Below are positions 1-50,790 of a stretch of 50,790 bases of DNA, piece after piece. Source of the DNA: Bacteroidota bacterium (lineage in GTDB: Bacteria > Bacteroidota > Bacteroidia > Bacteroidales > PUMT01); contig PUMT01000191.1 of NCBI GenBank assembly GCA_003551495.1, forward strand, positions 1 through 50,790. Reading direction: 5' to 3'. The notes under the pieces are model-generated. The model was not told the origin of the DNA. It searched no databases and was given only the letters and a program-made list of their open reading frames with translations. A program made the position numbers and the translations under genes. How positions within the stretch are numbered: position 1 is the first letter of the stretch; every line of letters begins with the position of its first letter.

Positions 1-1636
1 AAAATACAAGCTTCCCGCCCCACTGAAGATCATACTCCTCTTTACCCCGTACAGAAACATTTATCTCCTTCCCGTTTACTTTGTATTTAGTTGGATCGGG
101 TTGGTTTTCGGTATAAGGTTCAATTACCATGTGAACCTCACCAAACTGTCCGGCACCCCCTGATTGCTTCTTATGCCTGTATGATGCCTGTGCTACTTTG
201 GTTATGGTTTCACGGTAGGGTATTTTTGGGGGAATAAAATCTGTTTCAATTTTATAAATATTGTCAAGATGCCACTTCAGGATATTCAGGTGGTACTCTC
301 CCTGACCTGACACAATGATCTGCTTGAGTTCCTTTGAATATTCAATGAGGATTGTAGGATCCTCTTCATGCGTTTTAGCAAGTGCTTCACCAAGTTTCTC
401 TTCATCCGACTCCGATTTTGCCTTGATAGCAGTGCGGAAACGGGGTTCGGGTAAAGTTATCGGCGGAAAAACAATCTTTTTACTTCCTTCACATAGTGTG
501 TGATTTGTTTTTGTGTTTTTCAGTTTTACTGTTGCGCCGATGTCGCCGGCTACCATTTTTGACAATTTTTTTCTTGTTTTGCCTGCAACTGCAAGTAACT
601 GGGAAATCCTTTCCTTTGAGCTTGTTTTGGTGTTCAAAAGGTCCATCCCTTCGGAAATTTCACCTGACATTACTTTGAAGTAGTTGATCTCTCCGATATG
701 CTGCTCGAAAGAAGACTTGAAAACGAATATTGAAGCAGGAGATGATGAATCACATTTTATTTCTTCACCATCTGTTGTTTCGGGAGGGTCAACCTCTATC
801 GGACTGGGAGCAATTTCGCAAATAAACTCCATCAACCTGTCAATTCCCATATTTTTTTTGGCTGAAACGCAAAGAACCGGAAACATGTTCCGTATTTTCA
901 ATCCCAGCTTCAATCCTTTCAGGATCTCTTCCTCGTCAAGCGTGCCCTTGTCAAAAAAAATCTCCATTAGATTCTCGTCGTTCTCGGCGGCTGCCTCAAT
1001 AAGCTCATTACGGAGTTCTTCAGCGCGGTCTTTCTGATCGCCGGGTATTGGAAGGACTTCGGCTTTACCACCTTCGGCCGGGTATTTGTACATCGACATT
1101 TTCAGTACATCAATAACGGCATTGAATTCGGGACCGGGATTTACCGGATACTGTGCCAAAACGGCCTTGCTGCCATAACTTTGTTTCAGTGACTCAATTG
1201 TTTTCTCAAAATTCATCTTTTCATGGTCGAGCTGATTAACTGCAAGCATCACAGGTTTTTTGTGAGATTCAAGATAGCGCCCCTGTATCTCGGTGCCAAT
1301 CTCAAAACCGTTCTGGCCGTTTATTACCATAAGGGAAGAATCAACCGGCCGCAGCGCAGAAATAAGTCCGCCCACAAAATCGTCCAGTCCCGGAGCATCA
1401 ATAATATTTATCTTATTGTCGGCATACTCGGTGTGTAAAACAGCTGAAAATACCGAGTTTTCATTTTCATGCTCAATTTCATTGAAATCGGAAACTGTAT
1501 TTTTGCTTTCAACAGCTCCTCTTCTTTCAATCACACCGCCTTGAAAAAGCATTGCTTCCGTCAGGGTGGTCTTACCTGACTTGGTGTTGCCAGCAATAAC
1601 AATATTCCTTAATTGATCAGTCTGATATGTCTTCAT
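1..1636 (-). CDS. fusA2: EF-G paralogue (EF-G2-like), cut by left window edge
   Basis: The first 545 codons of a translation-factor GTPase homologue are visible; the C-terminal part lies outside the window. The start is ATG at 1636 (MKTYQTDQLRNIVIAG). The P-loop is GNTKSGKT (residues 16-23). The G3 motif reads DAPGLDDF (80-87), where true EF-G has DTPGHVDF, so the catalytic histidine is Leu. The G4 motif is NQLD (134-137) instead of NKMD. The switch I sequence RGITI is absent. EF-G domains II to IV follow, including GQGEYHLNIL and GGAGQFGEVHM. The true EF-G gene is at 3054 on the other strand. A GTPase-inactive EF-G2 is known from Bacteroides (recalled, not checked); this gene fits that class by inference. 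It diverges from the ribosomal block and has its own promoter. Confidence 0.92.
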   Translation of the reverse strand, partial: MKTYQTDQLRNIVIAGNTKSGKTTLTEAMLFQGGVIERRGAVESKNTVSDFNEIEHENENSVFSAVLHTEYADNKINIIDAPGLDDFVGGLISALRPVDSSLMVINGQNGFEIGTEIQGRYLESHKKPVMLAVNQLDHEKMNFEKTIESLKQSYGSKAVLAQYPVNPGPEFNAVIDVLKMSMYKYPAEGGKAEVLPIPGDQKDRAEELRNELIEAAAENDENLMEIFFDKGTLDEEEILKGLKLGLKIRNMFPVLCVSAKKNMGIDRLMEFICEIAPSPIEVDPPETTDGEEIKCDSSSPASIFVFKSSFEQHIGEINYFKVMSGEISEGMDLLNTKTSSKERISQLLAVAGKTRKKLSKMVAGDIGATVKLKNTKTNHTLCEGSKKIVFPPITLPEPRFRTAIKAKSESDEEKLGEALAKTHEEDPTILIEYSKELKQIIVSGQGEYHLNILKWHLDNIYKIETDFIPPKIPYRETITKVAQASYRHKKQSGGAGQFGEVHMVIEPYTENQPDPTKYKVNGKEINVSVRGKEEYDLQWGGKLVF

Positions 1637-1746
1637 AATAATTATATATTAAAATAATTTGGTTTTCCCTTAAAGATTAAGATTCCGGAGAAGCTGCCGG
1701 TAATCAAAGAATTAATTGTAAAAGCAACTTATTCAAAAAGTGCCCT

Positions 1747-1776
1747 CAAAAGTAATAATTTTTTATATACTATCAA
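1747..1776 (-). promoter_or_regulatory. Candidate promoter of the EF-G paralogue
   Basis: Read on the minus strand, ATTG (1777-1774) is followed after 19 bases by TACTTTTG (1754-1747). This matches the Bacteroidetes housekeeping pattern TTTG / TAnnTTTG. Predicted transcription would start near 1740, leaving a leader of about 100 bases before the ATG at 1636. Confidence 0.5.
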
Positions 1777-1956
1777 TTATCCCACAGAGATCAGGCAATA
1801 AAAAATAAATACCCTGTTTTGTTTTCACTTGTTACAACGGAAAATAATGAATACCCTAATTTAACGCAATGCGACTGACAGCTAAAATGCTGTAACTGTT
1901 TTGCACAGCTGGTTCTTCTACTTTTTACGCGGACGGTGAAAATAGAGCGTTTCATC

Positions 1957-1988
1957 TTTGCATCGTAAAGTAATTTGTTTTAATTTTG
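1957..1988 (+). promoter_or_regulatory. Candidate distal promoter of the ribosomal block (P1)
   Basis: TTTG at 1957-1960 is followed after 20 bases by TAATTTTG at 1981-1988, a full match to the Bacteroidetes -33/-7 pattern. It would give a leader of about 150 bases before rpsL. That leader contains the inverted repeat at 2001-2036. Confidence 0.5.
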
Positions 1989-2000
1989 CGGTTTTTTATT

Positions 2001-2036
2001 CCGGGTTTGACATTGTTATACTTGTCCGGCACCCGG
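2001..2036 (+). other. Inverted repeat in the rpsL leader
   Basis: CCGGGT (2001-2006) is complementary to ACCCGG (2031-2036), separated by 24 bases. It lies between the two candidate promoters, so only transcripts from P1 would carry it. It may be a leader hairpin of the ribosomal operon, but no T-run follows and its function is unknown. The rest of the 507-base space 1637-2143 is AT-rich, and no gene was seen in it. Confidence 0.35.
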
Positions 2037-2067
2037 CGGTGGTTAAGAAATTAATTATAAAATTATT

Positions 2068-2097
2068 CTTGTTTTTTTAAAAAAAAAATTACCTTTG
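2068..2097 (+). promoter_or_regulatory. Candidate proximal promoter of the ribosomal block (P2)
   Basis: CTTG at 2068-2071 is followed after 18 bases by TACCTTTG at 2090-2097, an exact -7 element. The spacer is an A/T tract. Predicted transcription starts near 2104, about 40 bases before the rpsL ATG. Confidence 0.6.
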
Positions 2098-2143
2098 CAC
2101 ACCAATTTTGTTAAAAAGTTTAGTAATTAAAGATACATCTTTT

Positions 2144-2518
2144 ATGCCTACAATTCAGCAATTAATAAGAAAAGGGCGGACGAGGCTGGTTGAAAAGAAG
2201 AAAGCTCCCGCACTGGATGCATGCCCCCAGAGAAGAGGTGTGTGTGTTCGTGTTTATACTACTACACCAAAAAAACCCAACTCTGCTATGAGAAAGGTTG
2301 CCAGGGTAAGGCTTACCAACGGTAAGGAGGTGAACACATACATACCGGGAGAAGGCCATAACCTTCAGGAGCACTCTATTGTACTTATAAGGGGCGGAAG
2401 GGTTAAAGACCTTCCGGGTGTAAGATACCATCTTATAAGGGGTGCTCTGGACACATCGGGAGTTGAAGGACGTACTCAGAGACGTTCAAAATACGGAACA
2501 AAGAGACCCAGGAAATAA
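2144..2518 (+). CDS. rpsL: 30S ribosomal protein S12
   Basis: S12 sits at the decoding centre of the small subunit and monitors codon-anticodon pairing. The product is 124 residues, the same length as the E. coli protein. The ATG at 2144 is chosen because it gives the family start [12 protein letters not shown]; an upstream in-frame TTG would only add a non-conserved stretch. The loops that carry streptomycin-resistance mutations are wild type (TTPKKPNSA and [13 protein letters not shown]), including the Asp that is methylthiolated in some bacteria. It is the first gene of the block, preceded by two candidate promoters. rpoB and rpoC are not upstream. Confidence 0.98.
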
Positions 2519-2541
2519 TTATAACCCAGAACTATTTATAG

Positions 2542-2986
2542 ATGAGAAAGTCAAAACCAAAAAAAAGAATTTTGCTGCCTGACCCAAGGTATAATGATGT
2601 GGAAGTAACCCGCTTCGTGAACAATCTGATGAATAACGGGAAGAAAAGCCTGGCTTTTAATATCTTCTACAATGCTCTTGAGATAGTGGAGCAGAAGTCC
2701 AAAAATGAAGGGAAAACCCCTGTGGAGATATGGAAGAAGGCTTTGGAAAATATTACACCTATGGTTGAGGTAAAAAGCCGCAGGGTAGGGGGCGCAACTT
2801 TCCAGGTTCCCCAGGAAGTGAGGCCTGGAAGGAAGGTGTCGATAAGCATGAAAAATATGATACTTTTTGCCCGCAAAAGGGCAGGAAAAACAATGGCCGA
2901 AAAACTTGCCGCAGAGATACTGGCTGCATATAATGAAGAGGGAGGGGCATTCAAGAGAAAAGAGGAGATGCACAGGATGGCAGATG
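2542..2986 (+). other. Core of S7 (see rpsG entry)
   Basis: This stretch is the conserved RNA-binding body of S7, within the rpsG gene annotated separately at 2542-3018. No independent feature is claimed here. Confidence 0.1.
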
Positions 2987-3018
2987 CAAACAAGGCATTT
3001 GCGCACTTCAGGTTTTAA
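2542..3018 (+). CDS. rpsG: 30S ribosomal protein S7
   Basis: S7 nucleates assembly of the 30S head and contacts tRNA in the E site. The 158-residue product starts [19 protein letters not shown] and contains the conserved stretches [15 protein letters not shown] and [10 protein letters not shown]; it ends [10 protein letters not shown]. It starts 23 bases after rpsL and ends 35 bases before fusA, the standard str order. In E. coli S7 represses translation of its own operon. No equivalent site was identified here. Confidence 0.98.
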
Positions 3019-3053
3019 CAGCATAAAAAATTAAGAGGAAGGAAAAAATTCAA

Positions 3054-5168
3054 ATGAGCAGTGAATTGAAATATACGAGGAATATCGGTATAATGGCGCA
3101 TATCGATGCAGGGAAGACTACCACAACGGAGCGGATCCTGTATTATACCGGTATTACTCACAGGATGGGTGAGGTTCATGAAGGGGCTGCTACAATGGAC
3201 TGGATGGTTCAGGAGCAGGAGAGGGGGATTACTATCACTTCTGCTGCGGTAACCACCTTCTGGAAATATAATCAGGATAATTTTAAGATAAACATAATTG
3301 ATACACCCGGCCATGTCGACTTTACTGTTGAAGTAGAAAGATCTTTGAGGGTTCTTGACGGAGCTGTTGCGGTTTTTTGTGCAGTAGGAGGCGTCGAGCC
3401 CCAGTCCGAAACGGTTTGGCGGCAGGCTGATAAATACAGGGTTCCAAGGATAGGTTTTGTAAATAAGATGGATCGCAGCGGAGCCGATTTTTTTAATGTG
3501 GTTTACCAGATAAGGAAAAAGCTTGGAGCCAGGCCCGTTCCCCTCCATATGCCTATAGGTAGTGAAGAGTCTTTCCGGGGAATAATTGACCTCATTGAAA
3601 TGAAGGCAGTTATATGGTACGAAGACGACAAGCTTGGCACCGATTATGAGCTGACTGACATACCCCCGGAATTTCTTGAGGAGGCACGTGAATACAGGGC
3701 AAATCTCATTGAAGCCGTAGCTGAGGCGGATGATTCAATACTGGAAAAGTTTTTCGAAGACCCTGAATCTATTTCTGAGGAACATCTGACGGATGCGATC
3801 AGGAAGGCAACAATATCGCTTACCATCATACCGGTTATGTGCGGTGCTGCCTTTAAGAACAAAGGGATTCAAAGGCTTATTGATGCAGTTGTAAAATTCT
3901 TGCCAAGTCCGGTTGATATCGGCTCAATAAAAGGGATAAATCCAAAAAATGACGAAGAGGTGGAGCGCAAGGCTCTTGAAACAGAACCCTTGTCAGCTCT
4001 TGCATTCAAAATTGCTACAGATCCCTTTGTCGGCCGTCTTGTTTTTCTGCGGGTATACAGCGGGGTTATTAGTGCTGCTTCTTATGTACTGAACACAAGG
4101 TCAGGCAAAAAAGAGCGTATAACCCGTCTCTACCAGATGCGTTCCAACAAGCAGATGCCCAAAGACAAGGTAGGTGCAGGTGATATATGTGCTGTTGTCG
4201 GACCCAAGGATTTACGGACAGGAGACACCCTGTGTGACGAAAAGAAACCCATAATACTGGAATCCATTATTTTCCCCGAGCCGGTGCTTGGAATAGCTGT
4301 AGAACCTAAAACGCAGCTTGATATTGACCGTCTTGGCATTGCTCTTTCAAAGCTGGCTGAGGAAGATCCTACATTTAAAATACAGCATGATGAAAGTTCC
4401 GGACAAACTATAATAAACGGAATGGGGGAACTGCATCTTGAAATAATACTTGACAGGCTAAAACGAGAATTTAAAGTGGAGTGTAATCAGGGAGCACCTC
4501 AGGTAGCTTACAAGGAAGCCATTGCGACTTCTGTTGAGCACAGGGAGGTGTTTAAAAAACAGACAGGCGGGAAAGGAAAGTTTGCAGACATTATTGTACG
4601 TATTTCCCCTGCAGACAAGGAAGTAAGCGGACTTCAATTTATTGATAATATAAAGGGAGGCAACATACCCAAAGAATATATACCCTCAGTTGAAAAAGGA
4701 TTTCGTGAAGCGATGAACAACGGGGTGCTGGCAGGGTTTCCCGTTGAGAGCATGAAAGTTGAACTGCTTGACGGTTCATTTCATCCTGTTGATTCAGATT
4801 CTCTTTCATTTGAGATAGCTGCAAAGCAGGCATTCAGGAATGCATGTCCAAAAACAAAACCATATTTGCTTGAGCCGATAATGAGTGTTGAAGTGGTTAC
4901 CCCCGAGGAGTATATGGGAGATGTGATATCCGACTTCAACAGGAGGCGGGGATTGATTGAGGGAATGGAGAGTAAGGCCGGAGCAAGGCTTATAAAAGCA
5001 AAGGCCCCGCTGTCCGAACTATTCGGTTATGTAACGGATCTTCGCACAATCACCTCCGGAAGGGCAACCTCTACAATGGAGTTTTCCCATTACCAGGAGG
5101 TAGTTCCTGAGGTTGCGAAAAAGATATTGGAAAGTTCCAAGGGAAGCACAGAATACAGTTTAAAATAA
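3054..5168 (+). CDS. fusA: Elongation factor G
   Basis: EF-G uses GTP to move tRNAs and mRNA through the ribosome and, with RRF, recycles ribosomes. The product is 704 residues, normal for the family. All GTPase motifs are intact: [13 protein letters not shown] (G1), RGITITSA (G2), DTPGHVDF with the catalytic His (G3) and NKMD (G4). Domain IV, which enters the A site, and the C-terminal domain ([17 protein letters not shown]) are present. It lies in the str cluster, 5 bases before rpsJ. It contrasts with the divergent paralogue at the left edge, which lacks the catalytic His. Confidence 0.98.
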
Positions 5169-5173
5169 ACAAA

Positions 5174-5479
5174 ATGAGCCAGAAAATCAGAATAAAACTA
5201 AAGTCATACGATCACAACCTTGTGGATAAATCCACCGAGAAGATTGTGAAAACCGTTAAGCCCACAGGTGCAATAGTGAGCGGTCCTATACCGCTGCCAA
5301 CGCACAAGAGGATATTTACTGTTTTACGCTCTCCTTTCGTTAACAAGAAAGCAAGGGAGCAGTTTGAGCTTAATTCGTATAAGCGACTACTGGATATATA
5401 CAGCTCAACACCAAAAACCATTGATGCGTTGATGAAGCTGGAGTTGCCCAGTGGTGTTGAGGTTGAAATAAAAGTGTAA
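5174..5479 (+). CDS. rpsJ: 30S ribosomal protein S10 (NusE)
   Basis: S10 is a head protein of the 30S subunit. As NusE it also joins NusB in transcription antitermination. The 101-residue product starts [20 protein letters not shown] and contains the conserved loop [18 protein letters not shown]. It follows fusA by 5 bases, so the str and S10 groups look fused in one transcription unit with no terminator between them. Confidence 0.98.
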
Positions 5480-5501
5480 TTTTTTGAAAATTGGTGAAAA
5501 G

Positions 5502-6119
5502 ATGCCCGGATTAATTGGAAAAAAAATAGGAATGACTTCGCTGTTCACGGATGATGGCAAAAATATACCGTGTACTGTAATTGAAGCAGGGCCTTGTGTT
5601 GTTACCCAGGTAAAGACCCGCGATAAAGATGGCTATGAAGCTGTACAGCTGGCTTTTGGTGAGATTAAGGAAAAGAGCTGTACAAAACCTTTGCTTGGCC
5701 ATTTCAAGAAAGCTAAAATAACCCCCAGGAAAAAGATGGTGGAGTTTAAAGGATTCAAGGAAGATCTTAAGCCCGGGGATGTTTTGACTGTAGATTTTTT
5801 AAAGGATGACACCTGGCTCGATATATCAGGAATATCAAAAGGAAAAGGATTTCAGGGAGTGGTAAAGAGGCATGGCTTTTCCGGTGTAGGGGAGGCTTCT
5901 CACGGACAGCACGACAGGGAGCGCGCACCCGGATCTATCGGAAGTTCGTCAGACCCTTCGAGGGTTTTCAAGGGTATGCGTATGGCCGGCCGTACAGGAG
6001 GGGAAAGGGTTATGATGATATCACTCAGGGTGGTTAAGATTATACCTGAAAAAAATATATTAATTGTACAGGGATCAGTGCCAGGAGCAAATGGTTCATA
6101 TTTAACGATTGAGCAGTAA
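5502..6119 (+). CDS. rplC: 50S ribosomal protein L3
   Basis: L3 is an early 50S assembly protein whose loop approaches the peptidyl-transferase centre. The ATG at 5502 gives the family start [13 protein letters not shown] (205 residues); an in-frame TTG 18 bases upstream is less likely. The central loop reads [17 protein letters not shown]. The glutamine methylated by PrmB in E. coli is Ser here. The stop codon overlaps the rplD start by one base (TAATG), suggesting translational coupling. Confidence 0.97.
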
Positions 6120-6745
6120 TGGAATTAACAGTTTACAATATTAAAGGAGAAGATACCGGCAGAAAGGTTAGCCTTAGAGATTCCGTTTTTGGGATCGAGC
6201 CGAATGATCATGCTATTTACCTGGATGTAAAGCAGTTTATGGCAAATAACAGGCAGGGAACAAGCAAGACTAAAGAGCGCAGCGAAGTTACCGGTAGCAC
6301 GAAAAAGATCAAGAGGCAAAAGGGAACAGGTACTGCAAGGGCAGGTGATATCAAGTCACCTATATTCAGGGGCGGGGGACGTACTTTCGGTCCGCGTGTA
6401 CGTGATTACAGGTTCAAGCTAAACAGAAAGGTTAAACAGCTTGCCCGCAAATCAGCTTTGTCATACAAGGCAAAAGACAACAAAATATTTGTGCTTGAAG
6501 ACTTTAACCTGGAGGAGCCAAAAACCAGGAACTGTGCTTCTATTGTTGACAATTTGAAGATTAAGAAAAAGTCTCTTTTGGTTTTATCCGAACAAAATAA
6601 AAATATATATTTGTCCTCTCGAAATTTGCCCGATTTTGATGTTTTAACAGCCTCAGAACTAACCACGTACCACATTGTCAATACGCCGGTACTTGTGTTT
6701 TGTGAAAGTGCAATTGATGTTCTGGACAAATCATTCAGCAATTAG
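6119..6745 (+). CDS. rplD: 50S ribosomal protein L4
   Basis: L4 helps fold 23S rRNA, and its extended loop lines the peptide exit tunnel. The loop is recognisable as [20 protein letters not shown] followed by RTFGP. The product is 208 residues, typical length. Its ATG shares one base with the rplC stop. In E. coli L4 represses its own operon both by attenuation and at translation. No candidate leader is visible at this internal position, because the operon has no S10 promoter of its own here. Confidence 0.97.
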
Positions 6746-6760
6746 AAATAATAAAAAGAA

Positions 6761-7051
6761 ATGGATATACTATTAAAACCTATAGTGACAGAGAAGATGA
6801 CCAATCTGGGTGAGAAGCTCAACCGTTACGGGTTTATTGTCGATAAAAGGGCAAACAAGTTGCAGATAAAGAAAGCTGTTGAGGAGATGTATGATGTTAA
6901 CGTGGAATCTGTCAACACAATGCGTTATGGCGGGAAAAACAAATCAAGATATACCCGTACAGGCGTTATATCCGGGAGGACAAGCTCATGCAAAAAAGCT
7001 ATAGTTACATTGGCGGAAGGTGAAAGTATAGATTTTTACAGCAATATATAA
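6761..7051 (+). CDS. rplW: 50S ribosomal protein L23
   Basis: L23 lies at the tunnel exit and forms the docking site for trigger factor and SRP. The 96-residue product begins MDILLKPIVTEKMTNLGEK and contains the family segment VDKRANKLQIKKAVEEMYDV. It starts 15 bases after rplD and ends 10 bases before rplB, in the standard S10 order. Confidence 0.97.
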   Translation: MDILLKPIVTEKMTNLGEKLNRYGFIVDKRANKLQIKKAVEEMYDVNVESVNTMRYGGKNKSRYTRTGVISGRTSSCKKAIVTLAEGESIDFYSNI

Positions 7052-7061
7052 GTGAGGAAAA

Positions 7062-7883
7062 ATGGCAGTAAAAAAATTAAAACCGGTTACACCGGGTCAA
7101 AGACATAAAATAAAGTCTGCTTTTGAAAACATAACAACTGACAGGCCTGAAAAATCCCTGCTGATGCCCATGAAAAAGTCAGGAGGCAGAAATAATCAGG
7201 GGAAGATGACGCTGCGCTATATGGGTGGCGGGCATAAACGGAGGTACCGTCTTATAGATTTCAAAAGAGACAAGGATGGTATGCCTGCTGTTGTCAGGTC
7301 GATTGAGTACGACCCCAACCGTTCGGCAAGGATTGCTCTGGTTGTATATGCAGACGGAGAGAAAAGGTATATAATTGCTCCGAACGGACTGAAGATAGGG
7401 CAGACCATAAGGTCAGGAAAGAATATTGCACCGGAAATAGGTAACACACTTTTTCTTTCAGACATTCCTCTTGGCACTGTTGTTCACAATATTGAACTTA
7501 AACCCGGGAAAGGGGCTGCCATGGCAAGAAGTGCCGGATCTTACGCGCAGCTTACTTCAAGGGAAGGAAAATATGCTTCGGTTAAACTGCCATCAGGAGA
7601 AATAAGAATGGTGCTTGTAACTTGCCGTGCAACTGTAGGTACAGTTTCAAACCCCGATCACTCCCTGGAGGTTTCCGGCAAAGCAGGCAGGAACAGATGG
7701 CTGGGACGCAGGCCAAGAGTTAGGGGAGTTGTCATGAATCCGGTTGACCATCCAATGGGAGGTGGTGAAGGACGCGCTTCCGGCGGACATCCAAGGTCGC
7801 GCAAGGGAGTTCCGGCAAAAGGATTCAAGACCAGATCCAGGAAAAAGGACTCCAATAAATATATTGTTGAAAAAAGGAAATAG
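7062..7883 (+). CDS. rplB: 50S ribosomal protein L2
   Basis: L2 is an rRNA-binding core protein needed for subunit association and peptidyl-transferase activity. The product is 273 residues, normal length. The conserved C-terminal region [17 protein letters not shown] carries the histidine equivalent to His229 of E. coli. Other conserved stretches are [17 protein letters not shown] and [14 protein letters not shown]. It starts 10 bases after rplW and ends 25 bases before rpsS. Confidence 0.98.
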
Positions 7884-7908
7884 TATAACAAGGATAAACT
7901 GAAGATAT

Positions 7909-8175
7909 ATGAGTCGTTCACTTAAAAAAGGTCCCTTTATTGACTATAAACTGGAAAAAAGGGTTACAGAGGCCAATCAGAGCGGAAAGAAAACCGTCAT
8001 TAAAACATGGTCGCGCCGTTCGGTCATATCACCCGATTTTGTTGGGAATACCATAGCCGTTCACAACGGGAACAAATTCATTCCGGTTTATATTACAGAA
8101 AATATGGTGGGGCATAAGCTTGGAGAATTTTCTCCAACCCGCATATTCAGGGGACACGGAGGTAAAAGAAAATAG
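7909..8175 (+). CDS. rpsS: 30S ribosomal protein S19
   Basis: S19 is a 30S head protein that pairs with S13 near the A-site tRNA. The 88-residue product starts [19 protein letters not shown] and contains [20 protein letters not shown] and the basic C-terminal region [18 protein letters not shown] 138-base spacer follows before rplV. That is long for this block and contains nested inverted repeats, annotated separately. Confidence 0.97.
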
Positions 8176-8181
8176 AATGAC

Positions 8182-8235
8182 CGGCAATAACCTGTGACTC
8201 AGAAAACAGTCACCCGAGGATTTAAATAATTGCCG
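8182..8235 (+). other. Nested inverted repeats in the rpsS-rplV spacer
   Basis: CGGCAAT (8182-8188) pairs with ATTGCCG (8229-8235). Inside it GTGACT (8194-8199) pairs with AGTCAC (8208-8213). The elements are perfect complements and nested, which suggests an RNA structure in the leader of rplV. There is no T-run, so it does not look like an intrinsic terminator. No -33/-7 promoter was recognised in the 138-base spacer. Confidence 0.4.
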
Positions 8236-8313
8236 TGATAACATAAATACCCGGAGTAATTTAACCGGTGATATAACAAATTAAAGAGATATAATTAATT
8301 ACCAGGCATAAAA

Positions 8314-8775
8314 ATGGGATCACGAAAACAGAAAAGAGCGCAAAGGATAAAAGAAGAAAACAAGAGCAGGTGTTTTGCCGTGCTTCGTAATTGCCCTACC
8401 TCACCCAGGAAAATGAGGCTGGTAGCAGATATGATAAGGGGCGCCGAAGTTAATACGGCATTGGATATGCTCAGATACAGTCCTAAAGAAGCTTCAAAAA
8501 GAGTGGAAAAACTCCTTTTGTCGGCTATTTCAAACTGGCAGAACAAAAATGAGGGTGTCAGGCTGGAAGAGACAAACCTGGTTGTAAAGGAAATATTTGT
8601 TGATCAGGCACGCACTTTGAAAAGGATAAGACCTGCTCCCCAGGGGAGGGCACACAGGATAAGAAAGCGCTCCAACCATGTTACCCTGGTGCTTGACAGT
8701 GATCAGAGAGAAGATGAAATAAATACTACAAACACAACAATAGATGGGACAAAAAGTAAATCCGATAAGCAATAG
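8314..8775 (+). CDS. rplV: 50S ribosomal protein L22
   Basis: L22 spans the 50S and its beta-hairpin lines the exit tunnel next to L4. The conserved core is [18 protein letters not shown] and the tunnel hairpin [19 protein letters not shown]. The product is 153 residues, longer than the roughly 110 of E. coli. It has a basic N-terminal extension, common in this phylum, and a hydrophilic tail rich in D, E, N and T after residue 128. The last 32 bases overlap the start of rpsC in another frame, so the tail length is constrained by the next gene. Confidence 0.96.
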
Positions 8776-9457
8776 GCTGGGAATTATCAAAGGCTGGGAT
8801 TCAAACTGGTACGGTGGCAAACAGTACTCAGGCAAGCTGATTGAAGATGTGAAAATCCGCGAATATCTGAATGCCAGGCTTGCAAAGGCGAGTATCTCGA
8901 AGATAATAATTGAGCGTACACTGAAGCTTATAACAGTTACCGTGAATACAGCACGCCCCGGCATTATAATCGGCAAAGGCGGTCAGGAAGTCGACAAGCT
9001 TAAGGAAGAGCTGAAAAAAATAACCCAGAAAGAGGTACAGATCAATATATTTGAAGTTAAACGGCCGGAGCTTGATGCAACAATAGTAGCCAACAATATT
9101 GCCCGTCAGATTGAAGGGAAGATATCTTTCAGAAGGGCTGTCAAGATGGCTATAGCGTCAACCATGAGAATGGGTGCCGAAGGCATCAAGGTGCAGGTTA
9201 GCGGAAGGCTCGGAGGTGCAGAAATGGCACGTACTGAAACATACAAGGAGGGCAGGATACCTCTGCACACTTTAAGGGCAGATATCGACTATGCTTTGAG
9301 TGAAGCGCTGACGAAGGTAGGACTTGTAGGTGTAAAGGTCTGGATATGCAACGGTGAAGTTTTCGGGAAACGGGATCTTGCTCCCAATATAGGTGTATCA
9401 GGTGCTTCACCAGGTGACCAGAAGGGAAAGGGCGGATTCAAAAAAAGAAGAAAATAA
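8744..9457 (+). CDS. rpsC: 30S ribosomal protein S3
   Basis: S3 forms part of the mRNA entry pore and has helicase-associated activity with S4 and S5. The ATG at 8744 gives the family start [15 protein letters not shown]. The KH domain is visible as [15 protein letters not shown], and the C-terminal domain as [13 protein letters not shown]. It is 237 residues long with the usual basic end (KGGFKKRRK). The start lies 32 bases inside rplV, which favours translational coupling. Confidence 0.97.
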
Positions 9458-9478
9458 CATAATAATTTTTGTGGAATA

Positions 9479-9907
9479 ATGTTACAACCAAAAAAGACAA
9501 AATACAGGCGGCAACAAAAAGGAAGAATGAAGGGTAATGCCCAGAGGGGCAACCAACTTGCTTTTGGTTCATTCGGCATAAAGGCACTGCAATCATCCTG
9601 GGTTACAGGGCGACAAATAGAAGCTGCCCGCCAGGCTGTTACGCGATACATGAAAAGGGAAGGTAAAATATGGATACGCATTTTTCCTGACAAGCCGATA
9701 ACGAAAAAGCCTGCGGAGGTTCGAATGGGAAAGGGGAAAGGTATGCCAGAGGCTTTTGTTGCACCCGTTACACCGGGGCGAATAATAATTGAAGCAGACG
9801 GTGTCCCTTTTGAAGTGGCTAAAGAGGCACTCAGACTTGCCGCCCAAAAGCTGCCTGTAACGACAAAATTTATTGTCAGACGTGATTATTTTGAAACATC
9901 ATCATAA
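9479..9907 (+). CDS. rplP: 50S ribosomal protein L16
   Basis: L16 binds near the A and P sites and helps position tRNA in the 50S. The 142-residue product begins [19 protein letters not shown] and contains [19 protein letters not shown], the region hydroxylated on Arg81 in E. coli. It starts 21 bases after rpsC and ends 6 bases before rpmC. Confidence 0.97.
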
Positions 9908-9913
9908 AAAGAT

Positions 9914-10120
9914 ATGAAGACATCAGAAATAAATGAGTTTACAACCAAAGAGATTGAGGAGCGGATAGATACAGAAAAAAGCCTCCTGGCCAAGCTCAGG
10001 ATGAACCATACGGTATCACCCCTTGACAATCCAATAAAGATCAAGGAGACCAGGAGAAATATTGCCAGACTAAAAACGATCCTGCGTCAAAGGTTGTCAA
10101 ATGAGAATTCGAAAAGTTAG
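9914..10120 (+). CDS. rpmC: 50S ribosomal protein L29
   Basis: L29 sits beside L23 at the exit of the peptide tunnel. The 68-residue product is a short helical protein with the family segments LLAKLRMNHTVSPLDNP and KETRRNIARLKTILRQR. It lies 6 bases after rplP and 6 bases before rpsQ, in canonical order. Confidence 0.96.
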   Translation: MKTSEINEFTTKEIEERIDTEKSLLAKLRMNHTVSPLDNPIKIKETRRNIARLKTILRQRLSNENSKS

Positions 10121-10126
10121 ACTGCA

Positions 10127-10384
10127 ATGGAAAAAAGAAATCTAAGAAAAGAACGAACCGGAGTTGTGGTTAGCAACAAAATGGATAAGTCCATTGTAGT
10201 TGCAGTGGAAAGGAGGATAAAGCACCCTGTATACAGGAAGTTCCTGAAAAAAACCACTAAACTCATGGCACACGATGAGCAGAATAACTGCAACATTGGT
10301 GACAAGGTAAAAATAATGGAAACCCGGCCGTTGAGCAAAGACAAGTGCTGGAGGTTGGTAGAAATACTTGAAAGAGCTAAATAA
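10127..10384 (+). CDS. rpsQ: 30S ribosomal protein S17
   Basis: S17 is an OB-fold protein that binds 16S rRNA early in 30S assembly. The 85-residue product contains [20 protein letters not shown] and the conserved [20 protein letters not shown] with the end [12 protein letters not shown]. It starts 6 bases after rpmC. rplN follows after only 2 bases. Confidence 0.97.
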
Positions 10385-10386
10385 CG

Positions 10387-10752
10387 ATGATACAACAGGA
10401 AAGCAGATTAACAGTTGCTGATAACAGCGGAGCTAAAGAAGTTCTGTGCATCAGGGTGCTTGGCGGCACCGGAAAGCGTTATGCCTCTGTTGGTGACACT
10501 ATAGTTGTTACCATAAAAAGCGCAATTCCTTCAGGAGATATTAAAAAGGGCACCGTAACAAGAGCGGTTGTTGTACGCACTAAAAAGGAGATCAGGAGAA
10601 ACGACGGTACATATATTCGTTTTGATGACAATGCCGTGGTTTTACTGAATAATTTGGGGGAACTGAGGGGGACTCGTATATTCGGTCCTATTCCCAGGGA
10701 ACTCAGGGAAAAGTATATGAAGGTTGTTTCACTTGCACCGGAAGTATTATAA
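10387..10752 (+). CDS. rplN: 50S ribosomal protein L14
   Basis: L14 lies at the subunit interface and takes part in an inter-subunit bridge; it is also the binding site of the silencing factor RsfS. The 121-residue product starts [20 protein letters not shown] and ends with the family block [20 protein letters not shown]. It follows rpsQ by 2 bases. Confidence 0.98.
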
Positions 10753-10772
10753 TAAAGGAAAAAACAGGGGTA

Positions 10773-11096
10773 ATGGGAAAAAAATTACACATAAAAAAAG
10801 GAGATATCGTATATGTGATATCTGGTGAATCAAAAGGCCAACAGGGGAGAGTCCTTGATGTCATGACCAAATCGGGCAAGGCTTTGGTTGAAGGAGCAAA
10901 TATTGTTTCAAAGCACACAAAGCCCAGCGCCAAAAACCGCCAGGGAGGAATTCTCAAGAAGGAGTCACCAATCAATATTTCAAATTTAATGGTTGTTGAT
11001 CCCTCCAGCGGCAAGCCCACCAGGATTGGCAGGAGGCTAAATGAGAAAAACAAGCTGGTTCGCTATTCAAAAATATCAGGAGAGGAGATTAAATAA
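10773..11096 (+). CDS. rplX: 50S ribosomal protein L24
   Basis: L24 is an assembly initiator of the 50S with a KOW motif. The 107-residue product contains [20 protein letters not shown] (the KOW region) and the block [18 protein letters not shown]. Its TAA stop shares one base with the ATG of rplE at 11096, suggesting coupled translation. Confidence 0.97.
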
Positions 11097-11653
11097 TGGA
11101 ATACAAGCCACTACTAAAAGAAAAATATTTTACGGAAATTGTTCCGGCTCTTAAAAAGGAGTTCAATTACAAAAGTGTAATGGAAGTTCCCCGGCTGACA
11201 AAAATTGTAATTAATCAGGGTGTGGGACAGGCAGTTGCAGATAAGAAGATGATTGAAACGGCCGAAAAAGAGCTAACCAGTATAGCCGGACAGAAGGCAG
11301 TACAAACGGTTTCCAAAAAAGATATCTCAAACTTCAAACTTCGCCGTGATACTCCGATTGGTGTCAGGGTTACATTACGCCGTGAACGTATGTATGAATT
11401 CATGGAAAGACTTATTGCTGCGGCAATTCCCCGGATACGCGACTTCAGGGGGGTAAACAACAAGTTTGACGGACGGGGTAATTACACGCTGGGTATAAGT
11501 GAGCAGATAATATTCCCTGAAATCGATATTGACAAGGTAAATAAGATCATGGGGATGGAAATAACCTTTGTGACAACAGCAAAAACCGATGAAGAGGGAT
11601 ATGCACTCCTTCGTGAATTCGGATTACCATTTAAGGACATAAAAAAGAATTAG
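11096..11653 (+). CDS. rplE: 50S ribosomal protein L5
   Basis: L5 binds 5S rRNA in the central protuberance and contacts P-site tRNA. The 185-residue product carries the family blocks [32 protein letters not shown] and [19 protein letters not shown]. It overlaps rplX by one base and is followed by rpsN after 2 bases. Confidence 0.98.
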
Positions 11654-11655
11654 AT

Positions 11656-11925
11656 ATGGCTAAAGAATCAATGAAAGCCCGTGAGGTTAAGCGACTCAAA
11701 CTGGTTGAAAAATATGCTGAAAAACGTGCAAAACTCAAAGCGGAAGGTGATTATGTGGGATTAAGCAGGCTCCCGAGAAACAGTAATCCGATACGTTTAC
11801 ACAACCGCTGTAAGTTGACGGGACGGCCGAAAGGTTATATCAGGCAGTTTGGGATAAGCAGGATAACCTTCAGGGAAATGGCATCAAAGGGATTGATTCC
11901 CGGAATCAGGAAGGCCAGCTGGTAA
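11656..11925 (+). CDS. rpsN: 30S ribosomal protein S14, zinc-free form
   Basis: S14 is a 30S head protein. The product has 89 residues and the conserved C-terminal block [19 protein letters not shown]. It has only one cysteine, so the CxxC...CxxC zinc ribbon of the short form is absent. This is the long, zinc-independent type. It follows rplE by 2 bases. Confidence 0.97.
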
Positions 11926-11959
11926 TGATCATAATAAAAGAATAAATAATAATACTGAA

Positions 11960-12355
11960 ATGACAGATCCGATAGCAGATTATCTTACGCGTATTAGGAA
12001 TGCGGTGATGGCTAGACATAAGGTGGTAGAAATACCTGCTTCAAATATTAAGAAAGATATAACCAAAATCTTGCATGATAAGGGTTATATCCTGAACTAC
12101 AAGTTTCTGGATGACAACTTGCAGGGAGTAATAAAAATTGCCCTTAAATACCATCCTGAAACAAAAGAGCCTGTTATCAAATCGCTCAGGAGGGTCAGCA
12201 GACCCGGATTACGCCAGTATTGTGGCAAGGACAAATTGCCGAGGGTTCTTAACGGACTGGGAATAGCGGTTATTTCGACTTCACAGGGTGTAATGTCCGA
12301 CAAGGAAGCCAGGACAAGGAACCTTGGCGGTGAAGTTATATGTTATGTATATTAA
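11960..12355 (+). CDS. rpsH: 30S ribosomal protein S8
   Basis: S8 binds the central domain of 16S rRNA and in E. coli represses the spc operon by binding its mRNA. The 131-residue product starts [18 protein letters not shown] and ends with the conserved [20 protein letters not shown] followed by EVICYVY. It starts 34 bases after rpsN. Confidence 0.98.
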
Positions 12356-12372
12356 AAAGAGGAGTTTTACAA

Positions 12373-12924
12373 ATGTCAAGAATAGGAAATTTGCCTGTTG
12401 AAATACCTGAAAAGGTTACTGTTACAGTTGACGGTGAGAATGTAAATGTGAAAGGTCCGCTGGGAGAGCTGGATCAGGTGGTAAAACCCGGTATAACAGT
12501 TAAAGTTGAAGATGGCAAAGTTTTGGTTAAGCGGGTCGATGATTCAAAGGAGAATAAATCCATGCACGGGCTTTACAGGACTCTGATCGGTAATATGGTT
12601 ACAGGGGTTTCTGAAGGTTACAGCATACAACAGGAGCTGGTAGGTGTAGGGTTCCGTGCAGAGGCAAAGGGACAGGTGCTGGAGCTGAGTCTGGGATACT
12701 CGCACGATATTTACTTTGAGATCCCGGTTGAGGTGAAAGTTGAAACCAAAACTGAACGCCGTAAAAACCCGGTTATTACACTTTCAAGTATTGATAAGCA
12801 ACTTTTGGGACAGGTTGCTGCCAAGATTCGCTCCCTGAGACCACCCGAACCATACAAAGGAAAGGGGATTAAATTTGTTGGCGAGCATATCAGAAAGAAA
12901 GCAGGCAAATCTGCCAGTGTTTAA
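12373..12924 (+). CDS. rplF: 50S ribosomal protein L6
   Basis: L6 lies at the base of the L7/L12 stalk near the factor-binding site. The ATG at 12373 gives the family start [15 protein letters not shown] (183 residues); an in-frame upstream ATG inside rpsH is rejected because it adds only non-conserved residues. The C-terminal block [20 protein letters not shown] is diagnostic. A GGAG lies 9 bases upstream of the start, one of the few SD-like sites in the block. Confidence 0.97.
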
Positions 12925-12946
12925 TTTTGTAAATTATTTAGGAACT

Positions 12947-13306
12947 ATGGCTTTAACAAAGCGACAAAGAAGAAAGCGGATCAGACAAAGGATACGCAAG
13001 CATATAAACGGGAAAGCTGAAAAACCGCGGATGAGTGTTTTCAGAAGCAACCGTGGTATATATGTTCAACTTATCGATGATCTTAACGGGAACACACTTG
13101 TAAGTGCTTCTTACCTTGAAAAAGAGATTTCAGACCAGAAAGATGTAAACAAAACTGAACAGGCAAAGCTGGTCGGTAAGCTGATTGCAAAAAAATCAAA
13201 AGAAAAAAATATTTCCGAAGTGGTTTTTGATAGAAACGGTTACCTGTATCATGGCAGGGTTAAAGCTTTAGCCGATGCTGCCAGGGAAGAAGGTTTAAAA
13301 TTTTAA
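12947..13306 (+). CDS. rplR: 50S ribosomal protein L18
   Basis: L18 binds 5S rRNA together with L5 in the central protuberance. The ATG at 12947 gives [19 protein letters not shown] and a 119-residue product with the family blocks [20 protein letters not shown] and [20 protein letters not shown]. The upstream in-frame ATG inside rplF would add 24 non-conserved residues and is rejected. Confidence 0.97.
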
Positions 13307-13309
13307 ATT

Positions 13310-13822
13310 ATGTCAACTATAAGAAAAGTAAAAACCAGCGATTTAGAACTTAAGGAAAGAGTAGTAAGCATACAAAGGGTAACTAAAGTTACCAAAGGTG
13401 GGAGAACTTTCAGTTTTTCGGCAATAGTGGTAGTTGGTAATGAGTCAGGTATAGTGGGATACGGTTTGGGTAAGGCCAACGAGGTGACCACTGCAATTGC
13501 AAAGGGTATGGAAGATGCAAAAAAGAACCTGATAAAGGTGCCTGTTTATAAAGGTACCATTCCGCATGAAAAAGTTGCGAAATTCGGAGGGGCAAAAGTT
13601 TTTCTGAAACCGGCGTCACATGGTACAGGAGTTGTTGCAGGAGGAGCTATGCGTGCAGTACTCGAAAGTGTTGGGATAACCGATGTTCTAGCCAAATCCA
13701 AGGGGTCTTCCAACCCTCACAATCTGGTTAAAGCCACTTTTTCTGCCCTGATGGACATGAGAGATGCATCCAGCATTGCAGAACTTAGGGGTATATCAAT
13801 AGACAGGGTGTTTAACGGATAA
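13310..13822 (+). CDS. rpsE: 30S ribosomal protein S5
   Basis: S5 helps form the mRNA entry channel and affects decoding fidelity. The 170-residue product contains the double-stranded-RNA-binding segment [19 protein letters not shown] and the C-terminal block VRAVLE-like [20 protein letters not shown]. It starts 3 bases after rplR. Confidence 0.97.
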
Positions 13823-13833
13823 ATATATAATTT

Positions 13834-14013
13834 ATGGCCAGGATAAGATACAGATTAGTAAGAAGCAAAATTGGAAGTACTGCTCGCCAGAAAAAGACCC
13901 TGGAAGCACTGGGTCTGAACAAGGTGAACAGTTCAGGGGAAGCTGAGGCTACACCACAGGTCTTGGGGATGCTTGAAAAAGTAAAACATTTAGTTAAAAC
14001 TGAAAAGGGTTAA
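13834..14013 (+). CDS. rpmD: 50S ribosomal protein L30
   Basis: L30 is a small 50S protein of the spc group. The 59-codon reading frame starts MARIRYRLVRSKIGSTARQK and continues KTLEALGLNKVNSS, the family signature, then ends KVKHLVKTEKG. It fits exactly between rpsE (11 bases) and rplO (21 bases), its canonical place. It is short but certain from sequence and position. Confidence 0.96.
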   Translation: MARIRYRLVRSKIGSTARQKKTLEALGLNKVNSSGEAEATPQVLGMLEKVKHLVKTEKG

Positions 14014-14034
14014 TCAACTTAAGATATTTTTAAT

Positions 14035-14481
14035 ATGGATTTAAGTAATTTGAAACCGGCCGAAGGTTCTGTCAGGAAGAGCAAAAGACTTGGCAGGGGA
14101 GAAGGTTCAGGAAGAGGCGGCACTTCCACAAAAGGCCATAAAGGAGCCAAATCAAGATCAGGCTACAAAAGAAGGTTTGGCTTCGAAGGGGGCCAGATGC
14201 CATTACAGAGAAGGGTTCCGAAATTCGGCTTCAATAACATAAACCGTAAGGAGTATAAGTGTATAAATATTGGGTCGTTGCAGGAATTATCAGAGAAGAA
14301 AGGTGTTGCCACCTTTGATCTTCAAACTTTGATCGAAGCCGGACTTGCAACGGGCAAAACTCCTGTAAAGATTCTCGCCAACGGAAACCTTTCGGCAAAA
14401 CTGGAAGTTCATGCTCATGCATTTTCCAGATCAGCGATTGAAGCAATAGAATCATCAGGTGGCAAAGCCGTAAAAATATAG
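14035..14481 (+). CDS. rplO: 50S ribosomal protein L15
   Basis: L15 is a late-assembly 50S protein. The 148-residue product starts MDLSNLKPAEGSVRKSKRLG and has the glycine-rich arm GRGEGSGRGGTSTKGHKGAK and the block FEGGQMPLQRRVPKFGF. It ends 4 bases before secY, so the two are probably translated in close succession. Confidence 0.97.
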   Translation: MDLSNLKPAEGSVRKSKRLGRGEGSGRGGTSTKGHKGAKSRSGYKRRFGFEGGQMPLQRRVPKFGFNNINRKEYKCINIGSLQELSEKKGVATFDLQTLIEAGLATGKTPVKILANGNLSAKLEVHAHAFSRSAIEAIESSGGKAVKI

Positions 14482-14485
14482 TTTA

Positions 14486-15826
14486 ATGAGAAAATTTATT
14501 GAGACCATAAAGAATATTTTCAAGATTGAAGATCTCCGTTCCAGGATATTGTATACACTGGGGATTCTTTTAATATACAGGGTCGGAACATTTGTGGTTT
14601 TACCGGGGATTGACCCGGCTCAGCTGAGCGAACTGAAACAGCAAACTGCTGACGGTATCCTTGGATTGCTCGATATGTTTTCCGGAGGGGCATTTGCCAA
14701 CGCATCCATATTTGCCCTTGGCATAATGCCGTATATTTCTGCATCAATTGTTGTACAGCTCCTGGGGATAATGGTGCCCTACTTTCAAAGGCTTCAAAGG
14801 GAAGGAGAAAGCGGCAGGAGAAAGATCAACCAGATAACACGTTATCTTACTGTAGTAATTCTGGTTTTTCAGGCTCCGGCATATCTCAGAAATCTTCAGG
14901 TTCAGCTTTCTGAAACCGCATTTGCACTTCAGGGAGCTTTCTGGTGGGTCTCCTCAATTATAATTCTGACCTCCGGCACAATGTTCGTAATGTGGCTGGG
15001 TGAAAGGATAACTGAAAAAGGAATAGGCAACGGTATTTCACTTATCATTATGGTGGGGATTATTGCCAGGTTGCCTTTTGCATTGTTTGCAGAGTTTTTT
15101 GCAAGACTTGAACAGCAGCAGGGGGGCGGACTTGTAATGTTCATTGTTGAGATGGTAGTACTTTTCCTGGTTTTCATGGGAGTAATACTATTGGTTCAGG
15201 GAACAAGGCGCATTCCTGTACAGTATGCAAAAAGGATAGTTGGCAACAAGCAGTACGGAGGTGTCAGGCAGTACATTCCGCTTAAGGTTAATTCTGCAGG
15301 AGTTATGCCAATAATTTTCGCACAGGCGCTTATGTTTGTCCCGCTTACACTTTCGGGGTTCACTGACAGCGAAGCTATGTCAGGATTTGCAGCCGCATTT
15401 TCTGATTTTACCGGATTCTGGTATAATTTCACCTTTGCCGTGCTGATCATTCTCTTTACTTATTTCTATACAGCCGTTACGATAAACCCAACGCAGATGG
15501 CAGAGGATATGAAGCGTAACGGTGGTTTTATCCCGGGTGTTAAACCGGGAAAAAAGACAGTCGAGTTTCTTGATACCATTATGTCAAGAATAACACTTCC
15601 GGGTTCATTATGCCTTGCAGTCGTTGCAATATTACCAGCATTTGCAATGATAGCAGGGGTAAATGCCCAATTTGCACAATTTTACGGTGGTACTTCACTG
15701 CTTATAATGGTGGGGGTAACCCTGGATACTTTGCAACAAATTGAAAGTCACCTTCTGATGAGGCATTATGACGGGTTGATGAAATCAGGCCGGATAAAAG
15801 GCCGTTCAGGAGGGGGTGTAATATAA
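14486..15826 (+). CDS. secY: Protein translocase subunit SecY
   Basis: SecY is the channel of the Sec translocon in the inner membrane; it moves most exported and membrane proteins with SecE/SecG and the motor SecA. The 446-residue product has about ten hydrophobic segments. Visible family blocks are the plug/pore region around FSGGAFANASIFALGIMPYI, the loop QRLQREGESGRRKINQITRY and NPTQMAEDMKRNGGFIPG. It sits at the usual place at the end of the spc group, 4 bases after rplO. Confidence 0.98.
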   Translation: MRKFIETIKNIFKIEDLRSRILYTLGILLIYRVGTFVVLPGIDPAQLSELKQQTADGILGLLDMFSGGAFANASIFALGIMPYISASIVVQLLGIMVPYFQRLQREGESGRRKINQITRYLTVVILVFQAPAYLRNLQVQLSETAFALQGAFWWVSSIIILTSGTMFVMWLGERITEKGIGNGISLIIMVGIIARLPFALFAEFFARLEQQQGGGLVMFIVEMVVLFLVFMGVILLVQGTRRIPVQYAKRIVGNKQYGGVRQYIPLKVNSAGVMPIIFAQALMFVPLTLSGFTDSEAMSGFAAAFSDFTGFWYNFTFAVLIILFTYFYTAVTINPTQMAEDMKRNGGFIPGVKPGKKTVEFLDTIMSRITLPGSLCLAVVAILPAFAMIAGVNAQFAQFYGGTSLLIMVGVTLDTLQQIESHLLMRHYDGLMKSGRIKGRSGGGVI

Positions 15827-15847
15827 TTTTGAAAATTACGTTCTTTG

Positions 15848-16657
15848 ATGTCGGTGTTAAAAAACGATGAGGAGATTGAAAAGTTGCGCCAGTCAAATAT
15901 GCTGGTGTCAAAAACACTTGCAGAACTGGCAAAACATATTGAAGAGGGTGTTACTACTTTAATGCTTGACAAAATAGCAGAGGAGTTTATCAGGGATCAT
16001 GGGGCCGAACCCGGATTCAAAGGTTATAACGGGTTTCCCGGAACATTATGTACTTCACTGAACAGTGAGGTAGTTCATGGAATCCCCTCGGAAAGAACAC
16101 TTGTCAACGGAGACATTCTTTCGATTGATTGCGGGGTTATACTGAACGGATACTATGGAGATACCGCATTTACATTTTCTGTTGGTGAAATTAACGGGAA
16201 AGTCAGGGATCTTCTTCGTGTCACCCATGAATGCTTAATGAGAGGCATCAGTAATGCCATTGAAGGAAACAGGCTGGGAGATATAAGTTACGCAATCCAG
16301 TCGCATGCCGAAAATAACGGTTTTTCTGTTGTCAGGGAGCTGGTTGGTCACGGACTGGGAAAAAAGCTGCATGAGGAGCCCGAAGTTCCAAACTTCGGGA
16401 AAAGGGGAAGTGGGATGAAGCTGAAAAGCGGACTTGTTATTTGTATTGAGCCAATGATAAACATCGGTAAAAGGAATATTTTCCAGAAAACCGATGGATG
16501 GACTATCCGGACACGTGACGGAGAACCTTCAGCCCATTATGAACTTGCAATAGTAGTACAAAAAGGCAAACCGGATATTTTGTCTACATTTGAATATATT
16601 GAACAGGAATTGAAAACAAAAAACAAGGAGTTACCATGGCAAAGCAGCCTCCAATAG
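15848..16657 (+). CDS. map: Type I methionine aminopeptidase
   Basis: MetAP removes the initiator methionine from new proteins whose second residue is small. The ATG at 15848 gives a 269-residue product. All five metal-ligand regions are visible: [14 protein letters not shown] (two Asp), [12 protein letters not shown] (His), CIEPM (Glu) and HYELAIVV (Glu). The substrate-site His is in VVHGIP. The last 22 bases overlap infA. Clustering with secY and infA is standard in this phylum. Confidence 0.97.
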
Positions 16658-16854
16658 AACAGGATGGTACAATTGTTGAAGCCTTGTCAAACGCAATGTT
16701 CAAGGTTGAACTTGAAAACGGGCATACAATAATTGCCCATATTTCAGGAAAAATGCGCATGCATTATATAAAGATCCTGCCGGGTGACAGGGTAAAGGTG
16801 GAAATGTCGCCTTATGACCTTACCAAAGGAAGGATCTGTTACAGGTATAAGTAA
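16636..16854 (+). CDS. infA: Translation initiation factor IF-1
   Basis: IF-1 binds the 30S A site during initiation and supports IF-2 and IF-3. The 72-residue OB-fold product starts [20 protein letters not shown] and contains [20 protein letters not shown] and the end [12 protein letters not shown], matching family length. Its start lies 22 bases inside map, so translation is probably coupled. A 156-base AT-rich spacer follows; no clear promoter or hairpin was recognised in it. Confidence 0.98.
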
Positions 16855-17010
16855 AAAGAATACTGGAAATATATAACTTTTTGATTTTTGGTCGTTTTCC
16901 GGCAACAGCAGATTTAAAGTAAGGCCCTGATTATTGATTAGGAAAAGTTTTTTTTGACATTTAGAAAATAACAGAATATTTAATTGATTTTATAAAAATT
17001 GTTTGTACGT

Positions 17011-17127
17011 ATGAAGGTTAGAGCATCTGTAAAGAAGAGAAGTGCCGAGTGCAAAATCGTACGCCGGAAAGGACGGTTGTATGTTATTAACAAAAAGAAT
17101 CCCAGGTATAAACAACGTCAGGGGTGA
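17011..17127 (+). CDS. rpmJ: 50S ribosomal protein L36, zinc-free form
   Basis: L36 is the smallest 50S protein and stabilises 23S rRNA near the factor site. The 38-codon frame starts [20 protein letters not shown] and ends NPRYKQRQG. In zinc-binding L36 the ligands are three Cys and one His. Here the first Cys is Ser11, the third is Asn, the His is Tyr33, and only Cys14 remains, so it is a non-zinc form. It lies in its usual place between infA and rpsM. Confidence 0.96.
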
Positions 17128-17159
17128 TTGTTATAAAAGAAAAATAAAATTTTGAATAT

Positions 17160-17537
17160 ATGGCAAGAATAGTTGGAGTAGACTTACCAAAAAACAAAAG
17201 GGGAGAAATAGGCCTTACCTATATTTACGGTATAGGGAGAAGTGCTGCAAGGCAAATCCTCTCAAAGGCAAACATTGATGCCAGCATCAAGGTGAAAGAA
17301 TGGGACGACAAGCAGTTGTCCGAGATCAGGACTATAGTTAATGAGCATTATAAAGTGGAAGGCGAACTGAGGTCTTCAGTTCAGATGAATATAAAAAGGC
17401 TCATGGATATAGGTTGTTACCGGGGTATCCGCCACAGGTCGGGTTTGCCTGTACGCGGTCAGAGCACGAAGAATAATGCAAGAACCAGAAAAGGCAGAAA
17501 AAAGACAGTTGCCAATAAGAAAATGGCAACCAAATAA
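17160..17537 (+). CDS. rpsM: 30S ribosomal protein S13
   Basis: S13 is a head protein that contacts P-site tRNA and forms bridges with L5. The 125-residue product starts [20 protein letters not shown] and contains the helix-hairpin block [14 protein letters not shown] and the basic tail [18 protein letters not shown]. It begins the alpha group, 32 bases after rpmJ. Confidence 0.98.
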
Positions 17538-17555
17538 TATAATCTTTATTTGAAA

Positions 17556-17945
17556 ATGGCAAAAAAGACAGGGACAACAAGAAAAAGAGTCGTTAAGGTT
17601 GAGCCGGTTGGACAGGCTCACATTCAGGCATCCTTCAATAATATTATCATTACGATGACCAACGGCAACGGCCAGACAATTTCATGGGCATCTGCAGGGA
17701 AGATGGGTTTCAGGGGTTCGAAGAAGAACACACCTTATGCTGCCCAGGTGGCTGCAGCCGACTGTGCTAAAATTGCTTTTGATCTTGGAATGAGAAAAGC
17801 AAAGGTGTTTGTCAAGGGACCCGGATCTGGCAGAGAATCTGCAATACGTACAATACACAATACCGGCATTGAGGTTACAGAGATAATTGATGTTACACCG
17901 TTGCCGCATAACGGATGCCGTCCACCAAAACGCAGAAGAGTATAA
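17556..17945 (+). CDS. rpsK: 30S ribosomal protein S11
   Basis: S11 forms part of the platform next to the Shine-Dalgarno duplex site. The ATG at 17556 gives 129 residues ([20 protein letters not shown]); an in-frame TTG two codons upstream is less likely. The family blocks [20 protein letters not shown] and the C-terminal [18 protein letters not shown] are intact. In Bacteroidetes the rRNA anti-SD is thought to be sequestered at this platform, which agrees with the weak SD use seen here (established for the phylum, not shown by this sequence). Confidence 0.97.
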
Positions 17946-17978
17946 TTCATTAAACGGCAAAATAATTAATCAGTAAAG

Positions 17979-18587
17979 ATGGCAAGATACAGAGGACCAA
18001 GAACAAAAATAGCAAGAAAATTCAGTGAACCGATTTTCGGACCTGACAAGGTGTTGGAGAAAAAAAACTATCCACCCGGACACCACGGGATCAACAAGAA
18101 AAGAAGAAAAACCTCAGAATACGGCATTCAGCTTCAGGAAAAGCAAAAGGCCAAGTACACCTATGGAATGCTGGAAAAACAGTTTTATAACTTTTTCCAT
18201 AAGGCATCTGCTGCAAAAGGCATTACAGGTGAAGTACTTTTGCAGCTTCTTGAATCCAGGCTGGATAACGTTGTCTACAGGATGGGTATCGCACCGACCC
18301 GTGCATCGGCACGCCAGCTTGTTTCACACAGGCATATTACAGTCAATGGACATGTGGTCAACATACCCTCCTATCTGGTAAAGCCTGGTGACCATGTTGG
18401 AGTGAGGGAGAAGTCCAAATCTCTTGAAGTTATCAACGAGTCGCTTTCTCAGAGTAAAAGGAATGCATACTCCTGGATTGAATGGAATCATGAAAAAATG
18501 ACCGGGAGGTTCCTGAACATGCCTGAACGTTCTGAAATTCCAGAAAATATTAAGGAGCAATTAATTGTAGAATTGTACTCAAAATAA
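17979..18587 (+). CDS. rpsD: 30S ribosomal protein S4, zinc-free form
   Basis: S4 nucleates 30S assembly and lines the mRNA entry channel; in E. coli it represses the alpha operon. The 202-residue product contains the S4 RNA-binding block [20 protein letters not shown] and the end [14 protein letters not shown]. The N-terminal region ([20 protein letters not shown]) lacks the four-cysteine zinc knuckle. It ends 7 bases before rpoA. Confidence 0.98.
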
Positions 18588-18594
18588 AATTGTA

Positions 18595-19587
18595 ATGGCA
18601 ATATTAGCATTCCAGAAGCCTGAAAAGGTAATCATGCTCGAATCAACCGATACAGTCGGTAAATTTGAATTCCGTCCGCTTGAACCCGGTTACGGTATTA
18701 CAGTCGGCAATGCACTAAGAAGGATACTGCTTTCATCACTGGAAGGATATGCCATAACTGCGGTGAGGATTGAAGGAGTCGATCATGAATTCTCAACAAT
18801 TACCGGGGTTATGGAAGATGTAACAGAAATAATCCTGAACCTCAAACAGATCAGATTTAAAAGAGAATCGGGTGATTCGGAAGAGGAAAAGGTTTCCTTC
18901 AAGATCACCGGTAAGGAGGAGTTCAAGGCTGGAGATCTGAACAATTACCTGAGCGGATTCACTGTTCTCAATCCCGACCTCCTAATTTGCCGAATGGAAA
19001 CCGATGTCAAACTGGAAATGGAAATAACAATAAACAAAGGGCGGGGTTATGTCCCTTCGGAGGAGAATAAGCCACCTGAACAGGAATTTGGACTGATTGC
19101 TATGGATTCCATTTTCACACCCATAAAAAATGTTAAGTACGAAGTGGAGAACTTCAGGGTTGAGCAAAAAACAGACTATGAAAAGCTTATTATTGAGGTA
19201 ACTACAGATGGGTCAATTAATCCCAAAGATGCACTTAAAGAAGCCGCAAAAATCCTGATTCATCATTTCATGCTGTTTTCAGATGAGAAAATCACTCTGG
19301 ATATCGAAGAAAAACTTGCAAACGAGGAATTTGACGAGGAGATTCTTCATATGAGGCAATTGCTTAAAACAAGACTGGTAGATCTGGATCTGTCAGTCAG
19401 GGCACTGAACTGCCTTAAAGCTGCTGAGATAGATACACTTGGAGATCTGGTCCAGTACAACAAGAACGATCTTTTGAAGTTCAGGAATTTTGGCAAAAAA
19501 TCCCTTACTGAGCTTGATCAGTTGCTCGAATCAATGAACCTGAACTTCGGAATGGATATATCCAAGTATAAATTAGACAATGAATAA
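18595..19587 (+). CDS. rpoA: DNA-directed RNA polymerase subunit alpha
   Basis: Alpha dimerises to start assembly of RNA polymerase, and its C-terminal domain contacts upstream DNA and activators. The product is 330 residues, normal length. The N-terminal dimerisation region has [20 protein letters not shown]. The C-terminal domain has [20 protein letters not shown], with the Arg that matches Arg265 of E. coli, and [15 protein letters not shown]. It lies 7 bases after rpsD and 6 bases before rplQ. Confidence 0.98.
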
Positions 19588-19593
19588 TTAGAG

Positions 19594-20448
19594 ATGAGAC
19601 ACAGAAAAAAACTGAATCACCTGGGCAGAACGAATTCACACAGAAAGGCAATGCTGGCCAACATGGCATCATCGCTGATATTGCATAAAAGAATTTCAAC
19701 AACAACAGCCAAAGCAAAGGCTCTGCGCATATATCTGGAGCCGCTTATGACAAAGGCAAAAAGCGATTCAACCCATTCAAGAAGACTTGTTTTCAGCTAT
19801 CTAAAAAACAAACATGCTGTATCAGAGCTTTTCAGGGAAGTTGCAACAAAGATTGCAGACCGCCCCGGTGGTTATACAAGGATATTGAAAACCGGGAACC
19901 GTCTGGGGGATAATGCAGACATGTGTATTATTGAACTGGTCGACTATAATGAAAATATGCTGACCCCTTCAACTGATACCAAAACCAGGGCCAAAAGAAC
20001 CAGGAGAAGGGGAGGGAAAAAGAAAGAAGCAGAGGCAGTTCCAAAGGCTGTAGCAGAAGGGGCTGATGAAAAGCTAGCAGCGCAGGCAGACATTGCTGAA
20101 GATGATAAGAAAGAAGCTGGAAAAGAGGAGGAAATAAAGGAAGAAACTCCTGATCCTGAAAGTGCTGAGAAGAAGGATCAGAAAGCTGAGCCCGCACCCG
20201 AAAGTGTTGAGAAGAAGGATCAGGAAACTGAACCGTCACCTGAAAGTGTTGAGAAGAAGGATCAGGAAACTGAACCGGCACCTGAAAAAACTGAAGCAGA
20301 GGAGAAGAAAGCTCCCCCAAAAGAAACAAAAAAGAAACAGGCAGCAAAAGATAAGCCGGAAACTGAAAAAGAGGCCGGGAAGCCAGCCGAAGATCAGAAA
20401 AAACCGGATGAAAAAGGCGATAAAAATATTGAAGGTAAAAAGGAGTGA
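19594..20448 (+). CDS. rplQ: 50S ribosomal protein L17 with a long charged C-terminal tail
   Basis: L17 is a 50S protein near the tunnel exit. Residues 1 to about 122 are a normal L17 ([20 protein letters not shown], then [20 protein letters not shown]). After a basic stretch ([20 protein letters not shown]) the protein continues to 284 residues, more than twice the usual 115-130, with a tail made mainly of E, K, A, P and D. The tail includes three copies of a 14-residue repeat (188-229). Shorter extensions are common in Bacteroidetes L17; this one is unusually long. Base use shows the tail is in frame with no frameshift. The tail is probably disordered. Confidence 0.95.
20155..20280 (+). repeat. 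42-bp tandem repeat, three copies, inside rplQ
   Basis: Three units lie head to tail at 20155-20196, 20197-20238 and 20239-20280. They encode [28 protein letters not shown] and [14 protein letters not shown]. Units 2 and 3 are nearly identical in DNA, which points to recent slippage or unequal exchange. Each unit is a multiple of three, so copy-number changes keep the frame. Confidence 0.9.
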
Positions 20449-21792
<1,344 letters not shown>

Positions 21793-21833
21793 AACCGGGA
21801 AAATGAGCCTTATTATAATGGAGGATGCGATTG

Positions 21834-21866
21834 CCGGGTAACAGGAATCCCTGTTATATTACCCGG
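21834..21866 (+). other. Bulged hairpin after eno
   Basis: CCGGGT (21834-21839) and AACAGG (21840-21845) pair with CCTGTT (21850-21855) and ACCCGG (21861-21866), around the loop AATC and a five-base bulge (ATATT). No T-run follows, so it may be an RNA-stability or processing hairpin upstream of the real terminator. Confidence 0.5.
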
Positions 21867-21901
21867 TCAGACAGGGCTTATCGAATTGAGCATACTTTAA
21901 T

Positions 21902-21933
21902 CCGGCATTTCTTCCAATGCCGGTTTTTGTTTT
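21902..21933 (+). terminator. Intrinsic terminator of the ribosomal block
   Basis: A perfect 8-bp stem, CCGGCATT (21902-21909) with AATGCCGG (21916-21923), loop TCTTCC, is followed directly by TTTTTGTTTT (21924-21933). This is the only clear intrinsic terminator found between rpsL and this point. Confidence 0.92.
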
Positions 21934-21967
21934 CACACCCCTGTCACAAGGTGATTTCACCAATCAC

Positions 21968-21999
21968 TTGAATCCTGAACCGAAAAAATATTAAATTAG
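21968..21999 (+). promoter_or_regulatory. Weak candidate promoter of the SpoIIE-type phosphatase gene
   Basis: TTG (21968-21970) is followed after 21 bases by TAAATTAG (21992-21999), one mismatch from TAnnTTTG. It would leave a very short leader before the ATG at 22018. It lies after the terminator, where a new promoter is needed. Confidence 0.3.
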
Positions 22000-22017
22000 C
22001 GGATATATAAACGGTAA

Positions 22018-23046
22018 ATGAGTATTTGCTTTCCCAATATATTGCACACAGCACACCGGTCAGGTTACCTGTTCCTGTTCTGGCAGACCCAACCAGCATA
22101 TTTTGTATATGTGGCCATTGTATTGCTGCTTATACTTTTGCTTTTTCATTACAGAACGAGGAATCTGCGCATAGCAAACCAGATACTGAGGGAGAAGGAG
22201 ATTGCTTCAAAAGAGATCGCCCGGCAGAAGGAGGAACTCACACTAAAGAACCGCAGTATCACAGACAGCATCAATTATGCCAAACGGATACAGATGGCCA
22301 TGATGCCAAGTGATAAAATATTCTCGCGGCTCTTTTCCGATTCTTTTATTTATTATAAGCCCAAAGACATTGTAAGCGGAGATTTTTACTGGATCAATGA
22401 AAAAAATGATAAAATATTTTTTGCAGTAGCTGACTGTACCGGACACGGTGTGCCCGGAGCTTTTATGTCAATTATCGGTTTTGAACTTCTGAGAAATATA
22501 ATATTCACACAACAACTGGAAGAGCCTGCTTCAATTCTGGATCAGCTCAATTCTGACTTTACAGCCATATTCCACGACGGCAGCAGGTCGCCCAATGAAA
22601 TGACCTTCAGGGACGGGATGGATATAGGTTTTTGTGTAATAGACAAAAAAACATCACTTCTGGAATTCGCAGGAGCATTTTCACCGATTTACATTATAAG
22701 GAATAATTCTATTATCGAAATTAAGGGTAACCGTTCTTCAATAGGTCTGATTGATGAAAAGGAGAAGGAATCGTTCAGTAACCACCAGATAAAACTGGAA
22801 AAAAATGATGTTGTATATCTTTTTTCCGATGGTTATGCTGACCAGTTTGGGGGAGAAAAAGGCAAGAAGTTCAAATATCGTAGATTCAGATATCTTTTGC
22901 TGAATATTCACACAATGCCGATGGAAAAACAAAAGGTTCTTATCGACCAAAGTATGCAGCAGTGGATGAAAGGTTGTGAACAGGTTGACGATATACTGAT
23001 AATTGGACTAAACCCCTATTTAGATGGTGATTATCAGGATCGCTGA
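22018..23046 (+). CDS. Membrane-anchored SpoIIE-type (PPM) serine phosphatase
   Basis: The 342-residue product has one transmembrane segment (about 28-44), a charged coiled-coil linker (about 48-85) and a SpoIIE/PPM phosphatase domain (about 105-335). Metal-binding aspartates are visible in GDFYW (Asp122), ADCTGHGVPGAFM (Asp139), FSDGYAD (Asp271) and QVDD (Asp324-325). Such enzymes usually dephosphorylate anti-sigma-factor antagonists, but no such partner is nearby. In many Bacteroidetes homologues the motif FWQTxPAYF follows a large periplasmic sensor of propeller plus Y_Y_Y type. Here only about 20 residues precede it, so the sensor seems lost. Its 3' end overlaps the convergent kinase gene by 13 bases. 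Confidence 0.88.
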   Translation: MSICFPNILHTAHRSGYLFLFWQTQPAYFVYVAIVLLLILLLFHYRTRNLRIANQILREKEIASKEIARQKEELTLKNRSITDSINYAKRIQMAMMPSDKIFSRLFSDSFIYYKPKDIVSGDFYWINEKNDKIFFAVADCTGHGVPGAFMSIIGFELLRNIIFTQQLEEPASILDQLNSDFTAIFHDGSRSPNEMTFRDGMDIGFCVIDKKTSLLEFAGAFSPIYIIRNNSIIEIKGNRSSIGLIDEKEKESFSNHQIKLEKNDVVYLFSDGYADQFGGEKGKKFKYRRFRYLLLNIHTMPMEKQKVLIDQSMQQWMKGCEQVDDILIIGLNPYLDGDYQDR

Positions 23047-24782
23047 AGGAGTTTTTTCATTTTCAGCAGAAGGTCTTCCGCATTAAAAGGCTTACTTATA
23101 TAATCATCCATGCCCGCTGAAAGGCAGGTTTCCCTGTCGCCGTGCAAAGCATTTGCCGTTATTGCAATAATAGGCGTACGGGAGTGAATGGATGATTCTA
23201 CTTCCCTGATTTTTCGTGTAGCAACAATTCCGTCCATTATCGGCATTTGAATATCCATCAAAATAATATCGTACTTTGATTTTCCAAATTTGTCAACTGC
23301 TTCTTTACCATTATCTGCCACATCAATCTTTTTAACTTCTTTGTTAAGACTGAGCAGAAGTATTTTCTGGTTTATGGAGTTGTCTTCTACCAGCAAAACA
23401 GATGCGTCCTTTAATTCAACTCTCCTTGGAGGAATAATACTTTTTACTGCAGGAGCAGGAGCAGGATGTTCTACCTTTTTGTCTTTAAAAGACTTGTGGA
23501 ATGGAAGTGAAAAGTCGAAAACAAGGTTATTCCCGGGAGAAAATGATATCTCAAGATTACCACCGTTTTGTGAAACAAGCTTGTGTGCAATTGCCATTTC
23601 ACTGGTGTTTATATATCCTGAAAAATCACCGGCAGGAAACACCAGTTGTGAGTCTGATAGCCCGGTCAGCCCAACCGGCAGTGAAACAGGCCGGTCTGTT
23701 GAAACTATAAACCTGACATCTGCATAATCATCAGTATCATAAGTGGTATCGATCTCAATTCCTATTGAAAGGCTATCCGGCACTTTATACTTTATTATTG
23801 TTTCTATCAGGTTTATTATAATTTGCTTGACAAGAACAGGGTCGCCAACAAGGCGGTTATTTTTCAGATTTTTGCTTATTGCAAAGTTGAATTCTATATC
23901 AGATCTTTCTTTATGTGAAAACAGCTTTATAGTACTGCTGACAGTATTATACATGTTGAAACTTATCTTCTCGGCATGCTTGTCTTTTAAATTATCAGAA
24001 GTAAGCTCGGTGATATTTTCAACTGCATTAAGCAGATTGTATGCGGAAGCCATTATGGTTTCCATCAAATCTTTTTGCGCTTCGGTAAGGTTGGATTCAT
24101 TTACCATATTGCCTATAAGCATTATATCATTCAGGGGGGTGCGGATTTGATGAGAAAGTCTTGATATAAAGGCTTCACGCGACTTGACTTCATTTTTTGC
24201 TTCAAGAAGCCGTATTTCAATCAGTCGCAAGCTGTTGCTCCGGAAATATTCAATTGCAAAGGATATTATCAGCAAACCGGCATAGGATCCCGCAAAACGG
24301 GCTATATGAATAAATCCATATTCCCCGGGTATATCCCTGCTTAAGTAGGTTGGATAGATCAACAGTGTTATTGCCAAAACAGATAAGGAAATAATAATCC
24401 CTTTTTTTTGACCGAAAACTGGTATTGATATAACAGGAATTACCAGAAGCCAGAAAAGATATGATTCTGCATTTGGTTCAAAAAAAAGCAGGAAAAACAG
24501 CAGCATCAGTAATAAAATGGTATTCAATACTGCAATAAATGAATATCTGAGGGTTTTACGAACATAATAAAAGCCTCCTGAAATAATCAGTGCAACTGAA
24601 GCTGCCATTATTCCCCGGATCTGGTCTCCTGTTATGAATGCTATGGCTGAGAATACCGCAAGCATTAGCACACCTGCAAGACATATAAGATTGATAAAGA
24701 TGATCCTGTTAAGTATGGATTCTTCGCACTTACCTTCCAGATCAAGAGACAAAATACCGGTAATCTTATCTGAGAATCTCAT
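23034..24782 (-). CDS. Hybrid histidine kinase with degraded ATP-binding domain and intact receiver
   Basis: The 582-residue protein has about six transmembrane segments (25-180), a dimerisation/phosphoacceptor helix with SRLSHQIRTPLND (His211), a region in the place of the ATPase domain (about 275-428) and a C-terminal receiver (458-580). The receiver is complete: Glu466-Asp467, Asp510 in LMDIQMPIMDG, Thr542 and Lys564. The ATPase region is not. The N box reads INLIETIIKYK with Thr328 where the key Asn should be, and the DxGxG and GTGLGL glycine boxes are missing. It may be a phosphate relay or scaffold rather than an active kinase. It shares 13 bases with the convergent phosphatase gene. 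Confidence 0.88.
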   Translation of the reverse strand: MRFSDKITGILSLDLEGKCEESILNRIIFINLICLAGVLMLAVFSAIAFITGDQIRGIMAASVALIISGGFYYVRKTLRYSFIAVLNTILLLMLLFFLLFFEPNAESYLFWLLVIPVISIPVFGQKKGIIISLSVLAITLLIYPTYLSRDIPGEYGFIHIARFAGSYAGLLIISFAIEYFRSNSLRLIEIRLLEAKNEVKSREAFISRLSHQIRTPLNDIMLIGNMVNESNLTEAQKDLMETIMASAYNLLNAVENITELTSDNLKDKHAEKISFNMYNTVSSTIKLFSHKERSDIEFNFAISKNLKNNRLVGDPVLVKQIIINLIETIIKYKVPDSLSIGIEIDTTYDTDDYADVRFIVSTDRPVSLPVGLTGLSDSQLVFPAGDFSGYINTSEMAIAHKLVSQNGGNLEISFSPGNNLVFDFSLPFHKSFKDKKVEHPAPAPAVKSIIPPRRVELKDASVLLVEDNSINQKILLLSLNKEVKKIDVADNGKEAVDKFGKSKYDIILMDIQMPIMDGIVATRKIREVESSIHSRTPIIAITANALHGDRETCLSAGMDDYISKPFNAEDLLLKMKKLLQRS

Positions 24783-24888
24783 TTTTTACGCTGTATAGTA
24801 TCAGTATTATTCTACCCAAAAATATCAAATTAAAATTTAATAAATGCCTCTTCTCTCCTTTTTGTAATGACCCCACAGATAAATTGGC

Positions 24889-24920
24889 TTTGATGTTGTG
24901 AGGAATTATACATAAATTGG
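24889..24920 (+). promoter_or_regulatory. Candidate promoter of hisS
   Basis: TTTG (24889-24892) is followed after 20 bases by TAAATTGG (24913-24920), one mismatch from TAnnTTTG. A direct repeat of ATAAATTGGC is present at 24879-24888 and 24912-24921. The predicted start leaves a leader of about 20 bases. Confidence 0.45.
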
Positions 24921-24943
24921 CGCTGGGAAAAATTTTAACTGCT

Positions 24944-26317
24944 ATGTCACAAAAACCTACCATACCAAAAGGTACACGCGATTTCTTACCCCTGGAAATG
25001 GCCAGGAGAAATTATATATTCAGCACCATATCAAAGATCTTTTCTTTATACGGGTTTCTGCCCATGGAAACCCCGGCGATGGAAAACCTTTCAACATTGC
25101 TTGGCAAATACGGGGATGAGGGGGACAGACTGATATTCAAAATTCTTAATTCGGGAGATTTTATTTCAAAGGTGCCGCAGGAAAAGGATTATTTCAGCGA
25201 TTCCAAAAAGCTTTCCGGAAAAATATGCGAAAAGGGCCTCCGGTATGACCTGACAGTTCCTTTTGCCAGGTTCGTGGTCCAGCACAAACATGAAATTAAC
25301 TTTCCGTTCAAACGGTACCAGATCCAGCCTGTATGGAGGGCAGACAAACCCCAGAAAGGCCGTTACAGGGAATTTTTCCAGTGTGATGTTGATATAATCG
25401 GCAGTGATTCATTACTTAATGAAGTAGAGCTGTCACAGATCATAGATGACGTATTCACCCGCCTTAAAGTAAAAAGTATTGTAAAGATCAACAACCGCAA
25501 ACTGCTGGCAGGAATGGTCGAATTTGCAGGCGCAACCGACAGGTTCACAGCTGTTATGTCTGCTATTGATAAGCTGGAAAAGACCGGAAAGTTGAAAGTC
25601 AGGGAGGAGCTCAGTAACAGGGGGCTGTCTGAAGAGTCCTTAAAAAAACTCTTTTCCGTGCTTGAAGTCTCAGGCAGCTGCAGAAATAAACTTGATTCAC
25701 TAAAGAAAATACTTTCTGATTCTAAAACTGCAACTGAAGGGATACTTGAACTGGAGTATTTATTCAGGCATATTGAAAAGCTTGCACCTGAGAATGAATT
25801 TGTTTTTGATCCTGCACTTGCCCGCGGACTTGATTATTATACAGGAACCATATTTGAGGTAAAGGCAAGGGATGCCGAAATCGGGAGTATCTGCGGGGGG
25901 GGACGATATGACAACCTGACCGGGGTATTCGGATTGCCTGATGTTTCCGGCGTGGGCATTTCTTTCGGAGCTGACCGCATATATGATGTAATGCTTCAGC
26001 TTGATGTTTTCCCTGAAGAATTGCTTTCCGGCGCGAGGATTATGTTTGCAAACTTCGGGGACGATGAGGCTTTTTACTGCCTTCAATTAATTAACAGTTT
26101 GAGAAAATCGGGCATAGCAGCAGAGCTTTATCCCGAACAGGCAAAGATGAAAAAGCAGATGGGATATGCAGACAAAAGGAATATACCATTTGTGGCTCTT
26201 ATTGGCGAAACGGAACTAAAAGAGAAAACTGTAACTTTGAAGAATATGAAAACGGGCAGCCAGGAGAAGATAAATCCTGTACAGCTTGCGGGAATACTAT
26301 CCGGTCAAACTGTTTGA
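24944..26317 (+). CDS. hisS: Histidine--tRNA ligase
   Basis: HisRS charges tRNA-His with histidine using ATP. The ATG at 24944 gives MSQKPTIPKGTRDFLP, the family start, and 457 residues; an upstream in-frame TTG is less likely. Class II motif 2 is RYQIQPVWRADKPQKGRYRE, and the histidine-specific motifs are ALARGLDYYTGTIFE and SICGGGRYDNLTG. The C-terminal anticodon-binding domain begins near residue 355. It lies 27 bases before histidine ammonia-lyase in the same direction. Confidence 0.97.
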   Translation: MSQKPTIPKGTRDFLPLEMARRNYIFSTISKIFSLYGFLPMETPAMENLSTLLGKYGDEGDRLIFKILNSGDFISKVPQEKDYFSDSKKLSGKICEKGLRYDLTVPFARFVVQHKHEINFPFKRYQIQPVWRADKPQKGRYREFFQCDVDIIGSDSLLNEVELSQIIDDVFTRLKVKSIVKINNRKLLAGMVEFAGATDRFTAVMSAIDKLEKTGKLKVREELSNRGLSEESLKKLFSVLEVSGSCRNKLDSLKKILSDSKTATEGILELEYLFRHIEKLAPENEFVFDPALARGLDYYTGTIFEVKARDAEIGSICGGGRYDNLTGVFGLPDVSGVGISFGADRIYDVMLQLDVFPEELLSGARIMFANFGDDEAFYCLQLINSLRKSGIAAELYPEQAKMKKQMGYADKRNIPFVALIGETELKEKTVTLKNMKTGSQEKINPVQLAGILSGQTV

Positions 26318-26344
26318 TTTTTAAAAGCCAAACAAATAAATGAA

Positions 26345-27865
26345 ATGGCTAAAGTACACTTTATTTCTGCACAGGAGCTACTGATTGAACGTGCAGAGGA
26401 GTTGCTAAGAGACGATTTTAAGATTGCACTTTCTGATGATGCAAAACAAAGGATAATCAGATGCAGGGATTATCTTGAGGATTTCCTTGAAAAATCTGAC
26501 AGTCCAATTTACGGAATTAATACCGGTTTCGGATCATTGTGTGACAGGTCTGTTTCGAAAAGTGAGATTGAGATTCTTCAACAAAATCTTGTTATGTCTC
26601 ATGCATGCGGGATGGGGGATGAAGTGCCGCAGGAGATTGTTAGACTGATGCTTTTGCTCAAGATACAGTCTCTTTCATACGGTTACTCAGCAATAAGGTT
26701 ATCCACTGTTGAACGTCTTGTAGAGTTTTTTAATTCCGGTATTACGCCCGTTGTGTACATGTACGGGTCACTTGGTGCGTCGGGTGATCTGGCTCCACTT
26801 GCGCATATGAGCCTTCCTTTGACAGGTATGGGGGAGGTTTATTACAGGGGGGAAAGATATAATTCACGTGAGCTTCATAACAAAATGGGATGGGAGCCTG
26901 TCAAACTGAAAGCGAAGGAGGGACTGGCACTCCTTAACGGAACCCAGTTTATGCTTGCATATGGCATCCATTGCTACCTGCGTTCCCTAAGATGCCTTCG
27001 TATTGCCGATGTTACAGGAGCACTTTCCCTGGATGCATTTGACGGGAGAGTAGAACCCTTTGATGATCTGGCAGGGAAAATAAGGCCACATAACGGTCAG
27101 ATCATTACAGCCCGAATTATAAGAGCGCTGCTGGAAGAAACTGAAATATCGGGCAGGAACAAGAAACATGTTCAGGATCCTTATTCTTTCAGGTGTATAC
27201 CTCAGGTTCATGGTGCAGCCAGGGATGCGGTTGAATATATTGGAAATATATTCAAAAAGGAGCTTAATTCAGTAACCGACAATCCACTTGTATTCCCTGA
27301 AGAAGGAAAGATCCTGTCTGCCGGAAATTTTCACGGCCAACCCCTTGCACTTGCACTTGATTTTCTTTGCATTGCTCTTGCGGAGACAGGAAGTATATCT
27401 GAAAGGCGCACTTATCAATTGCTTTCAGGCAAACGCGGTTTGCCATCGTTTCTTGTTGCCAACCCCGGGCTCAACTCGGGTTTCATGATACCCCAGTATA
27501 CTGCAGCATCAATGGTTAGCCGCAACAAACAGTTGTGTACACCGGCATCAGTTGACACAATAGACTCTTCGCAGGGACAGGAGGATCATGTCAGCATGGG
27601 AGCCAATGCTGCCCTGAAAGCGGCTGAGGTTATATCGAATGTTGAACGAATATTGTCAATCGAGCTTTTTACAGCTGCACAGGCACTCGAATTCAGGCGC
27701 CCTCTCAAAACATCGCCAATGCTGGAAAAACTCATTAAAGATTACCGGAGGAAAGTGGAATTTATTTCAAACGACCGTCCCATGTATACAGAAATGAAGG
27801 CTTCACTGGATTTTCTATTAAACCTTAAAGATATTCCTCCGGGACAGGAAGAGGGAGAGAGCTGA
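26345..27865 (+). CDS. hutH: Histidine ammonia-lyase
   Basis: HAL removes ammonia from histidine to give urocanate, the first step of histidine degradation. The 506-residue product has the Ala145-Ser146-Gly147 triad in GSLGASGDLAPLAHM, which cyclises into the MIO cofactor. Other active-site residues are present: Tyr56 (IYGINTGFG), His86 (NLVMSHACG), Asn198 (ALLNGTQ), Tyr280 and Arg283 (VQDPYSFRC), and Glu413 (GQEDHVSMG), a combination typical of HAL rather than phenylalanine or tyrosine lyases. hutU, hutI and formiminotransferase genes are not in the window. Pairing with hisS is unusual. Confidence 0.93.
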   Translation: MAKVHFISAQELLIERAEELLRDDFKIALSDDAKQRIIRCRDYLEDFLEKSDSPIYGINTGFGSLCDRSVSKSEIEILQQNLVMSHACGMGDEVPQEIVRLMLLLKIQSLSYGYSAIRLSTVERLVEFFNSGITPVVYMYGSLGASGDLAPLAHMSLPLTGMGEVYYRGERYNSRELHNKMGWEPVKLKAKEGLALLNGTQFMLAYGIHCYLRSLRCLRIADVTGALSLDAFDGRVEPFDDLAGKIRPHNGQIITARIIRALLEETEISGRNKKHVQDPYSFRCIPQVHGAARDAVEYIGNIFKKELNSVTDNPLVFPEEGKILSAGNFHGQPLALALDFLCIALAETGSISERRTYQLLSGKRGLPSFLVANPGLNSGFMIPQYTAASMVSRNKQLCTPASVDTIDSSQGQEDHVSMGANAALKAAEVISNVERILSIELFTAAQALEFRRPLKTSPMLEKLIKDYRRKVEFISNDRPMYTEMKASLDFLLNLKDIPPGQEEGES

Positions 27866-27894
27866 AAAACCCTGATATATATGGGAAATACTCA

Positions 27895-28386
27895 TTAATG
27901 GTCACGAGGCGGGCCTCTTCTAAGTCGTCTTAATAGTTGCCCCCTGAACTCTTCTTCTGCAAGATAAAGCAGCATAACCCTTTCAGCAGAAATTACCTCT
28001 TTGAATTTTTCATGATACTCCTTGTGCAGCTCTGAGTCTTTTGCTCTCAGCTCTACAAATCTGTCAACCAATTCCGATATTTCAGATGCACTCATTTTAT
28101 CCCTGTTATGTCTGAATTGGGATGTCAGATCCCTGCGCTCTTCAAGCAGACTGTTCCTCTTTTTTTCAAACTCATTGTATACAGGCCAGAACAATTGAGA
28201 TTCCCTTGAAGTGAGATCCAGCTCGGAGGTTATAAATGCCATTTTTTCTGCCTGGATCTTTTCCATCTGGTGGCGCTGGGAATAAGCTTTTGTTGAAAAT
28301 AGAAATGCTGCCGTTACCAGCAAAAGTGTGTGCGATAATTTGATTCTTGAAATATTTATCAGGCCAAAGGGCGATGTGGGTTTCAT
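27895..28386 (-). CDS. Periplasmic Spy/LTxxQ-like helical protein of the sigma-factor operon
   Basis: The 163-residue product starts with a signal peptide (hydrophobic segment about 17-35, ending TKAYSQ). The mature part is a charged helical protein with ELDLTSRESQLFWPVYNEFE, which resembles the LTxxQ region of Spy/CpxP periplasmic chaperones. In Bacteroidetes such proteins are often encoded third in ECF sigma operons and are called sensors of ECF sigma factors. It lies 45 bases downstream of the putative anti-sigma gene. Its true role is not shown by the sequence. Confidence 0.75.
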   Translation of the reverse strand: MKPTSPFGLINISRIKLSHTLLLVTAAFLFSTKAYSQRHQMEKIQAEKMAFITSELDLTSRESQLFWPVYNEFEKKRNSLLEERRDLTSQFRHNRDKMSASEISELVDRFVELRAKDSELHKEYHEKFKEVISAERVMLLYLAEEEFRGQLLRRLRRGPPRDH

Positions 28387-28431
28387 AATTCCAATTTTTT
28401 TTAATAAAAAACCAAAAACGGGGTCAGGTAT

Positions 28432-28893
28432 TTAAAATTCTTCCAGAATAGCGTATAAGTCCAGATCACTTTCCTGTTTCAGATACTCAATATAGGCATC
28501 CATCTCTTCATCGTAATAATAAAAATCCTCATAAAATTCTTCCTCATCCATTAAGCTTAAGATGGAAGAGTGTTCAAAACTGTAATAATTAAATTTAATG
28601 AATTCTGAGATCTGATCACCTGAGACATCCGGATGACGTGTTTCCGTGACAAATCTGAAACCATGATAGCCAAGAAATGCAAAACCGGCTATTGCTGCCA
28701 CAAGGGCAATCTGGGGCTTTATTACCTGCCAGACCCTTTCTGCCGGCGAAAGTTTTGGTATCTGATCTCCCCCCTCTGTAACAAGGCTGCGTATCCTTCC
28801 CGGCATCTCCTCAAAATAGCCGGGAGGCACCGTGTAAGGATTGTCCTTCCTGATTTCAGGCAGGCGGGGTGTTATTTTATTGTTTTTTTTCAT
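28432..28893 (-). CDS. Putative single-pass anti-sigma factor
   Basis: The product is about 153 residues from ATG 28893 (MKKNNKITPRLPEIRKD); an alternative ATG at 28917 would add 8 residues. It has an N-terminal cytoplasmic segment with NPYTVPPGYFEEMPGRI, a motif common in small membrane proteins encoded after Bacteroidetes ECF sigma genes. One transmembrane helix follows (IALVAAIAGFAFLGYHGF). The C-terminal part is very acidic and Tyr-rich (DEEEFYEDFYYYDEEMDAYI) and would be periplasmic. Membership of the anti-sigma class is inferred from motif, topology and position. Confidence 0.7.
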   Translation of the reverse strand: MKKNNKITPRLPEIRKDNPYTVPPGYFEEMPGRIRSLVTEGGDQIPKLSPAERVWQVIKPQIALVAAIAGFAFLGYHGFRFVTETRHPDVSGDQISEFIKFNYYSFEHSSILSLMDEEEFYEDFYYYDEEMDAYIEYLKQESDLDLYAILEEF

Positions 28894-29080
28894 AAAAGTT
28901 GCCTGGTCAAATTTCAAAATGTTAATTCAGAAAAACAAATCTTCATAAAAAGTGTCAGGGCTTTAGTGGCTTCCAACTTCCCGGTATTTTCGAAAGTCCA
29001 TATATTTTACCCTGAACCTGATTAATAAAGTTTTTAGTGTTTGCTTTTCATAATGTTAGACATATAAATAAATTACTGGT

Positions 29081-29629
29081 TTAATTTTCATTTAAATATT
29101 TTTCAATCTTTTTTACAGCGTGATGATATGAAGCCTTTAACGAACCAACTGATGTATCAAGAATTTTGGCCATATCTTCATACTTCATTTCATCAAAATA
29201 TTTCATATTGAAAACAATCTTCTGTTTATCTGGAAGAGTAACTATAGCTTTCTGAAGCTTCATCTGCAGTTCGTCACCATTGAAATAGGGGTCACTTTCC
29301 AGTTCCCTTTCCAGGTTGTTCTCTGTGTCTGATAAAGACCATAAAGACCTCCGTTTCTTTTTTTTCAGGAAATTCAACGCTTCGTTTGTAGCTATCTTAT
29401 AAAGCCATGTGAAAAGGTTTGAGTCTTCCCTGAAATTCTCCAACCCTTTCCATATTTTGATAAAAGTGTTTTGCAGTATGTCATCAGTATCTTCATGGCT
29501 GATGATTATCTTTTTAACATGCCAGTACATCCTTTCCTGGTACTTCCGCACTATCATCTCAAAAGCATAGTTGCGGGTATTGCTGTTCCGGAAAAGGGTA
29601 AGCAGCTCCTTGTCGCTGTGATCCTGCAT
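29081..29629 (-). CDS. ECF-type RNA polymerase sigma factor
   Basis: The 182-residue product has a region 2 (AFEMIVRKYQERMY, then HEDTDDILQNTFIKIWKGL and WLYKIATNEALNFLKKKKR) and a region 4 (LPDKQKIVFNMKYFDEMKY, then AKILDTSVGSLKASYHHAVK, the helix-turn-helix). There is no region 1 or 3, so it is a group IV sigma factor. It is the first gene of a three-gene minus-strand operon with a membrane anti-sigma candidate (163 bases downstream) and a periplasmic helical protein. A candidate ECF-type promoter lies just upstream. Confidence 0.93.
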   Translation of the reverse strand: MQDHSDKELLTLFRNSNTRNYAFEMIVRKYQERMYWHVKKIIISHEDTDDILQNTFIKIWKGLENFREDSNLFTWLYKIATNEALNFLKKKKRRSLWSLSDTENNLERELESDPYFNGDELQMKLQKAIVTLPDKQKIVFNMKYFDEMKYEDMAKILDTSVGSLKASYHHAVKKIEKYLNEN

Positions 29630-29670
29630 GTTTACTGTGTTGATTTACCAGTTTATGTAAGCCTTTATTT

Positions 29671-29705
29671 AACTATTTAGACGGGATTCAGGTTAAATAG
29701 TTTAA
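29671..29705 (-). promoter_or_regulatory. Candidate self-regulated ECF promoter with flanking inverted repeat
   Basis: On the minus strand TTAAAC (29705-29700) is followed after exactly 16 bases by CGTC (29683-29680), then TAAAT. This resembles ECF promoters such as TGAAAC-N16-CGTC of Bacillus ECF sigmas. A perfect 9-bp inverted repeat, AACTATTTA (29671-29679) and TAAATAGTT (29694-29702), flanks it. No TAnnTTTG element was found. Predicted start near 29672, about 43 bases before the sigma gene. Confidence 0.45.
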
Positions 29706-29751
29706 TTCCTGATCTTTATTATTTTTCTGACCAGCACCTCATGTTCTCATT

Positions 29752-31803
29752 CTATTTTCCCTGTACAGTCTCAAGGTAAGCTGAAACCTGCCTGAAAATG
29801 TTGTCTGCAGTGAATCCGAACTTTTCATCAAGCACCTCTGCTGGTGCGGAATAGCCGAAGTGTTCAAGACCCAGCACAATGCCTTGCTGTCCGGCAAGGC
29901 TCTCCAGTGTTACGGGCAATCCGGCTGTCAACCCGAAAACCGGTTTCCCGGAGGGGATTACAGATTCGCGGTAGGTATCGGACTGCTTACGGAAAAGTCC
30001 TTCAGAAATAACTGACACAACACGTACCCTGAGATCCTTTTTCTTCTCAAGCAAATCAGCTCCTTCAAGAAGTGTTGAAACCTCTGAACCTGAACCTATG
30101 AGCGTTATATCGGGATCAGCACCGGCGCCCATAACTGTGTAAGCACCTTTTGCTGCCTGAATTGCTTCTTCATATCTGCATGCTTTATCTGTAACAGGGA
30201 GGTCTTTAATTTTTTGCCGTGAAAGGATAAGTGCAGTGGGTGTTTTGCGGTTTTCCATTGCCATTTTCCATGCAACAGTTGTTTCACAGGCATCTGCGGG
30301 CCTCAGTACCAGCATCGAGGGACTGCCCGAATGATTTTTCAGCTTTTCCATCAATCTTAACTGAGCTTCCTGTTCAACCGGCTGGTGAGTAGGCCCGTCT
30401 TCCCCTACACGAAAAGCATCGTGAGTCCAGATATATTTTACGGGTAGCTCCATCAAGGCTGCAAGCCTCACAGCAGGTTTCATAAAATCCGAGAACACCA
30501 GGAAAGTGCCGCATGCAGCAATTACACCGCCGTGAGCAGCAATCCCGTTTGCAATAGCTGCCATTGTAAGCTCCGATACTCCTGCATGAAGAAATGCTCC
30601 TGAAAAATCACCTTTTTTCAACGGGTGGGTTTCCTTCAGGAATCCGTCAGTTTTGTCACTGTTTGCCAGATCTGCTGAGGATACAATCATATTATCCACA
30701 TTTCTGGCAAGATGGGCAAGAACTGTACCGGAAGCAGCACGAGTGGCAATATTCTCCTTTTGCTTGATTTCAGAGTAATCAATCAGGTGCGGTTCGTTTT
30801 TGAGAAAACTTTTAAGCTTCCCTGCAAGTACCGGATTCTCCTTCTCCCATTCCTGCTGTAATTTCTTTTTTTCATCTGCATACTTCTTCTTCTTTTCCAT
30901 TACACTCAGGTAATAATCTTTTACTTCGGGGAAGATTTCAAAAGGTTTTTCAGGGTCACCTCCCAGATTTTTTACGGTCTTTTCGAAAGACCCTCCGGCA
31001 GCACTCAAGGGCATCCCATGAGTGGAAACCTGTTTTTCAAAAGAGCTCCCTTCATCTGTAACAGCACCTTTACCCATTACAGTTTTACCGATTATCAGAA
31101 AAGGGCGTGATTTCTCGTTTACCGCTTCATCCAGTGCAGCACGTATTTCTGCAGCCTCGTTTCCGTTTATGGTTTTTACGCGCCAGCCCCATGCTTCATA
31201 CTTCAGTGCAGTGTCTTCACAGGTTACGGTATCGGTTTGTGTGGAAAGCTGAATATCATTTGAGTCGAAAAACATTATCAGGTTACTTAATCCAAGGTGA
31301 CCCGCTATTCGTCCTGCTCCCTGGGAAATCTCTTCCTGTATTCCCCCGTCAGATACAAACGTATATATCTTATGGGACATCCATTCTCCGAACCTGGCTG
31401 CAAGAAAGCGTTCTGCAATGGCAGCTCCTACAGCCATTGCGTGACCCTGACCCAGAGGGCCTGATGTGTTTTCTATTCCCCTGGCAACATCCCTTTCGGG
31501 ATGGCCGGGTGTTGGGCTGCCCCATTGCCTGAAGTTTTGAATATCTTTGATTGAATAATGGCCTGTAAGTGCAAGAACAGAATAGAGCATGGGAGACATA
31601 TGTCCCGGATCAAGAAAAAACCTGTCCCGCATATGCCATTCCATATCTGAGGGATCAAAATTCAGAAACTCTGTATAAAGTATATTAATAAAATCAGCTC
31701 CCCCCATTGCTCCTCCCGGATGCCCTGATTTTGCCCTCTCTACCATGGCGGCTGAAAGGATCCGTATATTGTCCGCAGCTTTGTTGACTGTTTTAACATC
31801 CAT
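29752..31803 (-). CDS. tkt: Transketolase, atypical subtype
   Basis: Transketolase moves two-carbon units between sugar phosphates in the pentose phosphate pathway, using thiamine diphosphate. The 683-residue product has the N-terminal His28 (KSGHPGGAMGG), GPLGQG (115-120), the C-terminal EDGPTHQPVEQ, and the catalytic Glu in AGVSE. The usual GDG of the ThDP motif reads SDGG (151-154), while the Mg ligands Asp152 and Asn182 remain. The usual HDSIGLGEDGPT reads HDAFRVGEDGPT. I infer a distinct transketolase subfamily, probably still active. An insertion of charged residues (about 290-350) separates the two halves. Confidence 0.92.
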   Translation of the reverse strand: MDVKTVNKAADNIRILSAAMVERAKSGHPGGAMGGADFINILYTEFLNFDPSDMEWHMRDRFFLDPGHMSPMLYSVLALTGHYSIKDIQNFRQWGSPTPGHPERDVARGIENTSGPLGQGHAMAVGAAIAERFLAARFGEWMSHKIYTFVSDGGIQEEISQGAGRIAGHLGLSNLIMFFDSNDIQLSTQTDTVTCEDTALKYEAWGWRVKTINGNEAAEIRAALDEAVNEKSRPFLIIGKTVMGKGAVTDEGSSFEKQVSTHGMPLSAAGGSFEKTVKNLGGDPEKPFEIFPEVKDYYLSVMEKKKKYADEKKKLQQEWEKENPVLAGKLKSFLKNEPHLIDYSEIKQKENIATRAASGTVLAHLARNVDNMIVSSADLANSDKTDGFLKETHPLKKGDFSGAFLHAGVSELTMAAIANGIAAHGGVIAACGTFLVFSDFMKPAVRLAALMELPVKYIWTHDAFRVGEDGPTHQPVEQEAQLRLMEKLKNHSGSPSMLVLRPADACETTVAWKMAMENRKTPTALILSRQKIKDLPVTDKACRYEEAIQAAKGAYTVMGAGADPDITLIGSGSEVSTLLEGADLLEKKKDLRVRVVSVISEGLFRKQSDTYRESVIPSGKPVFGLTAGLPVTLESLAGQQGIVLGLEHFGYSAPAEVLDEKFGFTADNIFRQVSAYLETVQGK

Positions 31804-32080
31804 TTTTTATCTGTTTTTATTCAGTATAGTAATTATATGCCTGGCCTGTTTGAAAAAATGATTAATTGATATTGGCTAAACTTGCCTGGTTTTACTTAAT
31901 GGGAAATTCAATAATTAAGGTCATTTTCAGACCAGGCCCGGTGTAAAAGTAATTATTTTTAAAAACCTGCCGGGGCTAAACACCTCTTTTTTATCAAATT
32001 GTTTTCAACCGGCATACATTGCCTCTTTTTTCTTTTTTTCATGCAGTATAAGTAATTTTACAAATTCAAAAAAACAGGCA
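31804..32080. other. Divergent spacer between tkt and ychF
   Basis: This 277-base AT-rich spacer must hold promoters for both flanking genes. I found no full TTTG / TAnnTTTG match on either strand; TAATTTTA upstream of ychF is only a partial -7. GCCTGG and CCAGGC near 31887 and 31938 are complementary but far apart. No gene of useful length was seen. Confidence 0.4.
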
Positions 32081-33166
32081 ATGGGACTAAGATGTGGAAT
32101 AATCGGGATAGCAAATTCAGGTAAAACAACTCTTTTTAACTGTATGTCCGGGGCAAAGGTCGAAACCTCCGTTTCTTCATTCAGTGCATCCGGATCAAAT
32201 ATGGGTATTATAAAGGTGCCTGACCCCAGATTGTACGATATTGCCAGATACCATGAAGCACGAAAGATTGTACCTGCAACGGTTGATATTGTGGATATCC
32301 CCGGTGTTTCCGGAAACAGCGCCCAGGGCAACAGGTTTCTTGGAGATGTAAGAAATACCGATGCTTTGATACATGTGCTCAGATGTTTTGAAGACCCTAA
32401 TGTGCCCCATTTGCATGACAAGATCGATCCGGCAGGAGATCTCGACACTGTGGAGCTTGAATTGCAGGTTAAGGATATGGAACTCCTTGCAAAAAAAATT
32501 GAAAAACTACGTAAACCTGCAGATACAGGTGACAGGGAAGCAAAAGCTGCGCTTGATGTACTTTATCGTTGCAAGGAGCATTTAGAAAATCTGCAGCCTG
32601 CAAGAACAATCAAAATCAAGGAGGAGGAAAAAAAGTACCTGTCTGATATCGATTTCCTGTCCGATAAACCTCTCCTTTACGTATGTAATGTAGATGAGCA
32701 ATCTGCCTCTAAGGGGAACAAGTATTCTGAAGAAATTTTTCATAAGCTGCAGGATGCTGAAGCTGAGATACTCGTTGTAGCTGCAAAAATTGAAGCTGAA
32801 ATATCTGAACTGGATTCAGAAGCAGAAAGAAGAGAATTCCTGGATTCTCTTGGACTGAAAGAACCGGGTGTTGACAGACTTATAAGGGCAGCCTACAGGC
32901 TTTTGAACTTAAGGACTTTTTTTACTGTCGGCCCCAGGGAGATCAGGGCATGGACTGTTAAGGCAGGGATGACAGCACGCCAGGCTGCGGGAGTTATCCA
33001 CACTGACATGGAAAGAGGGTTCATAAGGGCCGAGGTTATCAGGTATGAGGATTTTGTAGAACTGGGATCTGAAGCAGCCTGCCGGGATAAAGGCAAATTG
33101 TCGGTTGAGGGGAAGAATTACGAGGTCAGGGATGGGGATATCCTTCATATACGTTTCAATGTATGA
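32081..33166 (+). CDS. ychF: Ribosome-associated ATPase YchF (OLA1 family)
   Basis: YchF/OLA1 is a universally conserved P-loop NTPase of the Obg group that prefers ATP and binds ribosomes. The 361-residue product has the P-loop GIANSGKTTLFN, the G3 motif DIPG, the modified G4 motif NVDE that explains ATP preference in the family, a coiled-coil region (about 130-200), and a C-terminal TGS domain (TFFTVGPREIRAWTVKAGMT, ending VRDGDILHIRFNV). It is 28 bases upstream of the PafA-like gene and probably cotranscribed with it. Confidence 0.95.
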   Translation: MGLRCGIIGIANSGKTTLFNCMSGAKVETSVSSFSASGSNMGIIKVPDPRLYDIARYHEARKIVPATVDIVDIPGVSGNSAQGNRFLGDVRNTDALIHVLRCFEDPNVPHLHDKIDPAGDLDTVELELQVKDMELLAKKIEKLRKPADTGDREAKAALDVLYRCKEHLENLQPARTIKIKEEEKKYLSDIDFLSDKPLLYVCNVDEQSASKGNKYSEEIFHKLQDAEAEILVVAAKIEAEISELDSEAERREFLDSLGLKEPGVDRLIRAAYRLLNLRTFFTVGPREIRAWTVKAGMTARQAAGVIHTDMERGFIRAEVIRYEDFVELGSEAACRDKGKLSVEGKNYEVRDGDILHIRFNV

Positions 33167-33194
33167 TAAAAAATAAATTAATTAATATTTTCTT

Positions 33195-34889
33195 ATGAAA
33201 AATCTCAATCCAGGAAATAACAGGCAAACCCGCTTATCAGCATTATTAAGCAGAATGGCAACTGCATTGCTGCTCAATATTTTCATTTTCCCCTTATTTT
33301 ATGCCACTTACGCATTTTGCGGGGAGAAACCTGCAATAAATCCTGTTCCGGATGATAAACCCCGCCTGGTTGTAGGTATAGTAGTTGAGAAAATGCGTTA
33401 TGATTATCTTACAAGGATGTGGGACAGGTTCGGGGAAAACGGCTTCAGACGGCTTGTAAACGAGGGAACTCTTTGCCGGAATGCTTCCTTTGAATATCTT
33501 CATAATCAGACTTCTCCCGGATATGCTACCATATTTACAGGTGCCAACCCTTCAGAACACGGCATAATTTCAAACCGCTGGTACAGAAGATTGCAGGGGA
33601 CCATTCAGGAGAGCGATCATGATGAATCGTCAGGTGCCGTTGGAGGTACATATCTTAACGGAAAAAGGTCACCCGTTAATTTGATGTCTGAAACAGTGGG
33701 AGATATTTTAAGAAAGGCAAGCGACTTCAGGTCAAGGGTATATACTGTTTCAATGAATCCTGCCGGTGCAGTACTTTCAGGCGGTTTTTCCGCAAATGCC
33801 GCATGGTGGTTTGACTCAAATTCGGGCCAATGGATGACAAGCACCTATTATATTGAATCTTTACCCGGTTGGGTTGAGGAATTCAACGAAAAGAGACTGC
33901 CTGAAAGGTATCTGGACCGGGTATGGAAGCCTTTGCCTGCATATGGTGAATATTTTTCATTAAACAGTAAAAAAACAGATTCCGGCAGTTTGCCATTTGA
34001 ACATGATCTCAGGAGTATGAGGCGCAGAGGCGATGATTACAGCCTCCTCAAATATACACCCTTTGGCGACACTTATACAAGAGACTTTTCCATATCACTT
34101 ATCCTGAACGAAAATCTTGGAAAGGGAAGGGACGCCGATATGATAGTAATAGGGTTTTCAGGTGTTGCAGAAATTGGTGGGAAACACGGGGTTTTTTCAC
34201 CTGAATTGCAGGATGCTTATCTTCGCCTTGATTCAGAAATTGCACATTTTCTTGAGTTCATTGACAAAAATTTCGGGAGGGAAAATGTACTGCTTTTTCT
34301 TACTTCGGATCAGGGTGCAGCCTATCCTGATGATTATGTAAGTGCTTCCAGAATACCCACCGGAACTTTCAGTCAGGGTGCAGCAATGGGTCTTTTGAGA
34401 AGCTATCTCAACGCCACATACGGGGAAGGCGAGTGGGTGCTGGGGTATCATTCAAGACAGGTTTACCTTAACCGGCTGCTGATAGAGGATTCGAATATAC
34501 CTCTTGCAGAAATACAGACAAAAGCAGCAAGCTTCCTTGACCAGGTAAGCGGTGTTTCCGGAACGTTCACCTCACAGATGCTAACGGGGAATTATTATTC
34601 AAGCGGACCTGGTTCAGCCGTTCAAAAAGGGTTTAACCCAAAGCGTTCCGGAGATATAATAATTAGTCTCAGGCCGGGATGGAAAGAAAGATCTGTTACC
34701 GAAGACAATACAGCACAGCCTGTTTCAGATTCACATGTACCGCTGATATGGTACGGAGGGAGAATAAACCCGGGTGTTGTTGAGAGACCAGTAGGAATTA
34801 CAGATATAGCACCTACAATTTCCTTTATGCTGAATATTCCGTTTACAAACAGGTTCAGCGGGCAACCCATAAAGGAAATTACCCGCTGA
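33195..34889 (+). CDS. PafA-like alkaline phosphatase homologue lacking most metal ligands (probable pseudoenzyme)
   Basis: The 564-residue exported protein (hydrophobic signal about 20-42) has the overall fold signatures of the PafA/nucleotide-pyrophosphatase branch: TSPGYATIFTGANPSEHG with nucleophile Thr106, Asn127, and the segment GAVLSGGFSANAAWWFD. Compared with PafA from memory, the six metal positions Asp38, Asp305, His309, Asp352, His353 and His486 read Glu65, Ala325, Gly329, Asp372, Gln373 and His514. The phosphate-binding Lys162 and Arg164 read Asn188 and Ala190. Catalysis therefore looks lost, though the fold is kept. No frameshift is visible. It follows ychF by 28 bases and faces the peptidase-barrel gene. 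Confidence 0.85.
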   Translation: MKNLNPGNNRQTRLSALLSRMATALLLNIFIFPLFYATYAFCGEKPAINPVPDDKPRLVVGIVVEKMRYDYLTRMWDRFGENGFRRLVNEGTLCRNASFEYLHNQTSPGYATIFTGANPSEHGIISNRWYRRLQGTIQESDHDESSGAVGGTYLNGKRSPVNLMSETVGDILRKASDFRSRVYTVSMNPAGAVLSGGFSANAAWWFDSNSGQWMTSTYYIESLPGWVEEFNEKRLPERYLDRVWKPLPAYGEYFSLNSKKTDSGSLPFEHDLRSMRRRGDDYSLLKYTPFGDTYTRDFSISLILNENLGKGRDADMIVIGFSGVAEIGGKHGVFSPELQDAYLRLDSEIAHFLEFIDKNFGRENVLLFLTSDQGAAYPDDYVSASRIPTGTFSQGAAMGLLRSYLNATYGEGEWVLGYHSRQVYLNRLLIEDSNIPLAEIQTKAASFLDQVSGVSGTFTSQMLTGNYYSSGPGSAVQKGFNPKRSGDIIISLRPGWKERSVTEDNTAQPVSDSHVPLIWYGGRINPGVVERPVGITDIAPTISFMLNIPFTNRFSGQPIKEITR

Positions 34890-34915
34890 ACGAATGAATT
34901 TTCAGAATATGTTTT

Positions 34916-37900
34916 TTACCATCCCGGAAGGAAATTCAAACCGAATACACCTCCCATAATGCCATCCCTGTGGATCGGGAGAGCGTAATAAGGTTCAAGA
35001 ATCAGGTACCCGAACATATTCACCCTCATTGAAGCCCCGGCACTGAAAAAGGGGAAACGTCGCGACATATCATCGGGGTCAAGGGTCGGACTAATGTCGC
35101 TTGTCCATGCAACACCGGCGTCAAAAAAGAGGTTCAGTTCTGTAAAGAAGAAACCCGATTCAATTACAGCCAGAACTTCAGGCCCGGTAAACGGCAGCCT
35201 TAATTCTGCGTTGGCAACAAGCATACGTGTACCTATCATGTCGTTAAAAGAGAACTGAGAATCACTAATTGATTGCAGTTCGTAAAACTGGTTGGTGGTA
35301 TAGCCCCGCAGGAATCCAGGGAATCCAAGATAGAGGGGATAAAAGATATCGTTTCGGGCATCCCTGCCGTATCTTCCGCTGTGGTAAAAGCGGTAGGAAA
35401 AATTAAGAGGGTTGAAGAAATGATACCTCCTGTAATCTGCAATGAACTGGTACATATCCACCTCACCGAAATATTTGTCAACGTGGAAACGGTATCTGTG
35501 CCCCCTCATGGGTGATGCCATACCGAAGTATGAATTGTCACCGACATAGGCGGCATTTGTCCGGAAAAGAGTAAAACCTGGCGGTGCATCCAACTGTTCC
35601 CTGGATTGCCCTATCTGGAAACCAAACTGATCGTAATAATGGTTGAAAACATCTATACGGTAATAGTACCTTGCCAAAGATACCGATGATTCAATTCTCC
35701 TTGTAACTGAAATGGGATACTGTGCAAACAAAGAGAGCTGGTCTTCGAAAGTACGAATATTGAAGAGGCGGAAATTATCTACAACAATATATTCGTCATC
35801 ACCTACTGGAAGCAGCTCCTGTGAAAACCCCATACTTGCCGAGCGGTAGGGAATATGCGAAAGTGTTGCCCCCCAGTCAATCCGCCCCTCACGGTTGATA
35901 TAGGATGCCAGTCCTGCAAAGTCATATATCTCACCTTCTACGGCCAGTACAGTAAAAAGGCTCCTTTCTCCCACAATATCGCTGAAATACATGTTCACAC
36001 CGCCTGACATACCGGTACCGTAGTAAGTATCGAATGCAATTCCCACACCACCTGTATTGCCGATATAGTCAAGCTGGAACTGTGGCCTGAAGGGTTTCAC
36101 TTCAAATGAGTCTTCAGGGATCTCTTCCACCTTGGCATAATCTGTCATTTTTTTGTCGACAATATTTGTTGCCACCCTCTGGAACGGAGGAAGGGTCGCC
36201 GCAAGCAGATCCACATTTTTGGGGTTGACCTCTTTTCTTTCGAAATCGTCTATATGTGCAGAGTAAATACTGTAATTGTTATCAAAAAAGTATGTGTAGG
36301 CAATATTCCCTTTTTCCCTGGAAATGCTCATTGCCGGGGCCAGCCATGTTATCCCGCTTATTCCCGTAGGATATTCGGTCATACGATACACCTTACCGTC
36401 AGTTAGCCTGTATTCATACATATTTCTGAATCCGTCACTGTCGGACAGGAAAAATATTGATTCGTTGTCTGGTGAAAAAACCGGATTGACATTGTTGGCT
36501 CCCTTAAAAACGGGGAGAACAGTTATTTCATTACCGTTTTCAAGGTCCACGATCCCTATGTTGAATTTATAGTTGGGGTCGGTGTTTGTATCACCGGGTT
36601 GCCTGCGGTCAGTTGAGAACAACAGTTTATCTCCTTCACCGGACCAGCTTACATGGATATATGAATGCCTGTCGTTTGTAACCTGCTCAACCTCTTCGCT
36701 TTCCATGTCATAAATATAAATGTTGTTGCGTCCCCCCGCCAGTCCGTTCATAACTATCTTACTGCCGTCGGGCGACCAGGATGGGTTATTGAATGAAGGC
36801 ACTCCGGGGATTTTTATTTCTTTTGGCGAACGTCGTGGTCTTTCGGTATCCACAATGAACAGCTTGTTTCTTCCCCTTTTGACACCCACATATGCAAAGT
36901 GCCGGCTGTCGGGCGACCATGTTCCCATTGACTCCAGAAAGTTGAATCCGTCAATATCCCTTGTCCTTGTTGAACTGGTAATTTCGCGGACAATTTTGCC
37001 GTCTTTTGATCTGGCTATGAACAGGTCAAGTGTAAAAACATCCTTTTCAGAGAAAAAGGCAACATATTCGCCGTTTGGACTAATGGACGGCGATACATTC
37101 ATTCGGCCTGCAGTTTCTTCGAAAAGGATTTTTTCCCCGGTCATTTCAGGTATTGTTTCGGGAATGAATGTCCTGTAATGGCTTTCATAAGAGTTCCTCC
37201 ATACTTCAGAAAAGGTTGAGGGGCTCATATCAAGTGTGGTTTCAATGGCTCGCCTGTAACCCCATTTTGCTGTTTCCATGAACAGATCGGGAATTACATC
37301 ATCTCCCCACGTGCGGCCGACAAATGCCATGAAGGCGTGACCCCATCTGTAGGGGAAGTAGTCATGGTATCTTGCCAGGTCATCCACTGTAGGGAAATCA
37401 TCTTGAATAAGTGCATCCCTCATCCACATAGCAGTGTGCGGGTCAACGCTGCCAATTGACATGTATTCTGCCATTCCCTCAACCAGCCATAATGGCAGGT
37501 TGGCAAACGATACCCTGTTTAGTGTATCCTTTCTGGTCAGCATATTAAACTGGAATGCGTGCACCAGTTCGTGACCGAGAACATGATTGGTCTGGGCATT
37601 AGTTTCAAGGATCGGGAAGATCACCCTGTTCTTGAGTGATTCGGTAACCCCGCCGGTACCAATACCGATAAATGAACTTATTGCCATTGTCTGCTGGAAG
37701 TCGGGATGGTTTTCATATATAATCACCGGATTGGGGGTCTCTATTGAGTCCCTCATTACAGCATAATGGCGTTTAAACCATTTTTCCGACATTACACCAA
37801 GTTCATTTATAATACTGTCATCTTCAAAGTAATGGTAAATGTCAAAATTTGAAGTGCTGAATACCTTGTAGTCAAAGCTTCTGTAACTTGGTTTGTTTCT

Positions 37901-38008
37901 GCCGAACCCCTGGCCAAAGGCATCTTCATAACCGGTCATCCACACTGCTAAAACCATTAGCAGTGTAATCAGTGACCTTGAACAATTTTTAACAGCTATA
38001 GTTATCAT
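34916..38008 (-). CDS. Exported HExxH peptidase - TolB-like propeller - Omp85-like barrel fusion
   Basis: The 1030-residue protein has a signal peptide (1 to about 32), then a peptidase-like domain with HELVH (146-150) and WLVEGMAEY (174-182), the zinc-site pattern of gluzincin (peptidase MA-like) families. A TolB/PD40-type propeller follows at about 285-600, with repeats SPNGEYVAFFS, WSPDSRHFAYVG, WSPDGSKIVMNG, WSGEGDKLLFSTD and FSPDNESIFFLSD. The C-terminal part (about 640-1030) is a beta-rich barrel with FLRGY (899-903), matching the Omp85 loop-6 motif, and ends in an aromatic residue. The propeller takes the place where BamA has POTRA domains. Function is unknown; a surface or periplasmic protease anchored by its own pore is one reading. 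Confidence 0.88.
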   Translation of the reverse strand: MITIAVKNCSRSLITLLMVLAVWMTGYEDAFGQGFGRNKPSYRSFDYKVFSTSNFDIYHYFEDDSIINELGVMSEKWFKRHYAVMRDSIETPNPVIIYENHPDFQQTMAISSFIGIGTGGVTESLKNRVIFPILETNAQTNHVLGHELVHAFQFNMLTRKDTLNRVSFANLPLWLVEGMAEYMSIGSVDPHTAMWMRDALIQDDFPTVDDLARYHDYFPYRWGHAFMAFVGRTWGDDVIPDLFMETAKWGYRRAIETTLDMSPSTFSEVWRNSYESHYRTFIPETIPEMTGEKILFEETAGRMNVSPSISPNGEYVAFFSEKDVFTLDLFIARSKDGKIVREITSSTRTRDIDGFNFLESMGTWSPDSRHFAYVGVKRGRNKLFIVDTERPRRSPKEIKIPGVPSFNNPSWSPDGSKIVMNGLAGGRNNIYIYDMESEEVEQVTNDRHSYIHVSWSGEGDKLLFSTDRRQPGDTNTDPNYKFNIGIVDLENGNEITVLPVFKGANNVNPVFSPDNESIFFLSDSDGFRNMYEYRLTDGKVYRMTEYPTGISGITWLAPAMSISREKGNIAYTYFFDNNYSIYSAHIDDFERKEVNPKNVDLLAATLPPFQRVATNIVDKKMTDYAKVEEIPEDSFEVKPFRPQFQLDYIGNTGGVGIAFDTYYGTGMSGGVNMYFSDIVGERSLFTVLAVEGEIYDFAGLASYINREGRIDWGATLSHIPYRSASMGFSQELLPVGDDEYIVVDNFRLFNIRTFEDQLSLFAQYPISVTRRIESSVSLARYYYRIDVFNHYYDQFGFQIGQSREQLDAPPGFTLFRTNAAYVGDNSYFGMASPMRGHRYRFHVDKYFGEVDMYQFIADYRRYHFFNPLNFSYRFYHSGRYGRDARNDIFYPLYLGFPGFLRGYTTNQFYELQSISDSQFSFNDMIGTRMLVANAELRLPFTGPEVLAVIESGFFFTELNLFFDAGVAWTSDISPTLDPDDMSRRFPFFSAGASMRVNMFGYLILEPYYALPIHRDGIMGGVFGLNFLPGW

Positions 38009-38439
38009 ATCTATATTTTAATTAGTTTTTTCCTGAGAACATTAAATTAAAAACGAATATTTACATTTAATAATTATACCAAAGAACGTACCATTTTTAT
38101 AAATAAAGCAAAACAGGTAAAAAATGATTTTTTTATTTATGGCCTGATATAAAACCCAATTTACTGTTTTTCCTCAAAATATAAACAATTTTTAATATGA
38201 TGTTGTTTACCTGACAGGGGATTGTTTTTAAAATAAGTTGAATTTACAGGCAGTATAACTAAAGCTGAGTGTTTTTGTGCAGTGTGCAGGAGAAAATCCG
38301 GCCTGGAGCAAACCGGTATGGCTTAATACAACCGGAATTGTATTGGCCGCATACCACCGGAGTTTCAGAATAAAACCCCGGTGGCATGAACGGGCAAAAA
38401 CAGGTTGTATAAGAAATTATAAGAAATCTATCTTTATTG
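38009..38439. other. Structured 430-base spacer between korB and the peptidase-barrel gene
   Basis: The part near the barrel gene (38009-38260) is very AT-rich with no clear TAnnTTTG on the minus strand. The part near korB holds several inverted repeats (next entry). A 42-codon minus frame (38259-38387) and a 68-codon plus frame overlapping korB are visible but have no supporting features. Confidence 0.4.
38298..38384 (-). other. Cluster of three hairpins downstream of korB
   Basis: CCACCGG (38354-38360) pairs with CCGGTGG (38378-38384), with GTTT/AAAC extending the stem. GGTATG (38315-38320) pairs with CATACC (38350-38355) and encloses AATACAA/TTGTATT (38325-38331 and 38338-38344). A shorter CCGG pair flanks 38298-38316. 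No good T-run follows on either strand. This may be the 3' region of the korAB transcript or a small structured RNA. Confidence 0.4.
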
Positions 38440-39474
38440 TCAGTTTACTTCAAAAGTTTCACCGCTGTTTAGCAGGTCGTTGACACACTTTATCCCTGAA
38501 GTTTCTTTGGCTGATCTTATCTGTTCTTCCATAAGGTAATCATATGTATCGAATTTTGCAGCCCTGATAACACCAAATGCCCGCGGCATTTCCGGCGGAC
38601 GCATATACCCCAGCATCCTGTGAATACCCGGGTCGGGATTGTACTGGTCGTGTATCAATATCATATCGTCATCTTCCTTGTTCTCCCCAACTTTTACAAT
38701 CTGGAGCCTGTTTTCTTTCAAAATTATTCCCTTGCTGTTATCTTTCCCGAACAACATAGGCTCTCCGTGCTTAAGGTTGATCTGGTATTCATCCTTGTGC
38801 TCCTTGTCTGTGAGATATGAGAAGGCCTTGTCGGCAAATATTATACAATTCTGAAGTATCTCAACAACAGCGGTACCATCGTGTTTGGATGATTCCTCAA
38901 CAACCTCGGTCATCATCCTGACGTTTGAATCAAGTACCCTGGCAAAGAATGTTCCCATTGACCCCATTACCAGTCCTGCAGGATTAAAGGGATGCTCAAT
39001 TGTGCCATGCGGGGATGTTCTGGTTACTTCACCCTTTGGTGTTGTAGGCGAATACTGTCCTTTGGTAAGTCCGTATATCTGGTTGTTAAAAAGTAGTATG
39101 TTTATATCAATATTCCGCCTAATAGTGTGGATGAAATGATTGCCGCCGATGGCCATAGAATCCCCGTCACCTGTTGTAACCCAAACACTCAGTCCGGTAT
39201 TGGCAATTTTTACACCCGATGCAATTGCATTAGCCCTGCCGTGAATCCCGTGTATCCCATAAGTGTTAATGTAATACGGGAATCTTGATGAGCAGCCGAT
39301 ACCCGAAACAAAGGTGAAGTTTTCCTTTCTGAAACCCGTTTCAGGAAATGCCTTTTCCACGGCTTTCAAAATGGCGTGTCCGCCGCAACCGGGACACCAT
39401 TTTACTATCTGGTCACTTACAAAATCTTCTTTGGTAAGCGGTACTTCTGAAAGTGGAACTCTTTTTATGGACAT
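38440..39474 (-). CDS. korB: 2-oxoacid:ferredoxin oxidoreductase, beta subunit
   Basis: KorB with KorA oxidatively decarboxylates a 2-oxoacid, probably 2-oxoglutarate, to acyl-CoA and reduces ferredoxin; the reverse fixes CO2. The 344-residue product carries the ThDP motif GDGDSMAIGGNHF (103-114) and NNQIYGLTKGQYSPT. Fe-S ligands are Cys27 and Cys30 (KWCPGCGGH), Cys61 (GIGCSSRFP) and a fourth Cys in EILQNC. It starts 4 bases after korA. Substrate is inferred from similarity to KorB; other 2-oxoacids are possible. Confidence 0.94.
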   Translation of the reverse strand: MSIKRVPLSEVPLTKEDFVSDQIVKWCPGCGGHAILKAVEKAFPETGFRKENFTFVSGIGCSSRFPYYINTYGIHGIHGRANAIASGVKIANTGLSVWVTTGDGDSMAIGGNHFIHTIRRNIDINILLFNNQIYGLTKGQYSPTTPKGEVTRTSPHGTIEHPFNPAGLVMGSMGTFFARVLDSNVRMMTEVVEESSKHDGTAVVEILQNCIIFADKAFSYLTDKEHKDEYQINLKHGEPMLFGKDNSKGIILKENRLQIVKVGENKEDDDMILIHDQYNPDPGIHRMLGYMRPPEMPRAFGVIRAAKFDTYDYLMEEQIRSAKETSGIKCVNDLLNSGETFEVN

Positions 39475-39478
39475 AGTA

Positions 39479-41326
39479 TTATTTCTCCTCTAATATTTCG
39501 TTAAATTTTTCTTTTAATTCATGAACAACAAATGGCAAGCCTTGTATTTTGTTGTATTGAAGATACTTGTATTCAGGATGCTCAATTTTTAAATGCTTGA
39601 CAAACTGCCCTGCATTTAGTTCGCAAACTATTATCTTTTTGAAATTCCTGAAAATTTCGCCCGTATTTTTCGGCAAGGGTTTTATATAGTGAAAATGGGT
39701 TTGCGAAACCTTTTTTCCTTCATTTTGCAGTTCTTTCACGGCTGTGTGTATAGGACCGTATGTGCTTCCCCATCCAACAACAAGCAGGTCACCCGAGTCT
39801 TCACCAGTAACTGTTTGATCAGGAATATAGTTTTCAACCCGTTTTACCTTGTCCTCCCGCAGCTTAGTCATCAACTCGTGGTTAATAGGATCGGTTGTCG
39901 GATTACCTTCAATATTGAATTTTTCAAGTCCGCCAATACGGTGCCTTAAACCTTCGGTTCCCGGTATTGCCCATTTCCTGGCAAGTGTAACAGGATCCCG
40001 TGCATATGGTTTGTATTCCGGATCATTAGGCTTTGCAATTGGCGGATTTATATCTGGCAGGTTTTCTACATCCGGAATGCGGAAAAGTTCGGAGCCGTTG
40101 CCAAGATACCCTTCAGTCAGCAAAACAACCGGGGTCATATGTTCCATTGACAGCTTGCACGCCTCATATGCATAATAAAAGCAGTTTGCCGGTGAGGAAG
40201 CTGAAATTACAATTACAGGACATTCCCCGTTACGGCCGTAGAGGGCTTGCAACAGATCGGACTGTTCTGATTTTGTAGGCATTCCGGTTGAAGGTCCTGC
40301 CCTTTGAACATTGACAATGACCAACGGTAGTTCTGTTATAACAGCCAGTCCTATCGCTTCACTTTTAAGTGAAAAGCCGGGTCCGGAAGTGGTTGTGACT
40401 GCAAGTGATCCGGAGTAGCTGGCACCTATGGCCGAACAGATGCCTGCAATTTCATCTTCGGCCTGAAATACTTTGGCACCCAGAGATTTGTGCAGGGCAA
40501 ACTCTATTAGTATTTCAGTTGCAGGAGTAATTGGGTATGATCCAAGGAAAAGCTCGCGACCGGAACGTTCTGCTGCTGCCAGACAACCCCATGCAGTTGC
40601 TACATTTCCCGTGACATTACGATACCTTCCTTTTGGGAGATCAGCCTTGGGAACAAAAAAAGTGGTTTCAAAAAGTTCGTTTTCCCTTGCAAATTCGTAA
40701 CCTGCAGCAAGTGTTCTCCTGTTGCTTTCAACAATAATATCCTTTCCGGAGAACTTATTTTCTATGAACTTGTAGGTTGAGTTTATATCCAGGTTAAAAA
40801 GATAGCCTGTAATTCCAAGTGCAACCATGTTTTTGCTTCTCGTAGCCGCTTTTGCAGACAAGGAAAGATCGGAAAGGCTCTCTTTGGCTATGGTTGAGAT
40901 AGGGGCCTCCACCACCTTATAATCTTTCAGGCTGTTGTTCTCGAGTGGATTTTCCTCATAGCCCGATTTATCAAGCGCTTTCTTATCGAAAGCATCAACA
41001 TCTACAATAATAATCCCGTTCTTTTTAACCCACTTGAGATTGGCTTTAAGTGAAGCGGGGTTCATTGCAACAAGCACATCACAAAAATCGCCTGATGAGT
41101 TAATTTTAATACTGCCAATTTGTACCTGAAATCCTGAAACCCCGAAAATTGTGTTATGGGGCGCCCTGATTTCAGCAGGATAATCGGGGAATGTGGCAAG
41201 ATCATTTCCGAATAACGCAGCTGTATCTGAAAAGAGAGTACCGGTCAGCTGCATTCCGTCGCCGGAGTCGCCAACGAACTTGATAACTGCCGATTCCTTT
41301 TCTGTAACGTTATTGTTTTTGCTCAT
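39479..41326 (-). CDS. korA: 2-oxoacid:ferredoxin oxidoreductase, fused gamma-alpha subunit
   Basis: The 615-residue product joins a gamma domain (about 12-200; VGDSGDGMQLTGTLFSDTAA, then PDYPAEIRAP) to an alpha domain (about 220-615; ELFLGSYPITPATEI, then AEDEIAGICSAIGASYSG, TTSGPGFSLKSEAIGLA and RAGPSTGMPTKSEQSDL). This fused form is the usual one in Bacteroidetes and works with KorB in anaerobic carbon metabolism. There is no delta ferredoxin domain. The 4-base gap to korB indicates one operon. Confidence 0.94.
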   Translation of the reverse strand: MSKNNNVTEKESAVIKFVGDSGDGMQLTGTLFSDTAALFGNDLATFPDYPAEIRAPHNTIFGVSGFQVQIGSIKINSSGDFCDVLVAMNPASLKANLKWVKKNGIIIVDVDAFDKKALDKSGYEENPLENNSLKDYKVVEAPISTIAKESLSDLSLSAKAATRSKNMVALGITGYLFNLDINSTYKFIENKFSGKDIIVESNRRTLAAGYEFARENELFETTFFVPKADLPKGRYRNVTGNVATAWGCLAAAERSGRELFLGSYPITPATEILIEFALHKSLGAKVFQAEDEIAGICSAIGASYSGSLAVTTTSGPGFSLKSEAIGLAVITELPLVIVNVQRAGPSTGMPTKSEQSDLLQALYGRNGECPVIVISASSPANCFYYAYEACKLSMEHMTPVVLLTEGYLGNGSELFRIPDVENLPDINPPIAKPNDPEYKPYARDPVTLARKWAIPGTEGLRHRIGGLEKFNIEGNPTTDPINHELMTKLREDKVKRVENYIPDQTVTGEDSGDLLVVGWGSTYGPIHTAVKELQNEGKKVSQTHFHYIKPLPKNTGEIFRNFKKIIVCELNAGQFVKHLKIEHPEYKYLQYNKIQGLPFVVHELKEKFNEILEEK

Positions 41327-41723
41327 TTTTGAAATAAATTATAAATAAGTTAATAATCTGTTAGTTGGGTTTAAAATATAGCATATAATAGCATATTCAT
41401 TTTAATGAAACACAAGCCAAGAAGTAATAACACCGGACAAAAAAGGAGGTTTGTAAAAAAGTGTTGCCTTCACTATAACATATCATCGCATATAATAAGC
41501 TTTATATGCAATGCAATTTTTGCAAACCCGGTTTTTGAAATTTATAATAAAGTGTATTACAAGTCACAAAGTTAATATTTTCTGCAATACTAAATAAGAA
41601 AAATCGTATTTTTCAAAATGCTTAATAAAAAGATTAAAAGTGTAACTTAGCGGCATGGTTTAAGGCAGTTTTTGTAACCTTCAAGTAATACTAATCACAT
41701 CCTTACTGAAATAAATATAATAT
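41327..41723. other. AT-rich regulatory spacer between korA and the carbonic anhydrase homologue
   Basis: Notable content: GCATATAATA at 41381-41390 and again at 41488-41497; a perfect 8-bp inverted repeat GCATATAA/TTATATGC (41488-41495 and 41502-41509); TAACTTTG on the minus strand (41574-41567), an exact -7 element for korA but without a matching -33; TAACTTAG on the plus strand (41643-41650). A 56-codon frame lies inside (next entry). Confidence 0.45.
41405..41575 (+). CDS. Possible 56-residue small protein, unrecognised
   Basis: An open frame starts at ATG 41405 (MKHKPRSNNTGQKRRFVKK) and ends at TAA 41573. The first third is very basic, and the middle is hydrophobic with four cysteines. 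I do not recognise it. It lies entirely in a spacer with repeats and a candidate korA promoter, and chance frames of this size are common in AT-rich DNA, so it may not be real. Confidence 0.15.
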   Translation: MKHKPRSNNTGQKRRFVKKCCLHYNISSHIISFICNAIFANPVFEIYNKVYYKSQS

Positions 41724-42239
41724 ATGGCACTGATCAGGGAAGTGAGGGGGTTTACCCCGCAAATCGGGAACAACTGTTTTCTTGCAGAAAACTGCACTTT
41801 GGTCGGAGACATTGTGATAGGCGATTACTGCAGCATCTGGTATAATACCGTTATCAGGGGGGATGTGAACTCCATCAGGATAGGCGACAGGGTTAATATT
41901 CAGGATAACAGTGTGTTGCACTGCACCTATGGTGAGACAACCGTAACTATAGGCGACAATGTTTCAGCCGGGCATAATGTAATTATACATGGCGCTGAAA
42001 TAGCAAGCAATGTACTTATCGGGATGGGGGCAATACTTATGGACAAAGTCACTGTTGGGGAAAACTCAATCATTGCTGCCGGCTCGGTAGTTCTGGAAGG
42101 AACTGTGATAGAGCCGGGCTCAGTATTCGGGGGAGTACCCGCAAGATTCATCAAAAAGGTTGACAAAAGCAAGGCAAGGGAACAGATAATGCAAATTGCT
42201 TCTAAATATACTGCTTATACCAAATGGTACCTGAAATGA
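41724..42239 (+). CDS. Gamma-class carbonic anhydrase family protein (hexapeptide repeat)
   Basis: The 171-residue product is a left-handed beta-helix made of hexapeptide repeats. The three zinc ligands of the gamma-carbonic-anhydrase family are present: His66 (VLHCTYG), His84 (SAGHNV) and His89 (IIHG). The Arg and Asp of IRGDVNSI, near the start of the helix, match Cam and YrdA/PaaY. Activity as a carbonic anhydrase is not certain, since many YrdA-type members have not been shown to be active. It ends 7 bases before the convergent murI stop. Confidence 0.9.
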   Translation: MALIREVRGFTPQIGNNCFLAENCTLVGDIVIGDYCSIWYNTVIRGDVNSIRIGDRVNIQDNSVLHCTYGETTVTIGDNVSAGHNVIIHGAEIASNVLIGMGAILMDKVTVGENSIIAAGSVVLEGTVIEPGSVFGGVPARFIKKVDKSKAREQIMQIASKYTAYTKWYLK

Positions 42240-42246
42240 CACCGGG

Positions 42247-43059
42247 TCACTTCCAGATGTCAGATTTTAAAAGATTGATACTGCTGTCAAAAAACATTCT
42301 TCCAATTTTCCCGAAATAATCGGTAAAATCTGATACAAAAAAAAGATCCTCATCCTGCCTGCTGCCTGCCAGAAGATTTTCGGATGCCAGCTTTTCTTTA
42401 AGATGACGTGCTACAATTTCAGCCGAATCAATTACCTCAACCCGGAAATCGTAGTACTTGCGTATCTGGTTCCTGATTATCGGATAATGAGTGCACCCAA
42501 GGATCATAACCTCAATTCCTTCGAGCAGTTCATTCGAGAGATACGTCCTGATAATGGCATTGCTTATATCATCATATATGAAACCTTCCTCTATCATCGG
42601 CACAAGGAGGGGTGCAGCCATCGATACAACCTCTGCGCCAGGGTTTTTTTCACGAATCTTGAGCGTATAGGTATTACTGTTAATTGTGTTCTTGGTTCCT
42701 ATAACACCAATCTTTGAAGCAGGAAATTTTTCTGTAACATAACTTACTACAGGGTCGATCACATCAATTACAAGGGCTTTGTCACCGAAAATCCTGTGCA
42801 GTTCAGTAAAGGCTGTTGCGGAGGCAGTATTACAAGCCACAAGAATGGTTTTGCAGTTGTAGGTAAGAAGGAAATCTGCTATTTTCCGGGAATAATAAAT
42901 AATTGAATCAGCTGATTTGTCACCGTACGGCAGGTGTGCAGTGTCTCCAAAATAGATGATCCGTTCATCAGGCAGAAGCTGCTTAATAGCCGAAGCAACA
43001 GTAAGTCCCCCCAAACCCGAATCAAATATGCCGAGTGGTTGATTTGGCTCTAATTCCAT
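42247..43059 (-). CDS. murI: Glutamate racemase
   Basis: MurI makes D-glutamate for peptidoglycan. The 270-residue product has GIFDSGLGGLTV with Asp13, and the two catalytic cysteines Cys76 (VACNTASA) and Cys189 (LGCTHYP). It is convergent with the carbonic anhydrase homologue. It lies after the terminator of the bamA-skp operon, so it needs its own promoter or read-through; none was recognised. The palindrome GTCAAATTTGAC (43123-43134) lies 64 bases upstream. Confidence 0.96.
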   Translation of the reverse strand: MELEPNQPLGIFDSGLGGLTVASAIKQLLPDERIIYFGDTAHLPYGDKSADSIIYYSRKIADFLLTYNCKTILVACNTASATAFTELHRIFGDKALVIDVIDPVVSYVTEKFPASKIGVIGTKNTINSNTYTLKIREKNPGAEVVSMAAPLLVPMIEEGFIYDDISNAIIRTYLSNELLEGIEVMILGCTHYPIIRNQIRKYYDFRVEVIDSAEIVARHLKEKLASENLLAGSRQDEDLFFVSDFTDYFGKIGRMFFDSSINLLKSDIWK

Positions 43060-43146
43060 TACTGTTGGGTAAATTATACATTTAATTGAACTGCAGCAAA
43101 GAAAAGCAAATTAATTGTTATAGTCAAATTTGACTGGTTGTGCAGA

Positions 43147-43181
43147 AATAAAAAAATACCATCCTTTCGGGGATGGTATTT
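43147..43181 (-). terminator. Intrinsic terminator of the bamA-skp operon
   Basis: A perfect 11-bp stem, AAATACCATCC (43154-43164) and GGATGGTATTT (43171-43181), with loop TTTCGG. On the minus strand it is followed by TTTTTTTATTT (through 43147), so it ends transcripts coming from the skp genes. It lies 24 bases past the stop of the second skp gene. Confidence 0.92.
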
Positions 43182-43204
43182 TATCTGAGACTTATCAGAG
43201 TGGC

Positions 43205-43726
43205 TTATTCAATTCCCAGCTCACGTTTGACAAGCGGCTGGATATTAATGCTCTGATCGCCATAATACAATAGTGAGTTGCCGCTGATGTCGAATACATA
43301 AATCAAGCCTTCCTCTTCAGCAACTTTTGTGATAGCCCTCTCAATTTTATCGAAAATAGGCTGCAGCAGCTCCATTTGCTTTCTTTGTAGATCATCCTGT
43401 GCAGTCATCTGGAACTGTCTTATCCTCTCCTGAATTTCGTTCAGCTCCCTTTCCCTCATCTGCTTTACAAGAGATGTGAGAGTGTCCTGCTGTTCTGTAA
43501 ATTGCTGAAGCTTCTGGTTGAATTCAACCTGCATCTGCTCCAATTGTTCTATAAGCTTTTCTTCTTCCCGCTGTAATTCTCTTTGTGCCTGAGCTCTTTC
43601 AGGCATTTCCCTTAGCAGTTCATTTGAGTTTATGTGTCCGAATTTAAGGTCCTGCTGAGCAAAAACTCCTGCTCCTGTCATTAATAATAATGCAGAAAGG
43701 AATAACGGTTTTAAATACTTTTTCAT
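43205..43726 (-). CDS. Skp/OmpH-family periplasmic chaperone (second copy)
   Basis: The 173-residue product has a signal peptide (MKKYLKPLFLSALLLMTGAG, ending VFAQ) and a long coiled-coil mature part with KFGHINSNELLREMPE near the start. The C-terminal strand region contains LIYVFDISGNSLLYYGDQS. Skp trimers hold unfolded outer-membrane proteins for BamA. It is the last gene of the operon, 155 bases after the first Skp gene and just before the terminator. Confidence 0.92.
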   Translation of the reverse strand: MKKYLKPLFLSALLLMTGAGVFAQQDLKFGHINSNELLREMPERAQAQRELQREEEKLIEQLEQMQVEFNQKLQQFTEQQDTLTSLVKQMRERELNEIQERIRQFQMTAQDDLQRKQMELLQPIFDKIERAITKVAEEEGLIYVFDISGNSLLYYGDQSINIQPLVKRELGIE

Positions 43727-43767
43727 GCTTTTAAAAATAATAGTTAAAAAGGTTAATATTCAGTTAG

Positions 43768-43785
43768 TTAATTGTTGACAATTAA
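43768..43785. promoter_or_regulatory. 18-base palindrome between the two skp genes
   Basis: TTAATTGT, two bases, then ACAATTAA form a perfect palindrome 42 bases upstream of the second skp start. Its position in the 155-base spacer suggests a possible operator, but no full promoter was recognised beside it, and AT-rich palindromes can occur by chance. Confidence 0.3.
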
Positions 43786-43881
43786 AAAATTATAGTACAT
43801 CTTAATGCAACATTTTACATATGCCGGCTGGATTAACGTTAAAACTTAAAATAATATCTTTGTGTTAACTATTTTCAATCC

Positions 43882-44391
43882 TTAATACCCCAGTTTTGAA
43901 AGAACTTCATCACTGAGGTCGTATCTGGGATTGGTGTAAAGCAGGGTGGGAGAATTTGCCATATCAAATATTACGGCATAATTTCCCTCTTCAGCTATAT
44001 TAGCCACGGCATTGTACACCTGATCCTGAATAGGCCCTATCAGCTCTTCCTGCTTCTTCTCCATTTCACCTTCAGGTCCGAAATACTTGTGTTGCAGCTT
44101 TTTGGCATCTGCTTCCAGGTTTATAATTTCTTCCTCCCTTTTTTTTCTCATCTCTTCAGACATCAGTGCCCTTTGAGACTGAAAATCGCGATACAGCTGT
44201 TCTATCCTGCCGTATATATTCTCGATCTCCTTTTCCCAGCCTTCGATCAACTCTTCCAGCTGCTCCTGGGCGGCCCTGTAAGCCGGAATACTGTTGAGGA
44301 TATAATCTGTATCAACAAATGCATAACGCTGGGCAAAAGAAACCTGTGCAGCTGCAAACAGAACTGTTAAGATCAGGAGTGTTTTTTTCAT
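43882..44391 (-). CDS. Skp/OmpH-family periplasmic chaperone (first copy)
   Basis: The 169-residue product has a signal peptide (MKKTLLILTVLFAAAQVSFA) and a coiled-coil mature domain starting RYAFVDTDYILNSIPAYRAA. The C-terminal region NYAVIFDMANSPTLLYTNP matches the family. It starts 23 bases after bamA, the standard bamA-skp arrangement. The two copies differ clearly in sequence, so they are old paralogues, not a recent duplication. Confidence 0.92.
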   Translation of the reverse strand: MKKTLLILTVLFAAAQVSFAQRYAFVDTDYILNSIPAYRAAQEQLEELIEGWEKEIENIYGRIEQLYRDFQSQRALMSEEMRKKREEEIINLEADAKKLQHKYFGPEGEMEKKQEELIGPIQDQVYNAVANIAEEGNYAVIFDMANSPTLLYTNPRYDLSDEVLSKLGY

Positions 44392-44414
44392 TGCTCAATA
44401 TTTAGGTTAAAAAA

Positions 44415-46895
44415 CTAAAATTGTTGTCCCAGAACAAAGTGAATCTGTCCTTTATTGGCTCCCGGCCTGTGTGGTATCTCATCAAATCCGTAACCCCAGT
44501 CAACACCAAGCATTCCGAACATTGGCAGAAAAGCTCTTACTCCTATACCTGCCGAACGCTTAATGGAAAAGGGCTGGAATTCCCTTGTGCTGTACCAGGC
44601 ATTACCGCCTTCGATAAACCCAAGAAGATAAATGGTTGCCTGAGGATTCAGGGAAAGTGGATACCTGAGTTCCATAGTGAACTTATTGTAAAGGTTACCT
44701 GCTTTACTGCCATCCCTTATAGGGGTCAGCGAACCGTTTTCATAACCCCTTAAGGCAATGGTTTCTCTTCCGTAAAGGTTGTAACCGGTCATTCCGTCGC
44801 CGCCAAGATCAAATCCCTCGAAGGGAGAGGGGCCAATATCGCTGTTATAATACCCCAGGATACCAAACTGTGCTCCGGAATAAAATACCAGGTCGCCTAT
44901 TATTCTTGAATACCATTTCCCTTCAAAAGTCCATTTATGGTATTCAATCCACCTGTACTTCTCATGAGGTTCCATCTGACTGTAGTCCTTGTCGTTCATA
45001 AGTGAATACGGAGGAGTCATCTGCAAGGTAAGATTGAAAGTATTTCCTCTTCTTGGATATATAGGCTGGTCAATTGAGTTTCTTCCGAAAGATGTCTTAA
45101 AACTAAGGTTATTTGACTGTCCGTCAGAGAAAAGGAAATAACCTGTCCACTCATTCAGACTGTACCTTTGAAAACTTATTTCATTATAAAGTGTAAAGAA
45201 GTCATCCGGCCAGTCGAGTCGCTGTCCGAATCCTACAGATGCTCCTGATATTTTAATGGATGCGCCTTCTTCCACTGTACGGTCCCATATATCCGTCTGA
45301 ATTGTATGGAAAGCAGAAAGAGAAAGCGAATTGGGATTTATTCCGCCAACGTAGGGTTCAATGAAGCTGATATTATAAGCCTGGTAATAGCTGCCGTTAG
45401 ACTGGGCGCGAATACTGAGGGTTTGCCCGTCTCCGGAAGGCAGAGGCCTCCAGGCATCCCTGTTGAGTATATTACTTGTGGAGAAATTATTGAAACGCAC
45501 CCCGAGTGTACCAATAAGCATGCCTGCCCCCCAGCCGCCTGATATTTCTAGCTGGTCATTTGCCTGTTCTTCAACAACATACTCTATGTCAACAGTCCCG
45601 TCATCAGGATTGGGTATAGGCCTTACATCCAGGGCTTCCGGATTAAAGTGGCCAAGATTGGCAAGTTCGCGCTGGCTTCTGATTATGGCTGACTTGCTGA
45701 AAAGCTGTCCGGGCTTTGTCCGCAATTCCCTGCGGATAACGTGTTCGTTGGTCTTATCATTACCGGTAATGATCACACGGTTTATCCTGGCCTGATCACC
45801 TTCCCTGATCCTCATTTCCAAATCAATTGAATCACCGTCAATTCGAGTTTCAACAGGAGTAACCTGAAAGAAAAGGTATCCGTCATCAAGGTAGAGGGAG
45901 CTTACAGAGTTATCAGCCAGCTGAAGCCTTTCGGTGAGCTTTGTTTGATTGTAAACTTCCCCCTTTTCTATGCCCAGGACAAAGTCAAGGTACTCCGAAG
46001 GGTACTTGGTGTTGCCCACCCATTCAACGTCCCTGAAGTAATACTTTTTTCCTTCTTCTATATCAATATCGATTTCAATCCTGTTGTCGCTTATAAAGTA
46101 TATCGAATCGGCAACTATTTTGGCATCCCTGTATCCGTTTTCATTATAAAAGGTGATAATTCTTTCGAGGTCCTTCTCGAAATCGGATCTGATATACCTT
46201 GAACGCCTGAAAATATTGATGAGGCTTCTCTTTCTGGTATCATCCATTGTACGTTCAAGCCGGAAATCAGAAAAAGCTTCGTTACCGTAAAAATTGATGT
46301 CGGCAATTCTCACCCTGTCATTTTTATCAATATCTATGTCAAGAATCACCCGGTTTGGCATTTCAGGATCGTCATTAACTTTTATCTCCACATCCGCGTT
46401 AAAGAAGCCTTTGGATTCAAGGAAATTGTCAATTGTTGTTTCTGCTTTGTTCAGGGTGTTGCGCGTTACCATAGTACCGCTCCTCAGGTTTAGCTTTTTG
46501 GTTAAGTCCTGTTCCTCAGATCTTCTTAATCCCTCAATACTGAATGTGGATAATCTGGGAGGCTCCTCAAGGTATATATCCAGGTAAATGTTATTGTTTT
46601 CAATTTTTGTTGCTTTAATCCTTACATCTGAAAACAACCCCTGGTTCCATAATTTTTCTATCGCACCTGATATAGCTTCTCCAGGAACGGTTATTCTGCT
46701 CCCCACCTCAAGACCGGATAATCCTATTACTACGTAATGATCCACGTAATTGACCCCGGATACTGTAATTCCGCCTATTGTGTATTCACGGGGCGAGGAG
46801 TAGTCCATTACAGGCGGGGATATCTGCTCCTCCTGGGCATTCAGTATCATGCCGCAAAAAACCAGAATCAGCAAAATACTAACTCTTTTCACCAT
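44415..46895 (-). CDS. bamA: Outer membrane protein assembly factor BamA
   Basis: BamA inserts beta-barrel proteins into the outer membrane. The 826-residue product has a signal peptide (about 1-20), about five POTRA domains (40-415; the fourth near FRDVEWVGNTKYPSEYLD) and a C-terminal 16-strand barrel (about 430-826). The loop-6 motif RGY lies at 716-718 (ALRGYENGS), and the protein ends in Phe, as expected for a BAM substrate. It lies 30 bases after uppS and 23 bases before skp. Confidence 0.96.
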   Translation of the reverse strand: MVKRVSILLILVFCGMILNAQEEQISPPVMDYSSPREYTIGGITVSGVNYVDHYVVIGLSGLEVGSRITVPGEAISGAIEKLWNQGLFSDVRIKATKIENNNIYLDIYLEEPPRLSTFSIEGLRRSEEQDLTKKLNLRSGTMVTRNTLNKAETTIDNFLESKGFFNADVEIKVNDDPEMPNRVILDIDIDKNDRVRIADINFYGNEAFSDFRLERTMDDTRKRSLINIFRRSRYIRSDFEKDLERIITFYNENGYRDAKIVADSIYFISDNRIEIDIDIEEGKKYYFRDVEWVGNTKYPSEYLDFVLGIEKGEVYNQTKLTERLQLADNSVSSLYLDDGYLFFQVTPVETRIDGDSIDLEMRIREGDQARINRVIITGNDKTNEHVIRRELRTKPGQLFSKSAIIRSQRELANLGHFNPEALDVRPIPNPDDGTVDIEYVVEEQANDQLEISGGWGAGMLIGTLGVRFNNFSTSNILNRDAWRPLPSGDGQTLSIRAQSNGSYYQAYNISFIEPYVGGINPNSLSLSAFHTIQTDIWDRTVEEGASIKISGASVGFGQRLDWPDDFFTLYNEISFQRYSLNEWTGYFLFSDGQSNNLSFKTSFGRNSIDQPIYPRRGNTFNLTLQMTPPYSLMNDKDYSQMEPHEKYRWIEYHKWTFEGKWYSRIIGDLVFYSGAQFGILGYYNSDIGPSPFEGFDLGGDGMTGYNLYGRETIALRGYENGSLTPIRDGSKAGNLYNKFTMELRYPLSLNPQATIYLLGFIEGGNAWYSTREFQPFSIKRSAGIGVRAFLPMFGMLGVDWGYGFDEIPHRPGANKGQIHFVLGQQF

Positions 46896-46925
46896 ACTCT
46901 ATCTTACTATTTGGTTAATATTACT

Positions 46926-47669
46926 TTATTTACATTGTTCACCAGTTTTCCCGAACCTTCTTTCCCTTTTCTGATAACTTATGATAGCTTCGTAAAAATC
47001 TTCCTTGCTAAAATCAGGCCAAAGTTTTTCTGTAAAGTATAATTCTGCATACGCTATTTGCCACAAGAGAAAATTACTGATCCTGAACTCGCCGCTCGTC
47101 CTTACAAGAAGTGCCGGATCCGGTATTCCTGCAGTCACCAGATACCTGGCAAAAACCTCTTCATTTATTTCCTTCAACTTCCCGGCATTGAAATCCTTGC
47201 AAATTTTTGCAGCGGCTTCAGCAATCTCCCATCTGGAACTGTAACTTAATGCAATAACGAGTGTTAAACCTGTATTATTTTTGGTAGCTTCTGTTACTTT
47301 TTGCAATTCACTTGTAATAGCCGAAGACATACAGTCAAGATCTCCGGTTATTAACAAACGGATGTTGTTCTTAATTAGTGTTTCAGACTCAGCTTTAATG
47401 GTTGATGCCATAAGGTCCATTAAAGCATCAATTTCTGCTTTTGGCCTGCACCAGTTTTCTTTAGAAAATGCAAAGAGTGTAAGGTATTTTATGCCCAGTT
47501 CCCCGGAGGCTTCTACAACATTGCGTACAGCTTTTATTCCCTGCTGATGTCCGAATATGCGTTCACTGCCCCTTCGCTTAGCCCAGCGGCCGTTACCATC
47601 CATAATTATGGCAACATGTTCAGGCAGCTTGCTGATTATTATTTTATCCTTCAGTGACATTTCGTTCAA
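46926..47669 (-). CDS. uppS: Isoprenyl transferase (undecaprenyl diphosphate synthase)
   Basis: UppS adds isopentenyl units in cis to make the C55 lipid carrier for peptidoglycan and other envelope polymers. The 247-residue product has the catalytic Asp24 in IIMDGNGRWAKRRG, then FGHQQG, TLFAFSKENWCRP and the end-region RTSGEFRISNFLLWQIAYAE. ATG 47669 is used; 47660 is also possible. It lies 9 bases after the upstream small barrel gene and 30 bases before bamA. Confidence 0.96.
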   Translation of the reverse strand: MNEMSLKDKIIISKLPEHVAIIMDGNGRWAKRRGSERIFGHQQGIKAVRNVVEASGELGIKYLTLFAFSKENWCRPKAEIDALMDLMASTIKAESETLIKNNIRLLITGDLDCMSSAITSELQKVTEATKNNTGLTLVIALSYSSRWEIAEAAAKICKDFNAGKLKEINEEVFARYLVTAGIPDPALLVRTSGEFRISNFLLWQIAYAELYFTEKLWPDFSKEDFYEAIISYQKRERRFGKTGEQCK

Positions 47670-47678
47670 ATGAGGTGG

Positions 47679-48335
47679 TTACCAGTAAACAGGACAATCA
47701 CCTTTCCTTTCAAAAGGTTTAATTGTGATGAAAAAACCTGCCAAAGATACCCAATCATTATTATGAATCAAAGAAGGATCGTTTTTTTGACCAAAATTTA
47801 TAACTCCGTCAATTTTATCTGAAAATGTTTTTTTTAGCAGCCATTCGGCGCCGATTGTTACTTTTTTGGATATCCCGTATTTCAGACCGCCTCCGAAAGG
47901 GATACTGAGATAACTGTCAGATACCCCTGACCCGGAAATAAAAATATAAGATAAACCGCCTGCAATAAAGGGACTGAATCCTTTTTTGAAGATGGTTGTT
48001 TCAAAAGGAAGGAAATTGAACTCCATTAAGAGTGTTAAGTCCATGAAATCGGATTCAAAAGATGCTCCCCTGTGTTGCTGGAAATAGTTGTCAAAATCTC
48101 TGTCAGATGCATAAAGCCGGCCGAAATTTATACTTGTCCGTACCGAATAGTGATTGTCAAGGTTGTATTTTATCAAAGCCCCAAGGGAAGGGGATACTGA
48201 ATAAAAATGCCTTGACGGATTGATGTCTCCAAGGTAATAGGATGTTCCTGTAAAGCCCCCGAACTCTATGCCTTCCTGTGCACTGACATTTACAGAAAAG
48301 ATGATTATGAGAAATGCTGTAATTGTTGTTTTCAT
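47679..48335 (-). CDS. Small outer-membrane beta-barrel protein (DUF6089-like)
   Basis: The 218-residue product has a signal peptide (ending VNVSAQ) and alternating hydrophobic strands typical of an 8-10-strand barrel (EFGGFTGTSYYLGDINPS, then GGLSYIFISGSG and IPFGGGLKYGISKKVTIGAE). It ends CPVYW, an aromatic C-terminus. I recognise it as the type of protein (DUF6089) encoded beside uppS and bamA in many Bacteroidetes. Its exact function is unknown; position suggests a link to outer-membrane assembly. Confidence 0.8.
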   Translation of the reverse strand: MKTTITAFLIIIFSVNVSAQEGIEFGGFTGTSYYLGDINPSRHFYSVSPSLGALIKYNLDNHYSVRTSINFGRLYASDRDFDNYFQQHRGASFESDFMDLTLLMEFNFLPFETTIFKKGFSPFIAGGLSYIFISGSGVSDSYLSIPFGGGLKYGISKKVTIGAEWLLKKTFSDKIDGVINFGQKNDPSLIHNNDWVSLAGFFITIKPFERKGDCPVYW

Positions 48336-48357
48336 TTAAAATAAAGCTGTTCCGGTT

Positions 48358-49098
48358 TTATTGTCTGAAGGGGAATTCGTTGAACCTGTAAATTAGATTA
48401 ATTGTAGTAATGTAATAAATATCATTATGCTTCGAAAAATTTGATGTAAAACCGTCTATATAATCGCTTGTAGTATAGCGCCCCCCTATCTCTATCCCGA
48501 GATCGGTTTCGTAGCTTATTCCTAACCTGAGACCGATCCCGGCAGGTATAACAAGTGCTGCATTTCCGTGTTCAATATTGCTTGTTTCCCGCCTTTCTTT
48601 CAAAGCTTCATTGGGCATAACATGGAAGAAAATTCCCCCGAACCCGCCAAAAGCGTAGGCCGACAGGGTTGAATAGCTTGCAATACGCCCCCTCCGATCG
48701 GTTCTCCTTGTCCTGAAGGGATAATCCTTCAAAAAAGAGAATTCTATTCTTGTGGAGGGTTCAAAAAAGAGGGTGTTGAAAGTGTAACCCCTTGCTTCGT
48801 TGCGGCCGCCTTCGTCATCACCGCTGAGCCACCCAAGTGTTATTGCTGTGTTCAGCGAAAAAAAGTAATGGAAATTGTATCTCAGTCCTGCATTAATTGA
48901 AGGACGTGTCTGAAAAAGTTCAAAATCCTTCAATCCGTAAAGGTTGTCTTCATCTGAGGTTCCTCCAATATCTCCAAAATAATTTGAAAATCCCATTCCG
49001 CCATAAACTTCATAAGGAGTAGAACGCCACGGCTGAGACCAGGCAAAAAGTGCCGAAACTGCAAACAGGGAGATAAACAGCAAAGACTTTTTAAACAT
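48358..49098 (-). CDS. Outer-membrane beta-barrel protein (DUF6089-like), first of a tandem pair
   Basis: The 246-residue product has a signal peptide (MFKKSLLFISLFAVSALFAW, then SQ) and a beta-barrel pattern (YEVYGGMGFSNYFGDIGGTS, then PAGIGLRLGISYETDLGIEI and YITTINLIYRFNEFPFRQ). The YFGDIGG region is similar to YYLGDIN of its neighbour, so the two may be distant paralogues. It begins the minus-strand envelope operon and lies 22 bases upstream of the second barrel gene. Confidence 0.8.
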   Translation of the reverse strand: MFKKSLLFISLFAVSALFAWSQPWRSTPYEVYGGMGFSNYFGDIGGTSDEDNLYGLKDFELFQTRPSINAGLRYNFHYFFSLNTAITLGWLSGDDEGGRNEARGYTFNTLFFEPSTRIEFSFLKDYPFRTRRTDRRGRIASYSTLSAYAFGGFGGIFFHVMPNEALKERRETSNIEHGNAALVIPAGIGLRLGISYETDLGIEIGGRYTTSDYIDGFTSNFSKHNDIYYITTINLIYRFNEFPFRQ

Positions 49099-49289
49099 TG
49101 CAAATAATTTTTCCAGGTGTTAATTATTATTTCTACGAAAAAATCATACAGACGTTCGGAAAAAAGTAAATAAAATACAAAACCACCTCATTTTTTAAGT
49201 CAACTTTAACAGTTTTTTTAGCTTTGGTAAGTTATAAAATTATTCTAAATCAGGATATTTATTAACAGCACTTTTTTACTTACGGGAAA

Positions 49290-50168
49290 TCAGTTGCGCT
49301 TGTCAACACCCCACATCAGCTTGTTTCTGAGGGTGCTGTAAAAATTCTGGTAATTGAGGTTTACAAGTTTGATTGAAAATGGCGCTTTCTGAAGTTTAAT
49401 TTTCATCCGGTTTTCTATCCTGGCAGTATAAAAGTCCATTGAAAGCAGGAATTCATTGTAACGGAAATCCACCTCCAGCGTAATCTCATTGTTGTCAGGT
49501 ATTACAAGCGGCCTTACTGTCAGATTATGCGGAGCAATAGGTGAAATGATAAAAACACCTGAATCAGGAGTTATTATGGGGCCTCCGGCACTGAGAGAGT
49601 AGGCGGTTGATCCTGTTGGAGTTGATATAATTAATCCGTCTGCCCAGTAAGAGTTCAGAAAATCGCCATTCAGGTAGGCATGAATAGTTATCATTTTGGA
49701 ATCTTTCTTCTGAATGGTGATCTCATTCAGACCATAACTGAAGCTTCCGAAAATGTTTTCCGGGTAAGCAATTTTTATAAGGCTCCTTTCCTCAAGAGTG
49801 TAATCGCCTTTCAATATACAATCTATTGCCTGGTTAATTTCTTCTTTTGCAATACTTGACAGGAATCCGAGCTTACCGCTGTTAATCCCTATAATTGGAA
49901 TCCCGGAATCTCTTACAAGTGAAATGCTTTCCAGAATGGTTCCGTCGCCCCCTATGGACAGTACAAAGTCGGTTTTTTCATCAAAATCCTCAAATCCGGA
50001 AAAAGTTTTACCGGGCACCTGATCGATACCAGTATTTGTTTTTAGGAAATTGCTGAAAGGACTGAATACTGAAACTTCCACATTGTTATCTGTTAATCTC
50101 TGGAGCAGCTCCCTGACATTATCTGAAAAATCGGTTGAGAAACTTCTGCCGTATACTGCGATCTTCAT
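49290..50168 (-). CDS. nadK: NAD kinase
   Basis: NadK phosphorylates NAD to NADP. The 292-residue product has the family GGDGT motif at 73-77 (SIGGDGTILES), the NE motif in YGLNEITIQKK, and STPTGSTAYSLSAGGPI with the conserved glycine-rich loop. It lies 40 bases downstream of the CBS-domain gene. A 191-base AT-rich spacer without a recognised promoter separates it from the barrel genes. Confidence 0.96.
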   Translation of the reverse strand: MKIAVYGRSFSTDFSDNVRELLQRLTDNNVEVSVFSPFSNFLKTNTGIDQVPGKTFSGFEDFDEKTDFVLSIGGDGTILESISLVRDSGIPIIGINSGKLGFLSSIAKEEINQAIDCILKGDYTLEERSLIKIAYPENIFGSFSYGLNEITIQKKDSKMITIHAYLNGDFLNSYWADGLIISTPTGSTAYSLSAGGPIITPDSGVFIISPIAPHNLTVRPLVIPDNNEITLEVDFRYNEFLLSMDFYTARIENRMKIKLQKAPFSIKLVNLNYQNFYSTLRNKLMWGVDKRN

Positions 50169-50208
50169 ATTGCGTTTTTATTGTTTTGCCGCAGGCGCTT
50201 TATGAATT

Positions 50209-50790
50209 TCAGACATTCAGGTAGCGCATAAACTGCTCATAACGGTTTTTGTAAAAATTTTCAAGCTCTTCATCTTCCATGAAAGAAGCCTTGATATTGT
50301 AGTCATACCTTATAAGGGTTTGTATTACAGGGGCCAGGTCGTTTCTGTTTACCTTAATGGTCACATCCATTTTGGTCGAATCTTCACTGGATGAAACATA
50401 TATGCTCAAAATTCTGGCATCGTTACTTTCAACGATCTGTGCAATCTGACTGAGATAATAATCGCTTTGGTTGATCTCAAGCACAAGAATGCCCCCGGGG
50501 TTTTTCAGGGCTAACAGTTCTGCTGCATATTGAAGCAGGTCACTTTGAGTTATCAGTCCGATATAATGCCTGTTCTCATCAAGTACAGGAATAACCGAAA
50601 GACTCAGCCTGGATGCTATTTCAACAACTTCATAAATATGCTGGCCTTTGTAAACAAAAGGACTGAAAAGGGAAAGCCTGTGATTACCTATCGGCTCGTC
50701 CATCATGTTGAGATCATATATATCGGTGTCAGAAATAAGGCCCAGGAACTCAACATTGTTTACTATCGGCAGGTGGGACACCCTGAACGT
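50209..50790 (-). CDS. CBS-domain protein, 5' end cut by right window edge
   Basis: About 193 codons are visible. The frame continues off the window (TFRVSHLPIVNNVEFLGLIS), so the GTG near 50781 is not the start. Two CBS repeats are seen: the end of the first (HLPIVNN...LGLISDTDIYDL) and a second one (SRLSLSVIPVLDENRHYIGL, then ITQSDLLQYAAELLA). A C-terminal alpha/beta region (VLEINQSDYYLSQIAQIVES) resembles an ACT-like domain. CBS pairs bind adenosyl nucleotides and often act as energy sensors. The ligand and target are unknown. Confidence 0.88.
   Translation of the reverse strand, partial: TFRVSHLPIVNNVEFLGLISDTDIYDLNMMDEPIGNHRLSLFSPFVYKGQHIYEVVEIASRLSLSVIPVLDENRHYIGLITQSDLLQYAAELLALKNPGGILVLEINQSDYYLSQIAQIVESNDARILSIYVSSSEDSTKMDVTIKVNRNDLAPVIQTLIRYDYNIKASFMEDEELENFYKNRYEQFMRYLNV

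Follow-up and report, generated by a model that had tools for sequence, protein, structure and literature searches.

The window, a 50,790-nucleotide stretch of DNA from a Bacteroidota bacterium (contig PUMT01000191.1), encodes a single polypeptide in which a zinc protease is followed by a TolB-like propeller and an outer-membrane barrel. With roughly even confidence, the protein can be read as an outer-membrane-anchored, periplasm-facing zinc metallopeptidase engaged in the maturation or quality control of outer-membrane proteins. The function of the family is apparently unstudied. The combination of propeller and barrel was already known in 2014, whereas the peptidase, the division into two subfamilies with an intact active site (A and B) and one without (C), and the link of subfamily B to tamB were not found in the open-licence literature.

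Domain architecture of the window protein

The complete gene was located on the minus strand as an uninterrupted ORF (34916–38008) running from ATG to stop and encoding 1030 amino acids, comprising a signal peptide, a gluzincin-type peptidase, a TolB-like propeller and an Omp85 barrel. All features described below lie on this strand. The signal peptide (residues 1–32, 37913–38008), predicted from the sequence, is a poorly conserved N-terminal hydrophobic helix, and the sequence near the cleavage region contained no lipobox cysteine. The metallopeptidase domain (residues 47–285, 37154–37870) was mostly helical in the model. The Pfam model Peptidase_MA_2 scored 25 bits on the whole protein and 28 bits on the domain alone (cut-off 32.4), while the BSP profile reached 25 bits on the isolated domain, above its cut-off of 23.8. 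On subfamily-B homologues, Peptidase_MA_2 scored 54–62 bits, over its cut-off, and a single subfamily-B chain (L158) matched PD40 (80 bits), Peptidase_MA_2 (54.6 bits) and Omp85 (39.5 bits), all above cut-off. A PDB search with the sequence profile of the peptidase domain gave no match. The motif HELVH (residues 146–150, 37559–37573) holds the two predicted zinc ligands and the predicted catalytic Glu (H146, E147, H150), and it is followed by WLVEGMAEY (residues 174–182, 37463–37489), which includes E181 and in which E177 is the probable third zinc ligand. This combination of HExxH and a downstream Glu ligand, typical of gluzincins of the peptidase MA clan, was present and conserved in subfamilies A and B.

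The propeller (residues 286–603, 36200–37153) was recognized in the Pfam scan of the whole protein by PD40 at 52 bits in three significant stretches. Six four-stranded blades over residues 286–600 could be counted from DSSP in the full-length model (pLDDT 74.5). TolB was the closest propeller fold, with a Z score of 26.4 and 2.4 Å over 248 residues (VIA-align), and the TolB equivalog TIGR02800 scored 93.6 bits against a cut-off of 343, its best stretch falling inside the propeller repeats. The likeness to TolB of the Tol-Pal system thus concerns the six-bladed PD40 propeller (Z 26); the window protein differs in having no TolB N-terminal domain and in having its propeller fused to a peptidase and a barrel.

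A linker of 42 residues (604–645, 36074–36199) with 31% mean pairwise identity separates the propeller from the C-terminal part (residues 646–1030, 34919–36073). Judged by profile and predicted fold, this part is a 16-stranded barrel of the Omp85 superfamily, which as defined by Heinz and Lithgow includes POTRA-less classes (PMC4104836). No Omp85 match was returned by the whole-protein Pfam scan at E ≤ 1, while the barrel alone scored 28.6 bits against PF01103 (cut-off 24). At E ≤ 0.1, PF01103 matched 15 of the 91 subfamily-A barrels, and it reached 39.5 bits in subfamily B. A barrel-only model built from 91 sequences contained 16 strands by our own count (pLDDT 87.7, pTM 0.80), and all 50 listed fold matches were BamA, Sam50 or TamA at Z 20–22 (VIA), including the BamA proteins of F. 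johnsoniae and P. gingivalis. The Omp85 loop-6 motif RGY (residues 901–903, 35300–35308) aligned with the RGY of the BamA encoded in the window; among the 91 subfamily-A proteins, G902 was invariant and R901 was kept in at least 90%. Comparison of the subfamily-A barrel with three BamA proteins by hhalign gave 25%, which is weak alone though in register, and the assignment rests on Pfam and fold rather than on this comparison. Neither patatin nor POTRA was matched in the Pfam scan of the window protein, and the linker showed no POTRA pattern of strands and helices in the models; being only about 42 residues long, it leaves no space for a POTRA domain between propeller and barrel.

These results agree with the original prediction, made from the letters alone, which had placed all parts in one uninterrupted frame (giving no strand) and had described a HELVH...WLVEGMAEY zinc site (now H146-E147-L-V-H150 ... 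E177-G-M-A-E181-Y), at least five PD40-type repeats, a propeller in the place of POTRA and a C-terminal Omp85 barrel. Structure prediction, which it had proposed as a check, recovered the peptidase, the propeller and the 16-strand barrel. The profile search that it had suggested confirmed PD40 and, on the isolated barrel, the Omp85 profile PF01103, with Peptidase_MA_2 at 25–28 bits staying under its cut-off. The survey of genomes that it had recommended showed the same domain order recurring across the phylum, as described next.

Distribution, subfamilies and active-site conservation

The gene is present as a single copy in its own genome. At E ≤ 1e-10, with the distant subfamily C counted in, 41 of 60 related genomes held a relative; at E ≤ 1e-20, the figure for Bacteroidota was 173 of 296 genomes. 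Named hosts included Pedobacter, Olivibacter, Pontibacter, Cesiribacter and Nafulsella, together with many Bacteroidales MAGs. The three-part protein measured 1008–1142 amino acids in all groups across Bacteroidota, and full-length orthologues of the window protein were 40–85% identical to it. Two deviating subfamily-A copies were also seen: one with a longer open frame of 1238 codons (L166:3007-6720), which suggests that the N-terminus is extended or that translation starts late, and one with a single in-frame TAA (G420:C11:25321-28416), which may be a true pseudogene or an assembly error.

A tree of the peptidase-propeller region resolved three monophyletic groups, of which A and C were fully supported and B received 91/75. 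These subfamilies are ancient and share all three parts; hhalign of the barrels gave 99.9% for A against B and 100% for B against C. The window gene belongs to subfamily A. Subfamily B, about 28% identical to A, occurs in other Bacteroidota families, sometimes alongside A in one genome. Subfamily C is found in Bacteroidales, where about 85 of 148 genomes carry C, 21 carry A and nine carry both.

The residues H146, E147, H150, E177 and E181 were invariant in the 91 subfamily-A and 15 subfamily-B proteins, as were G178, A180 and Y182 in the 91 subfamily-A proteins. About half of the subfamily-A rows are contig-scan loci, which provide no test of active-site conservation because the scan patterns contained the motif; in the genome-search set, which is unbiased by motif patterns, the active-site residues were likewise invariant in A and B. 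Since this invariance holds both in A and in B, at about 28% identity to A, catalysis appears to be under selection. Within subfamily A, the peptidase domain was the most conserved part, with 52% mean pairwise identity and 29 invariant columns, compared to 44% for the propeller and 44% for the barrel. A comparison of close species (dN about 0.09, dS saturated) indicated purifying selection on all three domains.

Among 30 subfamily-C proteins, HExxH was retained in none. Position 146 was never His, position 147 never Glu, and position 150 was His in one protein; E177 was left in five of the 30. Structural residues, among them G178 and G223, were kept, as was the full architecture. In the Bacteroidales loci L168-L197, most glutamates were also lost, and the barrel motif read ATNMRGF. 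The loss of HExxH with retention of the fold marks subfamily C as a pseudo-peptidase, and as its scaffold persists without catalysis, the conserved job there, at least, would not be proteolysis. The original prediction had named free variation of the catalytic residues among family members as a finding that would speak against it; such variation occurs in the sister subfamily C only and is absent from subfamily A itself.

A member with no barrel was found on plasmid pSR116 of Salinibacter ruber (L206:5914-7815). It consists of peptidase and propeller only (633 amino acids), shares about 39% identity with the window protein, has an intact active site and is annotated as a 'basic secretory protein-like protein'. 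The 493-amino-acid gene following it was considered as a split-off barrel and rejected, being a serine carboxypeptidase S10. This copy indicates that the soluble part can occur on its own. That speaks for the barrel as an anchor and suggests that anchoring is its main role.

Gene neighbourhoods and the tamB operon

The window gene is probably monocistronic and lies about 6 kb from a canonical uppS-bamA-skp-skp-murI cluster, in which BamA (44415–46895) is a separate gene. The region 42247–50168 contains the usual Bacteroidota bamA cluster with murI, two skp/OmpH genes, bamA, uppS, two small outer-membrane beta-proteins (one PorG-like) and NAD kinase. The same genome also encodes further Omp85 proteins and TamB genes. 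Neighbours of subfamily A were lineage-specific, with a PBP1A-like gene in relatives of Pedobacter and an AlkP-like gene in the clade of the window gene, and conserved neighbours were accordingly dropped as a direct clue to the role of subfamily A. The PBP1A-like transglycosylase gene, identified by eye, was the immediate upstream neighbour, in the same orientation, in 25 named loci among L083-L117, mostly from Pedobacter and relatives.

Of the 20 subfamily-B loci (L227-L246), 14 from six GTDB families had a TamB-family gene, rnr (RNase R) and the subfamily-B gene in this order on a single strand, separated by -8 to +210 bp. The TamB assignment was based on PF04357 (131 bits in L231), which also matched within the operon in several genomes, and on hhalign of the aligned upstream proteins against the TamB of the window's own genome (99.9%). 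In four genomes (G068, G183, G295, G302), the sole clear TamB domain found was the one in this operon. The operon points to outer-membrane biogenesis. The subfamily-B genomes examined also carry an unlinked POTRA-type Omp85 of about 700 amino acids, so TamB may have another partner there. No TamB-like gene was found in the flanks of the window gene or of about 80 subfamily-A loci.

Possible function and relation to known systems

In the favoured reading of a periplasm-facing metallopeptidase, the 16-stranded Omp85 barrel would sit in the outer membrane and the TolB-like propeller just below it, at the position of POTRA in BamA and TamA, where it may bind partners or clients. Clients, most likely proteins entering or crossing the outer membrane, would be cut at the membrane by the N-terminal gluzincin domain, and such cleavage may serve maturation or quality control, comparable to BepA and DegP for BAM. 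In Omp85 proteins, the domains N-terminal to the barrel are periplasmic. This topology, together with PlpD, a patatin-type Omp85 protein whose enzyme domain is held in the periplasm (PMC11116518), favours a peptidase tethered under the outer membrane, and by this analogy we infer a periplasmic position for it. Both the tamB operon of subfamily B and the frequency of pseudo-enzyme C assign the family to envelope biogenesis and suggest that the scaffold is useful beyond cutting. Peptidase activity, the type of client and, for subfamily A, a role in outer-membrane biogenesis are likewise inferred. The propeller may plausibly select the substrates. The original prediction had offered two proposals, a self-anchored protease and a secretion pore with an attached processing enzyme. 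The former is the better one, as now suggested by the conservation of HExxH and Glu in A and B, Omp85 topology and the barrel-less Salinibacter member; the latter found no support, and PlpD keeps its enzyme in the periplasm (PMC11116518). Its three-domain reading also stands, while it had missed the pseudo-peptidase sister subfamily C and the position of subfamily B behind tamB.

A possible, though clearly less probable, explanation is that the protein acts mainly as an insertase or chaperone, a variant of BAM or TAM in which a BamB-like propeller replaces POTRA and receives clients, with the peptidase chiefly a client-binding scaffold and catalysis secondary. Subfamily C, which kept the full architecture without HExxH in all 30 proteins examined and occurs in roughly 85 of 148 Bacteroidales genomes, is consistent with this, as are the location of subfamily B behind tamB, the Omp85 barrel with its RGY motif, and the idea of a BamA-BamB fusion for WD40-Omp85 proteins (Heinz and Lithgow, PMC4104836). 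However, the catalytic residues are invariant in A and B, and the peptidase is the most conserved part of A, which would be needless for a mere scaffold. A related idea, put forward tentatively and at low probability, is that the peptidase-propeller-Omp85 family adds a third type to the outer-membrane partners of TAM, TamA and TamL being the other two; its head in the POTRA place would dock a TamB/AsmA-type periplasmic bridge and edit cargo by proteolysis, the Bacteroidales paralogue having lost catalysis and kept a docking or insertase role. TamA and TamL, the partners of TamB, share the Omp85 barrel, and subfamily-B genes follow a gene of the TamB family; TamA and TamL differ in having three POTRA domains and, in TamL, a lipobox cysteine, neither of which occurs in the window protein. 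Moreover, an RNase R gene intervenes in subfamily B, and the window gene has no tamB neighbour.

Remodelling of the cell wall or envelope is improbable. Here the peptidase would act on proteins tying the outer membrane to peptidoglycan and Tol-Pal, and the propeller would bind Pal-like proteins as TolB does. TolB is indeed the closest propeller fold and the PBP1A-like gene precedes the gene in those 25 loci, but this neighbour is limited to one lineage while other clades have other neighbours, and propeller resemblance tells little about ligands. A secretion pore or surface protease is likewise less likely than a periplasmic peptidase; that the barrel moves the peptidase-propeller part to the cell surface or releases it, serving nutrition or attack as in the old type Vd idea, is very unlikely. 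The peptidase does follow a signal peptide, and secretion or a periplasmic location is conceivable for the barrel-less Salinibacter copy, yet the N-terminal domains of Omp85 proteins are periplasmic, a folded six-bladed propeller would not fit through a 16-stranded barrel, and no autotransporter feature was seen. PlpD, the model for this idea, retains its enzyme in the periplasm (PMC11116518). A chance fusion, or an assembly or reading-frame artefact, for which no supporting point was found, is refuted by the recurrence of the architecture in much of the phylum, three monophyletic subfamilies and purifying selection on all domains, leaving it a negligible probability.

Among known systems, BepA and DegP resemble the favoured periplasmic metallopeptidase in the proposed periplasmic cleavage of outer-membrane proteins during or close to their assembly, and BepA is also an HExxH zinc peptidase, whereas the window protein carries its own barrel. 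BepA and DegP rely on TPR or PDZ domains and are soluble or peripherally attached. PlpD is the closest enzymatic Omp85 protein with tests and likewise combines enzyme and barrel in one chain; it has a patatin lipase and one POTRA where the window protein has a zinc peptidase and a propeller. No study of a peptidase-propeller-Omp85 family was found in the open-licence literature, nor were the peptidase part, the active/inactive split or the tamB link. PF00149 denotes metallophosphoesterases, not zinc peptidases. It is carried by the 'Metallo' class in the catalogue of Heinz and Lithgow, the architecture of which differs from that of the window protein (PMC4104836). The original prediction had stated that no described function was known for the arrangement and had missed this catalogue, which in 2014 introduced the name WD40-Omp85 for propeller-Omp85 proteins and guessed at an assembly role. 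Compared by description, that class is alike in having a TolB-like propeller directly N-terminal to an Omp85 barrel with no POTRA, and the window protein differs by its peptidase domain, which is absent from the text for that class (PMC4104836). WD40 is not mentioned in a paper on TAM evolution (PMC4494059). BamP, a subunit of the F. johnsoniae BAM complex with its loop in the BamA seam, was considered as an identity and rejected, the text having no mention of a peptidase or propeller (PMC12611786).

Outer membranes of bacteria are built by Omp85 proteins, a process whose policing is still poorly understood outside Proteobacteria. Whether some Omp85 machines edit their own cargo becomes a question testable by point mutants with this family, which is widespread in Bacteroidota, brings a protease of its own and offers an inactive paralogue for comparison and, in one branch, a tamB operon, and the natural pair of active and pseudo-enzyme forms separates catalysis from scaffold function.
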